NCBI RefSeq assembly: GCF_000507185.2
Contig: NZ_AYTM02000002.1
Coordinates: 5,677,501 to 5,741,500 of the forward strand
Reading direction: 5' to 3'
Length of the DNA: 64,000 nt
Origin: Pseudomonas syringae KCTC 12500
GTDB lineage: Bacteria > Pseudomonadota > Gammaproteobacteria > Pseudomonadales > Pseudomonadaceae
How positions within the stretch are numbered: the stretch's first letter is position 1; each line of letters opens with the position of its first letter. The notes beneath the pieces are model-generated. The model searched no databases, was not told where the DNA came from, and saw only the letters and a list, made by a program, of their open reading frames with translations. Below, piece by piece: positions 1-64,000 of the stretch. Both the position numbers and the translations under genes were made by a program.

Positions 1-1
1 G

Positions 2-430
2 GGCCTGGCGTTCAAACCCAACACCGACGATATGCGTGATGCCCCGAGCCGCGTACTCATGGAAGCGTTATGGGAGGCTGGCGCCAGCGTGCGGGCGTTC
101 GACCCCGAGGCCATGCAGGAAACCCAGCGCATCTATGGCCATCGCGAGGACCTGATGCTCATGGGCACGCCGGAGTCCGCGCTCAACGAGGCCGATGCAT
201 TGATCGTCTGCACTGAATGGCAACAGTTCAAAGCCCCGGATTTCGAGTTGATCCAGCAACGCCTGAACGCGCCGATCATCTTCGATGGACGCAATCTGTA
301 CGACACTGAACGACTGGCAAAACGCGGCTTCCACTACTTCCCCATCGGCCGTGGCGAATCGTGCGACCTGCCAATCCCACAAAAGCAGTGGACGGCCTGT
401 AACTCGTTTGTCAGCAGTCAGGTCGTGTAA
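2..430 (+). CDS. ugd: UDP-glucose 6-dehydrogenase, C-terminal part (5' end outside window)
   Basis: This is the 3' end of a gene whose start lies before the window; the reading frame is open from base 2. The encoded end matches the C-terminal UDP-binding domain of UDP-glucose/GDP-mannose dehydrogenases: GLAFKPNTDDMRDAPS, then FDPEAM, CTEWQQF and FDGRN. The enzyme oxidises UDP-glucose to UDP-glucuronate with two NAD+ in the cytoplasm, supplying uronic acid or aminoarabinose precursors for envelope polysaccharides. It ends 20 bases before the stop of a convergent ArnT-like glycosyltransferase gene, so the two genes meet tail to tail. The length of the complete protein cannot be judged here. Family assignment is firm; the pathway it serves is inferred. 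Confidence 0.92.
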   Translation, partial: GLAFKPNTDDMRDAPSRVLMEALWEAGASVRAFDPEAMQETQRIYGHREDLMLMGTPESALNEADALIVCTEWQQFKAPDFELIQQRLNAPIIFDGRNLYDTERLAKRGFHYFPIGRGESCDLPIPQKQWTACNSFVSSQVV

Positions 431-449
431 CGGGCTGCTCCGGCGGCCG

Positions 450-1931
450 TCAGTTGCCGACAGTCACCGGAGCCTGGCTGACGGAATAGTAGATACGCTC
501 GCCGACCTTGACGCTGTCGACCACTCGCAAGGGTGGTTCGGGAGGCTGCAGGCTTTCCATGATCGCCACATTGCCGTCGGCACGGGTCAGAAAGCTGCTA
601 AGGTCAGCGCTGGATATGAATGTATCCAGCAAGCTCTGGCTGTAGAACACGCTGGCACCTGCCAGCCGTTCACTGGGCTGAAACAAGGCGACGTGCCGTC
701 CCTGGACTTGCAGGGAATGGACCTTGTCAGTCAGCGGCAGGAACGACAACTGCCGGTCCGCTCGCGGTTCCAGCCATATGGCTGCGCCGAGATACCCCGC
801 CACGATCAAAACGGCACCGGCAACCGTCATCGCCCTTGCGTTTCGTACAACCAACGCCGCATACGGAGAGCGCTGCGAGCGCGCCTTGAGTCGCTCGCCC
901 AACACAAAGGTATATTCCGCCGCAATGACCGCAGCCGCAGGGGCCAGTGACATCAGATAAACCATGCGTTTACTCGAGGCCAGCGACAACAGCAGGAACT
1001 GCGCGATCAGCCACAGGCTGAAAAACAGCAGGTAACGGTTGGCCCGCAGCTGTTTGCGGAAATGCCACAGCCCCAGATAGACGAACACATTCCACGGCAA
1101 AAACGCTTCAGGCAGTTTGGTCAGATAGTAATGCACGGGCTCGTAATGCCCCGCCTCTTCGAACGAACCACTGAAGCGTCCGGCACTGTTGGTCCAGAGC
1201 ACGTCCTTCAACGACTGCGTACCGCCCTGCCCGTATAGAAAGCACAGCCATACCAGCAAAGGCACCAAAGCCAGGACGGTGAACATCGACGGGCGTAGCC
1301 AGTGGGCGAGAACAATGCGTTTGCTCTGCACCGACTCGCACACCAGCCAGGCGAAAATGACCACACCCGGCATCGCGAGGCCCAGCACGCCCTTGCTCAG
1401 GGTTGCCAGCGCGATCCCCACTACGAAGAGCAGCCAGGCGCCTGCGGGAAATCCGTCGCTGCGCAAACGCTGACTGGCGTGAAAGAACCCCAGCAACGCC
1501 ATGCTCACACCCAGCGCCAGCAACGCGTCCTCGCCCACCTGTCGCGAATTGCTCCAGAAACTGGCCTGGGTCGCCAGCATGAATGCAGCCACCCACGCTA
1601 CGGAGGCAGGCCGCCCGAAGCGACGCAGCATGCTGTAAAGCAGCAACACGCTGAACAGCCCCGCACAGGCGGACGCAAGCCTGACCGCCCAGGGAGTCGC
1701 ACCGAACGCCCCGATAGACGCAGCGTCGAGCCAGACACTCATCGGCGGCTTTTCCAGGAACGGTTGATCGTTCAATTTCGGGGTAACCCAGTTGCCGCTC
1801 AGGTGCATTTCCATGGCGATGCCGGCCACGCGGGGTTCTGTCGAGTTTTGTAATTGGTGATTGCCCAACGCGAGGAAAAACAGCATTGCACCCAGCAACA
1901 ACAGCAACGGTGAAAGCACACGAGAAGTCAT
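450..1931 (-). CDS. ArnT-like membrane glycosyltransferase (GT39/PMT family)
   Basis: The protein has about 493 residues and many hydrophobic segments. It opens with a membrane helix followed by STEPRVAGIAMEM and LEKPPMSVW, which correspond to the first periplasmic loop of ArnT-type enzymes (acidic catalytic region and EKP motif). Family members move a sugar from an undecaprenyl-phosphate carrier to lipid A or another acceptor on the periplasmic face. The acceptor and donor are not known here. ATG at 1931 is chosen; a TTG at 1961 would extend the protein by ten residues, and neither has a strong ribosome-binding site. The gene converges on ugd, which makes nucleotide sugars, so a shared role in envelope decoration is plausible. 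The arn genes themselves are not in view. Confidence 0.75.
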   Translation of the reverse strand: MTSRVLSPLLLLLGAMLFFLALGNHQLQNSTEPRVAGIAMEMHLSGNWVTPKLNDQPFLEKPPMSVWLDAASIGAFGATPWAVRLASACAGLFSVLLLYSMLRRFGRPASVAWVAAFMLATQASFWSNSRQVGEDALLALGVSMALLGFFHASQRLRSDGFPAGAWLLFVVGIALATLSKGVLGLAMPGVVIFAWLVCESVQSKRIVLAHWLRPSMFTVLALVPLLVWLCFLYGQGGTQSLKDVLWTNSAGRFSGSFEEAGHYEPVHYYLTKLPEAFLPWNVFVYLGLWHFRKQLRANRYLLFFSLWLIAQFLLLSLASSKRMVYLMSLAPAAAVIAAEYTFVLGERLKARSQRSPYAALVVRNARAMTVAGAVLIVAGYLGAAIWLEPRADRQLSFLPLTDKVHSLQVQGRHVALFQPSERLAGASVFYSQSLLDTFISSADLSSFLTRADGNVAIMESLQPPEPPLRVVDSVKVGERIYYSVSQAPVTVGN

Positions 1932-2343
1932 CAAGGTAGGTACCGGGTTGACGGGGGGCAAGCAAACAAGCGAATCGGTCTGGCGAAGTATAAGTCGCCA
2001 ATTGTTGAAGAATTGTTAACCGGCGGCACACCAGACAGCCACTCAACGCTTGTTCAAAAGCTCGGCAAAAAGCCGGCCGTGAACGCCTGACCTGGCGCAG
2101 ATCCCCCGTGGCCCAGAACGCATCCGACATGCAGAATGCGACCGGTGATCGGGCCCAATAAATCTCTTCGCAGGTCTACTAATCTTACAGATAAGCCAGC
2201 CTGATGCAGGTCATGCCTAAGCGTGACCTGGCCGTGTTGGTCAATCCTCTGTTAACCACGAACACTTAGTTCAGAAATAGTTATCGGGCAAGCAAAATAC
2301 AGACGGCGCAAGGGATGCGCCGACACAAGCAACAGGGAGAGTT
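1932..2343. other. Non-coding gap upstream of two divergent genes
   Basis: About 410 bases separate the ArnT-like gene (leftward) from the metalloprotease gene (rightward). I see no convincing gene here. The right half is AT-richer than the left, consistent with the promoter of the metalloprotease gene, but I could not pick a clear -35/-10 pair. A ribosome-binding site AGGGAGAG precedes the ATG at 2344. Confidence 0.5.
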
Positions 2344-4755
2344 ATGAAAACAATGCCGGCTTTCACGTACGTGTTTTTCCTGGGTTTTTTCCATTCAAAC
2401 GCCTTCTCTACAGAGATGAATCCTTATGAGCAGATCATCAGCATTGCGCAAGGTGAGCAGGTCTGTTTAACCCTCGACGGTGATTTAAGTTCTGTCTCAC
2501 TGCAGAAGTGTGTCAACACCGATTATCAACAATGGATCTTTGTGTCATCAGGGCCCATGCTGTACCTAAAAAACAAGGCGTTAGGCGGGTCAACGCAGGC
2601 AATGTGTTTGTCGGCGTCGAATCCAAGTCACGTCAGCATGAAAACCTGTGCCAGCGCCGACAGCAACGACTATCAATCCTTGCGACTCTGGAGCAGAGAC
2701 GGTGACCACACCAGCGTGTTATCAAATAAATACATCAAGGATTTAGGGTTTGATAACTACCTGCTCAGTAATGAAAGCGAGCAGTTGGTATTTGGCCCTG
2801 CAGAGGGAGCTTCATCACAATGGACAATCACCCAACCTCTTTACGAAGAAATCATCAGCACAGTGAATGGCCCGGACGCCTGTTTAACACTGGCGGGTGA
2901 CATGACCAGTGTGGTACTGCAAAAGTGCCTGGGGAGGGACAGTCAGCAATGGACTTTTACGCCCAAGGAAAAAAGGCTTTATGTGAAAAACAAACTGCTG
3001 TCCACATCAGCGCAAGAAATGTGTTTGTTTGCGGCGAATGCAAACAGCGTAAAAATGGCCGCGTGTGCCAGCGCCGGCAGTCATGACTATCAGTCCAGGC
3101 GACTGTGGAATCGGGACGGCAACACCCCCAGTCAGCTGTCAAACAAATATATCAGTGATCTTGGAATGGCTAACTACCTACAAATCAATGCCAGTGAACA
3201 GTTGATATTTGGTGGCAAAGAACAAGGCTCGGCGAGCTGGAGTATCGCCAAGCGTTACGGTTACATCAGGAACGTTGAAAAAGGGCAGGAAACGTGCCTC
3301 GCTTTGTCTGCAGATGAAGTCAGCGTCGAGTTTTCTGCCTGTAAAAGTGTGCCCGGCCAAGACTGGCGAATGTCCGTCATCGTACCGGAGTATGACAAAT
3401 TGACCAATCGCGCGCTGCTGGACAGGGACACAGAAAAGTGCGTTGGGTCAAATAGCAAAATGATCAACTGCCAAGGTACCGGTTATACCTCGGAGCGTTC
3501 CTGGAGTTACAACAGGAACTTCATCCCCCTCATAGAAGGGTTTGTACTGGCCAATAAATATCGCAACGATCTTGTCGGTCCCAACGAAGTTCTGGGCTTT
3601 GCAGGTCACACCATCCAGATGGTGCCGGAATCACGGTCGAAGGCAGTGACATGGAACTTTGAATTGGCAGTACCTAAGATCCCCAGACGCCCCATCGTAG
3701 GCGATAGAAAAGTTCTCCTGCTGCACACCCGATACAGTGACAAGCCAGAAACCGACTTCGAGGCCACCAGGGCGGCCTTCTTCGGAGCGCCTGGTGATAA
3801 CAAATCATTTGTCAACGCGGTCTCTTTTTCCTCCGGCGATCATCTGAAGTTCATCGGGGATGCGGTGACCGGTCTAGACCTGGGCCCAAGACCTTCAGGT
3901 TGCCCGTCCACTGAACTGAGGAACAAAGCGATAGAACTCGCACGCGACAAGGGAACTGACAGGGATAATTACGATTATGTCGCCGTTGAGATTCCTTCTA
4001 CTTCATGCTCCTGGGGTGGGCTTGCTGAAATGCCGGGCTGGTGGGCCATGGGAAATAATTCGGGCCACAAGCCATGGATGTGGCAACACGAATTCGGTCA
4101 TAGCTTCGGCGGACCTCATGCGACCTCGCTGGAGCGCTGCCCTTACAATAATCGGGAAGTTGTGCAAATCGGCGGCAGTGGGTGCGCAGTCACTAATAGC
4201 GCTGACCCTTCGGATACGCTGAATGGTGGAGGGTCACGTCTTTACCCCATTCCTTATTTGTACTACGCGGGCTGGCTCACTGATGACCAATTTCCTGAAG
4301 TGATGAAAAATGGCACCTATAATATTGCACCCTTGTTCAGAGCGGCGGATCCCGAAGTGGTCAAAGGCTTACGCCTGTTTCGTAGCGATGGCAGTTATCT
4401 CACGCTGGAATTCCGCAAGCCTTCACCCGGCTTTGAAAACTGGCCAACTGACGATCCCTTTGTCAATGGTGTGATTGTGAGAATCGCTCGTTTTAATGGC
4501 AACTCCGTCTCCAACACGCTCGTAGACACAACGCCATCAGGCATACATGGCATGAATGACGCTCCGTTGCGGCAAGGTGGGTCGGCAGACGATGTTTTAT
4601 CCGGGAAGCGAATCAGAGTGACCCATGCCGATGACACTGGGGCTACCGTTGAAATCAACGATATTCCTGGTAGCTCTTTGGCAGAACGCTTGCTCTTTGA
4701 ACGCTCTTTTATTGAGCAGACTGCAGGACAGGATGATGAGGTGGTGGAAGATTGA
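2344..4755 (+). CDS. Secreted zinc metalloprotease with N-terminal beta-trefoil lectin repeats
   Basis: The 803-residue protein starts with a signal peptide (about residues 1-22). Residues 25-440 hold three related blocks with ricin-B-type features: repeated 'CLTL' and 'MCLSA'-type strands and QxW motifs (QQWIF, SQWTI, QQWTF, ASWSI, QDWRM). The C-terminal half has the extended zinc motif HEFGHSFGGPH (H582, E583, H586, H592), i.e. HExxHxxGxxH of metzincins. It is followed by a gametolysin (M11)-like tail with YYAGWL and a GTYNIAPLF segment. The likely role is an exported protease guided by carbohydrate binding. The coding sequence looks AT-richer than the surrounding genes, hinting at acquisition. 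Family M11 is my best guess; M66 was the alternative. The substrate is unknown. Confidence 0.72.
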   Translation: MKTMPAFTYVFFLGFFHSNAFSTEMNPYEQIISIAQGEQVCLTLDGDLSSVSLQKCVNTDYQQWIFVSSGPMLYLKNKALGGSTQAMCLSASNPSHVSMKTCASADSNDYQSLRLWSRDGDHTSVLSNKYIKDLGFDNYLLSNESEQLVFGPAEGASSQWTITQPLYEEIISTVNGPDACLTLAGDMTSVVLQKCLGRDSQQWTFTPKEKRLYVKNKLLSTSAQEMCLFAANANSVKMAACASAGSHDYQSRRLWNRDGNTPSQLSNKYISDLGMANYLQINASEQLIFGGKEQGSASWSIAKRYGYIRNVEKGQETCLALSADEVSVEFSACKSVPGQDWRMSVIVPEYDKLTNRALLDRDTEKCVGSNSKMINCQGTGYTSERSWSYNRNFIPLIEGFVLANKYRNDLVGPNEVLGFAGHTIQMVPESRSKAVTWNFELAVPKIPRRPIVGDRKVLLLHTRYSDKPETDFEATRAAFFGAPGDNKSFVNAVSFSSGDHLKFIGDAVTGLDLGPRPSGCPSTELRNKAIELARDKGTDRDNYDYVAVEIPSTSCSWGGLAEMPGWWAMGNNSGHKPWMWQHEFGHSFGGPHATSLERCPYNNREVVQIGGSGCAVTNSADPSDTLNGGGSRLYPIPYLYYAGWLTDDQFPEVMKNGTYNIAPLFRAADPEVVKGLRLFRSDGSYLTLEFRKPSPGFENWPTDDPFVNGVIVRIARFNGNSVSNTLVDTTPSGIHGMNDAPLRQGGSADDVLSGKRIRVTHADDTGATVEINDIPGSSLAERLLFERSFIEQTAGQDDEVVED

Positions 4756-4843
4756 GGATGTGCCGAAAGGTAACCTCAATCAAAAAATGTCGACTGCATC
4801 AGTATCAACTGCACGCCATCAATCACCTGCATCATGAATAAAA

Positions 4844-4868
4844 ACGGGGAGCGATCAACGCTCCCCGT
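4844..4868 (-). terminator. Rho-independent terminator for the leftward membrane-protein gene
   Basis: Perfect 10-bp arms ACGGGGAGCG and CGCTCCCCGT flank a five-base loop. On the minus strand the hairpin is followed by a run of T (the AAAA at 4840-4843 on the plus strand). It lies 33 bases past the stop of the gene at 4902-5921. Confidence 0.85.
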
Positions 4869-4901
4869 CTGGTGCTTCAGTTCAAGTCTTATTGCAGTGA
4901 A

Positions 4902-5921
4902 TCAGACCGCAGCAACAACCTTGGCTGGCGGCTGAGTACGACGACCCAGTACACCTGCACCCGCAGCTACAAGACCCGAGATCACCAGCGTGATCAGCAG
5001 AATCCAGGCACCTTGCGAAACACGCTTGGCGGTCACTTCAGCCGCTTCGCGAGCTTTCTGTTCGGCCTGAGCTTTCAGTTCCTGATACTTGGCATAAGCC
5101 TGACGGTAGCTGGCCTGAGCCTGATCGACGATCTGGTTGGCTTCGGCATCAGTCTTGTTGCCACGCGCCTTGATCAGATTGACCAGCGCCTGACGGTCAG
5201 CGGCATCCCATGCCTGGTCGCCCTTGGCTTTGATGCGATCCATCAGGCCGCTCAATTGCTGGTCGGCTTGCTGAGGATTCTGTGCGCTCTGCTTGGCAGT
5301 GTTCTGTGCGTCTTGCTGGGTCGCCTGAGCTTCCTGCTTGACGTTATCCGGGTTCAGCTCGGGCTTGCCGGTCTGACGCATGGCTGTTTCGATCTCGCCC
5401 TGAATATCGTCCAGATTGAAATCAATGCCCTGGGCGCGCAATTGATCCTGAATCTTGCTGCCAACGGCTGGAGCCACCTGTGCGATACCACTGCCCAGTG
5501 CCGACATGCCGCTGCCCGCCAGGTTGAGGCCGCCGCGCACGACGCCGGTCACTGCGCTGGAGACCAGATAAACCGTGATCAGCGAGACGCTCGCCCATAC
5601 CAGCAGGCCATGAAATGCACCTTCACGCTGCGCCAGACGTCCAGCGGCCCAGCCGCCGACGAACAGCGAAATAACCGAGCTTACAACGACCCAGATACCT
5701 GCGCCCGTACCAATGCCGGACAACGGATTGGCTTCCTGCATGGGATCGATACTGGCACTTCCGATTGCCGTACCCAACAGGTTCAGCAACAGCGAAACAA
5801 CCATGGCCAGAACAACACCGGCCAGAATCGCACTCCAGGAGATTCGTTTAAGCAGCGGAGCCGCTGCATGAGTTTCGTGGTACACAGGGGCACCTGGGGC
5901 GATACGGTCGTCGCGAATCAT
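4902..5921 (-). CDS. Inner-membrane protein with long helical domain, function unknown
   Basis: The protein has about 339 residues. Residues 20-60, 75-100 and 105-130 are hydrophobic and Gly/Ala-rich (first membrane block). A long Gln/Ala/Lys-rich region (about 155-305) is predicted to be helical or coiled coil, and a final membrane segment (GAWILLITLVISGLVAAGAG) precedes a basic tail. Similar proteins in pseudomonads are annotated as PhnA-like or hypothetical; no enzymatic motif is visible. ATG at 5921 is chosen because AAAGGA at 5931-5936 sits at a normal distance from it, while ATG 5927 is too close. A strong terminator follows. The topology suggests a membrane-anchored cytoplasmic or periplasmic helical domain; the role is not known. 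Confidence 0.7.
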   Translation of the reverse strand: MIRDDRIAPGAPVYHETHAAAPLLKRISWSAILAGVVLAMVVSLLLNLLGTAIGSASIDPMQEANPLSGIGTGAGIWVVVSSVISLFVGGWAAGRLAQREGAFHGLLVWASVSLITVYLVSSAVTGVVRGGLNLAGSGMSALGSGIAQVAPAVGSKIQDQLRAQGIDFNLDDIQGEIETAMRQTGKPELNPDNVKQEAQATQQDAQNTAKQSAQNPQQADQQLSGLMDRIKAKGDQAWDAADRQALVNLIKARGNKTDAEANQIVDQAQASYRQAYAKYQELKAQAEQKAREAAEVTAKRVSQGAWILLITLVISGLVAAGAGVLGRRTQPPAKVVAAV

Positions 5922-6306
5922 AGTCATAGTCCTTTGAGTCATTGGCAGTAAACGCACACATGTGTGGCGTACAAATCAATGACCCGAGCGACGTTCAAGA
6001 AGTTTAAAAATTTTATAGACTTTTTTTCAGGCTTGAAAAAGCACAATAGAACTGTATTGATAGTGACGCACATCAATGGAACGTTACCTGCTCGCCTTGC
6101 TCCAAGCGATTTACACACTTTTCATTTTATTAGGTTGTTTGCTCTAACTATTGGCAGTTGTCTGATGTCCGTTAATAACAGACGGGCATTACGGGCTGAC
6201 TGCCTTTTGAATATCGGCACTCATTGGATAGGCTTAATCATATATCAAACAGCACGAAGGCCTGACTGAGAACAGGCAGGCCTTCATGTGTTCATTGTCA
6301 GTATCG
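5922..6306. other. AT-rich intergenic region
   Basis: This 385-base gap is clearly AT-richer than its flanks, especially 6000-6140. It probably holds the promoter of the leftward membrane-protein gene. An open frame on the plus strand (5964-6269) has no ribosome-binding site or recognisable product and I treat it as chance. A hairpin at 6256-6285 lies next to the end of the LOV kinase gene. Confidence 0.5.
6256..6285 (-). terminator. Hairpin downstream of LOV kinase gene
   Basis: Perfect 9-bp arms GAAGGCCTG and CAGGCCTTC flank a 12-base loop, 21 bases beyond the kinase stop codon. The T tract on the minus strand is weak, so it may be a terminator or a stabilising hairpin. Confidence 0.6.
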
Positions 6307-7911
6307 TCAGGCGATGCCGTTCGGCCCGTCGAGGACCTGCCTGACCTTCCTGGCGAGGTCCTGCGGCATGCAAGGCTTGGACACCACCTCAAACTCGGAA
6401 CCGCCAATGTCGGTTCGCTCGATCGAGCTTTCAGCGTAGCCAGTGGTCAGCAGCACCTTGACCTTCGGGTACCTGCGCCTCACTTCCCGCGCGAGCATCA
6501 CCCCGTTCATGCCACCCGGCATGATCAGGTCAGTGAACAGCAAATCATATGTGGCGCCGGCCTCGAAGCGCTTCAGCGCCTCACGGGCATTGAGGACGAT
6601 TTCCGACACATAGCCGTAATCATCCAGCACCATCTTCGCCAGCTCGGCCACATCAGGACGGTCTTCCACGATCAGAATTCGTTCGCAACTGCCAATGCGC
6701 CTTTCCGAGGCTTTCGGCGGATCGTTCTTGCTCAGCACGGCTTCGTCTACAGGAAAATACAAGCGCAGCGTGGTGCCGACACCTTCTTCGGTATAAATAC
6801 GCGCCGCACCACCCGACTGTTTGGCAAAGCCATAGACCATCGAAAGACCGAGCCCGGAGCCCTTGCCTTCTTCTTTGGTAGTAAAGAACGGGTCCATTAC
6901 CCGATCACGGATACTCGCGGGCATGCCGATGCCGTTGTCCGTCACCGCAATAGAGACATAACGGCCGGGTAACAGACCGTCGTAAGACATATTGGCCAAC
7001 TCGTCGACGACCAGATTGCGGGTTTCAATAAATATCTTCGGGTCGGGCCTACCAATGAGTGCATCGCGCGCATTAATGAAAATATTAAGCAGTGCGACTT
7101 CTGCCTGGGTTGGATCGATACGGCAGTTCTTCAGTGCCGGATCCAGATCGGTTTCGATAACCACTTCCGGGCCAAAAGTACGCTCGATCAGCGGCTCCGT
7201 CGTGGAAACCAGGCCATTGAGGTTGAGGACTCGCCCCTGCAGTTTCTGTTTCCGGGCAAATGCCAGCAGTTGCTTGGTCAGTGTACTGGCGCGTTCGACG
7301 GCAGACTTGGCGTGATGAACACTGCGCTGGACACGCTGCACATCAATGGTGGGTTTCTCTGCCGCACTGCCGATCAGATCGATATAACCACCCATCACTT
7401 GCAGCAGGTTATTGAAGTCGTGCGCGATGCCACCGGTAAGCTGCCCCAAGGCCTCCATCTTTTGAGCCTGACGCAATGCTTCTTCGGCATCTCGACGGCG
7501 GCTGATGTCCAGCTGCGACGCAAAGAAATAAATCAGGTCGCCCGCGTCGTTATAGACCGGGGAAATAAACAGCGCATTCCAGAACGATGAACCGTCCTTG
7601 CGATAGTTGAGAATTTCAGTGGAGATATCGACGCGCTCTTCGATGGCATCGCGAATCGACTGCACCGCCGCCCGGTCAGTGTCCGGCCCTTGAAGAAACC
7701 GGCAGTTGCTCCCGATGATTTCCTCTGACGCATAGCCGGTCATTTCCAGAAATGCCTGGTTGGCAAAAATGATGGGATTGTCCGGGCGATTGGGGTCCGT
7801 CACGATCATCGGCATCCGGGTCGTTTCTACCGCCGCGAAAAAGATATCCTTTCCCTGATGTTTGATATCTCCCGTCGCCGCATTGTCGACCCGGGCTTTA
7901 TTGTCCGACAC
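6307..7911 (-). CDS. LOV-domain hybrid histidine kinase (blue-light sensor)
   Basis: This 534-residue protein has an N-terminal LOV/PAS domain (about 20-140) with the flavin-adduct motif GSNCRFLQ (Cys70). It continues with a HisKA domain with [11 protein letters not shown] (His164), a HATPase domain (DNGIGM near 325, GSGLGL near 351), and a C-terminal receiver domain (IVEDRPD near 414, TDLIMPGG with Asp461). Established knowledge: P. syringae encodes a light-activated LOV histidine kinase of this size and layout, in which light forms a Cys-FMN adduct and raises autophosphorylation. GTG at 7911 is the start, with GGAG eight bases upstream. The receiver is fused to the kinase, so phosphate may pass internally or on to an unlinked regulator. 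No separate regulator gene is adjacent. Confidence 0.95.
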
Positions 7912-8055
7912 TCCAGAAACTCCACGACTGTTTATTGGGCTATTGCGCCTGCTCTCTAATGGCTAGGACTGGCGAAGCCTCAAAAGGGTTCTAAAGTATC
8001 TGAAAAAAATCGAATTATATTCATTTGAAGGGGCACGCACTCCCGAAGCGCTTAC

Positions 8056-9198
8056 TCAAACGGCAAATTTTCCATTCTTTTCTCGAATGACAGCCGCCAA
8101 TTCAAGCGTGTTTTCGCGCAACGCTACCTGCAAAGGGTCAAAGATCGCCCGAGCACCCTGCCCGTCAGCATAACCCAGCAGCCCCGCCGGACAGTATCGA
8201 CCGTCGTCCCAGCCCGGATAATCGAGAACGGGATACCAGCAGATACCTTGCACAGGTACGCCTGCCCTCACCGCCTTGCTGACCTCGGCACAAACGTAAT
8301 TGAACCAGGGCAGACGCTGAACGTCTTCAGCACCGGTTTCAGAAATCAATATCGGTCTGGCGTATCGCCTGTGCAGCTCGCTCAACATGCCTTGAAAAGG
8401 CCTGTACTGCGGATCGTCGTGCGTAAGCTTATGGCCATTGAGCTGCCATTGATTATGCGGATAAAAGTTGACGCCCAGGATATCCAGATACTCCGGGCGG
8501 CCGCCCAGCCCAGGCCATTGCCGTCCGGATAACAGATCCCAGGCTTCGAACTGCGCCAGCCGATAACGTTCTGCTGCCGCGGCATCTGCGCCGCTCCGCG
8601 TTGCCGGTACTACATGAATCAATGGCTCGGCCTGAATAAAACGCGCGTTGGGCTCTACCGTGCGTACCGCGTCTATTGCCGCAATACTGGCCCGGACCAG
8701 TTGATGCTTGAGCTCCATGCCGCGCTGCTCGCTAGCGGGGTTGAAATAAGCCATGTCGCCCCCGGCCCAACTCCAGAACGAAATCTCATTGATCGGCGAA
8801 TAAAAAGGTGCGGTCTCCCCTTCGTCTTTGACGACCTGAGCCACCGCCGCTGCAAAACGCGCAAAGTGCTCGACAAACTGCGGCCGCCAGACATCCAGAT
8901 GATCTGGGTAACCGTAATGGCACAAGTCCCAGATGACTTGGGTGCCCTGATGCCGCGCAGCTCGCAGCATGGGCAGAAAACTGCTCCAGTCGTAACAATC
9001 TGGACGGGCTTCAATCAGATGCCAGCGCAGACCGTCACGTACAGTACGCATTCCGCACTCAGCCAGCGCGACAAAATCTTTCTGTGCCCAGCGGTCGTGC
9101 CCGGTGGCGTGAAGCAGGTCGAGTCGCACACCGTCACCTCGTCGATGGCTGGCGCACTCGAATCCGCCGATGAAAAAACTGTCGAACAGACCGCCCAT
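8056..9198 (-). CDS. Clan GH-A glycoside hydrolase (beta-glucosidase-like)
   Basis: The protein has about 380 residues and no signal peptide, so it is likely cytoplasmic. The pattern fits a (beta/alpha)8 barrel of clan GH-A: an acid/base Glu in SPINEISFW (Glu138) and a nucleophile Glu in LISETGAED (Glu287), about 150 residues apart as expected. GVNFYPHNQW also resembles family 1 and 5 enzymes. ATG at 9198 is chosen because AGG lies six bases upstream; a TTG two codons earlier overlaps the same site. The gene start overlaps the glf stop, so it is translationally coupled to the mutase. Substrate is unknown; context suggests a galactofuranose- or galactose-containing glycan intermediate. Confidence 0.75.
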   Translation of the reverse strand: MGGLFDSFFIGGFECASHRRGDGVRLDLLHATGHDRWAQKDFVALAECGMRTVRDGLRWHLIEARPDCYDWSSFLPMLRAARHQGTQVIWDLCHYGYPDHLDVWRPQFVEHFARFAAAVAQVVKDEGETAPFYSPINEISFWSWAGGDMAYFNPASEQRGMELKHQLVRASIAAIDAVRTVEPNARFIQAEPLIHVVPATRSGADAAAAERYRLAQFEAWDLLSGRQWPGLGGRPEYLDILGVNFYPHNQWQLNGHKLTHDDPQYRPFQGMLSELHRRYARPILISETGAEDVQRLPWFNYVCAEVSKAVRAGVPVQGICWYPVLDYPGWDDGRYCPAGLLGYADGQGARAIFDPLQVALRENTLELAAVIREKNGKFAV

Positions 9199-9200
9199 GC

Positions 9201-10382
9201 TCAACCTCGCGCAGGCTGTTCGATCGGTTCGGGAGGCGGCTCAGGGAAGTCATGGGCCAGCCGCTGGTACAACGCCAATGCCTGGCCCACGACCTGGTCC
9301 ATGTTGTAATACTTGTAAGTGCCCAGCCGCCCAAGGAAAGTGACCTCATCCGACTGATCGGCCAATGCCTTGTAACGCTTGTACAACTCGGCATTTTCGG
9401 GTCGGGGAATGGGGTAATAAGGATCGCCTTCGGCACTTGGAAACTCATAGCTGAGACTGGTTCTGGCGTGCAGTTGACCGGTAAGGTGCTTGTATTCGGT
9501 GATGCGCGTATGAGGGACCGCCTCATCCGGGTAGTTGACCACCGCCACCGATTGAAACTGCGCCTGATCAACGGTCTTGTGCTCGAAACGCAACGACCGA
9601 TACGGAAGACGGCCATAGCAATAACCGAAGTATTCATCAATCGGCCCGCAATAGATCAAATGCGAATACTTCACCGCCGTGCGGACATCGGCAAAGTCGA
9701 CCCCCAGTACGGTATCGATAAGCGGATGGTTGAGTATCCGCTCAAACATGTGCGTGTAACCGTGCAGCGGCATTTTCTGAAAAGTATCTGTGAAATAACG
9801 ATTGTCCGAGTTAGTGCGGGTAGGCACTCGGGCGGTAACCGACCGATCCAGTTGCGAGGGATCCAGCCCCCATTGTTTGCGGGTGTAGCCACGGAAAAAC
9901 TTCTCGTACAGCTCCCGACCAATCTGATTGATCACAACGTCTTCGGAGGTTCTTATCGTCTCGACAGGCTCGGCACGGCTGGCAAGAAACGCTTCGGCTT
10001 CTCGTTCATTCATCTGTAAGCCGTACAGGCTGTTGAGCGTATCGAGGTTGATCGGAACAGGCAGCAGTTGGTCGTCTACGCTGGCAAGCACGCGGTGTTC
10101 GTAATCGCGCCATTCGGTAAATCGTGAGAGGTATTCCACAATCCGCTCAGCGTTGGTGTGGAATATATGTGGCCCGTATCGATGAACCAACACCCCGGCG
10201 CTGTCCAGGTGATCGTAAGCGTTACCCGCGATATGTGGACGTCGGTCGATGAGCAAAACGCGCTTACTCGATCCAGCCGCCAGCCTTTCCGCCAACACAC
10301 TGCCTGCAAAACCTGCACCGACGATCAGAAAGTCATAGGGCGTCTTTTCACACGCGGCTGATTCGAGATTTATCCGAGGCAT
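9201..10382 (-). CDS. glf: UDP-galactopyranose mutase
   Basis: The 393-residue flavoprotein starts with the FAD-binding motif IVGAGFAGSVLAERLA (GxGxxG at 22-27). It also has typical mutase signatures: HIAGNAYDH, YGPHIFHTN, TRKQWGLDPSQL and LGRLGTYKYYNMDQV. It interconverts UDP-galactopyranose and UDP-galactofuranose in the cytoplasm using reduced FAD. ATG at 10382 has GGGAG eight bases upstream; the open frame extends further but without initiation signals. It overlaps the upstream glycosyltransferase gene by 13 bases and the downstream hydrolase gene by its stop codon, so the three form one operon. The product implies a galactofuranose-containing glycan in this strain. Confidence 0.93.
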   Translation of the reverse strand: MPRINLESAACEKTPYDFLIVGAGFAGSVLAERLAAGSSKRVLLIDRRPHIAGNAYDHLDSAGVLVHRYGPHIFHTNAERIVEYLSRFTEWRDYEHRVLASVDDQLLPVPINLDTLNSLYGLQMNEREAEAFLASRAEPVETIRTSEDVVINQIGRELYEKFFRGYTRKQWGLDPSQLDRSVTARVPTRTNSDNRYFTDTFQKMPLHGYTHMFERILNHPLIDTVLGVDFADVRTAVKYSHLIYCGPIDEYFGYCYGRLPYRSLRFEHKTVDQAQFQSVAVVNYPDEAVPHTRITEYKHLTGQLHARTSLSYEFPSAEGDPYYPIPRPENAELYKRYKALADQSDEVTFLGRLGTYKYYNMDQVVGQALALYQRLAHDFPEPPPEPIEQPARG

Positions 10383-11554
10383 TCTATGTGCTCCCCGATG
10401 GCCACCAGGTCGATTTGCGCCTTCATGGCCGCGCACGTGTTGTCCCAAGACTCGCCGACCAACAACGCGTCAACTTTGCGAAGAAAATCAATAGTCCCTT
10501 TGTGCGCCAGTGCCTCTTGAATCGCGCGCGCAAACGCGTCGGCATCATCGGCAACGGCGACAACACCCGACTCACCATACGTTCTGACCACATCGGCAAT
10601 CCGGGTTGATACCACCGGGCAGCCGCCAGCCAGGTATTCCGGCGTCTTGGTCGGGCTGATAAAGCGTGTGGAGTCGTTCAGCGCAAATGGCATCAACGCA
10701 ACGTCCCAGCCAGACAGATAGGCTGGCAAGTCGTCATAGGACTTGCTGCCTAGATAATGGACGTTGGCCAAATGCGGCAGGCTTGCCGGGTCGATCTTCA
10801 CCACCGGGCCGATCAAAACGATTTGCCAGTGCGGCTGCAACTCGGCCAGTTGTTGAATCAGCCCGATATCAAAACGTTCGTCAATGACGCCGAAAAAGCC
10901 GAGTCTTGGATAAGGAATGTACTGTTGATCCTCGGGGTCAGGCTGCACGTTGCGAGCGGCTGAAAAATGCCCGAAATCGACACTGCTGGGCATGGCGTGC
11001 GCGTTCGCATGCTGCCGACGCTTGGTCTCCCACAGGCTGAAGCCGCCAGTAAACACAACATCTGCGCGCTTCATCAACGCTTCTTCCTGTTCGACAAGCT
11101 CTGGCGGCGCACCTTTGAACGCAGACAATTCGTCCATGCAATCGAAGATCGTCACGTGCGCGCTGAGGTGATCGGTAAACGCCAGGCTCATCGGGGTGAA
11201 ATACCACAACAGCAACTCACCAAAACGTTGTGCATCGATAAAACGATTCAGTAATACACGCTGTGCAGTGATCACCTCATCAGGCTGCATCTTCGAGGGC
11301 AGGTGCGGCACCAGTACTGTGACACCGCACGCTTGCGGCAACTGCTCAAGGCGGATATCAGGGGAGTCCGACAGAACAGGCTCCTCAAGAAACACCACCT
11401 GATAATCCTGCGCCATGCGCGACATGATGTGCTGAGGACGCTGATAGACAAACCCCCATCGCAGATGGGAAAGGCACAGCAGCAAAGGCCTGACGACGGC
11501 CTCGACTCGGGTTAAGGCCAACGTCTCGGACTGAATTGTTTGAACACCGTTCAT
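10370..11554 (-). CDS. Glycosyltransferase (GT-B fold)
   Basis: The 394-residue protein has no membrane segments. An N-terminal SHLRWGFVYQRPQHIMSRMA resembles the start of GT-B glycosyltransferases that use sugar nucleotides. The C-terminal donor-binding region FISPTKTPEYLAGGCPVVST contains the conserved Glu/Gly pattern of family 1/4 enzymes. It is the first gene of a three-gene operon with glf and a glycoside hydrolase, so UDP-galactofuranose is a reasonable donor candidate. The acceptor is unknown. ATG at 11554 follows a purine-rich stretch (GGGAAA). The galE homologue lies on the other side of the 430-base intergenic region, completing the supply of UDP-galactose, though that copy is broken here. 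Confidence 0.82.
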   Translation of the reverse strand: MNGVQTIQSETLALTRVEAVVRPLLLCLSHLRWGFVYQRPQHIMSRMAQDYQVVFLEEPVLSDSPDIRLEQLPQACGVTVLVPHLPSKMQPDEVITAQRVLLNRFIDAQRFGELLLWYFTPMSLAFTDHLSAHVTIFDCMDELSAFKGAPPELVEQEEALMKRADVVFTGGFSLWETKRRQHANAHAMPSSVDFGHFSAARNVQPDPEDQQYIPYPRLGFFGVIDERFDIGLIQQLAELQPHWQIVLIGPVVKIDPASLPHLANVHYLGSKSYDDLPAYLSGWDVALMPFALNDSTRFISPTKTPEYLAGGCPVVSTRIADVVRTYGESGVVAVADDADAFARAIQEALAHKGTIDFLRKVDALLVGESWDNTCAAMKAQIDLVAIGEHIECLG

Positions 11555-11984
11555 AGAGTTTCCCTTCTGTTAGAAAGTCCTGGATGAAACTGAAGGGCTC
11601 TTGAAAGGGCTAAGCTTCGACGGCATTCATGATGAGGATAGGCAGTGGCAGCTGTTGCGTACATGGAACCATCACATGCATGCAGCAACCATAGACCGAC
11701 TCATCAGTTTCGAACACGCGTCCAGGCCGCTGTTCGTTGATTCCGATAAAGGGTATGCGCCGTCGGGAATGACGCATTGAACTCGTCGCAGAGAATACGC
11801 CCTTAGTCTTGAGCGAATGTTTTTTTGGTACCTGCAGTACGTTTTAACCACGTCCCCCCCCACGCGGTGGTCTGGTCCTGATTTTCGCAAGCAAGGCTCC
11901 GCTGTCGTCCTGTTGAGAAAGGTCACGAGGCGGAGCCCTCAGCTCGCTTCTTAACGAGGCGGCGAAAATCCAGGAAGGACACTC
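11555..11984. other. Divergent promoter region between glycosyltransferase and galE
   Basis: This 430-base stretch separates two outward-facing gene sets. It includes a C8 run at 11854-11861 and a T7 run at 11820-11826. I looked for sigma-54 and AlgU-type promoters and found no match with correct spacing. The region likely contains promoters for both sides. No gene is evident. Confidence 0.5.
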
Positions 11985-13014
11985 ATGATTCTGGTTACCG
12001 GTGGTGCGGGATACATTGGCGCTCATATCGCGCTCGAATTGCTTGAAGATGGCCGCGATGTCGTCGTGCTTGATAACTTGTGCAACAGTTCGCGAGAGCC
12101 GTTAAGACGGGTTGAGGAACTCTGCGGGCGACAGGTTGTGTTCATACACGGCGACGTGCGCAGCAAAGCGACGTTGCACCGATTGTTCGCTCAGCACCCT
12201 GTCAAGGCGGTGGTGCATTGCGCCGGGCTCAAGGCGGTGGGCGAAAGCGTTCGAGAGCCGCTGCGCTATTTCGAGACCAACGTGAGCGGCAGCGTCAACT
12301 TGTGTCAGGCAATGGCAGAAGCAGGCGTGTTCGACCTGTTATTCAGCTCATCCGCGACGGTTTACGGCGAGTGTGAGCAAATGCCGCTGGATGAGAACTG
12401 CCCACTGGGTTTACCGACCAATCCTTACGGGCACTCCAAACTGATGGCCGAGCATGTGATGCAAAGCGTCGCTCGCTCGGATCCACGCTGGTCCATCGGG
12501 CTGCTGCGCTACTTCAACCCCATTGGTGCGCATCCGTCCGGCTTGCTGGGCGAGTCGCCCTGCAACACGCCGAACAATCTGTTGCCCTTCCTGCTGCAGG
12601 TTGCCAATCGACTGCGCCCCGCTCTGCACATTTTTTGGCAGTGACTATCCCACGCCGGACGGAACAGGTGTGCGTGATTACCTTCATGTCATGGATCTGG
12701 CCGAGGGACACTTGAAGGCGCTGGACAGAATTCATGACCAGCGCGGCGTATCCGTCTGGAATCTGGGCACAGGACAGGGCTATTCAGTGCTTGAGGTGGT
12801 GCAAGCCTTCGAACGTATCTCCGGCAAAGCTGTGCCTTTGATCTTTGAGCCACGCCGGCCCGGAGACATTGCAGCATGCTGGTCCGATCCAGGAAAAGCC
12901 GCGCGTGAGCTGGATTGGCGGGCCAGGTTCAACCTTGATTCGATGCTCACTGATGCCTGGCGCTGGCAGTGCATGAACCCGCAGGGTTATAGACCGACAG
13001 CGCTGGTCATTTGA
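11985..13014 (+). pseudogene. galE: UDP-glucose 4-epimerase with a +1 frameshift
   Basis: The first frame (11985-12644) carries the NAD-binding motif TGGAGYIGAHIALEL, SSSATVYG and the YGHSK catalytic tyrosine/lysine motif. It goes out of frame at six consecutive T residues (12631-12636) and stops at 12642-12644. Removing one T restores [23 protein letters not shown] and continuity to the stop at 13014, giving about 342 residues, the normal GalE length. The intact enzyme interconverts UDP-glucose and UDP-galactose. AGGAAGGAC precedes the ATG. The lesion may be a true mutation, a sequencing error in the homopolymer, or less likely a site of ribosomal slippage. Its neighbour glf would use the UDP-galactose made by GalE. 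Confidence 0.88.
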
Positions 13015-13024
13015 ATTTCATCCA

Positions 13025-13063
13025 GACGTGCCAACGGTACCCACGCCATCGTAACGGCACGTC
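13025..13063. terminator. Possible bidirectional terminator between galE and cupin regulator
   Basis: Arms GACGTGCC and GGCACGTC flank a 23-base loop in the short gap between two convergent genes. No T run is present on either strand, so function as a terminator is uncertain. Confidence 0.35.
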
Positions 13064-13075
13064 AGCAAAAGCAGG

Positions 13076-13624
13076 CTAGAAGTTAGCGGGTGTGTTGGCG
13101 CTGATGATCTCGGCTTCATCCTGGCCGATATTGCGGAAGCGATGCGGCAAGGTGGTCGGGAAGTAATAGCCGTCCCCTGGACCGAGGATGTTGACCTGTC
13201 CATCGATAGTCAGCTCCACAGTGCCGCGCGTCACCAGACCGCACTCCTCGCCTTCGCTGTGGACGATGGGTTCATCGCCCGAGTCGGCGCCTGGCGCGTA
13301 TTGCTCACGAAGAAAGCGCATTTGCCGGCTCGGCAGGGTCGCCCCGACCAGCAGCAGGCGCGCACCGTTGCGCCCCAGGTCGGGTTGATCACCGGCTCGA
13401 AACACGTACTGATCCTGCCCGGGAGGCTGATCGAACGTGAAAAAATCCGCCAGCGTCATGGGAATGCCTTCAAGCAGCTTTTTCAGCGAACTGATGGAAG
13501 GACTGACACGATTTTGCTCGATGAGGGAAATCGTGGCATTGGTCACACCACTGCGTCTGGCGAGCTCACGCTGTGACAGCTTGTAGCTTTCACGCACCAG
13601 TTTGAGTCGTGCTCCCGTATCCAT
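13076..13624 (-). CDS. XRE-family regulator with cupin sensor domain (PuuR-like)
   Basis: The protein has about 182 residues, the usual size of PuuR-type regulators. Residues 5-60 form an XRE helix-turn-helix (LSQRELARRSGVTNATISLIEQNRVSPS) and residues 105-180 a cupin barrel (HSEGEECGLVTRGTVEL, LGPGDGYYFP, HRFRN). ATG at 13624 has AAGG five bases upstream; a longer frame to 13687 lacks support. PuuR-type proteins repress putrescine/GABA genes, and the adjacent same-strand gene encodes a PuuD-like hydrolase, which supports that role by context. The ligand is not shown by sequence. Confidence 0.85.
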   Translation of the reverse strand: MDTGARLKLVRESYKLSQRELARRSGVTNATISLIEQNRVSPSISSLKKLLEGIPMTLADFFTFDQPPGQDQYVFRAGDQPDLGRNGARLLLVGATLPSRQMRFLREQYAPGADSGDEPIVHSEGEECGLVTRGTVELTIDGQVNILGPGDGYYFPTTLPHRFRNIGQDEAEIISANTPANF

Positions 13625-13752
13625 AGTGGCCTTATGTGAAAGATATCCGGTGAATGAGGCAGCGCCCCGGCGCAATAGATCGTCCATTACCCGAAGCCCG
13701 TCAAGCCAGATATTAAATCACGTTTGCCCACAACACTCAGCAGCTCATCGCT

Positions 13753-14502
13753 CTAGCGGCTGCTGCGCGCATACCTCTGGCTGGCCTCGCGAAAGGCCTT
13801 GAACAGGCTGAGCGAAACAGGGTTGTCCATGAACTCCCATTCCGGGTGCCACTGCACGCCCAGCACAAAGCCTGGCGCGCCGGGCATGGAAACCGCTTCC
13901 ACAAGGCCATCGGGTGCCAATGCTTCTGCGCGCAGGTCCGACGCCAGGCGATCGATACCCTGGCTGTGCAGGCTGTTGACCTCGAACCCCGGTGCCAGCC
14001 CGAGCGCGTCGAGCAGACCGCCCGGCTGCACTTGCACGGCATGCTTTGGCGCGTACTGCACCGCCAGCACATCGCTTTGCGGCTCGCGATGATCCAGATA
14101 GCCGGGCAACTCCTGGACCCTCTGATGCAGGCTGCCGCCCAGCGCGACATTCAGCTCCTGAAAACCGCGGCAAATGCACAACACCGGCACGCCCTGAGCA
14201 ATGGCAGCCCTGAGCAGCGGCAGAGTGGTGCGATCCCGGATTACATCATGAGCGGTGCCCTCCACGCTCGCCGGCCCATTGTAGTGACGCGGCTCGACGT
14301 TGGACGGCGAGCCGGTAAACAGCAGGCCATCCAGCGACGCGAGCAGTTGCGCAGGCTCGGTGGGCACCTCGAGTGCAGGCAGAATTACCGGCATACCGGC
14401 GAAGGCTGCGGCCTCGACGTACTTGTCGCCTGCCGTGTGAGAGGAATACTTGCCCAATTGCTGACGGCAGGCGGTGACACCGATCAAGGGATGTCGCGAC
14501 AT
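13753..14502 (-). CDS. Class I glutamine amidotransferase-like hydrolase (gamma-glutamyl-GABA hydrolase, PuuD-like)
   Basis: The 249-residue protein has the nucleophile elbow LCICRGFQELN (Cys111) and the His-Glu pair in GVQWHPEWE (His219, Glu221), the full triad of class I glutamine amidotransferases. The start MSRHPLIGVTACRQQLGKYSSHTAG is typical of gamma-glutamyl-gamma-aminobutyrate hydrolases, which release GABA from the gamma-glutamyl-putrescine pathway. ATG at 14502 has AGGA eight bases upstream. It sits upstream of and on the same strand as the PuuR-like regulator, and is divergent from a LysR gene. Other puu genes are not in the window, so substrate assignment stays at family level. 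Confidence 0.83.
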   Translation of the reverse strand: MSRHPLIGVTACRQQLGKYSSHTAGDKYVEAAAFAGMPVILPALEVPTEPAQLLASLDGLLFTGSPSNVEPRHYNGPASVEGTAHDVIRDRTTLPLLRAAIAQGVPVLCICRGFQELNVALGGSLHQRVQELPGYLDHREPQSDVLAVQYAPKHAVQVQPGGLLDALGLAPGFEVNSLHSQGIDRLASDLRAEALAPDGLVEAVSMPGAPGFVLGVQWHPEWEFMDNPVSLSLFKAFREASQRYARSSR

Positions 14503-14533
14503 AGGTTGAATCCTGTTTGAAATCTGAGTGGCC

Positions 14534-14550
14534 AGCGCCGATCGGGCGCT
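14534..14550. promoter_or_regulatory. Inverted repeat in divergent PuuD-like/LysR intergenic region
   Basis: Perfect arms AGCGCC and GGCGCT with loop GATCG lie between the divergent PuuD-like and LysR genes. It could be an operator for either regulator; nothing else supports it. Confidence 0.3.
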
Positions 14551-14629
14551 ATCCAGCGGGAATGAAACCAGTCTAGGATAGTCATCTGCGCAACAAACAT
14601 AGGCATTCCGGCAAAGGAACAATGCACCG

Positions 14630-15517
14630 ATGCAATATGAAATCACCCACGCCGACCTTTCACTGGTGCTCGCCCTGGCTCGCGGCCGCACGCTGGCCCG
14701 TGCCGCCGATCTGTTGCAAGTTGATGTATCGACCGTATTCCGCTCGATCCGTCGCCTGGAAGCCGCGCTTGGCGCAGCGCTATTTGAAAAGAACCGGCGC
14801 GGGTACATACCGACCGATACCGCTCAGGCCATGGCCGAGCAGGCCGAGCGCGCCGAACAGGCACTTGCCGCTGCGCGCATCGCCTTGCAACAGGGCGAAC
14901 AGGTGGTCAGCGGCACGGTACGCCTGACCTGTACCGATGCGGTACTGCACAGCCTGCTATTACCCGCACTGGCAGACTTCATGCCGAAGTACCCGGCCCT
15001 TACGCTGGAGCTGGCCACCTCCAATGCTTTTGCCAACCTCAGCCGTCGTGATGCCGACATCGCCCTGCGCCTGACCAATACGCCACCCGAGCACCTGATC
15101 GGGCGCTGCCTGGGCAGTGCCGACTACTTCGTCTGCGGTCGCCCCGAATACCGCGAAGCCTTGACGCAAAACCCGGCCTCGATCCCATGGATCAGCCCCG
15201 ACGACTCGATGCCCGACCACACCTCGGTGATCTGGCGCAAACAGACCTTTCCGGGGGTATTACCGAGCTACCGCTGCAGCAGCATGTCGGCTGTCTCGCA
15301 GTTGGTCGCTGCAGGCTTGGGCGTTGCGGCGCTAACCGGCTTTACGGTCGAGGGCCTTGGGGCGGTCGAACGTCTGAGTGGCCCGCTGGAAGGATGCCGC
15401 ACCGAGCTGTGGCTGCTGACCCGCCCCGACTGTCGCGCACTGCGTTCCGTGCAGACTCTGCTGGAAGCACTCGCGCCGCGCCTGCGCGCAGCGTTGCAGG
15501 TATCCAGCCCCGGTTGA
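14630..15517 (+). CDS. LysR-family transcriptional regulator
   Basis: The 295-residue protein has an N-terminal winged helix-turn-helix (residues 5-62, with LARAADLLQVDVSTVFRSIRRLEAALGAALFEK) and a LysR effector-binding domain. It is divergent from the PuuD-like gene and lies directly upstream of, and in the same direction as, vanA (146 bases). It could control either neighbour; vanAB already has a linked VanR. ATG at 14630 overlaps the second possible start at 14622 in another frame. The effector is unknown. Confidence 0.85.
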   Translation: MQYEITHADLSLVLALARGRTLARAADLLQVDVSTVFRSIRRLEAALGAALFEKNRRGYIPTDTAQAMAEQAERAEQALAAARIALQQGEQVVSGTVRLTCTDAVLHSLLLPALADFMPKYPALTLELATSNAFANLSRRDADIALRLTNTPPEHLIGRCLGSADYFVCGRPEYREALTQNPASIPWISPDDSMPDHTSVIWRKQTFPGVLPSYRCSSMSAVSQLVAAGLGVAALTGFTVEGLGAVERLSGPLEGCRTELWLLTRPDCRALRSVQTLLEALAPRLRAALQVSSPG

Positions 15518-15525
15518 TCAGCCTC

Positions 15526-15537
15526 TGTGGATCCATT
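15526..15537. promoter_or_regulatory. Candidate VanR operator 1
   Basis: TGTGGATCCATT closely resembles the VanR operator reported in other bacteria (ATTGGATCCAAT), sharing the palindromic core TGGATCCA. It lies 126 bases before the vanA start. A second near-identical copy lies at 15621-15632. Confidence 0.55.
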
Positions 15538-15620
15538 AAATAATAGTTAACAAAACTAATCATTGGATTAATCTCGATCCTGTGGCATTAATAATCTCGA
15601 GGAAACAACTTGATTCATTC

Positions 15621-15632
15621 TGTGGATCCATA
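15621..15632. promoter_or_regulatory. Candidate VanR operator 2
   Basis: TGTGGATCCATA repeats the site at 15526 almost exactly and shares its TGGATCCA core. It lies 31 bases before the vanA start, a position where a repressor would block transcription. A weaker half-match, ATTGGATTAAT, occurs at 15562-15572. Confidence 0.58.
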
Positions 15633-15662
15633 AGATCAATAATCGAACCGTGGAGAACCATC

Positions 15663-16727
15663 ATGCACCCGAAAAATGCGTGGTACGTCGCTTGCACAGC
15701 GGATGAAGTCGCCGACAAGCCTCTGGGCCGGCAGATCTGCAACGAAAAGATGGTGTTCTATCGCGACCAGAACCAGCAGGTCGTTGCCGTCGAAGATTTC
15801 TGCCCGCATCGCGGCGCCCCGCTCTCGCTGGGCTATGTCGAGAACGGCCAACTGGTGTGTGGTTACCACGGGCTGGTAATGGGCGGCGACGGCAAGACGG
15901 TTTCAATGCCCGGCCAGCGTGTTCGAGGCTTCCCTTGCAACAAGACCTTCGCGGCGGTCGAGCGCTACGGCTTCATCTGGGTCTGGCCAGGTGACCGGGA
16001 AAAAGCCGACCCGGCACTCATTCATCATCTGGAGTGGGCCGTCAGCGACGAATGGGCCTACGGCGGCGGGCTGTTTCATATCCAGTGCGACTACCGCCTG
16101 ATGATCGACAACCTGATGGACCTCACCCACGAAACCTACGTGCATGCGTCCAGCATCGGCCAGAAGGAAATCGACGAAGCCGCGCCCATTACAACCGTCG
16201 AAGGCGAAGAAGTAGTCACCGCCCGGCACATGGAAAACATCATGCCGCCACCGTTCTGGCAGATGGCACTGCGTGGCAACAACCTGGCCGATGACGTGCC
16301 GGTCGATCGCTGGCAGATCTGCCGCTTCACGCCGCCTAGCCATGTGCTGATCGAAGTCGGCGTCGCCCATGCGGGCAAAGGCGGCTATAACGCGCCTAAA
16401 GAGTTCAAGGCGTCGAGCATCGTCGTCGACTTCATCACCCCCGAGACCGACACGTCCATCTGGTACTTCTGGGGTATGGCGCGCAACTTCAATCCGGCCG
16501 ACGAAGCGCTGACCGCCAGCATCCGCGAAGGCCAGGGCAAGATCTTCACCGAAGACCTGGAAATGCTTGAACGCCAGCAACAGAACCTGCTCAAGCACCC
16601 GCATCGCAACTTGCTCAAGCTCAATATCGACGCCGGTGGCGTGCAGTCACGCAAGATTCTGGAGCGGCTGATCGCTGCCGAGCAGGCCGGTCCCGGCGAG
16701 CAGATTCCCGTGATGGCAACAAAATGA
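15663..16727 (+). CDS. vanA: Vanillate O-demethylase, oxygenase subunit
   Basis: The 354-residue protein starts with MHPKNAWYVACTADEV and carries a Rieske [2Fe-2S] centre: C47-P-H49 and C66-G-Y-H69. A mononuclear iron site lies in the C-terminal part (DNLMDLTHETYVH). With VanB it demethylates vanillate to protocatechuate plus formaldehyde using O2 and NAD(P)H. ATG at 15663 has GGAGAA upstream, and family length agrees. vanB follows after 73 bases, then convergent vanR. The window also has the ferulate-to-vanillate genes at 54-60 kb, so this step completes the route. Regulation by VanR is supported by the operator-like sites just upstream. Confidence 0.95.
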   Translation: MHPKNAWYVACTADEVADKPLGRQICNEKMVFYRDQNQQVVAVEDFCPHRGAPLSLGYVENGQLVCGYHGLVMGGDGKTVSMPGQRVRGFPCNKTFAAVERYGFIWVWPGDREKADPALIHHLEWAVSDEWAYGGGLFHIQCDYRLMIDNLMDLTHETYVHASSIGQKEIDEAAPITTVEGEEVVTARHMENIMPPPFWQMALRGNNLADDVPVDRWQICRFTPPSHVLIEVGVAHAGKGGYNAPKEFKASSIVVDFITPETDTSIWYFWGMARNFNPADEALTASIREGQGKIFTEDLEMLERQQQNLLKHPHRNLLKLNIDAGGVQSRKILERLIAAEQAGPGEQIPVMATK

Positions 16728-16800
16728 CCGGCCATTGCTCGTCGAAACACGAAGACAACAATCAGAAGTGACCCGTGCCGCGGTCACCCGAGGACTTACC

Positions 16801-17751
16801 ATGATCGACGTGACGGTGTTATCACGTAACGATGAAGCGCTGGATATCTGCAGCTTTGAACTGGTGCGAGCAGACGGAGCGCTGTTGCCGCCGTTTACCG
16901 CGGGCGCGCACATTGACGTGCACCTGCCGGACGGGCTTATCCGCCAGTACTCGCTGTGCAATGCCCCGAACGAGCGTCACCGCTACCTGATCGGCGTCCT
17001 CAACGACCCGGCTTCGCGTGGTGGCTCGCGCAGCCTGCATCAACAGATTCAGACTGGCGCACAGTTGCGTATCAGCGAACCGCGCAACCTGTTCCCGCTG
17101 GCTGAAAACAGCCGACGCACGCTGCTGTTCGCCGGCGGTATCGGCATCACGCCCATTCTCTGCATGGCTGAACAACTTGCGCTGGAGGCTGCCGATTTCG
17201 AGCTGCATTACTGCGTGCGTTCCGCCGAGCGCGGCGCCTTTATCGAACGCCTGAAGCATTCGGCATTTGCCGAGCGCATCACGCTGCACTTCGATGAACA
17301 GCCGGATACCGTGCTGGACGCTGCCACACTACTCGCCCACCCACAGCCAGATACCCATCTGTACGTATGCGGGCCAGGCGGTTTCATGCAATACATCCTC
17401 GACAGCGCGCGTAATGCTGGCTGGTCCGAGGACACTCTGCACCGTGAGTACTTTTCCGCAGAGCCGGTGGACACCAGCAACGACGGCAGTTTTTCAATCG
17501 AGATCGCCAGTACCGGGCAGGTCATTGCCATTCCGGCCAATAAAACCGTCGCTCAGGTGCTCGAAAGCCATGGCATCGATATTCCGCTGTCGTGCGAGCA
17601 AGGTGTCTGTGGCACCTGCCTGACGCGGGTGTTGAAAGGCATTCCGGATCATCGCGACCTGTTTCTGACCGAAGACGAGCAGGCGCTCAACGATCAGTTC
17701 ACGCCCTGCTGCTCACGTTCGAAGACGCCCGTGCTGGTGCTCGATATCTGA
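16801..17751 (+). CDS. vanB: Vanillate O-demethylase, reductase subunit
   Basis: The 316-residue electron-transfer protein has an N-terminal flavin-binding domain (RQYSLCN near residue 49), an NAD(P)-binding domain (FAGGIGITPILCMAEQL, then CGPGGFM), and a C-terminal plant-type [2Fe-2S] domain (CEQGVCGTCLTRV). It passes electrons from NAD(P)H to VanA. ATG at 16801 is used; the open frame extends upstream to 16735 without better signals. The stop codon abuts the vanR stop on the opposite strand (17751/17752), so the two genes converge with no gap. Confidence 0.95.
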   Translation: MIDVTVLSRNDEALDICSFELVRADGALLPPFTAGAHIDVHLPDGLIRQYSLCNAPNERHRYLIGVLNDPASRGGSRSLHQQIQTGAQLRISEPRNLFPLAENSRRTLLFAGGIGITPILCMAEQLALEAADFELHYCVRSAERGAFIERLKHSAFAERITLHFDEQPDTVLDAATLLAHPQPDTHLYVCGPGGFMQYILDSARNAGWSEDTLHREYFSAEPVDTSNDGSFSIEIASTGQVIAIPANKTVAQVLESHGIDIPLSCEQGVCGTCLTRVLKGIPDHRDLFLTEDEQALNDQFTPCCSRSKTPVLVLDI

Positions 17752-18462
17752 TCAGTCCGGGCGCTGAATGACCTTCATGCGCTCGTTCTGCCCGGCGCCG
17801 AAGATTTCCGCGTAGCGCAAGGTGGCATTGGCATGCTCGCGCATGATCGCTTCGGCGCGAGCGCCCTGCCCGTTGACCAGCGCATCCACCACGGCGTGAT
17901 GCTGCATGTGGGCGAAATTGAACCGCCGGTATTCGCGAATCAGGTTGTCGCGATCCACGGCCAGCGCGGTCACCGAGGCAAAAGGCAGATGGTCGTTGCG
18001 CGACAGTGCGTCGGCAATGGCACGATTGCCGCTGCCCTCGACGATCACCCGATGCAGACGCATGTTCATGTCGTGATAGACCTCCAGGTCATCTTCAGTG
18101 ACATGGCCTTTTTCGAACAGCGCATCACCCTGCACCAGACAGGCTTCAAGCTCGTCGCGCGCCTCTTGGGTCACGCCGCGCTCAGCCATTTGCCGCGCCG
18201 CAAGTCCCTCAAGGACGCCGCGGACATCCACCGCGCCGGCGATTTCAATCGGGCTGATCGAGCGCACCTGAAAACCACGCCCGCCAAAGGGCACCAGCAG
18301 CCCCTCCTGCTCCAGCGTGCGGAACGCCATGCGCACCGGCATGCGCGAAACGCCGAACAGCTCGGCGGTCGGCACCTCCATCAGGCGCTCGCCGGCAGCC
18401 AGCTCGCCTGATGCAATCATCTTGCGCAGCGCAACAAGGACGGTCTGCCCGGGCTTGCTCAT
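17752..18462 (-). CDS. vanR: VanR-type GntR/FCD transcriptional regulator
   Basis: The 236-residue protein has a GntR winged helix (residues 10-75, with GERLMEVPTAELFGVSRMPVRMAFRTLEQEGLLVPFGGRG) and an FCD effector domain. VanR of this type represses vanAB and is released by vanillate. ATG at 18462 is preceded by GGAAG; a TTG one codon earlier is also possible. Position next to vanAB and the VanR-like sites before vanA support the name. The gene converges on vanB. Confidence 0.88.
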   Translation of the reverse strand: MSKPGQTVLVALRKMIASGELAAGERLMEVPTAELFGVSRMPVRMAFRTLEQEGLLVPFGGRGFQVRSISPIEIAGAVDVRGVLEGLAARQMAERGVTQEARDELEACLVQGDALFEKGHVTEDDLEVYHDMNMRLHRVIVEGSGNRAIADALSRNDHLPFASVTALAVDRDNLIREYRRFNFAHMQHHAVVDALVNGQGARAEAIMREHANATLRYAEIFGAGQNERMKVIQRPD

Positions 18463-18537
18463 CAAAAGGCTTCCGTGGAGATCAAAGAAGGCATCTTACC
18501 CCACGCACGCCCGAGTGAATGGCCCACATGCAATCGA

Positions 18538-20508
18538 TCAGACGGGGCACGAGATGGCGTAACCGAAGGTGCGCTCTTCATCGGGTATTTCAATCCACGC
18601 CAGCGTTTCTGCAAAACTGATCGGCGGGCTGTAGAAGTAGCCCTGCACCATCGTACAACCCAGGGTGGTCAGTGCATTCAACTCATCCTGCGTTTCCACG
18701 CCTTCGATCACGCAGCCCAGGGACATGTCCAGACTCAAGGCAACCAGTGATTTGACGATCTTGTAGCTGGCCGGGTTGTTGTGCACCCCGGTGACAAAGC
18801 TGCGGTCAATCTTCAGCTTGGTCAGCGCCAGCGCGTGCAACTGACTGAGGCTGGAGAAGCCGGTCCCAAAGTCATCCAGCGAGATACCGCAACCCAGCTT
18901 GCGGAACTGGGTAATGGCCTGCTGCACCTGAGCAATATCCTGCATGACCGCCGTTTCGGTGATCTCCAGATCGAGCCGCGACGCATCGAAGCCGCTGTTC
19001 TTGATGATCTCGACAATTCGGCTGACACTTTCCAGAGACGCACAGTCGTGCGCGGACAGATTGAACGACAGCCTGACAGGCGCAGGCCAGGACAGGGCCA
19101 TGTGCAGCGAGCGGGTCAACAAAGGCGCGGTCAGCTTGTTGATCATACCGATGCGCTCGGCGATCGGAATGAAATGCGCCGGCGATACTGATCCCAGTTC
19201 CGGGCTGTTCCAGCGCGCCAGAGCCTCGAAAGCGACCGTTTCGCGCGTGCAGCTTTCAATGATCGGCTGAAACAATACGTGGAACTCGGTTTCCAGATTG
19301 GCGCGCCGCAAGGCCTGTTCGGTAACGCCGTCAGCATGCAATTGCTCACGATGGCTGGCGGAGAACAGGCAGGTGGTGCCGGGGTTATGGTTCTTGCCCT
19401 GATACAGCGCGTAATCGGCAAACTCGAACAGCTGGGTCGCGTTATCCGCCGTGGCCGGGTACGTCGCCAGGCCCAGTGTTGCGCCAATCTGGATTGGCAT
19501 GTCCGACAGCTCGAAACTCTCGTGCATGAGGTCACACAGGTGCTTGCCAAACGCCAGCAACGCGTCGCTGTCCATGTCACCCTTGATCACCAGCGCGAAC
19601 TCGTCACCGCCCAGTCGCGATACATGCACCTTGTCACTAGAGGCGCTGGTCAGGCGTTCAGCAACCAGCATCAACAGACGGTCGCCGATTCGATGACCAT
19701 AAAGGTCATTGACCGGCTTGAACCCGTCCAGGTCCAACACGCCCACTGCCAGCTCGCTGCGCTGCGCCACTGCCTCAATCATCGCGGCATCCAGCGTCTG
19801 AAAGAACTGTCGACGATTGGGCAGGCCTGTCAGGCTGTCCTGATTGGCCAGCAACAGGTTCTCGTTACTCAGTTGCTCGGTCTTTACCTGCACATTCACC
19901 AGGCTGGTGAAATCGCGGTACTGGTAATGAAGAATGATCAGCATGCCGATCGACACCAGCACGATGTTCACCGCTGTGGCGATAAAGGTAATGTTGTAGG
20001 TGGAAGCGAAGAAAATAACGAAGGCGGTGTTGACGACCAGCGCGGTGGTCAGCGCTGCAGGCCGCAAGTGCATCATGCAGAAGATGCAGACAATCACCGT
20101 AATGCCCATGAAAAACGCGACATGCGCTTGGGAATAGGCATCGCCATAGGGGTAAAGCGACAGCGACCAGGCGGCAAACCCGGCCGCTATGACGCCAGCC
20201 AGGCCGTGCGTACCACGCAACGTGGCCAGAATGATCGCCGGAGCCGGCGGCGGCCGGTTTACCGTGCGCAACCATTTGCGTGCACGGACGCCACAGATAA
20301 CCGTCAGCAGCGCAGGGACCAGCAGCGTCAGCCACACCGGAGCGGTTCGCCAATGGGTGAACGCCAATGCCCAGGTATTGACCAGCAGCACGAAGTACAT
20401 CAACGGCAGTTGTCGGGACAATGCAACGTATTGGGCCTGCAACAACCTGGGATTATCAGCAGGCACAGACATCAGGGCACGCAAGGCACCCGATAATTTT
20501 TTCAGCAT
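18538..20508 (-). CDS. Membrane GGDEF/EAL protein (cyclic-di-GMP turnover)
   Basis: This 656-residue protein has an N-terminal membrane region of about six helices (residues 35-195), a GGDEF domain with intact LGGDEF (299-304), and an EAL domain with FEALARW (EAL 428-430), DDFGTG and VIEGVE. Both catalytic signatures look intact, so it may make and/or degrade cyclic-di-GMP. The RxxD inhibitory site is not present at the expected position before GGDEF. It is a stand-alone gene. The membrane part resembles MASE-type sensor domains, but I cannot name the class. The net activity cannot be told from sequence. Confidence 0.9.
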   Translation of the reverse strand: MLKKLSGALRALMSVPADNPRLLQAQYVALSRQLPLMYFVLLVNTWALAFTHWRTAPVWLTLLVPALLTVICGVRARKWLRTVNRPPPAPAIILATLRGTHGLAGVIAAGFAAWSLSLYPYGDAYSQAHVAFFMGITVIVCIFCMMHLRPAALTTALVVNTAFVIFFASTYNITFIATAVNIVLVSIGMLIILHYQYRDFTSLVNVQVKTEQLSNENLLLANQDSLTGLPNRRQFFQTLDAAMIEAVAQRSELAVGVLDLDGFKPVNDLYGHRIGDRLLMLVAERLTSASSDKVHVSRLGGDEFALVIKGDMDSDALLAFGKHLCDLMHESFELSDMPIQIGATLGLATYPATADNATQLFEFADYALYQGKNHNPGTTCLFSASHREQLHADGVTEQALRRANLETEFHVLFQPIIESCTRETVAFEALARWNSPELGSVSPAHFIPIAERIGMINKLTAPLLTRSLHMALSWPAPVRLSFNLSAHDCASLESVSRIVEIIKNSGFDASRLDLEITETAVMQDIAQVQQAITQFRKLGCGISLDDFGTGFSSLSQLHALALTKLKIDRSFVTGVHNNPASYKIVKSLVALSLDMSLGCVIEGVETQDELNALTTLGCTMVQGYFYSPPISFAETLAWIEIPDEERTFGYAISCPV

Positions 20509-20758
20509 CGCAAGGCTTCTCTGTTACCACAGTCAAAGCACACGTGGCTTGCTGCTCACCATACGAACGGACAGCTAATTGTCGGTTCGCTTGTCAGGCT
20601 CTCGGCGGATGTGATTAATTCTTTACGGTAAAAACCAAGCCGTGCGTCGGTTTAATCGAAATAACCCGGTGATCGCCTTTTCGAGCGCACACTCGGCTAA
20701 GACAGCGTCGCTTACAGACCCTCTTTTTAACCGTCCCCAATGAGCAGGAAGCATTACC

Positions 20759-21751
20759 ATGAACAGGAAAGTCATTATTGATACGGACATGGGCTGGGAT
20801 GACGTCCTGTCGATCGCCTACCTGATGAAACGACCGGACATCGACATCCTCGGCATTACAGTGACCGGATGCGGCGAAACGGACCTCGGTTGGGGTGTCG
20901 TCATCGCGCAGCATTTGCTGGGCATTGGCAATCGACTCGGCAGCGTCGTGGCAAAGGGCACCGATCAGCCGCTTGAGTACGACAACCGCTTCCCGCAACC
21001 CTTCAAAAACGATATGAACGACATCATGGGGCTGCTCGGGACACTGAATCCTGCCACGCTGCCGGAACTGTCGAGCCTGCCCGCCTGGGAGTTCATGTAC
21101 CAGACAGTGAAAAACAGCCAGGACCCCATCACTGTGCTGTCGCTGGGGGGCTTTACCAACATCGCGAAGATGCTCACGCTGAGCAGCCAGCCTGCCGACT
21201 TCAAGATGATCGAGCAGATTGTCGCCATGGCCGGCGCTGTCTACGTCGACGGCAACGTTGCCGCATTGAACAACGCGCAAAAGGCATGGGATCAGGGAGT
21301 GGCCTACAGCAGCAATCACTATGCAGAATGGAATGTGTTCGTGGACCCGGTCGCCGCCAACAACGTTTTCCAGTCAAACCTGCCGTTGACCCTGGTGCCG
21401 CTGGATGTCTGCAACCAGATCATCCTCGACGCCAGCTACTGGCAACTGATCACCGCCACCGACCCTGTCGCCACGCTGGTCAAACAAGTACTTGAACACA
21501 AATCCGGAACGTATGCTGAAGGGCTTCCCGTGCCGATCTTTGATCCGCTGGCGACCATGCTGATGGCGGGCGGTATTGAAGCGACGAAAGTCGATGAGCA
21601 GTTTCTGTCGGTCAACACCGAGTTGACGCCGCAGGACAACCACTGTGGTCAGATACAGGTGCAAGGCAGTGGTTCACGAATGATTGCGGCAGTGCTGGGT
21701 GTCTCGCAGGTCGCGTTCAGAAACAACTTTGCCCAGATCATCAACAGCTAA
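20759..21751 (+). CDS. Inosine-uridine nucleoside hydrolase family protein
   Basis: The 330-residue protein has the N-terminal calcium-binding motif of nucleoside hydrolases in modified form: DTDMGWDDVLSI instead of DTDPGxDDA. It also has NVFVDPVAAN, corresponding to the central FNxxxDPEAA motif, and IFDPLATML in place of HDPLA. The family cleaves N-glycosidic bonds of nucleosides. The acidic ligands are kept while the conserved proline and histidine are changed, so specificity may differ. ATG at 20759 is supported by homology with family starts and by GAGCAGGAAG upstream. P. syringae effector HopQ1 belongs to this fold, but there is no hrp box here. It converges with the next gene. Confidence 0.82.
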   Translation: MNRKVIIDTDMGWDDVLSIAYLMKRPDIDILGITVTGCGETDLGWGVVIAQHLLGIGNRLGSVVAKGTDQPLEYDNRFPQPFKNDMNDIMGLLGTLNPATLPELSSLPAWEFMYQTVKNSQDPITVLSLGGFTNIAKMLTLSSQPADFKMIEQIVAMAGAVYVDGNVAALNNAQKAWDQGVAYSSNHYAEWNVFVDPVAANNVFQSNLPLTLVPLDVCNQIILDASYWQLITATDPVATLVKQVLEHKSGTYAEGLPVPIFDPLATMLMAGGIEATKVDEQFLSVNTELTPQDNHCGQIQVQGSGSRMIAAVLGVSQVAFRNNFAQIINS

Positions 21752-21766
21752 GACCATGGTGAAGTG

Positions 21767-21795
21767 CTGCGCCGCGCCTTCTCAGCCTGGCGCAG
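21767..21795. terminator. Possible terminator between convergent genes
   Basis: Arms CTGCGCC and GGCGCAG flank a 15-base loop in the 52-base gap between two convergent stops. There is no clear T run on either side. Confidence 0.4.
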
Positions 21796-21803
21796 TCACT
21801 CCA

Positions 21804-22487
21804 TCAGTTCGTCGCCAACTGCGCCCGGTCGGCCTGCATGACCAGGGCTTTGAGCGAGGCGTCGAACTGTTTCAAGGCATTCACCTGCAAATCACGCTGC
21901 TGATCGATCTGTGCGGCGATCTCTGGAGCGGCCTTGCCTTGCACCCAGACCGAGGTCATTTCCCGAACCACCTCACCTTCAGCCTTGCCGATGTATTGCA
22001 GGTCATTGTCATAGAAGCGCGCCATGAACCGCGCCTCGACCTGACTGTTGCGCTTGCTCACCAGACGATTGTAAGTGTCGAGCATGACCACCACGTCCGG
22101 CCGCGCCTGCATCAGCGCATCGAGAGTGTCGTAAACGGTTACCGAGGCGAACTCTTTCTTCAATGAGCCCACCAGCCAGTCGGTCGCAAGTTGAGGGTCC
22201 GAGCTGTTGATGAATGCGTTGCGGATACGCGCATCGAGTGCGCCATTGCTGCCGCTCCTGAGTGCAACCGAATGGTAGTTGTTCAAATACTGAAGGTTGC
22301 TGAGGGTGTTTTCGCTGTACAGCACACCCACTGACTGGGTGTGTTGCAGGCTCGCGGCGCTGTCGACGACGGGCATGAAATGGCAGGACTGTTCGGAGAC
22401 CGGGGAGACGGCAGCATTGACGGGGGCAGTGAACACAATGCTGGTGCTGAACACGGCAGCAAACGTCAACAGATTGAAGATTCTCAT
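21804..22487 (-). CDS. Secreted hypothetical protein
   Basis: The 227-residue protein starts with a signal peptide (MRIFNLLTFAAVFSTSIVFT, cleavage likely after VNAA). The mature part is mixed alpha/beta with one cysteine near residue 35 and no motif I recognise. A segment DALMQARPDVVVMLDTYNR looks like a surface-exposed strand-helix of periplasmic lipoprotein-like folds. ATG at 22487 has GGGAG upstream. No function can be assigned. It lies convergent to the nucleoside hydrolase gene and in the same direction as the upstream LysR gene. Confidence 0.7.
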   Translation of the reverse strand: MRIFNLLTFAAVFSTSIVFTAPVNAAVSPVSEQSCHFMPVVDSAASLQHTQSVGVLYSENTLSNLQYLNNYHSVALRSGSNGALDARIRNAFINSSDPQLATDWLVGSLKKEFASVTVYDTLDALMQARPDVVVMLDTYNRLVSKRNSQVEARFMARFYDNDLQYIGKAEGEVVREMTSVWVQGKAAPEIAAQIDQQRDLQVNALKQFDASLKALVMQADRAQLATN

Positions 22488-22625
22488 CGCGTCGTCTCCC
22501 TTTGGAGCAGCTGGCTATGGCGCCATCCTCCTCCTTTGCCGGAAAAACAGAACTTGCCTTGCTTGATGATGACTATCGACTGAATGAATGATAGTTGATG
22601 CCACTGCGTTGCAAGGTTTTTCGCT

Positions 22626-23525
22626 TCAATTTTCATCTGCCCTGACGGCCGCACGTATGGCTTCAAGCAGCATCCGGCACGCCGGATTGTCATTGTCGGT
22701 ACGCCAGGCCAGGTGCAATTCGCTCTGCACGCCCTCGCCCAGGTCAATGTCACGGAACACGACGTCCTTGAACACCACATTGGTCGCACAACGCGGTACT
22801 AATGCCAACCCCATTCCGGCGTTGACCAGCGCCAGGATGGTCAGTGACGATCCAAGCCATTGGACATACTCCGGTGCAACTTGTGCGGAACGAAACATAC
22901 CGGTCAGCAGTTCGTTGAACGGTGGATACGCCGAGTGCGAATACATCAGGAACGGCGCGCCATCCAGATCGGCCACCGCCACCGAATCGGCATGCGCCAA
23001 CCGATGATTGCTCGGTACGGCCAGCACGAACGGCTCGCGTACCAGGCATTCGCTCTCGTAACCCGGCTGAAACAACGGCGCTCGCACGATGCCCAGGTCA
23101 ATGCGCCGCGCCCTGAGTGCCTCGTGCTGCTGATAGGTGTTCATTTCCGTAAGGGAAATCTTCACCTGCGGCTGCTTGAGGCGCGCCTCGGCGATCACCC
23201 TGGGCAGAAACTCATACACCGCGCTGCCGACAAAACTGATGGTCACCGAACCAATGTCACCCTCAGCAAAGCGCCGCGCAGAAATGGCCGCCTGCTGCGC
23301 GCGCTCCAGCAGGGTCTGCGCCTCGATGAAAAAAGCCCTGCCCGCTGCAGTCAGGGCCACACTGCGGGTACTGCGAGTGAACAGCTCGACGCCCAGATTG
23401 TGCTCCAGTATCTGAATCTGCCGACTCAACGGCGGCTGCGTCATGTTGAGCCGTTCGGCGGCACGGCGAAAATTCAGCTCCGTGGCGACCGTGGTGAAGC
23501 AACGCAGTTGGGAAAGCTCGAACAT
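22626..23525 (-). CDS. LysR-family regulator divergent from glucarate genes
   Basis: The 299-residue protein starts MFELSQLRCFTTVATELNFRRAAERLN, a standard LysR DNA-binding domain, followed by an effector domain. ATG at 23525 is chosen over a longer frame to 23615 because the family start matches here. It is transcribed away from the MFS transporter and glucarate dehydratase, the usual arrangement for the regulator of an adjacent catabolic unit. A TTGAT-N11-ATCAA box begins at its start codon. Glucarate or galactarate is a plausible effector by context only. Confidence 0.88.
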   Translation of the reverse strand: MFELSQLRCFTTVATELNFRRAAERLNMTQPPLSRQIQILEHNLGVELFTRSTRSVALTAAGRAFFIEAQTLLERAQQAAISARRFAEGDIGSVTISFVGSAVYEFLPRVIAEARLKQPQVKISLTEMNTYQQHEALRARRIDLGIVRAPLFQPGYESECLVREPFVLAVPSNHRLAHADSVAVADLDGAPFLMYSHSAYPPFNELLTGMFRSAQVAPEYVQWLGSSLTILALVNAGMGLALVPRCATNVVFKDVVFRDIDLGEGVQSELHLAWRTDNDNPACRMLLEAIRAAVRADEN

Positions 23526-23545
23526 TGATCCACTCCCGGTATCAA
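23525..23545. promoter_or_regulatory. LysR-type T-N11-A box near LysR/MFS intergenic region
   Basis: TTGAT and ATCAA half-sites are separated by 11 bases, matching the T-N11-A pattern of LysR sites. It overlaps the first base of the LysR start codon and lies in the short intergenic region before the MFS gene. Confidence 0.4.
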
Positions 23546-23632
23546 TCAAGTCACTAACTGGATTGGACGGGAATAATACACACCTCCATGATCGACTCAT
23601 CCCCCAAAAAAACAATGAATGGGAGTCGCCTC

Positions 23633-25009
23633 TTGAATACCGTCCCTGGTACTACGGACGCCACGGTGCTTGCCCGTGCGGCCGCCAAGGTGAAACGCCA
23701 CGTGCTGCCGCTGTTCGTGGTGATGTTCATCGTCAATTACATCGACCGGGTCAATATCGGTTTCGTACGCAGCCATCTGGAAACCGATCTGGGCATCGGC
23801 GCAGCAGCTTACGGGCTGGGTGCCGGATTGTTCTTTGTCGGTTACGCACTGTTCGAAGTCCCCTCCAACATGCTCTTGCAGCGCTACGGTGCCCGCGCCT
23901 GGCTGACCCGCATCATGTTCACCTGGGGCGCGGCCGCCATGGCCATGGCGTTCGTTCAGGGGGAAACCAGCTTCTACGTGCTGCGTTTCATTCTGGGCGC
24001 CGCCGAGGCCGGTTTCTTCCCTGGCATCATCTATTACTTCACCCAGTGGCTGCCTTCCAGCGACCGAGGCAAGGCCATGGCGCTGTTTCTCAGCGGCTCG
24101 GCGATAGCGTCGGTGATTTCCGGACCGGTGTCCGGCGCCCTGCTCGGCATCGAGGGCCTGAACCTGCATGGCTGGCAATGGATGTTCCTGATCGAAGGCT
24201 TCGCGTCGATCGTGCTCTGCGGTTTCGTCTGGTTCTGGCTGCAATCACATCCTCATGAAGCCCGCTGGCTCAGTGACGAAGAAAAAACCGCGCTCAGCAC
24301 CGCCATCGCCGAAGAGCAACGGCTGCGCGAAGCTTCACAAACCGTCAGACCATCAGTATTCCGACTGTTGGCGGACCGGCAGATCCTGCTGTTCTGCTTC
24401 ATCTACTTTTCCGTGGCCCTGACCATCTACGGCGCCACCTTCTGGCTGCCGAGCATGATCCGCAAGATGGGCAGCTTCAGCGATCTCGAGGTCGGGCTGT
24501 TCAATTCGATCCCATGGATCATCTCCATCGTGGCCATGTACGGCTTCGCAGCCCTGGCGGCACGCTTCAAGCACCAGCAGGCCTGGGTAGCGGTCACCCT
24601 GGTCATCGCCGCCGCCGGCATGTTCATGTCCACCGTGGGCGGTCCGGTGTTCGCCTTTGTCGCCATCTGCTTCGCGGCAATCGGTTTCAAGGCCGCGTCT
24701 GCGCTGTTCTGGCCAATCCCTCAGGGCTATCTGGATGCACGCATTGCCGCTGCGGTCATTGCGCTGATCAACTCCATCGGCAACCTGGGCGGCTTCGTTG
24801 CGCCCACCACGTTCGGCTTTCTGGAGCAGACCACCGGTTCGATTCAAGGCGGTCTGTATGGGCTGGCAGCGACATCGCTGCTGGCTGCGGTGGTGATCTT
24901 CTTCGCCCGCACTACGCCACGAGGTGACCGCGGCCGCCCGTCCAGGGCTGAGCGGCCCGCAGCGCTCAGCCCTGCCGTCACTGGCACCCCTTCCAGCCTC
25001 AAACCCTGA
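23633..25009 (+). CDS. MFS transporter (ACS-type), likely glucarate/galactarate uptake
   Basis: The protein has about 458 residues and twelve predicted membrane helices. It starts near VLARAAAKVKRHVLPLFVV and contains NYIDRVNIGF, typical of the anion:cation symporter family that includes hexuronate and glucarate carriers. Start choice is uncertain: TTG at 23633 has GGGAG seven bases upstream, whereas ATG 23588 and ATG 23615 lack good signals. It is followed 18 bases later by the glucarate dehydratase gene, so substrate import of a C6 sugar acid is likely. The LysR gene lies divergently upstream. Confidence 0.82.
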   Translation: MNTVPGTTDATVLARAAAKVKRHVLPLFVVMFIVNYIDRVNIGFVRSHLETDLGIGAAAYGLGAGLFFVGYALFEVPSNMLLQRYGARAWLTRIMFTWGAAAMAMAFVQGETSFYVLRFILGAAEAGFFPGIIYYFTQWLPSSDRGKAMALFLSGSAIASVISGPVSGALLGIEGLNLHGWQWMFLIEGFASIVLCGFVWFWLQSHPHEARWLSDEEKTALSTAIAEEQRLREASQTVRPSVFRLLADRQILLFCFIYFSVALTIYGATFWLPSMIRKMGSFSDLEVGLFNSIPWIISIVAMYGFAALAARFKHQQAWVAVTLVIAAAGMFMSTVGGPVFAFVAICFAAIGFKAASALFWPIPQGYLDARIAAAVIALINSIGNLGGFVAPTTFGFLEQTTGSIQGGLYGLAATSLLAAVVIFFARTTPRGDRGRPSRAERPAALSPAVTGTPSSLKP

Positions 25010-25027
25010 CCTTCGGGAGACCGCCCT

Positions 25028-26302
25028 TTGAAAATCATCCGTGTAACCGTGACCCCTATCGCCTTTCGCGACCCGCCGCTGCTCAACGCCAGTGGTATTC
25101 ACGAACCCTTTGCCCTGCGCTCGATCATCGAGGTGGAAAGCGACAACGGCTACATCGGCCTCGGTGAAAGCTATGGTGATGCCCCGGCACTGGCGATTCA
25201 GCAACAGGTGCAGAACCAACTGATCGGGCTCGACCCGTTCAACCTCAATCAGCTGCGCAGCATCGTCCAGGCGACCGTGGCAGCGCATAAGCCTGCCAGC
25301 CTGGCCGGTGCCGAACTGGCGCCGGGCTCACACGCCAGCAAGGCAGTCAGCAATGCTTATTCTGCGTTCGAGGTGGCGTTTCTGGACCTGCAGGCGCGTT
25401 CCATGAACCTGCCACTGGTGGACCTGCTCGGCGGCGCCATTCGTGACCAGATACCCTTCAGCGCTTACCTGTTCTTCAAATACGCGCAGCATGCCGATGC
25501 CCCTTACGCGCCCGACAGCTGGGGTGAAGCGCTCAGCGAAGAGCAGATTGTCGCCCAGGCTCGGCGCATGATCGAAGCCTATGGCTTCAAAAGCATCAAG
25601 CTCAAGGCCGGTGCGCTGCAGCCGGAACACGAGGTGTCGTGCATCAAGGCGCTGAAAAAAGCCTTCCCCGGTTATCCACTGCGCATTGATCCCAACGGCA
25701 ACTGGTCGCTGGAGACCTCGATTCGCATGGCCGAACTGTTGGGCGATGATCTGCAATATTACGAAGACCCGACGCCGGGCCTCGACGGCATGTCCGAATT
25801 GCACAAACGCACCGGCCTGCCGCTGGCGACCAACATGGTGGTGACCGATTTCGACGAGTTCCGCCGCAGCGTGGCCCTCGACAGCGTGCAGATCGTGCTC
25901 GCCGACCACCATTACTGGGGCGGCCTGCGCGACACTCAGGCGCTGGCGAAGATGTGCGACACCTTTGGCCTGGGCGTGTCGATGCACTCCAACTCGCATC
26001 TGGGCATCAGCCTCATGGCCATGGCCCACGTCGCAGCGTCGGTGCCCAATCTGGACTACGCCTGTGACACGCACTACCCGTGGCAAGAACCGGACGAGGA
26101 AGTCATCAAGGGCGGCAAACTGCCGATTGTCGATGGCTGTGTCAGCATCACCCGCGCCCCTGGCCTGGGGCTGGAACTGGACTACGACCAGCTCGGCAAA
26201 CTCAACGATCAGTATCACAGTTGTGGCATCCGGCAGCGCGATGATGTGAAGCAGATGCAGAAGTACAAGCCGGACTGGAAGGCGGTCAAACCGAGGTATT
26301 GA
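25028..26302 (+). CDS. gudD: Glucarate dehydratase (enolase superfamily)
   Basis: The 424-residue protein is a mandelate-racemase-group enolase superfamily member. Visible catalytic features are the KxK pair (K191, K193 in SIKLKAG), metal ligands D221, E246 and N269, and the general base H320 in SMHSNSHLG. The set matches D-glucarate dehydratase, which makes 5-keto-4-deoxyglucarate. The start is TTG at 25028 with GGGAG eight bases upstream; no ATG lies near. It is coupled to the upstream MFS transporter. The later steps of glucarate breakdown are not in this window. Confidence 0.9.
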   Translation: MKIIRVTVTPIAFRDPPLLNASGIHEPFALRSIIEVESDNGYIGLGESYGDAPALAIQQQVQNQLIGLDPFNLNQLRSIVQATVAAHKPASLAGAELAPGSHASKAVSNAYSAFEVAFLDLQARSMNLPLVDLLGGAIRDQIPFSAYLFFKYAQHADAPYAPDSWGEALSEEQIVAQARRMIEAYGFKSIKLKAGALQPEHEVSCIKALKKAFPGYPLRIDPNGNWSLETSIRMAELLGDDLQYYEDPTPGLDGMSELHKRTGLPLATNMVVTDFDEFRRSVALDSVQIVLADHHYWGGLRDTQALAKMCDTFGLGVSMHSNSHLGISLMAMAHVAASVPNLDYACDTHYPWQEPDEEVIKGGKLPIVDGCVSITRAPGLGLELDYDQLGKLNDQYHSCGIRQRDDVKQMQKYKPDWKAVKPRY

Positions 26303-26318
26303 AGCCGCCCGGCTCGGC

Positions 26319-26960
26319 TTAATCGGTCTGCTGAACAGGCGCGGGCCTCTGGTAGAGGCCCGGTGGATCCTGCCGGGTGCGGCCACGGATCAAGGCTTCG
26401 GGGTTGCGGCTCAGGTAATCGGTGAGGACCCGTACCGAACGGGCCATGCGCTGAACCTCATCCATTGTCCGGTCGATCTGTTGACGCACAGGCGAGTCCT
26501 CGGCAAGCGCTGCACCGGCAATGTCCATCGTGCTTCGGGATTGCAGCAGAACGCCGTGCAGTTCAGGGATCACTTGTGCGTCGAAAAGCCTGAAAGTCTT
26601 CTGCGCCTCGCCAAGGCTGCCATTCAGGTTGCCGGCGATCTCCTGCACCGGCACTTTGCCGACCTTGTCGATGATCTGCTGTACCTGCTCCTGCATCTTT
26701 TCAAGCTCCCCCGGCACGGTCGGAATTATCAGCGGCTGCGCACTGACATCGAACGGTACCGGCGTAGCGTTGGCGATAAAACCCAAGGAAATATACAGTT
26801 GTCCGGTCAACAGACTCTCGCTGCGAGGCTGTGCACGCAGGCCCCGCTTGACGAAGTCGGCTATCAACTGCGCCGTACGTGCATCGTCGGTAACGCCCAA
26901 TGTCTTTACGATTTTTTCATTGGCCATCCCCAGGCGATCCGGGTAAATCACCGCCCCGAC
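26319..26960 (-). pseudogene. pqiB: PqiB/MlaD-family gene, 5'-truncated remnant
   Basis: The frame encodes only the end of a PqiB-type MCE protein: YPDRLGMANEK, then LLTGQLYISLGF of the last MCE domain, then a helical tail (YLSRNPEALIRGR). Normal PqiB has about 550 residues with a membrane anchor and three MCE domains, so roughly two thirds including the anchor are missing. Homology breaks near 26960, right beside a terminator-like hairpin and the start of the accessory segment. MCE proteins carry lipid between membranes; this remnant would not function as such. The right-hand part was probably lost by recombination or insertion. Confidence 0.8.
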
Positions 26961-26973
26961 AATACAGAATGAC

Positions 26974-27000
26974 AAAAAACCGCTATCTTGAGCGGTTTTT
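26974..27000. terminator. Bidirectional terminator at the pqiB breakpoint
   Basis: Arms AAAAAACCGCT and AGCGGTTTTT with a six-base loop form a classic terminator usable on both strands. It sits about 14 bases beyond the point where pqiB homology ends, marking the edge of the inserted or rearranged segment. Confidence 0.8.
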
Positions 27001-27456
27001 CATACCTTAACCAAGTGCTTCATGTGCAATGTGAGTTATGTTTGCCCACTAGCGGCGCTCCGGATAGCTTCACAGGCAGAGAGTAGCTTCGATGAAGCTC
27101 TTTGGTTGGCAACTGACAGGGCAATATCGGGTAGGGTATTCTTTCTACCGAGGCCATTGAACACATCTTCAAGCAAGGCAAAGCTTCAACATACATGGCT
27201 AGTCAAGCATCGCATGACCCGCAAATTAGCGTTGATTTAATATTTTTAAAGCATGGATTTAAAGAGAAAATGTCCTAATTTTTGCCTTATCTCGGCATTC
27301 CCGCCGCCCAGGCGGCACGGGAGTCTGTCTTCCGTCAGTAGTGCTTACCGTACGATTTTCTACGAATTCTGCGGGCTCTCCTGATTGATTTTTGTAGAAT
27401 AACGGCATCTTGCCGCCAATAAGCCGTCAGGCTTTTCTAAGGATTGAGGAAGTTTG
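27001..27456. other. Intergenic stretch and possible structured leader
   Basis: No gene is evident in these 456 bases. The middle (27230-27290) is AT-rich. A hairpin CCCGCCGC / GCGG-CA-CGGG sits at 27300-27321. A smaller hairpin AAGCC-GTCA-GGCTT followed by T residues lies at 27421-27436, directly before the ribosome-binding site of the next gene. These may form a regulated leader or just insertion debris. Confidence 0.45.
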
Positions 27457-28452
27457 ATGAATGCTTTAATGGTAGCCATCTGTATTACGTGGGCTGGGTT
27501 TTCCTTTCTGTTTTACCGAGGGCTCTATCACAGGCATGTTCGTCATGCTGCGTATGCCGAGTTTGCACGTGCCACGTTCACTGCAGTGCAAGCGCATTTC
27601 CCCGAGTTGAAATCAAAAAGCTCAAGCCTCGTTATCGACAAAGGCTTTGGGGTTAAAAATGACGAAGCTTGGCAAGAGGCGCTTCATACTTTCATCTCGC
27701 ATCGAGTCGTTTCTGAGCTGAGCCCCAGAATCAGAGGGTCTTTGAAGGCTTCACCGAGTGCCAGCAAGGATTTCTCTACGTTGACTGTCAACTTAGTGCT
27801 CACATTGGTCGCGCATCAGAGCATGCCTGCTACCTATAACCTCACCGAAGCTATCGCCTCGATTGAGGAGCCCGAGGACCCGTTTGCATTTTTATCCGGA
27901 ACTCCAAAATTCAAGCCGCAGAAAGAGGTATTGACCCGCTTGGCGGTTGCTGTATTAGCAGTCGGACTTATGGGAGGGACCTCACCTTCTAATGCAGCCA
28001 GCGGAGAAGCCTTTTCTCCTCTATCGGCCTGCAGCGCGCTTGCCGATATCGACGGTTTTCAGCCAAACAAAAGCGGCTATGTTGAGCTTTACGATGGCAT
28101 TTTCTCTTGCGCTACACCTTACAAGGAACTGGGAAACCAGGCACTGCCTAACAACATTGCTCTGTATGGCAGAGGGAATGCAAGAGAAGTCACCCGTGTA
28201 AAATTGATGCTTAACGTCAATGCGTCCTCACATGGAGCCCAAGACGCCAAGCTTTTGGCGAGCCTCTGCACGCAGATGATTACCAACGTCACGGGGAATC
28301 CGGCTTCCGGTCTTGAACAGAAAATTGCTCAGGGCAAGCCTTTCAGGCAGCCTTTTCACGGCTATAGCGTTTACCTAGATAGAACCTCATGGGGAACAGG
28401 GAAAGGCTACGAGCTTAACTGCGGTATTGCTACGCAGAATAATAAGGAGTAA
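27457..28452 (+). CDS. Unrecognised membrane protein, first of a two-gene unit
   Basis: The protein has about 331 residues. A membrane helix lies at 2-20, followed by a soluble region (about 25-150) and a second hydrophobic segment near 165-185 (VLTRLAVAVLAVGLMGG). A C-terminal domain of about 145 residues, with several cysteines, follows. I do not recognise the family. ATG at 27457 has GAGGAAG four bases upstream; the TTG one codon before is less likely. The stop at 28452 is immediately followed by the next gene's start, so they are co-translated. Composition is AT-richer than core neighbours, in keeping with an acquired origin. Confidence 0.7.
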   Translation: MNALMVAICITWAGFSFLFYRGLYHRHVRHAAYAEFARATFTAVQAHFPELKSKSSSLVIDKGFGVKNDEAWQEALHTFISHRVVSELSPRIRGSLKASPSASKDFSTLTVNLVLTLVAHQSMPATYNLTEAIASIEEPEDPFAFLSGTPKFKPQKEVLTRLAVAVLAVGLMGGTSPSNAASGEAFSPLSACSALADIDGFQPNKSGYVELYDGIFSCATPYKELGNQALPNNIALYGRGNAREVTRVKLMLNVNASSHGAQDAKLLASLCTQMITNVTGNPASGLEQKIAQGKPFRQPFHGYSVYLDRTSWGTGKGYELNCGIATQNNKE

Positions 28453-28455
28453 GTG

Positions 28456-29487
28456 GTGTTATCTATTATGTTCAGCGGGCTCCCGCACGGAATAAGCCCA
28501 CGGTGGTGGATTGTTACAGCCGTAGTAACTGCGTTAGGAGTGAACGTTTTTGCGGCAAGCTGGATCTCCGGTTTGATGCTGATATGTCTTGCCATTTTGA
28601 TCAGCCCCCCAGCCTACGACCGCTTGCTGGTCGCCCTCAAAGTCGGGGATCCGCTCCACTTACGGGTACTGATCGTCCTGATAGGGCTGGCTGCGTCTAC
28701 GTATGTGCTGAACATTCACACCTCGCATACAGAGGATCAGCGCGTCGCTGCAGCCAAAGCAGAACAGGATCGTACGGATCAACTTGAACGTGAAGCCAGC
28801 GCAGCAGCTGCTCAAGCAAAGATCGAGAGCACCCGGCAGTTCTACGTAACCAACAAATCTTCGATATTGCAAGAAATTGCTACTGCGCTGAACTCGAGAG
28901 ACGTTAATAAAGCTACCACCATCAACGCCAGATATGCCTCGGTTATCACGGATCCAGAGTACCTGGCACTGCAGCAGAAGCTGGCGACGCTCGTTGATGA
29001 GATAGCTCTGGCTAAGCGTGAGCAAGAGCGTAAGGACACTATTGCGGGGCTGCTTAAAGATCTCAAAACTTTGGACGCCGCCGATTACACCAAAGCGATT
29101 TCACTTTACACCTCACTTCTTCAGCTTGAACCCGCCAATAAGGCCTACCAGCAAAATCTTGAACGCTTCAAGAAAGCTGAAGCGTCACGTCAGGCGAAAA
29201 TCGACGCGGACCAACAGGCCGCAGCGGCACGTTCTTCACGCACCAAACAGATCGAAAGCCAGTTCAGCCAATGGGATGGTTCGCACCGAACATTTGAGAG
29301 GCTGATCAAACAGGCTATGAATGATCCCGACAGCTATGACCACGTGGATACCCGCTACGTAGATAAAGGAAAATTTATCCGGGTCTACTGCACGTTTAGA
29401 GGTAAAAACGCCTTTGGAGGTACTGTTAAAAATACCCGGGTAGCGGACTTTGACATCAATGGTAATTTCTTGCGGGAGGTCGAATAG
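28456..29487 (+). CDS. Unrecognised membrane protein with coiled-coil and C-terminal domain
   Basis: The 343-residue protein has two membrane segments near the start (about 17-50 and 70-90), a long charged region rich in Gln/Glu/Lys/Ala (about 95-255) with coiled-coil character, and a C-terminal domain ending in TTFRG-like [11 protein letters not shown]. This last motif recurs in small bacterial proteins of unknown role. The start is GTG at 28456 (GGAG six bases upstream); GTG 28453 and ATG 28468 are alternatives. It follows the upstream gene directly, so the pair probably acts together at the membrane. Function is unknown. Confidence 0.68.
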
Positions 29488-29506
29488 GTGCAGCCTATTC
29501 TCCTGC

Positions 29507-29549
29507 GAGTTCACCCGCTGCGTCAGGCATTGTTTCACCGGCCCTGCAG
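29507..29549 (+). terminator. Inverted repeat after the two-gene membrane unit
   Basis: Arms ACCCGCTGC and GCAGCGGGT, with a loop of about 24 bases, lie shortly after the stop at 29487. There is no T run, so this may be a weak terminator or a transposon-derived repeat. Confidence 0.35.
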
Positions 29550-29564
29550 CGGGTAACAGTCAGT

Positions 29565-30060
29565 TCAACTGTGCCTTTGCCGCAAACTGGGGAGACGGTA
29601 GCACCTCATCCTCCGATGGCCGGCGCTTCCGTGCAGAAGGTCGGGGCCAGAGCACAGGCACATTAACACTAAGTGAGGCAACGAACCGGGACGGCTGTTC
29701 TATACCCACATCTCCGACTAATACGCACCACTCAGCACTCGTGTGGTGAAGGTCGGTGTGCATGACTCGACCTACGTGATTGATGGCTTGCTGTATCACG
29801 AGTCAGATCTACGGATCGAGAAGCACTAAACCGACATGGCGAGCTTCACTGACCATGTCTTCGCCTTGATGCACCTGCTGGACTTTCGCTTTACTCCGAG
29901 CATCCGCGGCCTAGGCGAAACCAAGCTGTATGTACCGTAAAGTGTCCAGCACTACCCGGGACTGAAGCCAATGATCGGCGGCACGCTGAGCATCAAGCAC
30001 GTCCGCGCTCATCGGGACGAGATTCTGCGTTTGGTCACATCGATTAACGGCAGCAAGCAG
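29565..30060 (+). pseudogene. tnpA: Tn3-family transposase remnant (C-terminal part)
   Basis: Conceptual translation across frames gives [22 protein letters not shown], then FYTHISD(stop)[35 protein letters not shown](stop), then [23 protein letters not shown](stop) and [24 protein letters not shown], read in pieces. These are the conserved C-terminal blocks of Tn3-family transposases. At least one frameshift and three in-frame stops show it is dead. The N-terminal two thirds of the gene and any resolvase are absent. It marks an old transposition event in this segment. Confidence 0.85.
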
Positions 30061-30407
30061 CGGAACCAGCCAAACCGGGGATACGCCGAAACGTCTGTTT
30101 CGGGAGAGTGAAGCGCCGACTGCCGATGCAGAAACCGAACCTGAGCGATCAGACATTTTGTCCTCTGAGACACCCACAAGGGGTCATGCCGACGATTGAT
30201 ACTGTCGGTCGAACTCTGAACCTCGGCTATCAACAAACCATCAAGGAAATATCAAGATCTGATCAAGGCGCGATGGTGCCGTTGCGGCGGGAATCCATCG
30301 TGTGGTCTTGCATGAAGCCGACCTTTTGATCGTAAGCGGATGGCGAACACATCTTTACTTCGTCCTCACATCGATCTGCTTCCAACTGCTATATAAACTC
30401 CGTCTCG
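30061..30407. other. Degraded non-coding segment between transposon remnants
   Basis: No intact gene is visible. A GGGGTCATGCCGAC stretch at 30180 begins like a Tn3-type terminal repeat but is oriented wrongly for the remnant to its left. A small inverted repeat CCGAC...GTCGG lies at 30189-30208. I call nothing functional here. Confidence 0.4.
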
Positions 30408-31025
30408 CTAAGAGGTGTGAGCAGGCAGTGGGAGCGATGCGATCATTTGATCAAAGGCCACCACCGCATATCTTCCATCAAGGCTTTTCAAAGTTGGCAT
30501 TTCTGAAGGAAACCCGAATCGCACTCTGCCGGGAAGCACTTCATCCAAAGCTGAGTACCAGGTCAGCAGAGCTTGTTGGAGACGCACGTGTAGCTCGAAT
30601 CTACTCCGTCGGCGGGTGGTGTCTGCTTTGGCTCGCTCTCGCGCGAGCTGAGGATCTATGCGGCCAACAATGTAACAGTCAGCAAAGCCAATACGTCCTT
30701 GTGCGATTGTTTCTCTTGTGGCGTCCAACTCTATTCGCCAGTTGTGTTCGCTCGTCTCGCCGATCTGCCAAAGGCTCCAGATGTAGTGGAGCTTGAGAGG
30801 GTCACTGTCACACAAAGCCCACGAAGAAATGTCTTCGATGGCCAACGCTTTTTGCCAGCGATCCACGTTCCGCTCTGCCCAAAAAGTTGCTGCTCCGACT
30901 GGATCTTTTATCCGATCCGGTTCGTTTTCAAAACGGCCGTTTTCAGGAATGACATGTTGCCCTCCATGCTTAGCGCACCAAGTCGTTTTCCCGCTGGCGC
31001 TGATTCCTTCAACAACCAAAATCAT
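30408..31025 (-). CDS. P-loop NTPase/kinase-like protein
   Basis: The 205-residue protein starts MILVVEGISASGKTTWCAKHGGQ, a Walker A loop (GISASGKTT) at residues 7-15, typical of small nucleotide or sugar kinases. The rest contains Arg-rich and acidic segments such as RERAKADTTRRRSRFE (possible lid) but no family I can name. ATG at 31025 has a GGAG eleven bases upstream, somewhat distant. The frame is intact although it lies between a Tn3 and an IS66 remnant, suggesting recent arrival or selection. Substrate is unknown; phosphorylation of a small molecule or nucleic acid end are the options. Confidence 0.7.
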   Translation of the reverse strand: MILVVEGISASGKTTWCAKHGGQHVIPENGRFENEPDRIKDPVGAATFWAERNVDRWQKALAIEDISSWALCDSDPLKLHYIWSLWQIGETSEHNWRIELDATRETIAQGRIGFADCYIVGRIDPQLARERAKADTTRRRSRFELHVRLQQALLTWYSALDEVLPGRVRFGFPSEMPTLKSLDGRYAVVAFDQMIASLPLPAHTS

Positions 31026-31073
31026 CGTTATGACTACTCCGTTAATTGCGCCATCCTTGCAAGTCCCAAATCA

Positions 31074-31573
31074 TCAGGGGTTACGTGGTTTGAGCCGCGC
31101 AGATTGGATCAAACTCATGATCGCCGCCGCCCTTTTTCCGCTGCGTAGCGACCATGCAAAGAGCCAGTTCTTACGTCCAAGAGCCCATAGACGGATTTGA
31201 TTCTCGGCCCAATTGTTGTCAATGGGTACGGCTCCGTCGTCGAGGTAGCGCGACAGCGCTGCCCAGCGTTTCAGGCTGTAATCGAGTGCTCTACTGATGG
31301 CCGAACCTTCGAGCACGAGATCGCGCTGGGCGATCATCCAAGCATGCACCATGTCCATCACCGGTACGGCTTTTTCTTGCCGTATTCGGCGCCGTTAAAC
31401 GCAGGTTGCGGCGCCGTGTTTTTCTGCGCTTGTACCCGAATCCATTTATGGAAGAGGTTTGCGTTGAGGCTATGGCTGAGCGCAATGCTGGCAATAGAAG
31501 CGCCGGGCTGGGCACACTCTTGAATGACTTGGGCCTTGAAGGACCTGGAGTAGGAACGGCGTTGTGGCTGCAT
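31074..31573 (-). pseudogene. IS66-family insertion sequence remnant (tnpA start fused to tnpC end)
   Basis: The right part (31358-31573) encodes the start of an IS66 OrfA protein: MQPQRRSYSRSFKAQVIQECAQP. It stops after about 70 residues. The left part (31074-31361) encodes the C-terminal block of IS66 TnpC: HAWMIAQRDLV, RALDYSLKRWAALSRYLDDG, VPIDNNWAENQIR, WLFAWSLRSGKRAAAIMSLIQSARL. Everything between, i.e. the rest of OrfA, OrfB and most of TnpC, is deleted, and the two pieces are in different frames. The element is dead. Confidence 0.87.
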
Positions 31574-31700
31574 GAAATACCCGCTTAAAAGGCTAGAACT
31601 GGTGTTCACCTAAATTTAAGTGCACACCATGTCCTGGCCTCGCGGGGCTGGGTAGATGACTTGGCCGGACGCATACTTTTGGTCGGCTTCATGCCATTGA

Positions 31701-32522
31701 TCAAGGCAACGGGTCGAACTTCAATTCGCTGAGGCTTTGCACCTTGTCTTCGCGAACCATCTTGTATTCGGTGTTCGGGCCGATCCAGTGCGCCCAGATT
31801 GCGTCGATCTCGCCTGCGGCTTCCATTTCGCGCAGTGATTCGTTGACCTTCGCCAGAAAATGGCGCATGCCGGCACCAATGGGCTCAAGCGCCATCGGTT
31901 CCTTGGCGATTGCCAATTCCACGCCGCCAGCCTTGGCCTGCCCGACCAGCTTGATCGCAGTCATGGTGTTGGTCACCAGGCCCACCACCTTGTTCTGTTG
32001 CAGTGCCATGTAGGCAGAGCCGGTGTCCTGGAAGGTCACTGGCGTTGCGTCAGCCAGGCGGATCGACTGCTCGGACGTAGAGCCTTTGGTCGAACTGATG
32101 CGTTTGCCCTTGAAGAACGATTTCGGTTGATCGGCATTCGCCGCACGAACTACCAGTGTTTCCTTGGCGATGTAGTAAGGGTCGCTGAACTGGATCTGCT
32201 CGGCACGGCTCTTGGTGTAAGCCAGGTTGGCGAAAATCACATCCACGCGGCCCATTTTGACTTCCGGGATACGTGCTTCGACCGACAGCGGCTTGAGTTC
32301 CAGCTCCACGCCCATGTGTTTGGCCAGGGCTTTGCACAGATCGACGTCCATGCCCACCAGTTCGCGGGTTTGAGGGTCCGGTGCCGAGAACGGCGGAACG
32401 TCGGCGTACACCCCACAGCTCAGGCTTTTCTTGCTCATCACATCGCTGAGCTGATCGGCATGGACCGCTGAAACAGCCAACGGCGACAACGCCAGTGCAG
32501 CCAGTACAGACTTGATACGCAT
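31701..32522 (-). CDS. Amino acid ABC transporter, periplasmic binding protein
   Basis: The 273-residue protein has a signal peptide (to about residue 22, AVHA/DQL) and the family 3 solute-binding fold: GVYADVPPFSAPDP, GMDVDLCKALAKHMGV, IFANLAYTKSRAEQIQFSDPY. Such proteins bind polar amino acids or similar small charged compounds and deliver them to a two-permease/ATPase importer. It is the last gene of a leftward four-gene importer set. ATG at 32522 has CAGGAG upstream. Specificity cannot be read from sequence; context suggests a lactam or amino acid handled by the PxpABC-type enzymes upstream. Confidence 0.9.
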   Translation of the reverse strand: MRIKSVLAALALSPLAVSAVHADQLSDVMSKKSLSCGVYADVPPFSAPDPQTRELVGMDVDLCKALAKHMGVELELKPLSVEARIPEVKMGRVDVIFANLAYTKSRAEQIQFSDPYYIAKETLVVRAANADQPKSFFKGKRISSTKGSTSEQSIRLADATPVTFQDTGSAYMALQQNKVVGLVTNTMTAIKLVGQAKAGGVELAIAKEPMALEPIGAGMRHFLAKVNESLREMEAAGEIDAIWAHWIGPNTEYKMVREDKVQSLSELKFDPLP

Positions 32523-32574
32523 GGTGAGACTCCTGGAAATGAATTGAGTGATTCGCTGAAATCAGTGCCTGCGC

Positions 32575-33312
32575 TCAGTGGCTGCGCAGGTCGGCAATGA
32601 AGCGCTGGGCACGCGGATGGCTCGGTTGCTGAAAGAACACCTCAGGGCTGGATTTTTCGAGGATCTGCCCCGCGTCCATGAACCAGATGGTGTCGGCCAC
32701 TTCCCGGGCAAAATTCATCTCGTGGGTGACGCACATCATGGTCATGCCCTCTTTGGCCAGGCCTTTCATGACACTGAGCACCTCGCCGACCATTTCCGGG
32801 TCGAGTGCGCTGGTGGGCTCGTCAAACAGCATGACGGGCGGCTCCATGGCCAGCGCACGGGCAATCGCTACACGCTGCTGCTGGCCACCGGACAACTGCG
32901 CCGGATAGGCACCGGCCTTGTGTGCCAGCCCTACCCGATCCAGCAACTCCATGGCGCGGGCGCGCGCTTCGCTGCTCTTCAGGCCACGGACCTTGGTCGG
33001 GGTCAGAATGATGTTGTCGAGCACCGACAGGTGCGGAAACAGATTGAAACTCTGGAACACGAAACCCACGCGGCTGCGCAGCCGGTTGACGTTGGCGTCG
33101 GTGCCGTTCACGTCACGGCCATCAAACAGGATCTGGCCTTGCTGCACGTCCTCAAGACGATTGACGGTGCGAATCAGCGTCGACTTGCCCGAGCCTGAAG
33201 GCCCGCACAGCACCACCACTTCGCCGCGCTGCACCTCAGCGGTGATATCGGTCAGGGCCTGGTACTCGCCATACCATTTATTGATCCTGGAAAACATGAT
33301 CATCGGATGCAT
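32575..33312 (-). CDS. Amino acid ABC transporter, ATP-binding protein
   Basis: The 245-residue protein has Walker A (GPSGSGKST), the signature motif LSGGQQQR and Walker [15 protein letters not shown], all typical of polar amino acid importers. ATG at 33312 has GAGG eight bases upstream. It follows the two permease genes and precedes the binding-protein gene. It powers import across the inner membrane. Confidence 0.93.
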
Positions 33313-33322
33313 TGGGCAACCC

Positions 33323-34063
33323 TCAGTTATCGGTAGTCAAAGACCGGGCAACGGGCACAGGCGATACATCGCCTTCACGTTTGCGGGCAATCCGCTGCTC
33401 CACCACCCCGGCGAGACGGGTCAGGCCGTAGCACAGCACGTAGTAAGTGATCGCCAGGATGAAGAACACCTGAAACGGCTTGGTCAGCAGCTGGTTATTG
33501 ATCTGATTGGCGGCAAAGGTCACTTCCTGGACGTTGATCACGTAGCCCAGCGACGTTTCCTTGATGATCGAAATGAACTGGCTGATCAGGCTCGGCAAGG
33601 CGTTGTACAGCGCCTGCGGCAGGATTACCCAGATCGTGGTGCGCAGGTAGCCCATGCCCAGTGCGCGTGAGGCTTCGTACTGACCGGTGGGCAGCGCCTG
33701 GATAGCGCCGCGGATGATTTCGCACAGATAGGCGCTCTGATAGACCACCAGCGTGCAGAGCATGGTGGTGAAGCCGGTGATGTTATGGCCGATCAGCAAC
33801 GGAACCAGAAAGTAGGTCCAGAAAATCACCATCAGCAGCGGAATTCCGCGCATCACATAGACCCAGACCGTCGCCGGGTAGCGCAGCCAGCGCCACGGTG
33901 AAACCCGCGCCAGCGACAACAGCAGCCCCAGGGGAAAGGCCAGCAAGAGTGCCAGCGCCGCCAGCATCAGTGTCGAGATCAGGCCGCCCATCGGGCCATG
34001 GGGGTATTGACCGACCAGCAGCAAGGTCCAGTTATCGCGAACAATCGTGAAGACATCGAACAT
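33323..34063 (-). CDS. Amino acid ABC transporter, permease 1
   Basis: The 246-residue membrane protein has about five helices and the EAA-loop typical of HisM/GlnP permeases ([32 protein letters not shown]). The short intergenic distance (10 bases to the ATPase gene, 6 bases to the other permease) shows one operon. It pairs with the other permease gene to form the channel. Confidence 0.92.
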
Positions 34064-34069
34064 CGCCGC

Positions 34070-34771
34070 CTACCTCGCCATGGCTTTGCTGAACTGCCGG
34101 GCCAGCAACGCGCCCAGGCCCATCAGCATCAGTGAAATGGCCAGGTAGACCACGGTTGCCACCAGATACGCTTCGAAGGTGCGGAAGGTATAGTTCTCGA
34201 CCTCGCGGGTGGCATAAGTCAGCTCCACCACGCCGATGGCCATGACCAGACTGGTGTTCTTGAACAGCAGGACCGTGTGATTGATCAACGACGGCAAACA
34301 GTTGCGAACCCCTTGCGGCAGGATGACGTAGCGCATCGAACGCACATAGCCCAGGCCCAGGGCACGCGACGCCTCGACTTGCCCGGCCGGAATCGCGCGC
34401 AACCCGCTGCGGATGTCTTCACTGAAGTACGCCGCCTGGCAAAGCCCCAGGGCGATGACCGAGAACAGATATTCGGTGCTGTAGTTGGCCAGCCAGATCT
34501 GCGTGCTTTCGGACAGCAACGTCGGAATACCGAAATACCAGAGCATCAGTTGCACCAGTGTTGGCACATTGCGGTGGTAGGACACGTAGGCCGCCACCAG
34601 GCGTTCGGCGTACCTGTTGCCAGTCAGGCGAATCGACACCAGCAGCAGGGCCACCGCCATGGCCAGACACCAGGCAACCAAGGCCAGTTGCAGGGTCGTT
34701 TCTATGCCCTTGACGATCAGCTCGGCGTACTCGCCCTGCAGGATCGCTGAAAGATCGAATTTACTCGTCAT
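34070..34771 (-). CDS. Amino acid ABC transporter, permease 2
   Basis: The protein has about 233 residues, several membrane helices and an EAA-loop (GLRAIPAGQVEASRALGLGYVRSMRYVILPQG), as in GlnP/HisQ permeases. ATG at 34771 is chosen with GGGA upstream; earlier ATGs at 34789 and 34783 are possible. It is the first gene of the importer set and lies 117 bases downstream of the SDR gene. Confidence 0.9.
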   Translation of the reverse strand: MTSKFDLSAILQGEYAELIVKGIETTLQLALVAWCLAMAVALLLVSIRLTGNRYAERLVAAYVSYHRNVPTLVQLMLWYFGIPTLLSESTQIWLANYSTEYLFSVIALGLCQAAYFSEDIRSGLRAIPAGQVEASRALGLGYVRSMRYVILPQGVRNCLPSLINHTVLLFKNTSLVMAIGVVELTYATREVENYTFRTFEAYLVATVVYLAISLMLMGLGALLARQFSKAMAR

Positions 34772-34888
34772 GGTTGTTCCCATAGACATTCAGCCAGGGC
34801 AGAAGCAAGGCGCCAGTGGGGCTGGCGCGGGTATGGCATGGCGGCTGGTGCCGCTCTCGTGATGGGTACAGCCCTCGAAGACGCAGCC

Positions 34889-35641
34889 TCAGCCTTCATA
34901 GTCCTGCGGGCGCGCCGTCGACAGCCCGCCGGGTACCTGCAGCGTCGGGGTGATCTCCATGTGGCCGATGTTGACTGCGATGGGCGCGGCAATCACATAG
35001 GCGATCGCATCGGCAATGTCCTTGGCCACAGGCAGCTCATAGCCCTCGATGAAACGCTTGCGCACTTCCTCGGAGTCGCCATGCACGTGGGCGAAGATAT
35101 CCGTCGCCACGCGCCCCGGACAGATTTCGGTAACCCGCACGCGCTTGCCGAAGGCATCGATGCGCAACTGCCGGGACAGCATGCTCACCGCCGCCTTGGT
35201 CGCGTGGTACGTCGAGTTGCCACCGAAGTTGTACGCGGCAGCGATCGAGCTGATGTTGATGATGTGCCCGCAATCACGCTCGACCATCCCCGGCAACGAG
35301 AGCCTGGCAATCTGCAATACCGCGCGCAGGTTCACATCGACCAGCAGATCGATCCCTTCAGCGTCCGCCTTGAGCAGCGAGCCGGGCCGGTCGACGCCGG
35401 CATTGTTGACCACGACATCGAAATGATGGGCCTGAAACAGGGCCGTCAGGCCAGCCAGATCCGTCACGTCGATAGCGTGCGCGATACAACCGGTGCGCTG
35501 CGCCAGTGCCGCCAGCTTGTCTGCACTGCGCGCCAGCGCATGGACCTGCAGACCTTCGGCACACAGCCGCTCGACGACGGCCTCGCCAATGCCGGAAGAA
35601 GCGCCGGTGACCAGCGCGGTTTTGTAATCGGAAAAAGGCAT
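34889..35641 (-). CDS. Short-chain dehydrogenase/reductase
   Basis: The 250-residue protein has the classical SDR signature: TGASSGIG (residues 12-19) for NAD(P) binding, NNAG near 93, Ser in INISSIAA and YHATK for the Tyr/Lys catalytic pair. It probably oxidises or reduces a hydroxy/keto compound in the pathway formed by its neighbours. ATG at 35641 has AAGGAAA upstream. A LysR box (35757-35771) lies 115 bases before its start, separating it from pxpA, so it probably starts a second transcript with the ABC genes. Confidence 0.87.
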   Translation of the reverse strand: MPFSDYKTALVTGASSGIGEAVVERLCAEGLQVHALARSADKLAALAQRTGCIAHAIDVTDLAGLTALFQAHHFDVVVNNAGVDRPGSLLKADAEGIDLLVDVNLRAVLQIARLSLPGMVERDCGHIINISSIAAAYNFGGNSTYHATKAAVSMLSRQLRIDAFGKRVRVTEICPGRVATDIFAHVHGDSEEVRKRFIEGYELPVAKDIADAIAYVIAAPIAVNIGHMEITPTLQVPGGLSTARPQDYEG

Positions 35642-35756
35642 GTCAGGGTTTCCTTGAATAAGCGTCGATCAGCCGCTTACTGTTAATGCTGATCGCCTTG
35701 TACTGGACTTTAACGAGCGTCACGGGCAGCGACCAAGACACAATGGTTGTGTGGCG

Positions 35757-35771
35757 ATAAGCTGCGCTTAT
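35757..35771. promoter_or_regulatory. LysR-type box upstream of SDR-ABC genes
   Basis: ATAAGCTGCGCTTAT is a perfect palindrome (arms ATAAGC and GCTTAT) with T-N11-A spacing. It overlaps the pxpA stop codon and lies 115 bases before the SDR start. Closely similar boxes occur at 40531, 41536 and 41642. Confidence 0.65.
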
Positions 35772-36538
35772 GACCCGAGCAACTGTGAAACAGGGGTGAT
35801 GACACCGCCCTGCTCTTCGATACTCCGGCGAATGCTGCGCGCCAGCTCCACCGCCCCCGGCGTGTCGCCATGCAACAGAATCGACTGGGCGTTGACTGCC
35901 ACACGCTTGCCGCTCAGGGTCGTGACCGTGCCGTCCTGCAGCAGTTGCGCAACCCTGGCCCGGACCTGCTCCGGGTCCTTGACCACCGCACCGGCAATGC
36001 CACGCGGCACCAGCAGACAGTTTTCGTCATAGGCGCGGTCAGCCAGAAAGGTCGTCGCCACCCTCAGATTGCACGCCTCGGCGGCGCTCTCGATGGCCGC
36101 GCTGCTGGATGAGCTGATGATCAATTGCGGGTCAAACGCTGCGACGGCCCTTACCAGAGGCCCGGCCAGTTCGGCATCGGCCGCGGCCATATTGCCCAGC
36201 GCACCGTGAAAACTCATGTGCGTGACGCGGTAACCGGCAGCAGCTGCAAGGCCCGCCAGAGCGCCGAGTTGATACACCACGATGGCGCACAACTCCTTGA
36301 GTTCGATGTTCATCCTGCGGCGGCCGAACCCCTGCAGATCAGGGAAGCCGACATGCGCACCGAGATCGATGCCCAGCGCCTTAGCGCGGCGCACCGTGCT
36401 GTCCATGATCAACGGGTCTCCGGCATGAAAGCCGCAGGCAACGTTGGCCGAGGAGATCAATGACATCAACGCCTCGTCCTCGCCCATGGTCCAGGGGCCG
36501 AAGCCCTCACCCAGATCAGCATTCAGATCAATGCGCAT
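35768..36538 (-). CDS. pxpA: 5-oxoprolinase subunit A-like protein (LamB/YcsF family)
   Basis: The 256-residue protein starts MRIDLNADLGEGFGPWTMGEDEALM and contains SSANVACGFHAGDP and GAHVGFPDLQGFGRR, all conserved in the LamB/YcsF family. In E. coli this subunit works with PxpB and PxpC in ATP-dependent hydrolysis of 5-oxoproline to glutamate. ATG at 36538 has GGAGG nine bases upstream. It overlaps the upstream carrier-like gene by 11 bases, so it is coupled. Membership in a cluster with biotin carboxylase and carrier suggests a related but possibly carboxylation-linked reaction. Confidence 0.88.
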   Translation of the reverse strand: MRIDLNADLGEGFGPWTMGEDEALMSLISSANVACGFHAGDPLIMDSTVRRAKALGIDLGAHVGFPDLQGFGRRRMNIELKELCAIVVYQLGALAGLAAAAGYRVTHMSFHGALGNMAAADAELAGPLVRAVAAFDPQLIISSSSSAAIESAAEACNLRVATTFLADRAYDENCLLVPRGIAGAVVKDPEQVRARVAQLLQDGTVTTLSGKRVAVNAQSILLHGDTPGAVELARSIRRSIEEQGGVITPVSQLLGS

Positions 36539-36950
36539 GGTCATGTTCCTCCAGTTCAATCAGCGGCTGTCCATAACCAACGCGCTCGTTTTCGGCGGCC
36601 AGGAAGCGCAGTACGCGCCCTGCCTGATGACTGCGCACCGGCAGATACAGCAGGCCGATACGCAACAGCCCAAGCAACTGCCCTGCTGCCACTGCATCGC
36701 CGGGTTTCACGTAGCTGTCGCGTTCATCAGGATGACTCGACACAAATACGCCGGGGTTATCGGCGGTTACCACATGGGCAGTCAGCGCAGACTGTTCAGC
36801 GGCAACCTGTGGCGCAGAAGGCGCAGCACAGGCCTGCACAGGCTCGCCACGGCGGATCAACAGCTCGAAACCCGGGCGTTTCAGTTCCAGTACAGTAAGC
36901 CCGGCGTCCCGAATCCATGCTGCCAGCTGGCGAATCTCTTTGATGTTCAT
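36528..36950 (-). CDS. Biotin-carrier-like protein lacking the biotinyl lysine
   Basis: The 140-residue protein aligns over its C-terminal 80 residues with biotin carboxyl carrier domains without gaps: PGDAVAAGQLLGLLRIGLL, then VRSHQAGRVLRFLAAENERVGYGQPLIELE. Where true carriers have EAMKM, it has RIGLL, with Leu100 at the position of the biotin-accepting Lys. It therefore should not be biotinylated. The N-terminal 30 residues resemble AccB starts (MNIKEIRQLAAWIRDAGLTVLEL). It overlaps pxpC by TGATG and pxpA by 11 bases. It may have a structural or lipoyl-like role, or be a decayed duplicate of the carrier at 39994. Confidence 0.8.
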   Translation of the reverse strand: MNIKEIRQLAAWIRDAGLTVLELKRPGFELLIRRGEPVQACAAPSAPQVAAEQSALTAHVVTADNPGVFVSSHPDERDSYVKPGDAVAAGQLLGLLRIGLLYLPVRSHQAGRVLRFLAAENERVGYGQPLIELEEHDHAH

Positions 36951-37921
36951 CAGCGATGTCCTTGCAGGCTGCGCAGCGCGAGCACGCGCCGGGCGTCTTC
37001 GATGAAAGCGTGATTGGTGTCCAGCGCCTCGACCGCCTCGTCGTAACTGCACTGCACAAAACGCACCTTGCTGCCGATCGGTGCCTGTCCAAGGCGCCAC
37101 AGGTCGGCTTCAATGACCGTGGCAAACTTGGGATAACCGCCACTGGGCTGGGCATCACGCATCTGCACGATCGGCTGTCCGCCGTGGGGCACCTGAATCA
37201 CGCCAGGCACGATGCCATGAGAGCGGATTTCCAGCGCCTCGCTCGCAAGCAAGGGCGTGCCCTCCATGCGGTAGCCGTAACGGTTGCTCTGCGTGGTGAT
37301 TTTCCACTCACCGGCAAAAAACGTTGCTTGCGCCTCGGCGCTGAAACAGTCGAATTCGGCAGCCGGCAGCACGCGGATGGCCGGCAGCCCGTCAAGCAAC
37401 AACGGCAAGGCTGCCACCGACGATTGCACCCCGAAATCACTGGCACGCGGCTCATTGGCAGCGCCCGCAGGAATCACATCGCCCTGCTGCAGCGCACGGC
37501 CCTGCCAGCCCCCAAAAGCCCCACGCAATTGCGTACTGCGCGAGCCCAGTACCAACGGCACATCGACGCCACCGGCCAGGCACAGATATACGCGGCTGCC
37601 CATCGTCGGGTAATTGAGCCGCAACACCTGATTCTTGCGTGCCTGGGCAACCCAATTACCCGGCAGCCGCTCACCATCGAGCGACGCAGCGCAGGCGGCG
37701 CCGGTGATCGCAAAGGTGCAGTCATCGACAAATCGCACTTCGAACGGGAACAGCGGAATTTCAATGCCCGCCGCGTCTTCATCGTTGCCCAGCAGCAGGT
37801 TGCCGAGCCGCAGTGACAGCGTGTCCATCGCGCCAGAGGTGCCGACGCCGTAACCCAGGCTGCCGTGCCGTCCCAGATCCTGAACGGTCGCCAGTGCGGT
37901 AGCGCTGATAACTTCGATCAT
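36950..37921 (-). CDS. pxpC: 5-oxoprolinase subunit C-like protein (biotin-dependent carboxyltransferase family)
   Basis: The 323-residue protein starts [20 protein letters not shown] and has SGAMDTLSLRLGN, VYLCLAGGVDVPLVLGSRST and PHGGQPIVQMRDAQPSGGYPK, all typical of PxpC/KipA proteins. With PxpB it forms the ATP-dependent part of 5-oxoprolinase and resembles the C-terminal urea-carboxylase module. Its start overlaps the pxpB stop (ATGA), and its stop overlaps the next gene's start. The start is ATG at 37921. Confidence 0.88.
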   Translation of the reverse strand: MIEVISATALATVQDLGRHGSLGYGVGTSGAMDTLSLRLGNLLLGNDEDAAGIEIPLFPFEVRFVDDCTFAITGAACAASLDGERLPGNWVAQARKNQVLRLNYPTMGSRVYLCLAGGVDVPLVLGSRSTQLRGAFGGWQGRALQQGDVIPAGAANEPRASDFGVQSSVAALPLLLDGLPAIRVLPAAEFDCFSAEAQATFFAGEWKITTQSNRYGYRMEGTPLLASEALEIRSHGIVPGVIQVPHGGQPIVQMRDAQPSGGYPKFATVIEADLWRLGQAPIGSKVRFVQCSYDEAVEALDTNHAFIEDARRVLALRSLQGHR

Positions 37922-38589
37922 CGGATGATCCTCTCGATGCGCAAGCGCAGTTGATCGCCGGGTTGCAATAGCGCCGGAGGCTGCTGACCCGCATCAAAAA
38001 ACACCATCTCCGTGCGTCCTATGGTGTTCCAGCCACTGGGGCCGGCCGAGGCGGAAATACCTGTCTGAACGCCACCAATGGAGACCGACCCGGCACCGAT
38101 ATCGAGTACCGGCACCTTGCGCCGCGGCGTCGCCAGGCGCTGGTCCATGCCGCCCAGGTAGCAATAACCCGGATGGCTGCCCAAGGCGTATACCGGGTAC
38201 AGCGGCTCGCAGTGCAGATTGGCGATGGTTTCGATATCAAGCCCGGTGTGGGCGACGACATCAGCCATGTGCGGGCCGCCATCACCGCCGTACACCACCG
38301 GCAATTCAATGATCCGGCCTTGCAACGGCAGCGGCTGGCACTGCTCCCAGGTCTCCAGCAAACGGTTTTTCAGACCGGCCAGGTCCCGCGGTGGCGCTGC
38401 GAAGGTCAGCATCAGGTTGTTCATCCCCGGCACCGCCTCGCGTACCTGCGGCCAGTCCCTGCTCAGACGGGCCAGTGCCCATATCCGTTGCTGCGGTGCC
38501 AGGTCGAGCTCGCCGGGTGCTTCGAACAGCAACGCGGTGGTTCCCAGCAAGGTGATTCTTGGCGCATTCGGCGCCTGCACGAGGGTCAT
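37918..38589 (-). CDS. pxpB: 5-oxoprolinase subunit B-like protein (KipI family)
   Basis: The 223-residue protein has the family features [45 protein letters not shown] and [21 protein letters not shown]. KipI/PxpB acts with PxpC. ATG at 38589 overlaps the stop of the biotin carboxylase gene by 4 bases (ATGA). The position directly after accC ties the 5-oxoprolinase-like subunits to a biotin carboxylase. Confidence 0.87.
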
Positions 38590-39938
38590 GGGTGGCTCCT
38601 TGTCTGCAACCAGCGCTCCAGGTGATGAATGTCCATGCCACCCTTGCAGAACACCGGGTCCTGCAGAATGTCGCGATGCAGCGCGATGTTGGTAGAGATA
38701 CCCTCGACGTGCATTTCACTCAGTGCCAGACGCATGCGTGCCAACGCCTCATCGCGACTGGCGCCATGGGTGATGACCTTGGCCACCATCGAATCGTAAT
38801 AAGGCGGAACGCGGTAGCCGTGGCTGACATGCGAATCGACCCGCACACCGAAACCACCGGGGATCTGCCAGCGAGTGACCAACCCCGGCGTCGGCATGAA
38901 GCTGCGCGGGTCCTCGGCGTTGATCCGGCACTCCAGCGAATGGCCCGAAACGCGTACGTCGGCCTGACTGAAACTCAGGCGCTCGCCCATCGCCATGCGG
39001 ATCTGCTGCTGGACAATGTCGATGCCGGAGGTCATTTCCGTTACCGGGTGCTCGACCTGCAGGCGGGTGTTCATCTCGATGAAATAGAACTCATCCTTTT
39101 CGAAGAGGAATTCGAACGTGCCGACGCCCTGATAGCCCATCTGGCGGCAGGCCTGTGCGCAGCGCCCCCCCACCTTGGCCATCAATGCTGCGTCGATGCC
39201 GGGTGCAGGCGCCTCCTCAAGGACCTTCTGGTGGCGGCGCTGCATCGAGCAATCCCGCGAGCCGAGCCAGACGGCATTGCCGTAGGCATCGCATAACACC
39301 TGAATCTCGACATGGCGCGGCTGACCCAGAAACTTCTCGATATACAACTCGGGATTGCCGAAGGCGTGCCGGGCTTCTTCGCGGGTCAGCGCAATGGCAT
39401 CGAGCAACTGAGACTCTTCCTGAACCACGCGCATACCCCGCCCTCCGCCGCCGCCTGCGGCCTTGACGATGACCGGGTAGCCGATGTCGCGAGCGATTTG
39501 CACGATGCTTTGCGCATCGGCGGGCATGCTGGTGTCCGGACCGGGTACGCACGGCACGCCAGCCTCGCGCATCGCCCGCTTGGCTGCGACCTTGTCGCCC
39601 ATCACCCGAATGCACGCAGCGCTGGGGCCGATGAAGGTCAGGCCAGCCTGCTCGATGCGTTCGGCGAACGCGGCATTTTCAGACAGAAACCCATAGCCGG
39701 GATGGATCGCCTGAGCACCGGTCAGCTGCGCTGCATAGAGCACGGCCGCCTGATTCAGATAACTCTGCCCCGCTGCGGCAGGACCGATGCACAGCGCTTC
39801 GTCTGCCTGTTGTACATAACCGGCATCGCGATCCGCTTCGGAATACACCGCGACCGTACGCAGGCCCAGGCCCTTGCAGGCGCGCTGTATGCGCAGGGCG
39901 ATTTCGCCGCGATTGGCGATCAACACTTTATCGAACAT
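38586..39938 (-). CDS. Biotin carboxylase (AccC-type)
   Basis: The 450-residue protein starts [20 protein letters not shown], contains the ATP-grasp glycine loop GGGGRGMR and [17 protein letters not shown], and has normal AccC length. It carboxylates the biotin of a carrier protein at the cost of ATP. ATG at 39938 has AGGGG upstream. It lies between the carrier gene (39994) and pxpB, so it probably serves this cluster and not fatty-acid synthesis, whose own accBC is usually elsewhere. The carboxyl acceptor enzyme would be the PxpBC-like pair. Confidence 0.92.
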
Positions 39939-39993
39939 CAAAAACCCCTGATCGGTGAATCCGCAAGACGCTCTGCAAGGCAGCTCAAGACCA

Positions 39994-40440
39994 TCACGCA
40001 ATACTGAACAGCGCCTGACCGGCCTGAACTTCTTCGCCATTGGCAACCAGAATGGCAGTCACGACCCCTGCCGCTTCGGCCTTCACCGGATGAAACATCT
40101 TCATGGCCTCGACCACGGCCAGGGTCTGCCCCACCTCGACGGACGTGCCGATCTCGACGAAAGGCGGCTGGTCAGGTGCCGGTGTCAGGTGCAACACCCC
40201 GTACAGCGAAGCGCAGGCCTGTGTCTGTTGCACGGCGGCCGTCGTACTTGCCTGAACCGCAGAAACAGGGCGCGCTGCGGGCATCGTCTGCGCTGTCGAA
40301 ACAGCCGGATTGGCGCGATTGGCGACCTGAGCGGGCTCGCGCAGCAAACGCAGCTGCGCGTCGCCTTCACACAGGCTCAGTTCGCTCAGGTCCGATTCGG
40401 CCATCAGGTCGATAAGTGCTTTGATACGTTCCGGTTTCAT
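39994..40440 (-). CDS. Biotin carboxyl carrier protein (AccB-type)
   Basis: The 148-residue protein has an N-terminal region, an Ala/Pro/Gln-rich linker (45-75) and a C-terminal biotinyl domain with the canonical [17 protein letters not shown] (biotinyl Lys114). ATG at 40440 has AAGGG upstream. It is the first gene of the carboxylase/Pxp operon. A LysR box lies 90 bases before its start (40531-40545). It would hand a carboxyl group to the carboxyltransferase components encoded downstream. Confidence 0.9.
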
Positions 40441-40530
40441 GCAACAGCCCTTGCCTGGCAAATGAAATGTGGCTGAGGGCAATGTAACGAGGCAGGTTTT
40501 TGACCGCCAAGACGGTTTGACTGTGGGGTG

Positions 40531-40545
40531 ATAAGCGCCCCTTAT
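40531..40545. promoter_or_regulatory. LysR-type box upstream of the carboxylase/Pxp operon
   Basis: ATAAGCGCCCCTTAT has arms ATAAG and CTTAT around CGCCC, with T-N11-A spacing. It lies 90 bases upstream of the carrier gene start and 11 bases past the LysR stop. Confidence 0.65.
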
Positions 40546-40555
40546 GACGTCGCGA

Positions 40556-41467
40556 TCATTGCGTACGGCGGTTGCCGCGCATTTCCGCGACCAGCTCCAG
40601 AAGGATGGCCTTGACCGCCTGGGCCGGCACCGACAGCGGCAAGTGCCCGGAAAGGCACAGCGCGAGAGGTGCTTCGATTTCTGGTTCGACAATGCGGCTC
40701 AGGTTGACCGCATGCGTGTCTGCCAGCACCCGTGCAGCAGACTCGGGAAGAATGGTCGAGCCGAATCGATCGGCCACTGCTGCGGCCAGCGTCGTCGAAG
40801 ATTCGACTTCTGCGACCACCCGGGCACTGCGTTCGATACGCACAAATGCCTCGTCCACCAGACGCCGGACAGTGTTGTAGGTGCGTGGCAACAGCAGGTC
40901 GATATCGGCAAGCTCGCTGAGCGGAATTTCCTCGCGGCCCTGAAGCACCTCTTCGGCACTCACCAGGTACAGTTGCTCGCGTATCAACGGCACGAAACTC
41001 AGGCCATGCACCTCTCGCCCGCCATAGAGAACGGCCATGTCCATGCGCCCGTTCATGATCAACTCGCTGAGGGTGGTGCCAAAGTTCTCATTGAGGTACA
41101 GCAGAATGCCCGGATGACGCTCGCGTACGCGTTTGAGCAACGGCAGCGACAGCGTCGAAGCGGCAGTGCCGGGTGCCAGCCCTACCGACACAGGCCCCGA
41201 TAACGCCAGACCGCTGGCGTTGACGTCACTCTGCGCCTGCTCGCACTGGCGCAGGATCACCTGAGCATGCCCGTACAGCACCTTGCCCGCCTCGGTCGGG
41301 GTGACGCCGCGCTTGGTGCGGATCAACAACTGTTGCTGCAGCTCGGCCTCCAGCGTCACCAACTGCTGGCTCAGCGCAGGTTGTGCGATGTGCAGCACAT
41401 CGGCGGCCTGGGTCAGGCTGCCAATGTCGACAATTTTCACGAAATATTTCAAACGGCGAAGGTTCAA
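40556..41467 (-). CDS. LysR-family regulator of the carboxylase/Pxp locus
   Basis: The 303-residue protein starts MNLRRLKYFVKIVDIGSLTQAADVLHIAQPALSQQL, resembling Nac/CbI-type LysR proteins, followed by an effector domain. The start is TTG at 41467 with GGAG nine bases upstream. It lies between a leftward carboxylase operon and a rightward aminotransferase operon. Four similar ATAAG...CTTAT boxes at 35757, 40531, 41536 and 41642 lie before the units I assign to it, including its own. It is the natural candidate for controlling all of them. Confidence 0.87.
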   Translation of the reverse strand: MNLRRLKYFVKIVDIGSLTQAADVLHIAQPALSQQLVTLEAELQQQLLIRTKRGVTPTEAGKVLYGHAQVILRQCEQAQSDVNASGLALSGPVSVGLAPGTAASTLSLPLLKRVRERHPGILLYLNENFGTTLSELIMNGRMDMAVLYGGREVHGLSFVPLIREQLYLVSAEEVLQGREEIPLSELADIDLLLPRTYNTVRRLVDEAFVRIERSARVVAEVESSTTLAAAVADRFGSTILPESAARVLADTHAVNLSRIVEPEIEAPLALCLSGHLPLSVPAQAVKAILLELVAEMRGNRRTQ

Positions 41468-41535
41468 GGTCGTGCACTCCAGAGTCGCGATCAGGAGGCT
41501 TCAGCAAGACCCAGGCCAGCTCCAGAAAACCAGAC

Positions 41536-41550
41536 ATAAGCAATTGCTAT
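41536..41550. promoter_or_regulatory. LysR-type box upstream of the LysR gene
   Basis: ATAAGCAATTGCTAT has the ATAAG half-site, a near-match CTAT end and T-N11-A spacing, with a palindromic centre AGCAATTGCT. It lies 69 bases before the LysR start and suggests autoregulation. Confidence 0.5.
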
Positions 41551-41641
41551 GTCAGTCTCCGCTGATCGGGTTTGTCAGGCGCTGATCCCCCTGCAACCAT
41601 TGCCCGCCCGGTTTTGGTGCGACGCTGGTTCATCTGCGGTC

Positions 41642-41656
41642 ATAAGCGCTGCCTAT
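41642..41656. promoter_or_regulatory. LysR-type box upstream of the aminotransferase operon
   Basis: ATAAGCGCTGCCTAT matches the boxes at 35757 and 40531 (one mismatch in the second arm) and keeps T-N11-A spacing. It lies 86 bases before the GTG start at 41743. Confidence 0.6.
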
Positions 41657-41742
41657 CAACCCAGAACGAACTCGTCTTATGGCGAGCGCTTCGCTGGCTC
41701 GTAGCGTATTCCTCATCAAGGCCATCAACGAGGAATGCCAAC

Positions 41743-42951
<1,209 letters not shown>

Positions 42952-42961
42952 GCACCTCGGC

Positions 42962-44554
42962 ATGACGACGCCGAGCCATCCAGCCCTGACCTTCAAACAG
43001 GCGTTGTTGGCGATGTTTGGCATATCACTGGTGCTGGGCCTTTCCGCGCTGGATCAGACGGTCATCGGCAACGCACTGCCAAGCATCGTCGCCGAGCTCA
43101 ACGGTTTCGAGCTGTACGCCTGGGTCGCCACCGGCTATCTGCTGGCCTCTATCGTGACCATCCCGATCTTTGGCCGGCTGGGCGATTTTTACGGGCGCAA
43201 ACCGTTCGTGCTGGCCGCAACAATCATCTTTACGCTGGCCTCGCTGCTCTGCGCACTGGCAGACAGCATGTTGGTGCTGGTGATCGGGCGAGCCTTGCAA
43301 GGCGTGGGCGGCGGCATGTTGATCGGTACCGCCTTTGCCTGTGTGCCCGAACTGTTTCCCGACACCCGCCAGCGGCTGCGCTGGCAGGTGTTGCTGAGTG
43401 CCATGTTCAGCGTGGTCAATGCCATCGGCCCAGGATTGGGCGGTTATCTGTCCGGCGAGTTTGGCTGGCGTTCGGTTTTTTGGTTGAACCTGCCCCTGGG
43501 CGTGGTTGCCTTGTTTTTTGCCTGGCGCTTTCTGCCGTGGTATCGCCCGCAAGGGCATCGAGCCCATTCTGCCGGTGCGATCCGGCTCGACTGGCTCGGG
43601 GCTTTATTGATCGTACTGACGCTGGGCAGCCTGCAATTGTTCGTCGAATGGCTGGGCCAGCGTTCTCTGTCCGTCAGCCTGACCTGTGGCGCCGTGACCC
43701 TCGCGGCCATGGCCGGCCTCTGGTTCCAGGAGCGCCGCTGTGCCTTTGCCTTGCTGCCCGCCGGACTATTCGCCAACCGCAGCATCCGCCTGCTGTTCAT
43801 CATGTCGCTGCTGGCCGGCGCCATCATGTTCACTCTTCTTTTTTATCTGCCGCTGCTCTTGCAGGGCAGCTACGGCTACTCGCCAAAAGACGCAGGGTTA
43901 CTGCTTACCCCGCTGGCGCTGAGCATTACGCTGGGCGCCATCGTCAACAGCCGGATCGTCACACGCATGGCCAACCCCAACCGGCTGCCGGTCGCCGGGT
44001 TTGCTGCGTTGTCAGTCGCCTGCATTGCCCTGGCACTGGTCGGGCTGCATGCCGGGTTCAGCACCTTGCTGGGGCTCATTCTGCTGGCGGGGCTGGGGCT
44101 GGGTTTCATTCTGCTCAACCTGACCGTATTCACCCAGACGCTCGCCGAACGGCAATTTCTCGGTATCGCCACGGCACTGACGCAATCCTTGCGACTGGTC
44201 GGCGGTTTGCTGGGTACGGCGGCCATGGGCGTGCTGGTCAAGCTGCTGTATGTCACCAACCTGCAAAGTGCGCTGAACGCAGCAGGTCAGGCGTCGGCCT
44301 TACCGCGCTTGGCTGACCCTCAGGTTCTGCTGCAGCACACGCCTGCCAATGTCGATGCGGCGCTGCTGATAGCCCGCACCGCCCTCGCCCAGGCGGTGGG
44401 CACGGGGCTGCTGACGTGCGCCGGGCTGGGCGTGCTCGCGCTGCTGGTTCTGCATCGTCTGCCTCGCGTCGAGCTTCATCGAGTGCCCGGTGCAACAACG
44501 CCTGCAACGGATTCATGTGTAACACCTGCGCCTGAAAAACAAAAAGAAACCTGA
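42962..44554 (+). CDS. DHA2-family MFS transporter
   Basis: The 530-residue protein has fourteen predicted helices and the family motifs LDQTVIGNALPSIV (motif D1) and GRLGDFYGRKP (motif A). DHA2 proteins are mostly drug or metabolite/H+ antiporters, so it may export rather than import. ATG at 42962 has a weak ribosome-binding site; tight spacing to the aminotransferase gene suggests coupling. It belongs to the rightward unit under the box at 41642. Confidence 0.85.
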   Translation: MTTPSHPALTFKQALLAMFGISLVLGLSALDQTVIGNALPSIVAELNGFELYAWVATGYLLASIVTIPIFGRLGDFYGRKPFVLAATIIFTLASLLCALADSMLVLVIGRALQGVGGGMLIGTAFACVPELFPDTRQRLRWQVLLSAMFSVVNAIGPGLGGYLSGEFGWRSVFWLNLPLGVVALFFAWRFLPWYRPQGHRAHSAGAIRLDWLGALLIVLTLGSLQLFVEWLGQRSLSVSLTCGAVTLAAMAGLWFQERRCAFALLPAGLFANRSIRLLFIMSLLAGAIMFTLLFYLPLLLQGSYGYSPKDAGLLLTPLALSITLGAIVNSRIVTRMANPNRLPVAGFAALSVACIALALVGLHAGFSTLLGLILLAGLGLGFILLNLTVFTQTLAERQFLGIATALTQSLRLVGGLLGTAAMGVLVKLLYVTNLQSALNAAGQASALPRLADPQVLLQHTPANVDAALLIARTALAQAVGTGLLTCAGLGVLALLVLHRLPRVELHRVPGATTPATDSCVTPAPEKQKET

Positions 44555-44611
44555 CTGCCGCCTGACTCTGCCTCTCAAAAAACACTTAATTACAGCATGA
44601 GGATGAATCCG

Positions 44612-45943
44612 ATGGAGCGTATCAATCGCGCCGCCCCTTTCGTTGCGGGCTTTTGTGGTCTGCTGATCGCTCAGCAGAGCTACGCCGAAGGTTTTCTGGA
44701 GGACAGCAAGGCCAGTATTCTTGCGCGCAACTTCTTCAGTAACGCAGATAACCGCAGCGGCGCTGCCGACCCGAACTACACGCAGGAGTGGGGCCAGGGC
44801 TTCATGCTCAACTACCAGTCGGGCTATACGCCAGGCACGGTGGGCTTCGGTGTCGATGCACTCGGCCAGTTGGGCATTCGTCTGGACTCGGGCAAAGGCC
44901 GTCACTACAACCCGCAAAGCACGGCGTTCAACGGCAATATCTTCCCCACAGACAGCGACGGTCGTGCGGTCGACGAGTTCAGCAGCCTGGGGGCAACGCT
45001 CAAGGCACGCGTCTCCAAAACCGAACTGAAATACGGCACGCTGGTGCCGATGCTGCCGGTGGTGATGTCCACCGACCGTATGTTGCAACAGACTTTTCGT
45101 GGCGGGCAGATTCAGTCTGGCGACCTGAAGGACTTCACCTTCACCGCAGGCCAGCTGGAACATGTCATGGGCCGTGGTTCGACCAATCAGATGGGTATGT
45201 CGATTCCGGGTGCAAACAACCCGCTGACCGGCGAGTTCGTCAACAAGTTCTACTACGCAGGCGTCGATTACAAACCGACCAAAGACCTGACCTTGCAGTA
45301 CTACTACGGCAACCTGGAAAACTTCTACAAGCAGAACTTTCTGGGCCTGAAATACGACATGCAACTGGGCCCAGGCACCCTGCGCACCGACCTGCGCCAT
45401 TTCGACAACCGCTCGGACGGCGCCAACGGTCACGACCCGGCGTTCTACACAGTGGGTTATTACGGCAACGGCGTCACCAAGGGTGAAGTCGACAGCCGCC
45501 TTTCCAGCGCCCAGTTCACCTACCTGATCAATGGCCACACCTTCGCTGCGGGTTGCCAGGCCGTGACCGGTGACAGCGATGCGGTCTGGCTGAATCAGGG
45601 TGACGGCTCGACTGCCTACTTCATGACCGAGTCAATGATCGGTAAATTCCAGCGCGCCGGAGAACGTACCTGGCAGGTTCGCTACGGCTATGACTTCGCC
45701 AGACTGGGCGTACCGGGTCTCAACTTCCTGGCAATGTATGAAAGCGGCTCGAACATCCAGACGTCCGACGGCGACAAGAAGGAGTGGGAGCGCAACGTCA
45801 CCCTGAGTTATGTGGTGCAGTCCGGCCCGGCAAAGAACCTCAGCATCGCGCTACGCCACGCGCAACTGCGCACCGAATTCGCCAGCCAGCGTGATTCCGA
45901 TGAGCACCGGGTGATCGTCAGTTACCCGATCAATATTTTCTGA
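44612..45943 (+). CDS. OprD-family outer-membrane porin
   Basis: The 443-residue protein has a signal peptide (cleavage near SYA/EGFLEDS) and the OprD pattern: SKASILARNFFSNADNR, QEWGQGFMLNYQSGYTPGTVGFGVDALGQLG, and a C-terminal beta strand ending in F. OprD porins take up small acidic or basic nutrients such as amino acids or aromatic acids. ATG at 44612 is chosen because AGGA lies eight bases upstream, over ATG 44597. It is 57 bases after the DHA2 gene and ends before a terminator. Confidence 0.92.
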   Translation: MERINRAAPFVAGFCGLLIAQQSYAEGFLEDSKASILARNFFSNADNRSGAADPNYTQEWGQGFMLNYQSGYTPGTVGFGVDALGQLGIRLDSGKGRHYNPQSTAFNGNIFPTDSDGRAVDEFSSLGATLKARVSKTELKYGTLVPMLPVVMSTDRMLQQTFRGGQIQSGDLKDFTFTAGQLEHVMGRGSTNQMGMSIPGANNPLTGEFVNKFYYAGVDYKPTKDLTLQYYYGNLENFYKQNFLGLKYDMQLGPGTLRTDLRHFDNRSDGANGHDPAFYTVGYYGNGVTKGEVDSRLSSAQFTYLINGHTFAAGCQAVTGDSDAVWLNQGDGSTAYFMTESMIGKFQRAGERTWQVRYGYDFARLGVPGLNFLAMYESGSNIQTSDGDKKEWERNVTLSYVVQSGPAKNLSIALRHAQLRTEFASQRDSDEHRVIVSYPINIF

Positions 45944-45963
45944 GATATCGGCGGTGCTCAATA

Positions 45964-45984
45964 GGGCCCGGACTGACCGGGCCC
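45964..45984. terminator. Terminator between OprD and monooxygenase genes
   Basis: Arms GGGCCCGG and CCGGGCCC with a five-base loop lie between two convergent genes. On the plus strand TTC follows, a weak T tract. Likely bidirectional. Confidence 0.7.
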
Positions 45985-45994
45985 TTCAGAACAC

Positions 45995-46303
45995 TCAGCT
46001 CGATACCTGATCGAGAAATATCAGCTGCGGCGGCTCTGCCAGCAACTCACCGCTGACTGCCGCGAACTGCTGGTAGTGCGGCGTGGCGACATGGACTTCC
46101 AGTGCTGCCTGATCCTTGAAGCATTCACGCATGTAGAACGTGCCGCGCTCATCACGCGCTTCGAACAGTGTGTACTCGATATTGCCTGGCTCCGCCCGGG
46201 TCGGTTCCACAAGTGCCGACACTGCGGTTTTCAGGGCCGACTCTTTGCCGGCACTGGCTTTCAGGACCGCCATCAAGGCCAATGGCTTTGCAGATACGTT
46301 CAT
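45995..46303 (-). CDS. Antibiotic-biosynthesis-monooxygenase-fold protein
   Basis: The 102-residue protein has the dimeric alpha/beta-barrel pattern of the ABM/YgiN family: MAVLKASAGKESALKTAVSAL, EPGNIEYTLFEARDERGTFYMRECFKDQAAL, HVATPHYQQF. Members are small cofactor-free monooxygenases or redox proteins of uncertain substrate. ATG at 46303 has GGAG eight bases upstream. It is downstream of, and probably co-transcribed with, the MRJP-like gene. Confidence 0.85.
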   Translation of the reverse strand: MNVSAKPLALMAVLKASAGKESALKTAVSALVEPTRAEPGNIEYTLFEARDERGTFYMRECFKDQAALEVHVATPHYQQFAAVSGELLAEPPQLIFLDQVSS

Positions 46304-46329
46304 TATCGATGCTCCGGTATTCGATTCGA

Positions 46330-47514
46330 TCAGTGGGTAGGTGCGGGCGCAGCGTCTATTTTTAAACGCAGCAGGCTGTAGGGTTTTTCGCGCTTGTCGT
46401 GGCCGGCGTTGAAGTTGGCCTGGCGGTGCAATTGGTTGACGATGAAGTACAGGTAGCCATCCGGGCCGATCGACAGGGTGTCAGGCCACAGCATGCGCGG
46501 ATCGTGTGCCACTGTTTGCCAGGTACCATCCGGCAGGCGTTTGCGAATCGAATTATGCTCGTAGTCGCCTGCGTATACCGCGCCTTTGGCATCGGCTTCC
46601 AGGCCATCCGAAGCACCTTTTTCACCAAGGTCCTGCACCGCCGCTGCCAACTGCTGCTCACTGACCTTGCTGTCGTTCAACAGCTCGGTGGCCACGGCAT
46701 ACAGATGACGGCTGGACAACGGCGAGAAATACAGTGTCTTGCCGTCCGCCGACAACGCAATGCCGTCCGAGGCGACGCCGACCGGTTTGCGCGTTCCGTT
46801 CGGGCCATCGCCCAGCACCGCCACGCCCTCGACGACGGGTACGAAAGCCGGATCGACAGATGTTGACTGCGCCCCGTTCAAGCGCCGCACGGCGTGACCG
46901 CTGGCAATGTCCATGACAATGATCGCACCCGGCCCGCTCAAGGATGAGTCCGTTACATAGACCGTCCCCTCCGCTTCCTTGCGAAAGTCAAAGCGCATGT
47001 CGTTGACATAGGTGCCGGGCAATATGACGTTATCCGGAAACACCAGGCGCTTGACGATTCGGTTAGTGGCCAGGTCCACCGCAACCAGCTTGGCGCCGCC
47101 TCGACGCGGAGACGCAAAGCCCGGCGCGGCCGTGTCCAGAAGCCAGACACGCCCCTTGCCATCGGCAACCACACTTTGCACGCTGATCAGCCCGTCGCCA
47201 GGGTCTTTGGGGTTCTCCTTGTTGACCGCCAGATCGGGGTAGGCAACCACTTTGCCGTCACGAATCTCGCCCACGGTAAACGGCACCTTGTCACCCCAGC
47301 GCGGAAAATTGACGAAAATTCGCCCGGTTTCAGTGACTGTCACACCGGTGGGCATCGCGTCATAAAAGGCATGAACCTGCTCGAGCTTGCCAATCGGTTT
47401 GTCAGCAGGCGCACTGGCAGGCAATGGAATGGCGGTCGCGCCGTAGGCCAGCGAAGTGGCGAGTGTGGCTGCGGAAATCATGGCAATTGCGGCGGAAATT
47501 TTCGTTCGATGCAT
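46330..47514 (-). CDS. Secreted MRJP/SMP-30-like beta-propeller protein
   Basis: The 394-residue protein has a signal peptide (about residues 1-26). Its mature part fits a six-bladed propeller of the major royal jelly protein family: VNFPRWGDKVPFTVGEI, VVADGKGRVWLLDTAAPGF, RRLNGAQST and YAGDYEHNSIRKRLPDGTWQTV. Bacterial members are of unclear function, possibly lactone hydrolysis or ligand binding. ATG at 47514 has GGAGAG upstream. It is followed by the ABM-type gene and divergent from a TetR regulator. Confidence 0.83.
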   Translation of the reverse strand: MHRTKISAAIAMISAATLATSLAYGATAIPLPASAPADKPIGKLEQVHAFYDAMPTGVTVTETGRIFVNFPRWGDKVPFTVGEIRDGKVVAYPDLAVNKENPKDPGDGLISVQSVVADGKGRVWLLDTAAPGFASPRRGGAKLVAVDLATNRIVKRLVFPDNVILPGTYVNDMRFDFRKEAEGTVYVTDSSLSGPGAIIVMDIASGHAVRRLNGAQSTSVDPAFVPVVEGVAVLGDGPNGTRKPVGVASDGIALSADGKTLYFSPLSSRHLYAVATELLNDSKVSEQQLAAAVQDLGEKGASDGLEADAKGAVYAGDYEHNSIRKRLPDGTWQTVAHDPRMLWPDTLSIGPDGYLYFIVNQLHRQANFNAGHDKREKPYSLLRLKIDAAPAPTH

Positions 47515-47595
47515 AGTGCTCTCTCCTGAGGGGCTAACTGCCCATCAGCATTGGGGGCTTTGTGTGCCATAAACAGGTTGACGACTAGTCTGAGC

Positions 47596-47613
47596 TTTCT
47601 TGTTACAAAGAAA
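47596..47613. promoter_or_regulatory. Candidate TetR operator
   Basis: TTTCTTGTTACAAAGAAA is a near-perfect palindrome between the divergent MRJP-like and TetR genes, of the size TetR-family repressors bind. A second shorter one, AGCAT-CA-ATGCT, lies at 47722-47733. Confidence 0.4.
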
Positions 47614-47792
47614 AACGCGGGGAATACGCTAACACTTTCAACGCGGAGGCGAAGATCCGTATTAATCGTCAGCCACCACTTGCAGCCAGCATCCTGACGA
47701 TCAGCGGTTTTGATGACGGTCAGCATCAATGCTATATTCACCCTCTTCCAGGCCGAGATGGCCACCACCAGACAGGCAAAGAGGCAACCTGC

Positions 47793-48374
47793 ATGAGAGT
47801 CACCAAGGCGCAGGCCCAGGCCAACCGGGCACACATCGTCGAGACGGCGTCCGTCCAGTTTCGCGAGCATGGCTATGACGGTGTAGGGGTGGCCGACCTG
47901 ATGGCGGCGGCGGGCTTTACCCACGGCGGGTTCTACAAGCATTTCGGTTCCAAATCCGACTTGATGGCCGAATCGGCGGCCTGTGCCTTCTCGCAGACGG
48001 TGGCCAACTCGACCGGCATCGATCCAGCGCAGTTCATCGATTACTACCTGTCCCGAGAGCACCGCGACAACCTTGGCACGGGCTGCCCTATGGCCGCGCT
48101 GAGCGGAGATGCAGCGCGCCAGTCGGACGAGGTCAAAGCGACCTTCGCCGACGGCATCGAAAGCCTGCTTGCAGCGCTTGCTCCCGCTCAGGCAGCGCCC
48201 GGCGACGAAGAATGGAAACAGGCGCGGGCAAACACCATCGACCGCTTTGCCCATGCGCTGGGGGCGCTGCTGCTGTCACGCAGTTGCCCGAATGACTCGC
48301 CGCTGGCGGACGAAATACTCGAAGTGTGCCGCGCGAAGATGCGGGCACAACTGGAGTCCGGACAGACCGACTGA
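47793..48374 (+). CDS. TetR-family regulator
   Basis: The 193-residue protein has an N-terminal TetR helix-turn-helix (residues 8-55, with VADLMAAAGFTHGGFYKHFGSKSDLMAESA). The C-terminal ligand domain contains TGCPMAALSGD, a pattern common in regulators of oxidoreductase genes. ATG at 47793 has GAGG upstream. It is divergent from the MRJP-like gene and probably represses it. It converges on the second pxpC gene. Confidence 0.87.
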   Translation: MRVTKAQAQANRAHIVETASVQFREHGYDGVGVADLMAAAGFTHGGFYKHFGSKSDLMAESAACAFSQTVANSTGIDPAQFIDYYLSREHRDNLGTGCPMAALSGDAARQSDEVKATFADGIESLLAALAPAQAAPGDEEWKQARANTIDRFAHALGALLLSRSCPNDSPLADEILEVCRAKMRAQLESGQTD

Positions 48375-48379
48375 CCGTC

Positions 48380-49354
48380 TCAGGAAGGAAACAGTTTGCT
48401 CAGGCACGCCAGCTTCTTCTTGTAGGACTTGCGCGCCACCAGCGCTTCCTCCAGCGTGACGGCCACGAATCGGGCGGTCTGATTGGGTTGCATCTGACCG
48501 ATCAGGTCCAGGTCGGCGCTGATCACCGTGCCGATCATCGCATAGCCCCCGCCCGACACGGCATCACGGTGCAACACAATCGGTTCCAGCCCGGCAGGCA
48601 CCTGAATCGAGCCGATCGGGTAGCAGCTGTCGACGATATTGGACGGATCGGAACCGGCGCCGAAGGGCTGCTCTCTGGGCTGGAAGGTCAGCGCCCTGCC
48701 CCCCTTGAAGCGGTAACCGATGCGGTCGGCTTCCGACCCTACGCTCCAGGGTTCGGAGAAAAAACTGGTGGCGGCAAATTCGGTCAGGCGCTCGTAATAC
48801 AGGCCCGGCACGACCCGCAGATACACTTCCCCGCCCAGCGATTGGCGCAAGGCCATCGGCAGACTGGCCCCGGCGCGTCCCTTGCCGCTGGGTGTGCCTA
48901 TCGGCAGCTGGTCATCAGCGGCCAGTCGGCGACCCTGAAAACCGCCAAGCGCACCCAGCGTGTACGTCGAACGGCTACCCAGTACCAGCGGTACATCAAT
49001 ACCGCCGGCGACGGCCAGATAGGTACGCGCACCGTCCTTGGGGAAGTCGAAACGCAGCACTTGCCCGGCCTTCACCGCAAAGGCGGTGTCGTGGTGCATT
49101 TCCACGCCGTCGAGACGCGCCGCCATGTGCGCGCCGCAGACTGCAGCCAATGTATCGCACTGGAACTCCAGCTCCGGCCCCAGCAGTGTGCATTCAAGCG
49201 CCGCAGCGCCGGGTGGATTGCCGACCAACTGATTGGCGGCGCTGAGGGCATACTGATCGAGCGCACCGGAGGGCGGAATGCCCAAGTGGTAATAGCCCTC
49301 GCGGCCGAGGTCCTGAACCGAGGTGGCCAGACCGGGTTTGAGCACCTTGATCAT
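48380..49354 (-). CDS. pxpC: 5-oxoprolinase subunit C-like protein, second copy
   Basis: The 324-residue protein resembles the copy at 36950: start MIKVLKPGLATSVQDLGREGYYHLG, PPSGALDQYALSAANQLVG, and VAGGIDVPLVLGSRSTYTLG. Its start overlaps the stop of the pxpB copy (ATGA). It is the last gene of a three-gene leftward unit with PxpB and PxpA. No biotin carrier or carboxylase is linked to this set, unlike the first. Confidence 0.88.
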   Translation of the reverse strand: MIKVLKPGLATSVQDLGREGYYHLGIPPSGALDQYALSAANQLVGNPPGAAALECTLLGPELEFQCDTLAAVCGAHMAARLDGVEMHHDTAFAVKAGQVLRFDFPKDGARTYLAVAGGIDVPLVLGSRSTYTLGALGGFQGRRLAADDQLPIGTPSGKGRAGASLPMALRQSLGGEVYLRVVPGLYYERLTEFAATSFFSEPWSVGSEADRIGYRFKGGRALTFQPREQPFGAGSDPSNIVDSCYPIGSIQVPAGLEPIVLHRDAVSGGGYAMIGTVISADLDLIGQMQPNQTARFVAVTLEEALVARKSYKKKLACLSKLFPS

Positions 49355-50223
49355 GCCAGCACCTCCTGCAACGACTTGGGATAGCCCACCGGATCGGCCA
49401 GAAAGGCATCCAGTGAAAACTCGACCGGGCGGATGAGCAGGTCGAAGCGCCCCGCTTCCACCTCTGCGACAGCCTCGTCATAGGCTTGCCGGTCAAGCGG
49501 TTTGAACTGGACGATATCGCCCGGCCGGAAGAACACCATGTGCTCTTTCAGGTAGGCCAGCTTCTGCTGCGGGTCATAGATCGGCGCGGGAGTGACGCCA
49601 AACATCTGATAACCGCCCGCTCCGCGTACCGAATAGATGCAGCCGAAGCAGCCGCCGTGACCGAGTGTGTGCTTGGGCGTATCGGTGCGCGGACGCAGGT
49701 ATTTGGGCACTTGCAGCTGACGCTCGCGCTCCACCATCTGGAACATGAACGGCAGACCGGCGACAAAACCGACCATCGAAACGAACCACGGTGCACCGCT
49801 GTGCGCGGCGATGAAGGCATCGACATCCGCCAGGTTATTGATGCGTGCAGCGTATTCCAGGTCGGTGGAACCGGGGTCTTGATGGCGGTCACGAAAGCGC
49901 ATCAGGGTTTCGTGGGTCCACGGATCGTTGTACAGCACCGGGATTTCGATGATCCGGGTCTGCAGGGTACGTTCTGCGACCGCACCGGCCTCGGCCGCCC
50001 TTACCGCTTCGAGTAAGACGTGTGGTGCGATACGGTCCGGGTCAAAACGAATCTGGAATGACGCGTTGGCCAGGCAAACGTCCAGCACACCATCCAGCGC
50101 CAGACGCTCGACCGCACGGGTCACCGCCAGTCCCTTGAAAAATGCTTCCAGCGACATACTGTCACTGACCTCGGCGAACAAATGTTCATCAGCGCCAAAG
50201 CTGTAGCGAATCGGATCAGCCAT
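49351..50223 (-). CDS. pxpB: 5-oxoprolinase subunit B-like protein, second copy
   Basis: The 290-residue protein starts MADPIRYSFGADEHLFAEVSDSMSLEAFF and has IIEIPVLYNDPW, SMVGFVAGLPFMFQM and HGGCFGCIYSVRGAGGYQMFGVTPAPI, which are KipI-family features. It is longer than the first copy (223 residues). ATG at 50223 is the family-like start; the frame extends to 50298. It is coupled to pxpC and 87 bases from pxpA. Confidence 0.86.
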   Translation of the reverse strand: MADPIRYSFGADEHLFAEVSDSMSLEAFFKGLAVTRAVERLALDGVLDVCLANASFQIRFDPDRIAPHVLLEAVRAAEAGAVAERTLQTRIIEIPVLYNDPWTHETLMRFRDRHQDPGSTDLEYAARINNLADVDAFIAAHSGAPWFVSMVGFVAGLPFMFQMVERERQLQVPKYLRPRTDTPKHTLGHGGCFGCIYSVRGAGGYQMFGVTPAPIYDPQQKLAYLKEHMVFFRPGDIVQFKPLDRQAYDEAVAEVEAGRFDLLIRPVEFSLDAFLADPVGYPKSLQEVLA

Positions 50224-50310
50224 GTCTGTTCCTTTCTTGAAATCGTTGTAGAACGGCAGGCAAAAAATCAGTAACACGGCTCGTGCGTCTGTGCACACGA
50301 TACCTTGGAC

Positions 50311-51066
50311 TCAACGCGGTGCACGCACCTTGATGCCCGCTGCGTCGAGCGCCAGACGTGTCGCTTCTGCAAGGTCCAGCGCGCCCGGCGTGTCGCTGTG
50401 CAGGCAGATCGAATCGAATTCGATGCTCAGGTCCTCACCCTCGACAGTACGCACCAGACCTTGCAGGCACGCGCGCACCACGCGGGCTGCGACTTCGGTC
50501 GGGTCCAGGGCACGTACGTGACGGGTGAAGACGATGGAGCCGCTAAGGTCGTAATCCCGATCAGCGTAGAACTCGCGGATCACCGGCTGGCCCAGTTCCT
50601 CGGCGATCTTGCAGATAACCGAACCGGGCATGCAGTAAAGCAGCAAATCAGGCTCCAGGCGCTGCAGGTTTTCCACCAGCAGGCGTGCTGCGGCTTCGTC
50701 CCTGGCCAGGTGCATGTACAAGGCGCCGTGTGGTTTGAAATGCTGCAAGGCCACGCCCTGCACCCGCGCCAGTTCACGCAGGGCACCCAGTTGGTAGAGC
50801 ATGTCGTCGACCAGCTCCTGGGGCGTCGAGTTGATATGCCGGCGGCCAAAGCCGACCAGATCGCGAAACCCCGGGTGTGCGCCGATGGCAACGCCCAGGC
50901 GTTTCGCCTGCTCGATCGTGCGGCGCATGGTGCCAGGGTCACCCGCGTGAAAACCGGTCGCAACATTGGCGGAGCTGATAAAGGTCATCAATTCAGTATC
51001 GACGCCGTCACCAATAGTCCACGCGCCAAAGCTTTCACCCATGTCCGAGTTGAAATCCACCTGCAT
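50311..51066 (-). CDS. pxpA: 5-oxoprolinase subunit A-like protein, second copy (LamB/YcsF)
   Basis: The 251-residue protein starts [21 protein letters not shown] and contains [19 protein letters not shown] and [15 protein letters not shown]. It is the first gene of the second PxpABC set and is divergent from a LysR gene at 51222. The intergenic region carries an AGATA-CGC-TATCT palindrome. Confidence 0.88.
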
Positions 51067-51160
51067 GGCTGTTGCTCCTGTGGCTGTCCGGACAAAGGGC
51101 TATCCGGCTTCATGCAAAGCACGTTAAATTCAGTCGCACCCCTTGGGTAGATCTATTAAC

Positions 51161-51173
51161 AGATACGCTATCT
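51161..51173. promoter_or_regulatory. Palindrome between second PxpABC set and its LysR gene
   Basis: AGATACGCTATCT has perfect arms AGATA and TATCT. A further ACAGATAC copy follows at 51182. It lies in the divergent intergenic region, a likely operator for the LysR protein. Confidence 0.5.
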
Positions 51174-51221
51174 TCTGAAAAACAGATACCCCGCTCGGTA
51201 CAAACTCTGTCTGGAGTGCTT

Positions 51222-52139
51222 ATGTCCCTGACCCTGCGCCAGGTCCGTTATTTCGTGGCAACTGCCGAGATCGGGCAGATTTCGCAGGCGGCCATTCACC
51301 TGAATATTTCCCAATCGGCGGTCACCACGGCGATAAAGGAGCTGGAGAGCATGCTCGGCACCCTGTTGTTTCAGCGCTCGGCGCAGGGCATGAGCCTGAC
51401 TGAAGCAGGCCGCCACTTTCTCAACAGGGCTTACGTTATCCTGCGCAGCGTCGATGATGCGCTGAACAGCCCGCTGCCCGATATCCGCGCCAGCGGCGTA
51501 TTGCGCCTGGCCGCCAGCTACACGGTCATCGGCTACTTCCTGCCGCATCATCTGCAGCGCCTGGAACACTGGCACCCGGACGTCGCCATCGAGGTGCATG
51601 AGCAGGAACGACAAGCCATCGAACAAGGCCTGCTGCAAGGTCGCTTCGACATGGCGGTGGTGCTGACGGCAAACATCACTCACCCGGATATCATCTCGGA
51701 AACGTTGTTCAACTCCGAGCGCCGCCTGTGGCTGTCCAGCCATCACCCACTGTGCCAACGTGCCTCTGTCAGCCTCGCCGACGTCGCGCAGGAGCCCTAC
51801 ATTCTGTTGACCGTCGACGAAGCCGAACAAAGCGCCATGCGCTACTGGGAACTGGCCGGGCAACAGCCTAATGTCAGAATCCGCACCAGTTCGGTGGAAG
51901 CAGTACGCAGCATGGTCGCCAACGGCAGCGGCGTGGCGATCCTTTCCGATCTGGTGTATCGCCCCTGGTCGCTGGAAGGCAAGCGTATCGAAACGATCAC
52001 CGTCACCGACACAGTAACGCCAATGAGCGTCGGCCTGGCCTGGCACCGCGAACGTGAATTGAGCCCGGCCATGCAGGCCTTCCGCAACTATTTTCATGAC
52101 GCATTTCTGGCCCCTCAGCAACTGTCGGCACGGCGTTGA
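51222..52139 (+). CDS. LysR-family regulator of the second PxpABC set
   Basis: The 305-residue protein starts MSLTLRQVRYFVATAEIGQISQAAIHLNISQSAVTTAI, a LysR winged helix, and has a typical effector domain. ATG at 51222 has GGAG five bases upstream; the open frame runs upstream to 51072 without signals. It is divergent from pxpA and therefore its likely regulator. It converges on the next LysR gene. Confidence 0.88.
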   Translation: MSLTLRQVRYFVATAEIGQISQAAIHLNISQSAVTTAIKELESMLGTLLFQRSAQGMSLTEAGRHFLNRAYVILRSVDDALNSPLPDIRASGVLRLAASYTVIGYFLPHHLQRLEHWHPDVAIEVHEQERQAIEQGLLQGRFDMAVVLTANITHPDIISETLFNSERRLWLSSHHPLCQRASVSLADVAQEPYILLTVDEAEQSAMRYWELAGQQPNVRIRTSSVEAVRSMVANGSGVAILSDLVYRPWSLEGKRIETITVTDTVTPMSVGLAWHRERELSPAMQAFRNYFHDAFLAPQQLSARR

Positions 52140-52151
52140 ACCCGCGGCGCG

Positions 52152-53087
52152 CTATTGCGCAGGGCGTGCCGGTGGCCGAGTGACAGGTGCATGCTCGGCC
52201 ATCAGCTCGGTGATCCAGTCGATAAACACGCGGACCTTGATGCTGATGTGACGGTTCGGCGGGAAGGCCACATACATCGGCATGCTGTCCAGCTGCCAGT
52301 CTTCGAACAACGGGACAAGGGCTCCGCGCTCCCGATACGGCTTGGCCATATAGTCCGGCAGCCAGAGAATGCCCATTCCGGCCAAACCTGCGGCAACGTA
52401 GGCATTGCCATCATCCACTGCCAGCGTATAACGCCCCTGCACATGGACCTTTTCCCCGTTGCGTTGCATGGCATAGGGCAGCGCCTTGCCGGTGCGCGCC
52501 CACAGATAGCCGACGATGCGATGGGCCGAGTCTTCGAGCTCTTGCGGATGAACAGGCGTGCCCATTCGCTGCAGGTAGTCCGGCGCGGCGTAAACGCCCA
52601 GTTGCAGGTCGCCCACCTGCCGCGCCATCAGCGACTGATCGGCTATCTCGCCACCCCGCACCACGCAGTCGACGTTCTCGCCAATCAGATCGACCATCCG
52701 GTCGCTGACGCCCATATCGATCTGAATGTCCGGATAACGCGCATGAAAGCCTGGCAAGGCGGGCATCAGCAGCATGCTGGCCAGCGGGCTGGGCACGTCC
52801 ACGCGCAATCGTCCTCTGGGCAGCGACGCGCCACTGGACAGGCTGGTCTCGGCGTCATCCATGTCGGCCAGCAGCCTGACCACGCGCTCGTAAAACACCG
52901 CACCGTCGGCAGTCACGTTGACCCGGCGCGTGGTGCGATTGAGAAGCTTGACCCGCAAACGGGCCTCCAGTTGCTGCACCAGTTGCGTCACGCTGGTCTT
53001 GCTCATGTGCAGCGTAGCCGCGGCCTTGGTGAAACTGCCGGTTTCCACCACGCGGGCAAACGCTTGCATTGCGTCGAAACGATCCAT
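52152..53087 (-). CDS. LysR-family regulator divergent from RidA
   Basis: The 311-residue protein starts MDRFDAMQAFARVVETGSFTKAAATLHMSKTSVTQLVQQLE, the CrgA/DsdC-type DNA-binding start common in pseudomonads, with an effector domain behind. It is divergent from the RidA gene, and the gap holds an excellent 19-base palindrome. The effector is unknown. Confidence 0.88.
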   Translation of the reverse strand: MDRFDAMQAFARVVETGSFTKAAATLHMSKTSVTQLVQQLEARLRVKLLNRTTRRVNVTADGAVFYERVVRLLADMDDAETSLSSGASLPRGRLRVDVPSPLASMLLMPALPGFHARYPDIQIDMGVSDRMVDLIGENVDCVVRGGEIADQSLMARQVGDLQLGVYAAPDYLQRMGTPVHPQELEDSAHRIVGYLWARTGKALPYAMQRNGEKVHVQGRYTLAVDDGNAYVAAGLAGMGILWLPDYMAKPYRERGALVPLFEDWQLDSMPMYVAFPPNRHISIKVRVFIDWITELMAEHAPVTRPPARPAQ

Positions 53088-53125
53088 CCTCGCCCCCGCC
53101 TGTCATGCCTCAGCAGCCTGTCGAT

Positions 53126-53144
53126 TGTTTGGGTTTCCCAAACA
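53126..53144. promoter_or_regulatory. Perfect palindrome between LysR and RidA genes
   Basis: TGTTTGGGTTTCCCAAACA has perfect 8-base arms around TTT, with LysR-like T-N11-A spacing inside (T128 to A140 in TTGGG...CCCAA). It lies 39 bases before the LysR start and 101 bases before the RidA start. Confidence 0.65.
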
Positions 53145-53244
53145 GTGCTGAGTACGGTTGCTGGTTTATCGCACAGACGCAAGTGCCTAGTCTGGCTTCA
53201 ACGCTGATTTCAGCTTTCGTACCCAAGTGTTGATGGAGACACCC

Positions 53245-53649
53245 ATGACCCAACGTGACGTCGTTTTCCCGGCTGGCCGGCAGGCGCTTTACGAGCGCAA
53301 TCGCTATTCGCCCGCCCTACGCTCCAATGGTTTTCTGTTCGTGTCCGGGCAAGTCGGCAGTCGCGAAGACGGCTCACCCGAGCCGGATCTGGAGAAACAG
53401 GTGCGCCTGGCGTTCAACAACTTGAATGCCATCCTGCTGGCGGCCGGCTGCACGTTCGACGATGTGGTCGACGTGACGGTGTTCATTGTCGATCCCGAGG
53501 CAAGGTTCGAGCGGATATGGAAGGTGATCCCAGAGTTCTGGGGCGACGCGCCGCATCCGACCCTGACCGGCGTCGGTGTAACCTGGCTGTATGGCTTTGA
53601 TTTCGAGATCAAGGTCATCGCCAGGCTGCCGGAAGCCGTCGAGCAATAA
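53245..53649 (+). CDS. RidA/YjgF-family protein
   Basis: The 134-residue protein has the RidA trimer fold signature: SNGFLFVSGQVG, LEKQVRLAFNNLNAILLAAGCTFDDVVDVTVF and HPTLTGVGVTWL. RidA proteins hydrolyse reactive enamine/imine intermediates formed by PLP enzymes, or act in catabolic pathways as imine deaminases. ATG at 53245 has GGAG six bases upstream. Its divergent LysR neighbour suggests induction by a substrate rather than housekeeping use. Confidence 0.88.
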   Translation: MTQRDVVFPAGRQALYERNRYSPALRSNGFLFVSGQVGSREDGSPEPDLEKQVRLAFNNLNAILLAAGCTFDDVVDVTVFIVDPEARFERIWKVIPEFWGDAPHPTLTGVGVTWLYGFDFEIKVIARLPEAVEQ

Positions 53650-53668
53650 CCGGGCGGCGTGGGTCCGC

Positions 53669-54010
53669 TCAGCGGCGAATCGGCACCACGCGGTCGCTTG
53701 CATCCGCCGCCAGGGGCCCCTCGAACTGCTGGAAGAACTGCCCGGACACCACATGATCGAGAAACTGCGCCTGCTCTTCGGTGGCCAGACGTATCGGCGA
53801 GTAGCCGTCGGCATCGGGCACAGCCAAAAGGCGCGCCTTGCGTTCGTGAGCCACCGCGATGAACGCCCTTTTCTCTTCGTCGGACATCAACGAAAAGTAA
53901 TCGGAAAGATTTTCCAGCGAGCGCACCGCCAGATCCTGGTCGAGCTGCTTGTCATCCGTGAACATCAAATGCCAGACGAAATCGAAAGAAAGCTCAGCGA
54001 GGGCACGCAT
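53669..54010 (-). CDS. Small hypothetical protein downstream of the ferulate operon
   Basis: About 113 residues, acidic, starting MRALAELSFDFVWHLMFTDDKQL and ending VVPIRR. I do not recognise it. It follows the thiolase gene after 132 bases on the same strand, so it may be transcribed with the ferulate operon. A longer frame reaches 54124 without an initiation signal; the ATG at 54010 is also poorly supported. Confidence 0.55.
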   Translation of the reverse strand: MRALAELSFDFVWHLMFTDDKQLDQDLAVRSLENLSDYFSLMSDEEKRAFIAVAHERKARLLAVPDADGYSPIRLATEEQAQFLDHVVSGQFFQQFEGPLAADASDRVVPIRR

Positions 54011-54142
54011 AGACGGGGTTCCGTGGGGTCGAGAGGTGCGAGATTCACTGTTCGCTACGATTCGGTCAAGCGCTAAAGGATGACCTGCGTGAGGCGTAGC
54101 GTTTAAAGCAGGAAAATGTCGCATTTGCGGGTATGTTCCTGG

Positions 54143-55393
54143 CTAGACACGCTCGGACGCATAGTGGGGATTCTCGATCAGCAGCGCCATGCCCTGCCCG
54201 CCGCCGACGCAGGCTGCAGCGATACCGTAGCGCAGGCCCGTGTCGCGCAGTTGCCGGGCCAGGGTCATGACCAGACGCAGCCCGGTGGCGGCCAATGGAT
54301 GGCCCAGGCCCAGTGATCCACCCAGGCAGTTGAGCCGCTCGTGGTCCAGCTCCAGCGTTTGTGCCACTGCCAGAACCTGAGCGGCCTGCGCTTCATTGAT
54401 TTCCAGTCGACCGATATCGCTCAGTGCCAGCCCGCTGCGCTGCAACAGCAAGCGGATCGCAGGTGCGGGGCCAATACCCATGAACTCTGGCGCGACACCC
54501 GTCACCGCGCTAGCCAGCAGATGCGCCAACACCGGACTCGTCGATTGCGCAGCACTCCCCACCAGGGCCGCCGCAGCGCCATCGACCACCGCACAGCTAT
54601 TGCCTGCGGTCTGCACCCCGTTAGCGTGAATGGCGCGCAGACGCGACAGCGCTGCCAGATGGGTCGCACGCGGATGGCTGTCCTGCGTCACCACTTCAAC
54701 CCCTCGCGGCAACTCGATGCCGCGCGGCTGATAGCCTTCCAGCGCAAAGCGCTCGCTGCTGACCGGGACAACTTCCTCGGTCCATTTGCCGGAAACCTGC
54801 GACTGCAGCGCCCGCTCATGGCTGAGCAAGGCATAGCGGTCCACTGCTTCACGGCTCAACCCATGCCGTTTGGCGAGGTGGTCTGCCGTGGCGATCATGT
54901 CCATCGCCGGTGCAGGGTCATACAGCGCTTCCCAGAGAAAATCCTTGAACTGCACAGCGGCGCCGAGCGAGAAGCCATTGCGGTGGGTATAGGCCGCGAT
55001 CGGGTTGCGCGACATGGACTCGGCGGCGACGCACAGCGCCATCTGCCCGCCTTCGCCCACATGCAAGGCGGCCTGGCGCAACAATTCGAAACCGGTGGCG
55101 CAGATGCGCTGCACACCCAGTGCCGGAACGCTCTGCGCGACGCCGCTGTACAGGCCGATATGCCGGGGCAGCAGGTACGCATCGAAACTGGCCTGCGCCA
55201 TCGAACCGGCCAGTACGCTGTCAACCTGATCCGGCTCGATGGCGGCCCGTGCCAACACCTCGCGGCCGACCTTGATACCCAGGTCGATGGGCGAGACAGC
55301 CGCCAGAGCGCCGCCCAGATCCACCCAGGGCGTGCGCACGGCATCGAAGATGGCCACGTCACTGAATGCCGAATACTGCCCGCCGCCACTCAT
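54143..55393 (-). CDS. aat: Acetyl-CoA acetyltransferase (thiolase) of the ferulate cluster
   Basis: The 416-residue thiolase has the nucleophile cysteine in QRICATGFELLRQ (Cys98), the His in GGSLGLGHPLAATGLR and the second Cys in ACVGGGQGMALL. In other pseudomonads a beta-ketothiolase gene lies beside fcs and ech. In the CoA-dependent non-beta-oxidative ferulate route its role is secondary, since Ech itself releases acetyl-CoA. ATG at 55393 overlaps the fcs stop by ATGA. Confidence 0.88.
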   Translation of the reverse strand: MSGGGQYSAFSDVAIFDAVRTPWVDLGGALAAVSPIDLGIKVGREVLARAAIEPDQVDSVLAGSMAQASFDAYLLPRHIGLYSGVAQSVPALGVQRICATGFELLRQAALHVGEGGQMALCVAAESMSRNPIAAYTHRNGFSLGAAVQFKDFLWEALYDPAPAMDMIATADHLAKRHGLSREAVDRYALLSHERALQSQVSGKWTEEVVPVSSERFALEGYQPRGIELPRGVEVVTQDSHPRATHLAALSRLRAIHANGVQTAGNSCAVVDGAAAALVGSAAQSTSPVLAHLLASAVTGVAPEFMGIGPAPAIRLLLQRSGLALSDIGRLEINEAQAAQVLAVAQTLELDHERLNCLGGSLGLGHPLAATGLRLVMTLARQLRDTGLRYGIAAACVGGGQGMALLIENPHYASERV

Positions 55394-57276
55394 GCCTTAG
55401 GCGCTGCACTGAGCTTGTTCGGATCCTGATCACGGTACAGCGCTTCGACCTTGTCTGCGCGCCACTGCAGGACGGCACGCTGGTTGATCGACCCCTTATC
55501 GGTGATTTCGCCGCGATCAATGGAAGCGGGCTGATCAAGCAGCACGATCCACTCCAGCCGGCTGGCGTTGCCGTTCGCGCCCTGATTCAGGCGCGCCAGC
55601 CAGTCGGCGAACCATTCGCGTACCGGCGCACTGGCCAGTACCTGTGCATCCGTGGCCTGTGCATCCAGCCCGGCCAGTTGCCGACACTCGTGCACTCTGG
55701 GAAACACCAGCGCCCCGAGGCATTCGCGGTCAGGCGCAGTGATGACCACATCCTGCACATACGGCGAGCCTTCCAGCACCGCGCGGTTGCGCATCGGTCC
55801 GACGCTGACGAACACGCCCGACGACAGCTTGAAATCCTCGGCCAGACGCCCGTCGAACATCAGGCCCAGTTCGGGTGCCGCAGGATCGGCAAGCTTGATT
55901 GCATCGCCGGAGCAATAGAAGCCGTTCTCGTCGAACACTTCGGCCGTCTGCTGCGGCGAGCGCCAGTAGCCCGGCATGATGTGCGGACCACGAAACCGCC
56001 CTTCGAGCTTGCCATCCACCGGCACCAGACACACTTCGCATCCCGGTGCGGGCAGGCCGATGTACCCGGCCATCGACAATGGCCCGGTAGTAAAGGTGCA
56101 GGACGGCGCAGCCTCGGTCATGCCCAGCCCGGCCATCATGCGAATCCGCTCGCCGCAATGCTGCTCGGCCACCCGGTCAAGACGATCCCAGATGCTTTGC
56201 GAAAGGCCGGCAGCGGCGAAGAAGAACAGCTTGATGCGTGAGAAGAATCGCTCGCGCAGCTCGGCGTCCTGCTCCAGCGCGTTGACCAGCTCCTCCCAAC
56301 CCTTGGGCACAGTCAGGTAGGCGGTAGGCGAAATTTCCTTGAGGTTGCGTAAAGTCTCGGCGAAGCCTTGTGCGGTGGGCTTGCCGTTGTCCAGATAGAA
56401 CGTGCCACCGTTGTACAGCACGATACCGATGTTGTGACTGCCGCCGAAGGTGTGATTCCAGGGCAGCCAGTCGACCAGCACGGGCGGTTCTTCGCCGAAC
56501 ACCGGGAACGTCTGCAGCAGCATCTGTTGATTGGCACACAGCATGCGTTGGGTAGTCACCACCGCCTTGGGCAGTTTGGTCGAGCCCGAGGTGAACAAAA
56601 ACTTGGCGATGGTGTTGGGGCCGCTGGCCAGGAAAGCGGCATCGGCCTCGCTGCCACCCGGCTCTTCGAGCAGGCTGGAGAAGCTCAGATGAGGCCTGCC
56701 ATTGAGCTGTCCGCGTACAGTGATGACGGGCGTGTCCGTAGGAATGATCGCATCGATAGCACGCTGGAACGGCGCGGCATCACTGACAAATACCAATCCT
56801 GGCCGCAATACGTCGCAGACGTGTCGTAACTTGGCGAAATCCTGAGACATGACCGAATACGCCGGTGATACCGGGCAGTATGGAATGCCGGCGTACATGG
56901 CACCCAGAGCAAGCTGCAAGTGCTCGATGTCGTTACCTGACAGCAACGCCAGCGGCCGATCGGCGGAAAGGTCGTACGCCAGCAGGCTCTGCGCGATAGC
57001 GCGCACATCCGTCAGCATCTCGGCATAACTGACCTTGCGCCAGCCGCCACGGCTGTCGCGGGCGGCAATAAAGGTTTGTTGCGGACGCAACTGAGCCCAG
57101 TGCACCAGCCGGTCAAGCAGCCGGTCGGGCAATCGTGCCAGGGGCTCCAGGGAACGCATGTGCAGAACGCCCTGCTCTTCCCGCACCTCGATGGGCGGGT
57201 GGCCGATCGAGACCTGACGGTAGCGCGGTGTATTATCTTCACTTTGCAGCGTTGATGATCTGATATCGGAACTCAC
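55390..57276 (-). CDS. fcs: Feruloyl-CoA synthetase
   Basis: About 628 residues. It is an AMP-forming acyl-CoA synthetase with FTSGSTKLPKAVVTTQ (P-loop), DWLPWNHTFGG, LGMTEAAPSCTFTTGP and FSSGVF-type late motifs. It activates ferulate and 4-coumarate to their CoA esters. The start is GTG at 57276, with GGAGAG seven bases upstream; ATG at 57291 lacks such a site. It lies in the order ech-vdh-fcs-aat, typical of Pseudomonas ferulate loci. Confidence 0.9.
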   Translation of the reverse strand: MSSDIRSSTLQSEDNTPRYRQVSIGHPPIEVREEQGVLHMRSLEPLARLPDRLLDRLVHWAQLRPQQTFIAARDSRGGWRKVSYAEMLTDVRAIAQSLLAYDLSADRPLALLSGNDIEHLQLALGAMYAGIPYCPVSPAYSVMSQDFAKLRHVCDVLRPGLVFVSDAAPFQRAIDAIIPTDTPVITVRGQLNGRPHLSFSSLLEEPGGSEADAAFLASGPNTIAKFLFTSGSTKLPKAVVTTQRMLCANQQMLLQTFPVFGEEPPVLVDWLPWNHTFGGSHNIGIVLYNGGTFYLDNGKPTAQGFAETLRNLKEISPTAYLTVPKGWEELVNALEQDAELRERFFSRIKLFFFAAAGLSQSIWDRLDRVAEQHCGERIRMMAGLGMTEAAPSCTFTTGPLSMAGYIGLPAPGCEVCLVPVDGKLEGRFRGPHIMPGYWRSPQQTAEVFDENGFYCSGDAIKLADPAAPELGLMFDGRLAEDFKLSSGVFVSVGPMRNRAVLEGSPYVQDVVITAPDRECLGALVFPRVHECRQLAGLDAQATDAQVLASAPVREWFADWLARLNQGANGNASRLEWIVLLDQPASIDRGEITDKGSINQRAVLQWRADKVEALYRDQDPNKLSAAPKA

Positions 57277-57445
57277 GTGCGTTCTCTCCATCAAGGTACG
57301 CAGGCGCCAAACGCTACGCAGCGGTTCGGACCAAGCGTTGCAGCACCAGGCTGCAGCCTTGTTATTGTTGTGCCTGAGTCACCGGCGACACGGTCTTGTG
57401 TAAAAGAGCGTTACCGCCGGCCTGGAAGGTTTCAGATCGGGTGGT

Positions 57446-58894
57446 TCAAATGGGATAGTGCCGTAGCCCGTTTTGCAACGTCACCCAGCGCAACTGGGTA
57501 AAGTGCTCGATCGAGGCCTTGCCGCCGAAACTGCCATAGCCACTGGACTTCACCCCGCCGAAGGGCATTTGCGCCTCGTCGTGAACGGTGGGGCCGTTGA
57601 TATGGCAGATCCCGGACTCGACCCGTTGCGCCAGCGCCAGGGCCCGGCTGGTATCACGACTGAAAATCGCCGCCGAGAGACCGAACTCCGAATCGTTGGC
57701 CAGTCGCAATAGCGCTTCGTCACCGTCGCCGCGCAGCACCACGGCCACCGGGCCGAAGGACTCCTCGCGGTACAGGCGCATGGCATCTGTCACACCGTCG
57801 AGCAGCGTCGGTTGCAGAATGCTTTCCTGCAACTGCCCGCCAATCACCAGCGTTGCGCCAAGCGCCACGGCGTCATCGATCAAGCCTTTGATGCGCGTCC
57901 CGGCACCCACGTCGACCAGCGACCCGAGGACCGATTCACTGTCATCCGGATTGCCGGCGCGCAAGGTTTTGATCTTGGTCGTCAGCTTGGCAACGAAGGC
58001 GTCGGCGACCTTGTAATCCACGATCAGCCGCTCGGTGGACATGCAGATCTGGCCCTGATTGAAATAAGCGCCAAAGGCGGCGGCCTCTACTGCCGCGTCG
58101 AGATCGGCGTCGTCGAGCACCAGAAACGGTGCCTTGCCACCCAGTTCCAGCAGTGCCGGTTTCAGATACCGCGCCGACAGTTCACCGACGATGCGGCCTA
58201 CATGAGTGGAACCGGTGAAATTGACCCGCCGTACTGCCGGGTTGGCAATCAGGCGCTCGACAATCGCCGGCGCATCGGCCGGCGCGTTGCTGATCACGTT
58301 CACCACACCGTCACCCAGCCCGGCATCCTGCAGCACCTGGCCGATCAGCCGATGCACGGCTGGGCTGAGCTCCGAAGCCTTGAGCACCACGGTATTGCCG
58401 CAGGCGAGTGGCATGGCGATAGCTCGCGCGGCAAGAATCACCGGCGCATTCCACGGCGCGATACCGAGGACCACACCGCAGGGCTGGCGCAGCGCCATGG
58501 CAAAATTGCCGGGAACATTGGAGGGGATGACATCGCCGGTAATCTGCGTCGTCATGGATGCCGCTTCGCGCAGCATGTTGGCGGCCAGCTGTACGTTGAA
58601 GCCGTACCAGTTGGCCATTGCTCCGGTTTCGCCGGCCGCAGCGATGAATTCGCCGCTGCGGGCCTGCAACTGCGCGGCAGCTTCGAGCAGACGCGCCCGA
58701 CGCTCGCCGGGCACCATCGCCGCCCAGCCGGGGAACGCAGCCTGAGCGGCTGCGACCGCCGCATCGGCATCTTCCAGAGTCGCCGCGGCCACCCGCGAAA
58801 CCACCTCGCCAGTCACCGGGTTGCAGCGTTCAAATGTACGTCCGTCACTCGCGGGGCACGACTGGCCGCCGATCAGCAGGGGCACGTCCAGCAT
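57446..58894 (-). CDS. vdh: Vanillin dehydrogenase
   Basis: The 482-residue aldehyde dehydrogenase has the catalytic Cys in FNQGQICMSTERLIV, the Glu in LLELGGKAPFLV and the NAD loop FTGSTHVGRIV. Position between ech and fcs indicates vanillin or 4-hydroxybenzaldehyde as substrate, oxidised to vanillate or 4-hydroxybenzoate. ATG at 58894 has AGAGGAA upstream. The product vanillate feeds VanAB, encoded at 15.7-17.7 kb. Confidence 0.92.
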   Translation of the reverse strand: MLDVPLLIGGQSCPASDGRTFERCNPVTGEVVSRVAAATLEDADAAVAAAQAAFPGWAAMVPGERRARLLEAAAQLQARSGEFIAAAGETGAMANWYGFNVQLAANMLREAASMTTQITGDVIPSNVPGNFAMALRQPCGVVLGIAPWNAPVILAARAIAMPLACGNTVVLKASELSPAVHRLIGQVLQDAGLGDGVVNVISNAPADAPAIVERLIANPAVRRVNFTGSTHVGRIVGELSARYLKPALLELGGKAPFLVLDDADLDAAVEAAAFGAYFNQGQICMSTERLIVDYKVADAFVAKLTTKIKTLRAGNPDDSESVLGSLVDVGAGTRIKGLIDDAVALGATLVIGGQLQESILQPTLLDGVTDAMRLYREESFGPVAVVLRGDGDEALLRLANDSEFGLSAAIFSRDTSRALALAQRVESGICHINGPTVHDEAQMPFGGVKSSGYGSFGGKASIEHFTQLRWVTLQNGLRHYPI

Positions 58895-58960
58895 GGTGAT
58901 TCCTCTTTATTATCTTTATCAGGAACTACAGACTCGGTTTTAAAACTTCTGGATACCCGA

Positions 58961-59791
58961 CTAGCGTTTGTAAGCTTCCAGACCAGGCTTGATGCTCTTG
59001 TCATCAAGGAACTGCTTCATGCCCTGCTCGCGCCCGCCTTCCTTGTCCAGCAGACGTGACTGGTCGAGTTTGGCGTACAGGTAGTCTTCGTTCTGCTCCC
59101 AGGTCAGTTCGCGGCAGCGTTTGAAGCCGTGCTTGGCGGCGCGCAGTACCACCGGATTTTTTTCCAGCAGATTGTTGGCCAGATCGATGGTCACCTGACG
59201 CAGTTGCGCCAGCGGCACGCTTTCATTGACGAGGCCCATTTCAGCGGCCTTCTGACCGTTGAAGGTTTTGCCGGTCATGATGTAGTAAAGCGACTGGCGG
59301 TGGCCCACGGTGTCCGCCATGGCCTTGCTCACCAGGTTGCCGGGCGGAATACCCCAGTTGATTTCCGAAAGGCCGAAGGTCGCTTCATCAGCGCAGATCG
59401 CCAGATCACAGGCCACCAGCGGACTGAAACCACCACCGAAGCACCAGCCGTTGACCATGGCGATGGTCGGCTTGGCGTACATGCGCAGCATCTTCCACTG
59501 CCACTGGGAGGCTTCCCGACGGATTTTTTCCTGAAGAATTTCCGGTCCGGCATCTACCTCGCGGAAGTACTCCTTGAGGTCCATGCCAGCGGTCCACGCC
59601 TCGCCCGCACCAGTCAGCACCAGAACGCCCGCATCGGGATCCTGCTCGAGGGTTTCCAGCACATCGATCATTTCGCGGTTCAAGGTCGGGCTCATCGCGT
59701 TGCGTTTTTCCGGCCGATTGAGGATGACCCATGCGATACCTTGCTCGATCTCGACCTTGATGGTTGACCAGCGGCCTTCATATTTGCTCAT
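58961..59791 (-). CDS. ech: Hydroxycinnamoyl-CoA hydratase/lyase
   Basis: The 276-residue protein, exact size of the known Pseudomonas enzyme, belongs to the crotonase family. The oxyanion-hole region is GEAWTAGMDLKEYF, and the catalytic Ser123 (GGGFSPLVACDL) and Glu143 (FGLSEINWGIPPG) match the established HCHL residues. It hydrates feruloyl-CoA and cleaves it to vanillin plus acetyl-CoA. ATG at 59791 is well supported by homology. It is the first gene of the ferulate operon and divergent from a MarR gene. Confidence 0.95.
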   Translation of the reverse strand: MSKYEGRWSTIKVEIEQGIAWVILNRPEKRNAMSPTLNREMIDVLETLEQDPDAGVLVLTGAGEAWTAGMDLKEYFREVDAGPEILQEKIRREASQWQWKMLRMYAKPTIAMVNGWCFGGGFSPLVACDLAICADEATFGLSEINWGIPPGNLVSKAMADTVGHRQSLYYIMTGKTFNGQKAAEMGLVNESVPLAQLRQVTIDLANNLLEKNPVVLRAAKHGFKRCRELTWEQNEDYLYAKLDQSRLLDKEGGREQGMKQFLDDKSIKPGLEAYKR

Positions 59792-59846
59792 GGCGATGCT
59801 CTCTTGTTCTTGGCTTGAAGATGACTCAAAGCTAAACCGCAAATAT

Positions 59847-59863
59847 AGTTATGTCAATTAACT
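59847..59863. promoter_or_regulatory. Candidate MarR/FerR operator
   Basis: AGTTATGTCAATTAACT is a 17-base imperfect palindrome (AGTTA/TAACT arms) in the divergent ech/MarR intergenic region, 56 bases before the ech start. The size suits a MarR dimer. Confidence 0.45.
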
Positions 59864-60003
59864 GTTATTCACATTAATCAAAATCTCGGCACTCCGTCCG
59901 AACCCGTGGGTCACAGTGAAGTAACACCCCATAGCTATCATTCGCCAACCTCGGCAAACTGATCGGCTGATTGACCCATCAAACCATAAGGACCGCATTT
60001 TCA

Positions 60004-60492
60004 ATGGCCAAGCCATCTGACATCGCCGACGTTTGCCAGGCTCCCGTACAGGCTGCCGAGGCACCTTTACCAACGGATTCTGCGCTGGATGATCTGATCG
60101 GTTATGCCATGCGCCGTGCGCAGCTCAAGCTGTTCCAGAACCTGATCGGACGTCTTTCCACACACGACCTGCGCCCGGCGCAGTTCTCGGCCCTGGCGAT
60201 CATCGAGCAGAACCCGGGGCTCATGCAGGCAGACCTGGCCAAAGCACTGGCGATCGAACCGCCTCAGGTCGTTCCATTACTCAACAAGCTCGAAGAACGC
60301 GCGCTGGCCGTCCGGGTACGTTGCAAGCCGGACAAACGCTCGTACGGCATCTTTCTCAGCAAAAGCGGCGAAACACTGCTGCGCGAGCTGAAACAGATCG
60401 CCGTAGACAGCGACCTCGAATCCACCGCAGCGCTGGATCAAAAGGAACGTCAGGACCTGCTCAGGTTGCTGAAAAAAGTGTATCAATCCTAA
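60004..60492 (+). CDS. MarR-family regulator of ferulate catabolism
   Basis: The 162-residue protein has the MarR winged helix (about residues 55-125, with LMQADLAKALAIEPPQVVPLLNKLEERALAVRVRCKPDKRSYGIFLS). It is divergent from ech. In other pseudomonads a MarR repressor here responds to feruloyl-CoA. ATG at 60004 is preferred to 59971 as it matches the family-like start. Confidence 0.88.
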   Translation: MAKPSDIADVCQAPVQAAEAPLPTDSALDDLIGYAMRRAQLKLFQNLIGRLSTHDLRPAQFSALAIIEQNPGLMQADLAKALAIEPPQVVPLLNKLEERALAVRVRCKPDKRSYGIFLSKSGETLLRELKQIAVDSDLESTAALDQKERQDLLRLLKKVYQS

Positions 60493-60522
60493 ACGGCTTC
60501 CCTGCCGTCAAGGCGGGGGTCG

Positions 60523-61845
60523 CTACCAGAGCGGCAAGCTGTATTGCACGATAAAGCGTGTCTGGTTCTCGTCCCGAAACGCTGCACCTGCCGGGAAGTC
60601 GTTGCGATAGATCGACTTGCGCGCCAGCAGCCCGACGTTCTTTAGCGGACCGCTTTGCACAACGTAGCCCAGCTCCATCTGAAACTCACGCTCCTTGCGA
60701 TCATCGGCATTGAAAGCGGCCAGCTCAATGTTGTCGCCGCGCACATAACGCAGGCGGCTGCGCAACCCGACCAGCCCGACGGCGGTGAAGTCATAGTCGT
60801 AGATGGCTTGCCAGGTGCGCTCTTTGGCGTTGAGGAAGTCCGAGCTCATGGTCATCTCGCTCAATCCCATCAGTTCGGTGCCCGAGACATAAGGCGTCGC
60901 CGTGTCGCCACTGGAATGCATGTAGCCAAGGCTGACGCTGTGCCCTCCCCACTTGTAGCCAAACAGCGCGGACAGGTTCTGGTTGTCGACTTCGCCAGCT
61001 TTCGCGCTGCCGGTATCGCGGCTGAAAAAGCTGCGCAGATCGGTGCTCAGCACGCCGTCGCCAATCGCCAGCTTGTGCAGCAGGGCCAGGGTGTTCTGGG
61101 TATAGAGATCGTCTACTTCGGCATGATACGCGCGCAGGCTCAGGTCCTTGTCGACCTGATAATCGCCACCGGCATAAGCCATGTGCGACGACGTTGCCGC
61201 CCCATTGAAACGGCGGTTCGGTGAAGCGATGCTGATGGCCTGGTAGTTGCTGGAGTCACGCTTGTTGACCCGGTCGATGTAGCCCGCGTTGAGGGTCAGG
61301 TCATCGATGTCCCTGGAAGTCAGCGTGGTGCCACGAAAGGTCTGCGGTAACAGTCGCGAGGGACTGGCGAAAGCGAACGGCAGGAAAATCGACACATCAC
61401 CGGTCTTGACCGTGGTTTCATGGAATTTCAGCTTGCCGGTCAGGGCCAGCCGCGAATACTCGTCGGCCGCACGGCCATCACTGGCAGATACCGGCAACAG
61501 CTCGGTGCCGCTGCGGTCTGGCGAAGAATCCAGCTTCACGCCGACCAGCGCCCGGGCGTCCAGGCCGAACCCCACCGGCCCTTGGGTAAAGCCGGATTCC
61601 GCGTTCATGATGAAGCCCTGCGCCCACTCCCGAGTTGCTGTCTTGGCGCCATCATCCTTGTAATCGCGGTCCATATAATAGTTGCGCAGCGTCAGGGTGC
61701 CATGGCTGTCATCCAGAAAGCCCTGCGCCTGTGCAGGGTCGGGAATGGCACTGATACCCAGCAGGCCCAGCGCGAGGCCACAACGTTTTCCACGAAAAAA
61801 GGGAGCTGACACAGCGCTTGCTGCATCATGAGCGAGCTTCGACAT
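60523..61845 (-). CDS. OprD-family porin of the hydroxycinnamate locus
   Basis: The 440-residue porin has an unusually long N-terminal signal region (cleavage near PAQA/QGFLDDS) and OprD features: TLTLRNYYMDRDYKDD, TREWAQGFIMNAESGFTQGPVGFGLDA and a terminal aromatic strand (SLPLW). Aromatic-acid OprD homologues occur beside such loci, so uptake of ferulate or coumarate is likely. ATG at 61845 is used. It is divergent from the AAHS transporter. Confidence 0.9.
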   Translation of the reverse strand: MSKLAHDAASAVSAPFFRGKRCGLALGLLGISAIPDPAQAQGFLDDSHGTLTLRNYYMDRDYKDDGAKTATREWAQGFIMNAESGFTQGPVGFGLDARALVGVKLDSSPDRSGTELLPVSASDGRAADEYSRLALTGKLKFHETTVKTGDVSIFLPFAFASPSRLLPQTFRGTTLTSRDIDDLTLNAGYIDRVNKRDSSNYQAISIASPNRRFNGAATSSHMAYAGGDYQVDKDLSLRAYHAEVDDLYTQNTLALLHKLAIGDGVLSTDLRSFFSRDTGSAKAGEVDNQNLSALFGYKWGGHSVSLGYMHSSGDTATPYVSGTELMGLSEMTMSSDFLNAKERTWQAIYDYDFTAVGLVGLRSRLRYVRGDNIELAAFNADDRKEREFQMELGYVVQSGPLKNVGLLARKSIYRNDFPAGAAFRDENQTRFIVQYSLPLW

Positions 61846-62173
61846 GTTCGGTGTCCACTTATTGTTGTTGTTTTTGGAGTCGGTCCGGCGCTTGATTGCA
61901 GGTCCGTGAGCAGAGAATTGAAAGATTCTGCGGCCACGTCAATCCAAAGTGATCGATAATCGAACATTAATATTATTAACTACTTTATCAGTCGCTCGAC
62001 ATTCATCTTCTAACTCAATGTTTTTAAAAGACTAAGATCCGTTTTTTACGAGTATTTCGACCAGATTCAATTTTTAGTTATTTTTGTTACCTTGATAACT
62101 ACCTGTCACAACGCCTCGATTGGCGCTAGGGAACAGGCTTTTCTCCACAACAAAAACAACAATGAGGCTTGCC
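61846..62173. other. AT-rich divergent promoter region of porin and transporter
   Basis: This 328-base region between two outward-facing transport genes is very AT-rich from about 61960 to 62100. It holds promoters for both. I did not find a clear operator like the one before ech. No gene is visible. Confidence 0.55.
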
Positions 62174-63394
62174 ATGAACAGTCCGTTACGTCGATCGACG
62201 CTGACCATTGTCTTGTGTTTTATCGTTGCGCTCATCGAAGGTTTCGACCTGCAAGCTGCCGGAACGGCGGCCGCCGGGTTGCGTCAGACCTTCGCACTTG
62301 ATCCGAAAATGATGGGCTGGGTGTTCAGCGCAGGGATCATTGGGCTGCTGCCTGGCGCGTTCTTTGGCGGGTGGATTGCCGATCGCATCGGCCGCAAGAA
62401 GATCCTGGTGAGCGCAGTACTGCTGTTCGGGGTCTTTTCGCTGAGCACTGCGTATGTCGAGAGCTTTTCCGGCCTGCTGCTGGTGCGCTTCATGACCGGC
62501 CTGGGTCTTGGGGCAGCGCTGCCCAACCTGATTGCCTTGTGCGCCGAAGCCGTCAGCGAACGTCACCGCGGGCTGGCCATCAGCGTCATGTACGCAGGAG
62601 TGCCATTGGGTGGTGCCCTGGCGGCGGTCGTGGCCATGTTCACCAGCGAGCACTGGCAGACCACGTTCATCATCGGTGGTCTGGTGCCGCTGCTGGTGGT
62701 TCCGCTGATGATCCTGTTGCTGCCCGAGTCCAGCGCTTTCAGACAGCAGACCAGCGCTGGCAGCGTTCGGCATTCAAGCGCCACTGCGTTGTTCGGCGAA
62801 GGCCGGGCGCGCACGACGCTGGCCTTGTGGCTCGGTTACTTCTTTACCCTGACCGTGATGTACATGCTGCTCAACTGGCTGCCTTCACTGCTGATCGGTC
62901 AGGGTTTCAGCAAGCCGCAGGCGGGCATGGTGCAGATGTTGTTCAACATCGGCGGCGCACTGGGATCGCTGTTGGGCGGGCTGTTGCTCGATCGCTGCAA
63001 TGGTATCAAGGTGGTGCTGTTTGTTTATGCCGGTTTGCTCGCGGCGCTGGCAGGCGTGGGTCTGTCGGTCGGTATCGTACCGATGGCCATTGCCGGGTTT
63101 GCAGCCGGGGTATTTGTCATTGCCGCGCAGTTGGTGCTGTATGCGCTGGCCCCACCCTCCTACCCGACCTCGGTACGCGCCACCGGTGTGGGAGCTGCAG
63201 TGGCCATCGGCCGTCTCGGTTCGGTCGCCGGCCCCCTGGCGGCCGGGCAACTGCTGGGCGCTGGCGCCGGAACCGCCGGCGTACTGCTGGCCACCTCGCC
63301 AGGCCTGGTGATTGCGGCACTGGCGGCGATCACCGTGCTGTCCAGATCAGTCGCCATCGAGAAGCGTGAGCTCAAGGCTGCAGAGTCGAGCTGA
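62174..63394 (+). CDS. AAHS-family MFS transporter, likely hydroxycinnamate uptake
   Basis: The 406-residue protein has twelve predicted helices and the aromatic acid:H+ symporter features VALIEGFDLQAAGTAAAGLRQTF (D in helix 1) and GGWIADRIGRKK. These carriers move 4-hydroxybenzoate, vanillate or hydroxycinnamates. ATG at 62174 has GAGG six bases upstream. Its place next to ech/fcs and the porin suggests hydroxycinnamate import. Confidence 0.9.
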   Translation: MNSPLRRSTLTIVLCFIVALIEGFDLQAAGTAAAGLRQTFALDPKMMGWVFSAGIIGLLPGAFFGGWIADRIGRKKILVSAVLLFGVFSLSTAYVESFSGLLLVRFMTGLGLGAALPNLIALCAEAVSERHRGLAISVMYAGVPLGGALAAVVAMFTSEHWQTTFIIGGLVPLLVVPLMILLLPESSAFRQQTSAGSVRHSSATALFGEGRARTTLALWLGYFFTLTVMYMLLNWLPSLLIGQGFSKPQAGMVQMLFNIGGALGSLLGGLLLDRCNGIKVVLFVYAGLLAALAGVGLSVGIVPMAIAGFAAGVFVIAAQLVLYALAPPSYPTSVRATGVGAAVAIGRLGSVAGPLAAGQLLGAGAGTAGVLLATSPGLVIAALAAITVLSRSVAIEKRELKAAESS

Positions 63395-63620
63395 TCAAGG
63401 CCCTCTTCGCCAACAAGCGAAGCGTCGCCCGGTCCACTCCCACGGCCTCCGGCCAGAATCAAGAGCGGATTTATGTATAACAATGAGCAATCCGTGTCAC
63501 ATCGTTCTGGGGGTTAAGCGAGATTTGTTTTAGATCTCAGGCTGCTTTTTTGATCGCGATGGTACTGTCGACGCAGAGTGCGACGTTAGTGACGGCTGAG
63601 TCCTGGCGCTGATCCGGGGG

Positions 63621-63643
63621 TAGCCTGGCAGGACGCCAGGCTA
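63621..63643. repeat. Palindrome TAGCCTGGC/GCCAGGCTA
   Basis: Perfect 9-base arms with a five-base spacer. REP-like in size and symmetry. Confidence 0.65.
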
Positions 63644-63654
63644 GCCGCACCGGG

Positions 63655-63798
63655 CCCAGGGTGTGTAAAAACGTCACGAGCGAAGGCAAGACAAGGCAAA
63701 AACAGGCGAAAAAGCGGAGTCTAGGTGTTCTAAATGAGCATTTTTCGCCTGTTTTTAACGCAGTATTGCCAAGCGCAGTAGTTTTTACACAGCCTGGG
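63655..63798. repeat. MITE-like long inverted repeat
   Basis: The 18-base ends (63655-63672 and 63781-63798) are inverted copies with one mismatch. Inner arms AAAAACAGGCGAAAAA and TTTTTCGCCTGTTTTT (63698-63713, 63741-63756) extend the fold. Total length about 144 bases with no open frame, the form of a miniature inverted-repeat element or large hairpin. Confidence 0.7.
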
Positions 63799-63849
63799 CC
63801 ATGGATGGCCCGTTGCGGCGACCCCCGGATCAGTGTCAGGGCGAAGGAA

Positions 63850-63864
63850 CCCGACGAAGTCGGG
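63850..63864. repeat. Palindrome CCCGAC/GTCGGG
   Basis: Perfect 6-base arms around GAA, within the repeat cluster. Confidence 0.5.
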
Positions 63865-63889
63865 CCGGAAACAGGAGCGAGGGGCTTTG

Positions 63890-63914
63890 GTTACTTTGGC
63901 CCCATCAAAGTAAC
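63890..63914. repeat. Palindrome GTTACTTTG/CAAAGTAAC
   Basis: Perfect 9-base arms with a seven-base spacer GCCCCAT. I recall this sequence as a recurrent repeat in Pseudomonas genomes. Confidence 0.65.
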
Positions 63915-63979
63915 TCGCCGAGGGGCGAAAAGGTGACCTGAGCCGAACCTCAATCCACCTGACATCGCAGAACCCTTGT

Positions 63980-63996
63980 GTGACGCAGAGCGTCAC
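63980..63996. repeat. Palindrome GTGACGC/GCGTCAC
   Basis: Perfect 7-base arms around AGA, at the window edge; resembles small repeats common in P. syringae. Confidence 0.55.
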
Positions 63997-64000
63997 GAAC

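Follow-up and report, generated by a model that had tools for sequence, protein, structure and literature searches.

A predicted self-contained NAC-family regulon with a conserved promoter module in a carboxylase/PxpABC gene cluster of Pseudomonas syringae

Introduction

The closest described counterparts of the locus analysed here are the NAC regulators of Klebsiella and E. coli, the PxpABC 5-oxoprolinase of C. glutamicum and urea carboxylase. NAC recognises the consensus site ATA-N9-TAT, and Klebsiella NAC damps its own NtrC/sigma54 promoter; the arms of NtrC sites follow the pattern GCAC-N7-GTGC. To our knowledge, classical NAC needs no inducer. LysR activators usually bind with the box centre near -64. 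Urea carboxylase is a single long chain. In C. glutamicum, pxpTABC is under the GntR repressor PxpR (PMC13274462), and the T-N11-A core is common across the LysR family (PMC5002191). In the literature surveyed, which was mostly open-access and partial, neither a biotin-linked PxpABC system nor such a regulon in Pseudomonas was found.

The DNA analysed here (hereafter, the window) is the whole 64,000-nt stretch from Pseudomonas syringae KCTC 12500 (GCF_000507185.2, NZ_AYTM02000002.1, positions 5,677,501-5,741,500, forward strand). An earlier note on this DNA had proposed that four matching LysR boxes tie a carboxylase/Pxp/ABC locus and an aminotransferase operon into the regulon of one LysR protein.

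A NAC-family regulator within a gene cluster

The regulator gene is surrounded by three predicted operons:

40556..41467, minus strand: nac-family LysR regulator, 303 aa, TTG start (NCBIfam NF008410)
35768..40440, minus strand: predicted operon accB-accC-pxpB-pxpC-carrier-like gene-pxpA (NCBIfam matches)
31701..35641, minus strand: predicted operon of SDR, two permeases, ATPase and family-3 solute-binding protein (Pfam, NCBIfam)
41743..45943, plus strand: predicted operon of aminotransferase, MFS transporter and OprD-type porin (NCBIfam, Pfam)

The comparison across related loci supports the LysR protein at 40556-41467 as the regulator, and its assignment could be corrected to a NAC-family protein because its score with NF008410, the curated NAC model, was 491.8 bits (cut-off 309). 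The protein matched the Pfam families HTH_1 (74.2 bits) and LysR_substrate (108.8 bits) and was 53% identical to E. coli NAC, with 54 of 61 residues identical in the DNA-binding domain. It thus shares the NCBIfam equivalog and nearly the same DNA-binding domain with NAC of Klebsiella and E. coli; unlike these, it sits within one gene cluster, which it is predicted to control. The genome contains 69 LysR-type matches, the closest other protein has 31% identity to the nac product, and nac is the sole close copy.

With E up to 1e-70, relatives of nac were detected in 7 of 99 genus genomes and in 1 of 274 class genomes (up to eight first-look candidates scored per genome); a threshold of 1e-80 gave 1 of 39 at family level. 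A common core Pseudomonas regulator was rejected on these counts. The SDR gene was found in the identical seven of the 99 genus genomes, suggesting that the regulator and the cluster were gained or lost jointly.

Family models suggest that the cluster encodes a split biotin-dependent carboxylase, in which PxpB/PxpC would act as the carboxyltransferase, together with a PxpA amidohydrolase. The AccC model was passed (686.8 vs. cut-off 626.5), whereas accB retained the EAMKM motif and stayed under the BCCP cut-off (101 vs. 115.2), so that the pair is not an acetyl-CoA carboxylase BC/BCCP pair by both models. The second carrier-like gene in the window lacks an EAMKM-type motif. Like the PxpABC 5-oxoprolinase, the window encodes a PxpA and a PxpB that pass their family models (332 vs. 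cut-off 226 for the PxpA subfamily; 185.8 vs. 145.55 for PxpB). PxpC reached 322 against the 500 bits of the 5-oxoprolinase equivalog PxpC_5OPro, and the three proteins therefore did not all exceed their cut-offs. The cluster additionally contains genes for a biotin carboxylase and a carrier, and its proposed regulator is a LysR protein, unlike the GntR repressor PxpR of C. glutamicum (PMC13274462). The accC, accB and pxpC products each matched portions of the urea carboxylase model TIGR02712; unlike that single chain, they are encoded separately and stay far below the model cut-off (best 497 vs. 1303.85 bits), and a PxpA gene is added. The aminotransferase matched NF004769 (745.2 bits, cut-off 617), and the MFS transporter and OprD were identified via Pfam. 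The PxpA/carboxylase set perhaps acts on an imported lactam-like nitrogen compound (a cyclic amide). For this uncharacterised carboxylase/PxpABC cluster, the analysis proposes a regulator and makes a function in nitrogen use likely.

NAC-type boxes and their conservation

Four boxes were considered:

40531..40545, minus strand: NAC-type box of the accB promoter, exact ATAAG-N5-CTTAT
35757..35771, minus strand: NAC-type box of the SDR/ABC promoter, exact ATAAG-N5-CTTAT, overlapping the pxpA stop codon
41642..41656, plus strand: NAC-type box of the aminotransferase promoter, ATAAG-N5-CCTAT, one mismatch
41536..41550, minus strand: weak nac-side box, probably autoregulatory, two mismatches to ATAAG-N5-CTTAT

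All four 15-mers of the earlier note were present at their coordinates, and the distances to the start codons were reproduced for the SDR (115), accB (90) and aminotransferase (86) genes; that for nac was 68 rather than 69. The T-N11-A dyad, which LysR-type sites carry upstream of target genes, was present in all four; the ATAAG and CTTAT arms were both exact in two. ATA and TAT at the spacing ATA-N9-TAT occurred in all four, including the two weaker boxes, as in the boxes of Klebsiella and E. coli NAC.

The claim that this placement exceeds chance was unconvincing from the window alone, where up to two mismatches gave 12 matches against 7.51 expected, a number equalled in 6 of 100 shuffles. 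With up to one mismatch, the genome contained 36 sites per strand compared with 57 for a reversed-pattern control, and box counts at one or two mismatches were dropped as a test in both window and genome, as neither clearly exceeded its controls. The claim held on exact sites and on comparison across related loci, and the significance of the boxes rests on these two: the 6.15 Mb genome contains four exact boxes, two of them in the window cluster, and the same three promoters carry the box in related loci with the inner five bases varying. The other two exact sites (contig 2, 3421526 and 5449924) were set aside; neither was among the seven matches of the module scan described below.

The comparison set comprised the best 80 of 471 confirmed relatives' loci, fetched through nac, and the window. 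At least one compared region was obtained from 74 of these 81 sequences; regions of < 20 or > 2500 bases were excluded, and L055, L056, L064, L065, L068, L095 and L102 yielded none. The order accB-accC-pxpB-pxpC-pxpA-SDR was found 3' of nac in 66 of these best 80 loci, and in 65 of the 66 the aminotransferase was divergent and ahead of nac; the ordered loci include records of Pseudomonas, Marinomonas, Variovorax, Rhodoferax and Herbaspirillum. Across the best 80 of 471 loci and the window, the exact box was present in all scorable accB (71/71) and SDR (70/70) promoter regions and, as ATARG-N5-CTTAT in the orientation facing nac, in 67 of 71 aminotransferase/nac regions (absent from L073, L075, L101 and L105), compared with 0 of 60 SDR/permease gaps used as a control; many loci are closely related, and these counts are therefore not independent events. 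The 74 loci contained 212 boxes within 51.7 kb of compared regions versus three in 1.42 Mb elsewhere, and these three, all with a downstream TCTT, lay just 3' of nac in L101, L103 and L105. The box arms were constant and the inner spacers varied, with 28, 26 and 25 different ones at the three promoters.

A promoter module shared by three operons

An alignment anchored at the box showed that the promoters of the three operons have further sequence in common, above all CA at +20 and TCTT at +33:

40509..40512, minus strand: TCTT at +33 of the accB module, beginning a -35-like stretch (71/71 regions)
35735..35738, minus strand: TCTT at +33 of the SDR module (70/70 regions)
41675..41678, plus strand: TCTT at +33 of the aminotransferase module (65/67 regions)
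40481..40486, minus strand: predicted -10-like TACATT of the accB promoter (4/6 matches at +59)
35707..35712, minus strand: predicted -10-like TAAAGT of the SDR promoter (4/6 matches at +59)

At the aminotransferase promoter, TCTT was missing from the two Marinomonas loci. Of the 18 boxes in ten rearranged, enterobacterial or short loci, 16 were accompanied on one strand by TCTT at +33; the remaining two were the nac-side boxes of L064 and L065. The hexamer at +59 showed four of six TATAAT matches in every Pseudomonas-group accB (39/39) and SDR (37/37) promoter, although, being picked as the best of 12 positions, it is weak evidence alone. It was weaker or shifted in beta-proteobacterial accB promoters and at the aminotransferase, and the aminotransferase -10 was weak also in the Pseudomonas group (3/6 matches in 36 of 37 regions). 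A start about seven bases past this hexamer would put the box centre near -64, the usual position for a LysR activator.

The genome was scanned with the pattern ATAAG-N5-CYTAT-N5-CA-N5-A-N5-TCTT, allowing up to three mismatches. Seven matches were obtained, namely three perfect ones at the cluster promoters and four with three mismatches, and the control pattern gave seven per strand. The three perfect matches are expected, since the pattern was built from rows including the cluster sites; the result is the absence of others, as no match with zero to two mismatches was found elsewhere in the genome. The refuting condition of the earlier note, many equally good sites scattered over the genome, was not borne out: the perfect module was present at these three places only, and the surplus of exact boxes in genomes with nac is about as large as the number of cluster sites (see below). 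The equivalence that the note assumed among its sites holds for the accB, SDR and aminotransferase boxes, each part of a longer shared promoter module, and not for the box at 41536.

The nac promoter

Ahead of nac, two further elements were recognised:

41503..41518, minus strand: sigma54-type -24/-12 element TGGCCTGGGTCTTGCT of nac (sequence match)
41606..41620, minus strand: degenerate NtrC-like site GCACCAAAACCGGGC with one arm mismatch (NtrC-arm pattern)

The sigma54-type element was present ahead of nac in all 37 Pseudomonas-group regions, compared with 1.3% of shuffles. Its strict form was found at nac in 2 of 2 enterobacterial and 3 of 30 beta/other regions, being missing from the other 27 and from both Marinomonas regions. 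Elsewhere it was nearly absent (0/71 accB, 0/70 SDR and 1/60 SDR/permease regions). A second, weaker nac-side box, ATA-N7-CTTAT, was found in 37 of 37 Pseudomonas-group regions and in none of 34 others. Because this box is weak, restricted to the Pseudomonas group and precedes the sigma54-type element, it is probably autoregulatory.

Exact GCAC-N7-GTGC occurred in 23 of the 37 Pseudomonas-group nac regions; the window copy has one mismatch. In 22 of these 23, the order was aminotransferase box, NtrC-like site, nac-side box and sigma54 element. The NtrC pattern is not specific by itself, since it also occurred in 9 of 28 beta/other SDR regions. The layout of the nac promoter resembles the arrangement at Klebsiella nac, and a sigma54-type nac promoter, known from classical NAC of Klebsiella and E. 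coli, is predicted for the Pseudomonas-group and enterobacterial cluster loci.

Regulatory model and alternatives

The comparison strongly supports the proposed single LysR regulon for three operons, with the fourth box probably autoregulatory instead. From sequence, we predict a self-contained NAC-family regulon of three operons with a nac gene that is probably autoregulated and driven by sigma54/NtrC, and we consider this reading probable. We infer that the NAC-like LysR protein would recognise ATAAG-N5-CTTAT at three sigma70-type promoters, with the box centre near -64, and would activate accB-accC-pxpB-pxpC-carrier-pxpA, the SDR gene with an amino-acid-type ABC importer, and the aminotransferase-MFS-OprD operon. 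Transcription of nac would start from the sigma54-type promoter, probably via NtrC under nitrogen shortage, and would be damped through the weak nac-side box.

Mean counts of exact boxes per genome were 4.57 where nac was present (seven genus genomes) and 1.77 where it was absent (92 genus genomes). The difference, about 2.8, approximates the cluster's own exact sites, which places strong sites elsewhere at background; by strong sites, no genome-wide spread regulon of the classical global NAC kind was found. Based on these strong sites, the predicted regulator is a cluster-bound NAC and not a global one. The label "NAC" in such genomes should be read as naming a family; it does not prove that the protein regulates nitrogen use globally. 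The combination of a cluster-bound NAC and a long, conserved promoter module is new, and the box, downstream stretch, single regulator and three operons form an unusually complete, testable promoter code across beta- and gamma-proteobacteria.

The same regulon could also be run by a LysR protein that responds to the cluster substrate as an inducer, with nitrogen control absent or secondary. Several observations favour this: regulator and cluster co-occur in the same 7 of the 99 genus genomes, strong sites beyond the cluster do not exceed background, a LysR substrate-binding domain is present in the protein, and the strict sigma54 element precedes nac in just 3 of 30 beta/other regions. We nevertheless regard it as somewhat improbable, since the sigma54-type element at all 37 Pseudomonas-group and both enterobacterial nac regions and the exact NtrC-like site in 23 of the 37 point to nitrogen control. 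It is very improbable that another LysR protein of the genome binds the boxes and that nac is merely nearby, even with 69 LysR-type matches to choose from and a T-N11-A core that is general to the family (PMC5002191): nac adjoins the boxes in the loci found, though these were fetched through nac, the exact-box excess is confined to the seven genus genomes sharing nac and the SDR gene, and the boxes fit the NAC consensus ATA-N9-TAT. Chance AT-rich palindromes, compatible with the window count at two mismatches (12 vs. 7.51 expected) and with a genome count under its control at one, have a negligible probability given three promoters conserved across gamma- and beta-proteobacteria with variable spacers and a module unique in the genome, and for the nac-side box this reading is countered by conservation within the Pseudomonas group alone.

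Relationship to classical NAC

Under the preferred reading of a cluster-bound NAC, the cluster-linked proteins open a way to test where classical NAC came from. Each tree was built after removal of long or redundant rows. Classical NAC grouped with the enterobacterial cluster-linked NACs, with support of 98/95 in two trees and 95/92 in a 36-row tree to which Herbaspirillum (row L142) and two classical NACs contributed; this position would place classical NAC among the cluster-linked proteins. The AU test on these 36 rows rejected a clade that holds the 27 cluster-linked rows and excludes classical NAC (p 0.003). With 43 rows, better sampled through eight further classical NACs from 120 listed and with L142 omitted, the same kind of clade was not rejected (p 0.24), and the grouping still had 98/95. 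The E. coli codB promoter contains one ATA-N9-TAT, which was discounted as evidence because this promoter is too AT-rich.

We tentatively propose, at just short of an even chance, that the global NAC of enterobacteria descends from a cluster-bound regulator that was duplicated, retained both ATA-N9-TAT recognition and control by sigma54, and came to act genome-wide. If so, a local carboxylase/PxpABC switch would have become the whole-cell nitrogen regulator of Enterobacterales. Both types coexist in one Winslowiella genome, the classical NAC at 570 bits (73% to E. coli) and the cluster-linked one at 508 bits.

Additional Pxp-like and carrier-like genes in the window

The window encodes a second PxpA/PxpB/PxpC-like set and a second biotin-carrier-like protein, as listed below.

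48380-51066 (-), second Pxp-like set, comprising the following members
within 48380-51066 (-), PxpA-like (PxpA subfamily, 299.4 bits; cut-off, 226)
within 48380-51066 (-), PxpC-like (TIGR00724, 273 bits; cut-off, 230.2)
within 48380-51066 (-), PxpB-like (64.8 bits, below the cut-off of 145.55)
36528-36950 (-), biotin-carrier-like protein without the EAMKM motif

The second Pxp-like set may represent another lactam-type enzyme. Unlike the product of accB, the first gene of the predicted carboxylase/Pxp operon, the second carrier-like protein lacks EAMKM, and it may be a non-biotinylated partner. In Pseudomonas protegens Pf-5, pxpA, pxpB and pxpC are listed among the top hits with reduced root attachment in Table 1 of PMC13390462.

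nac relatives and boxes in other loci

In locus L038, the gap between the NAC-family regulator gene nac and accB spans 796 bases and contains two exact boxes (ATAAG-N5-CTTAT). Genome G360 of the genus survey carries nac at the place matching L038 and a second, partial nac match over residues 130-300, which looks like a truncated duplicate. In three Variovorax loci (L084, L088 and L092), two further NAC-like genes adjoin the cluster upstream of the aminotransferase, with identities to the window's protein of about 62-65% and 43-45%.

An exact box was also found at position 5027 of locus L110, within an AT-rich gap 5' of a 716-aa ORF; the downstream module was absent at this site, and the box probably occurs there by chance. 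ATAAGCTGTGCTTAT, found repeatedly across many Pseudomonas genomes, the majority of which lack nac, is an unrelated conserved element.
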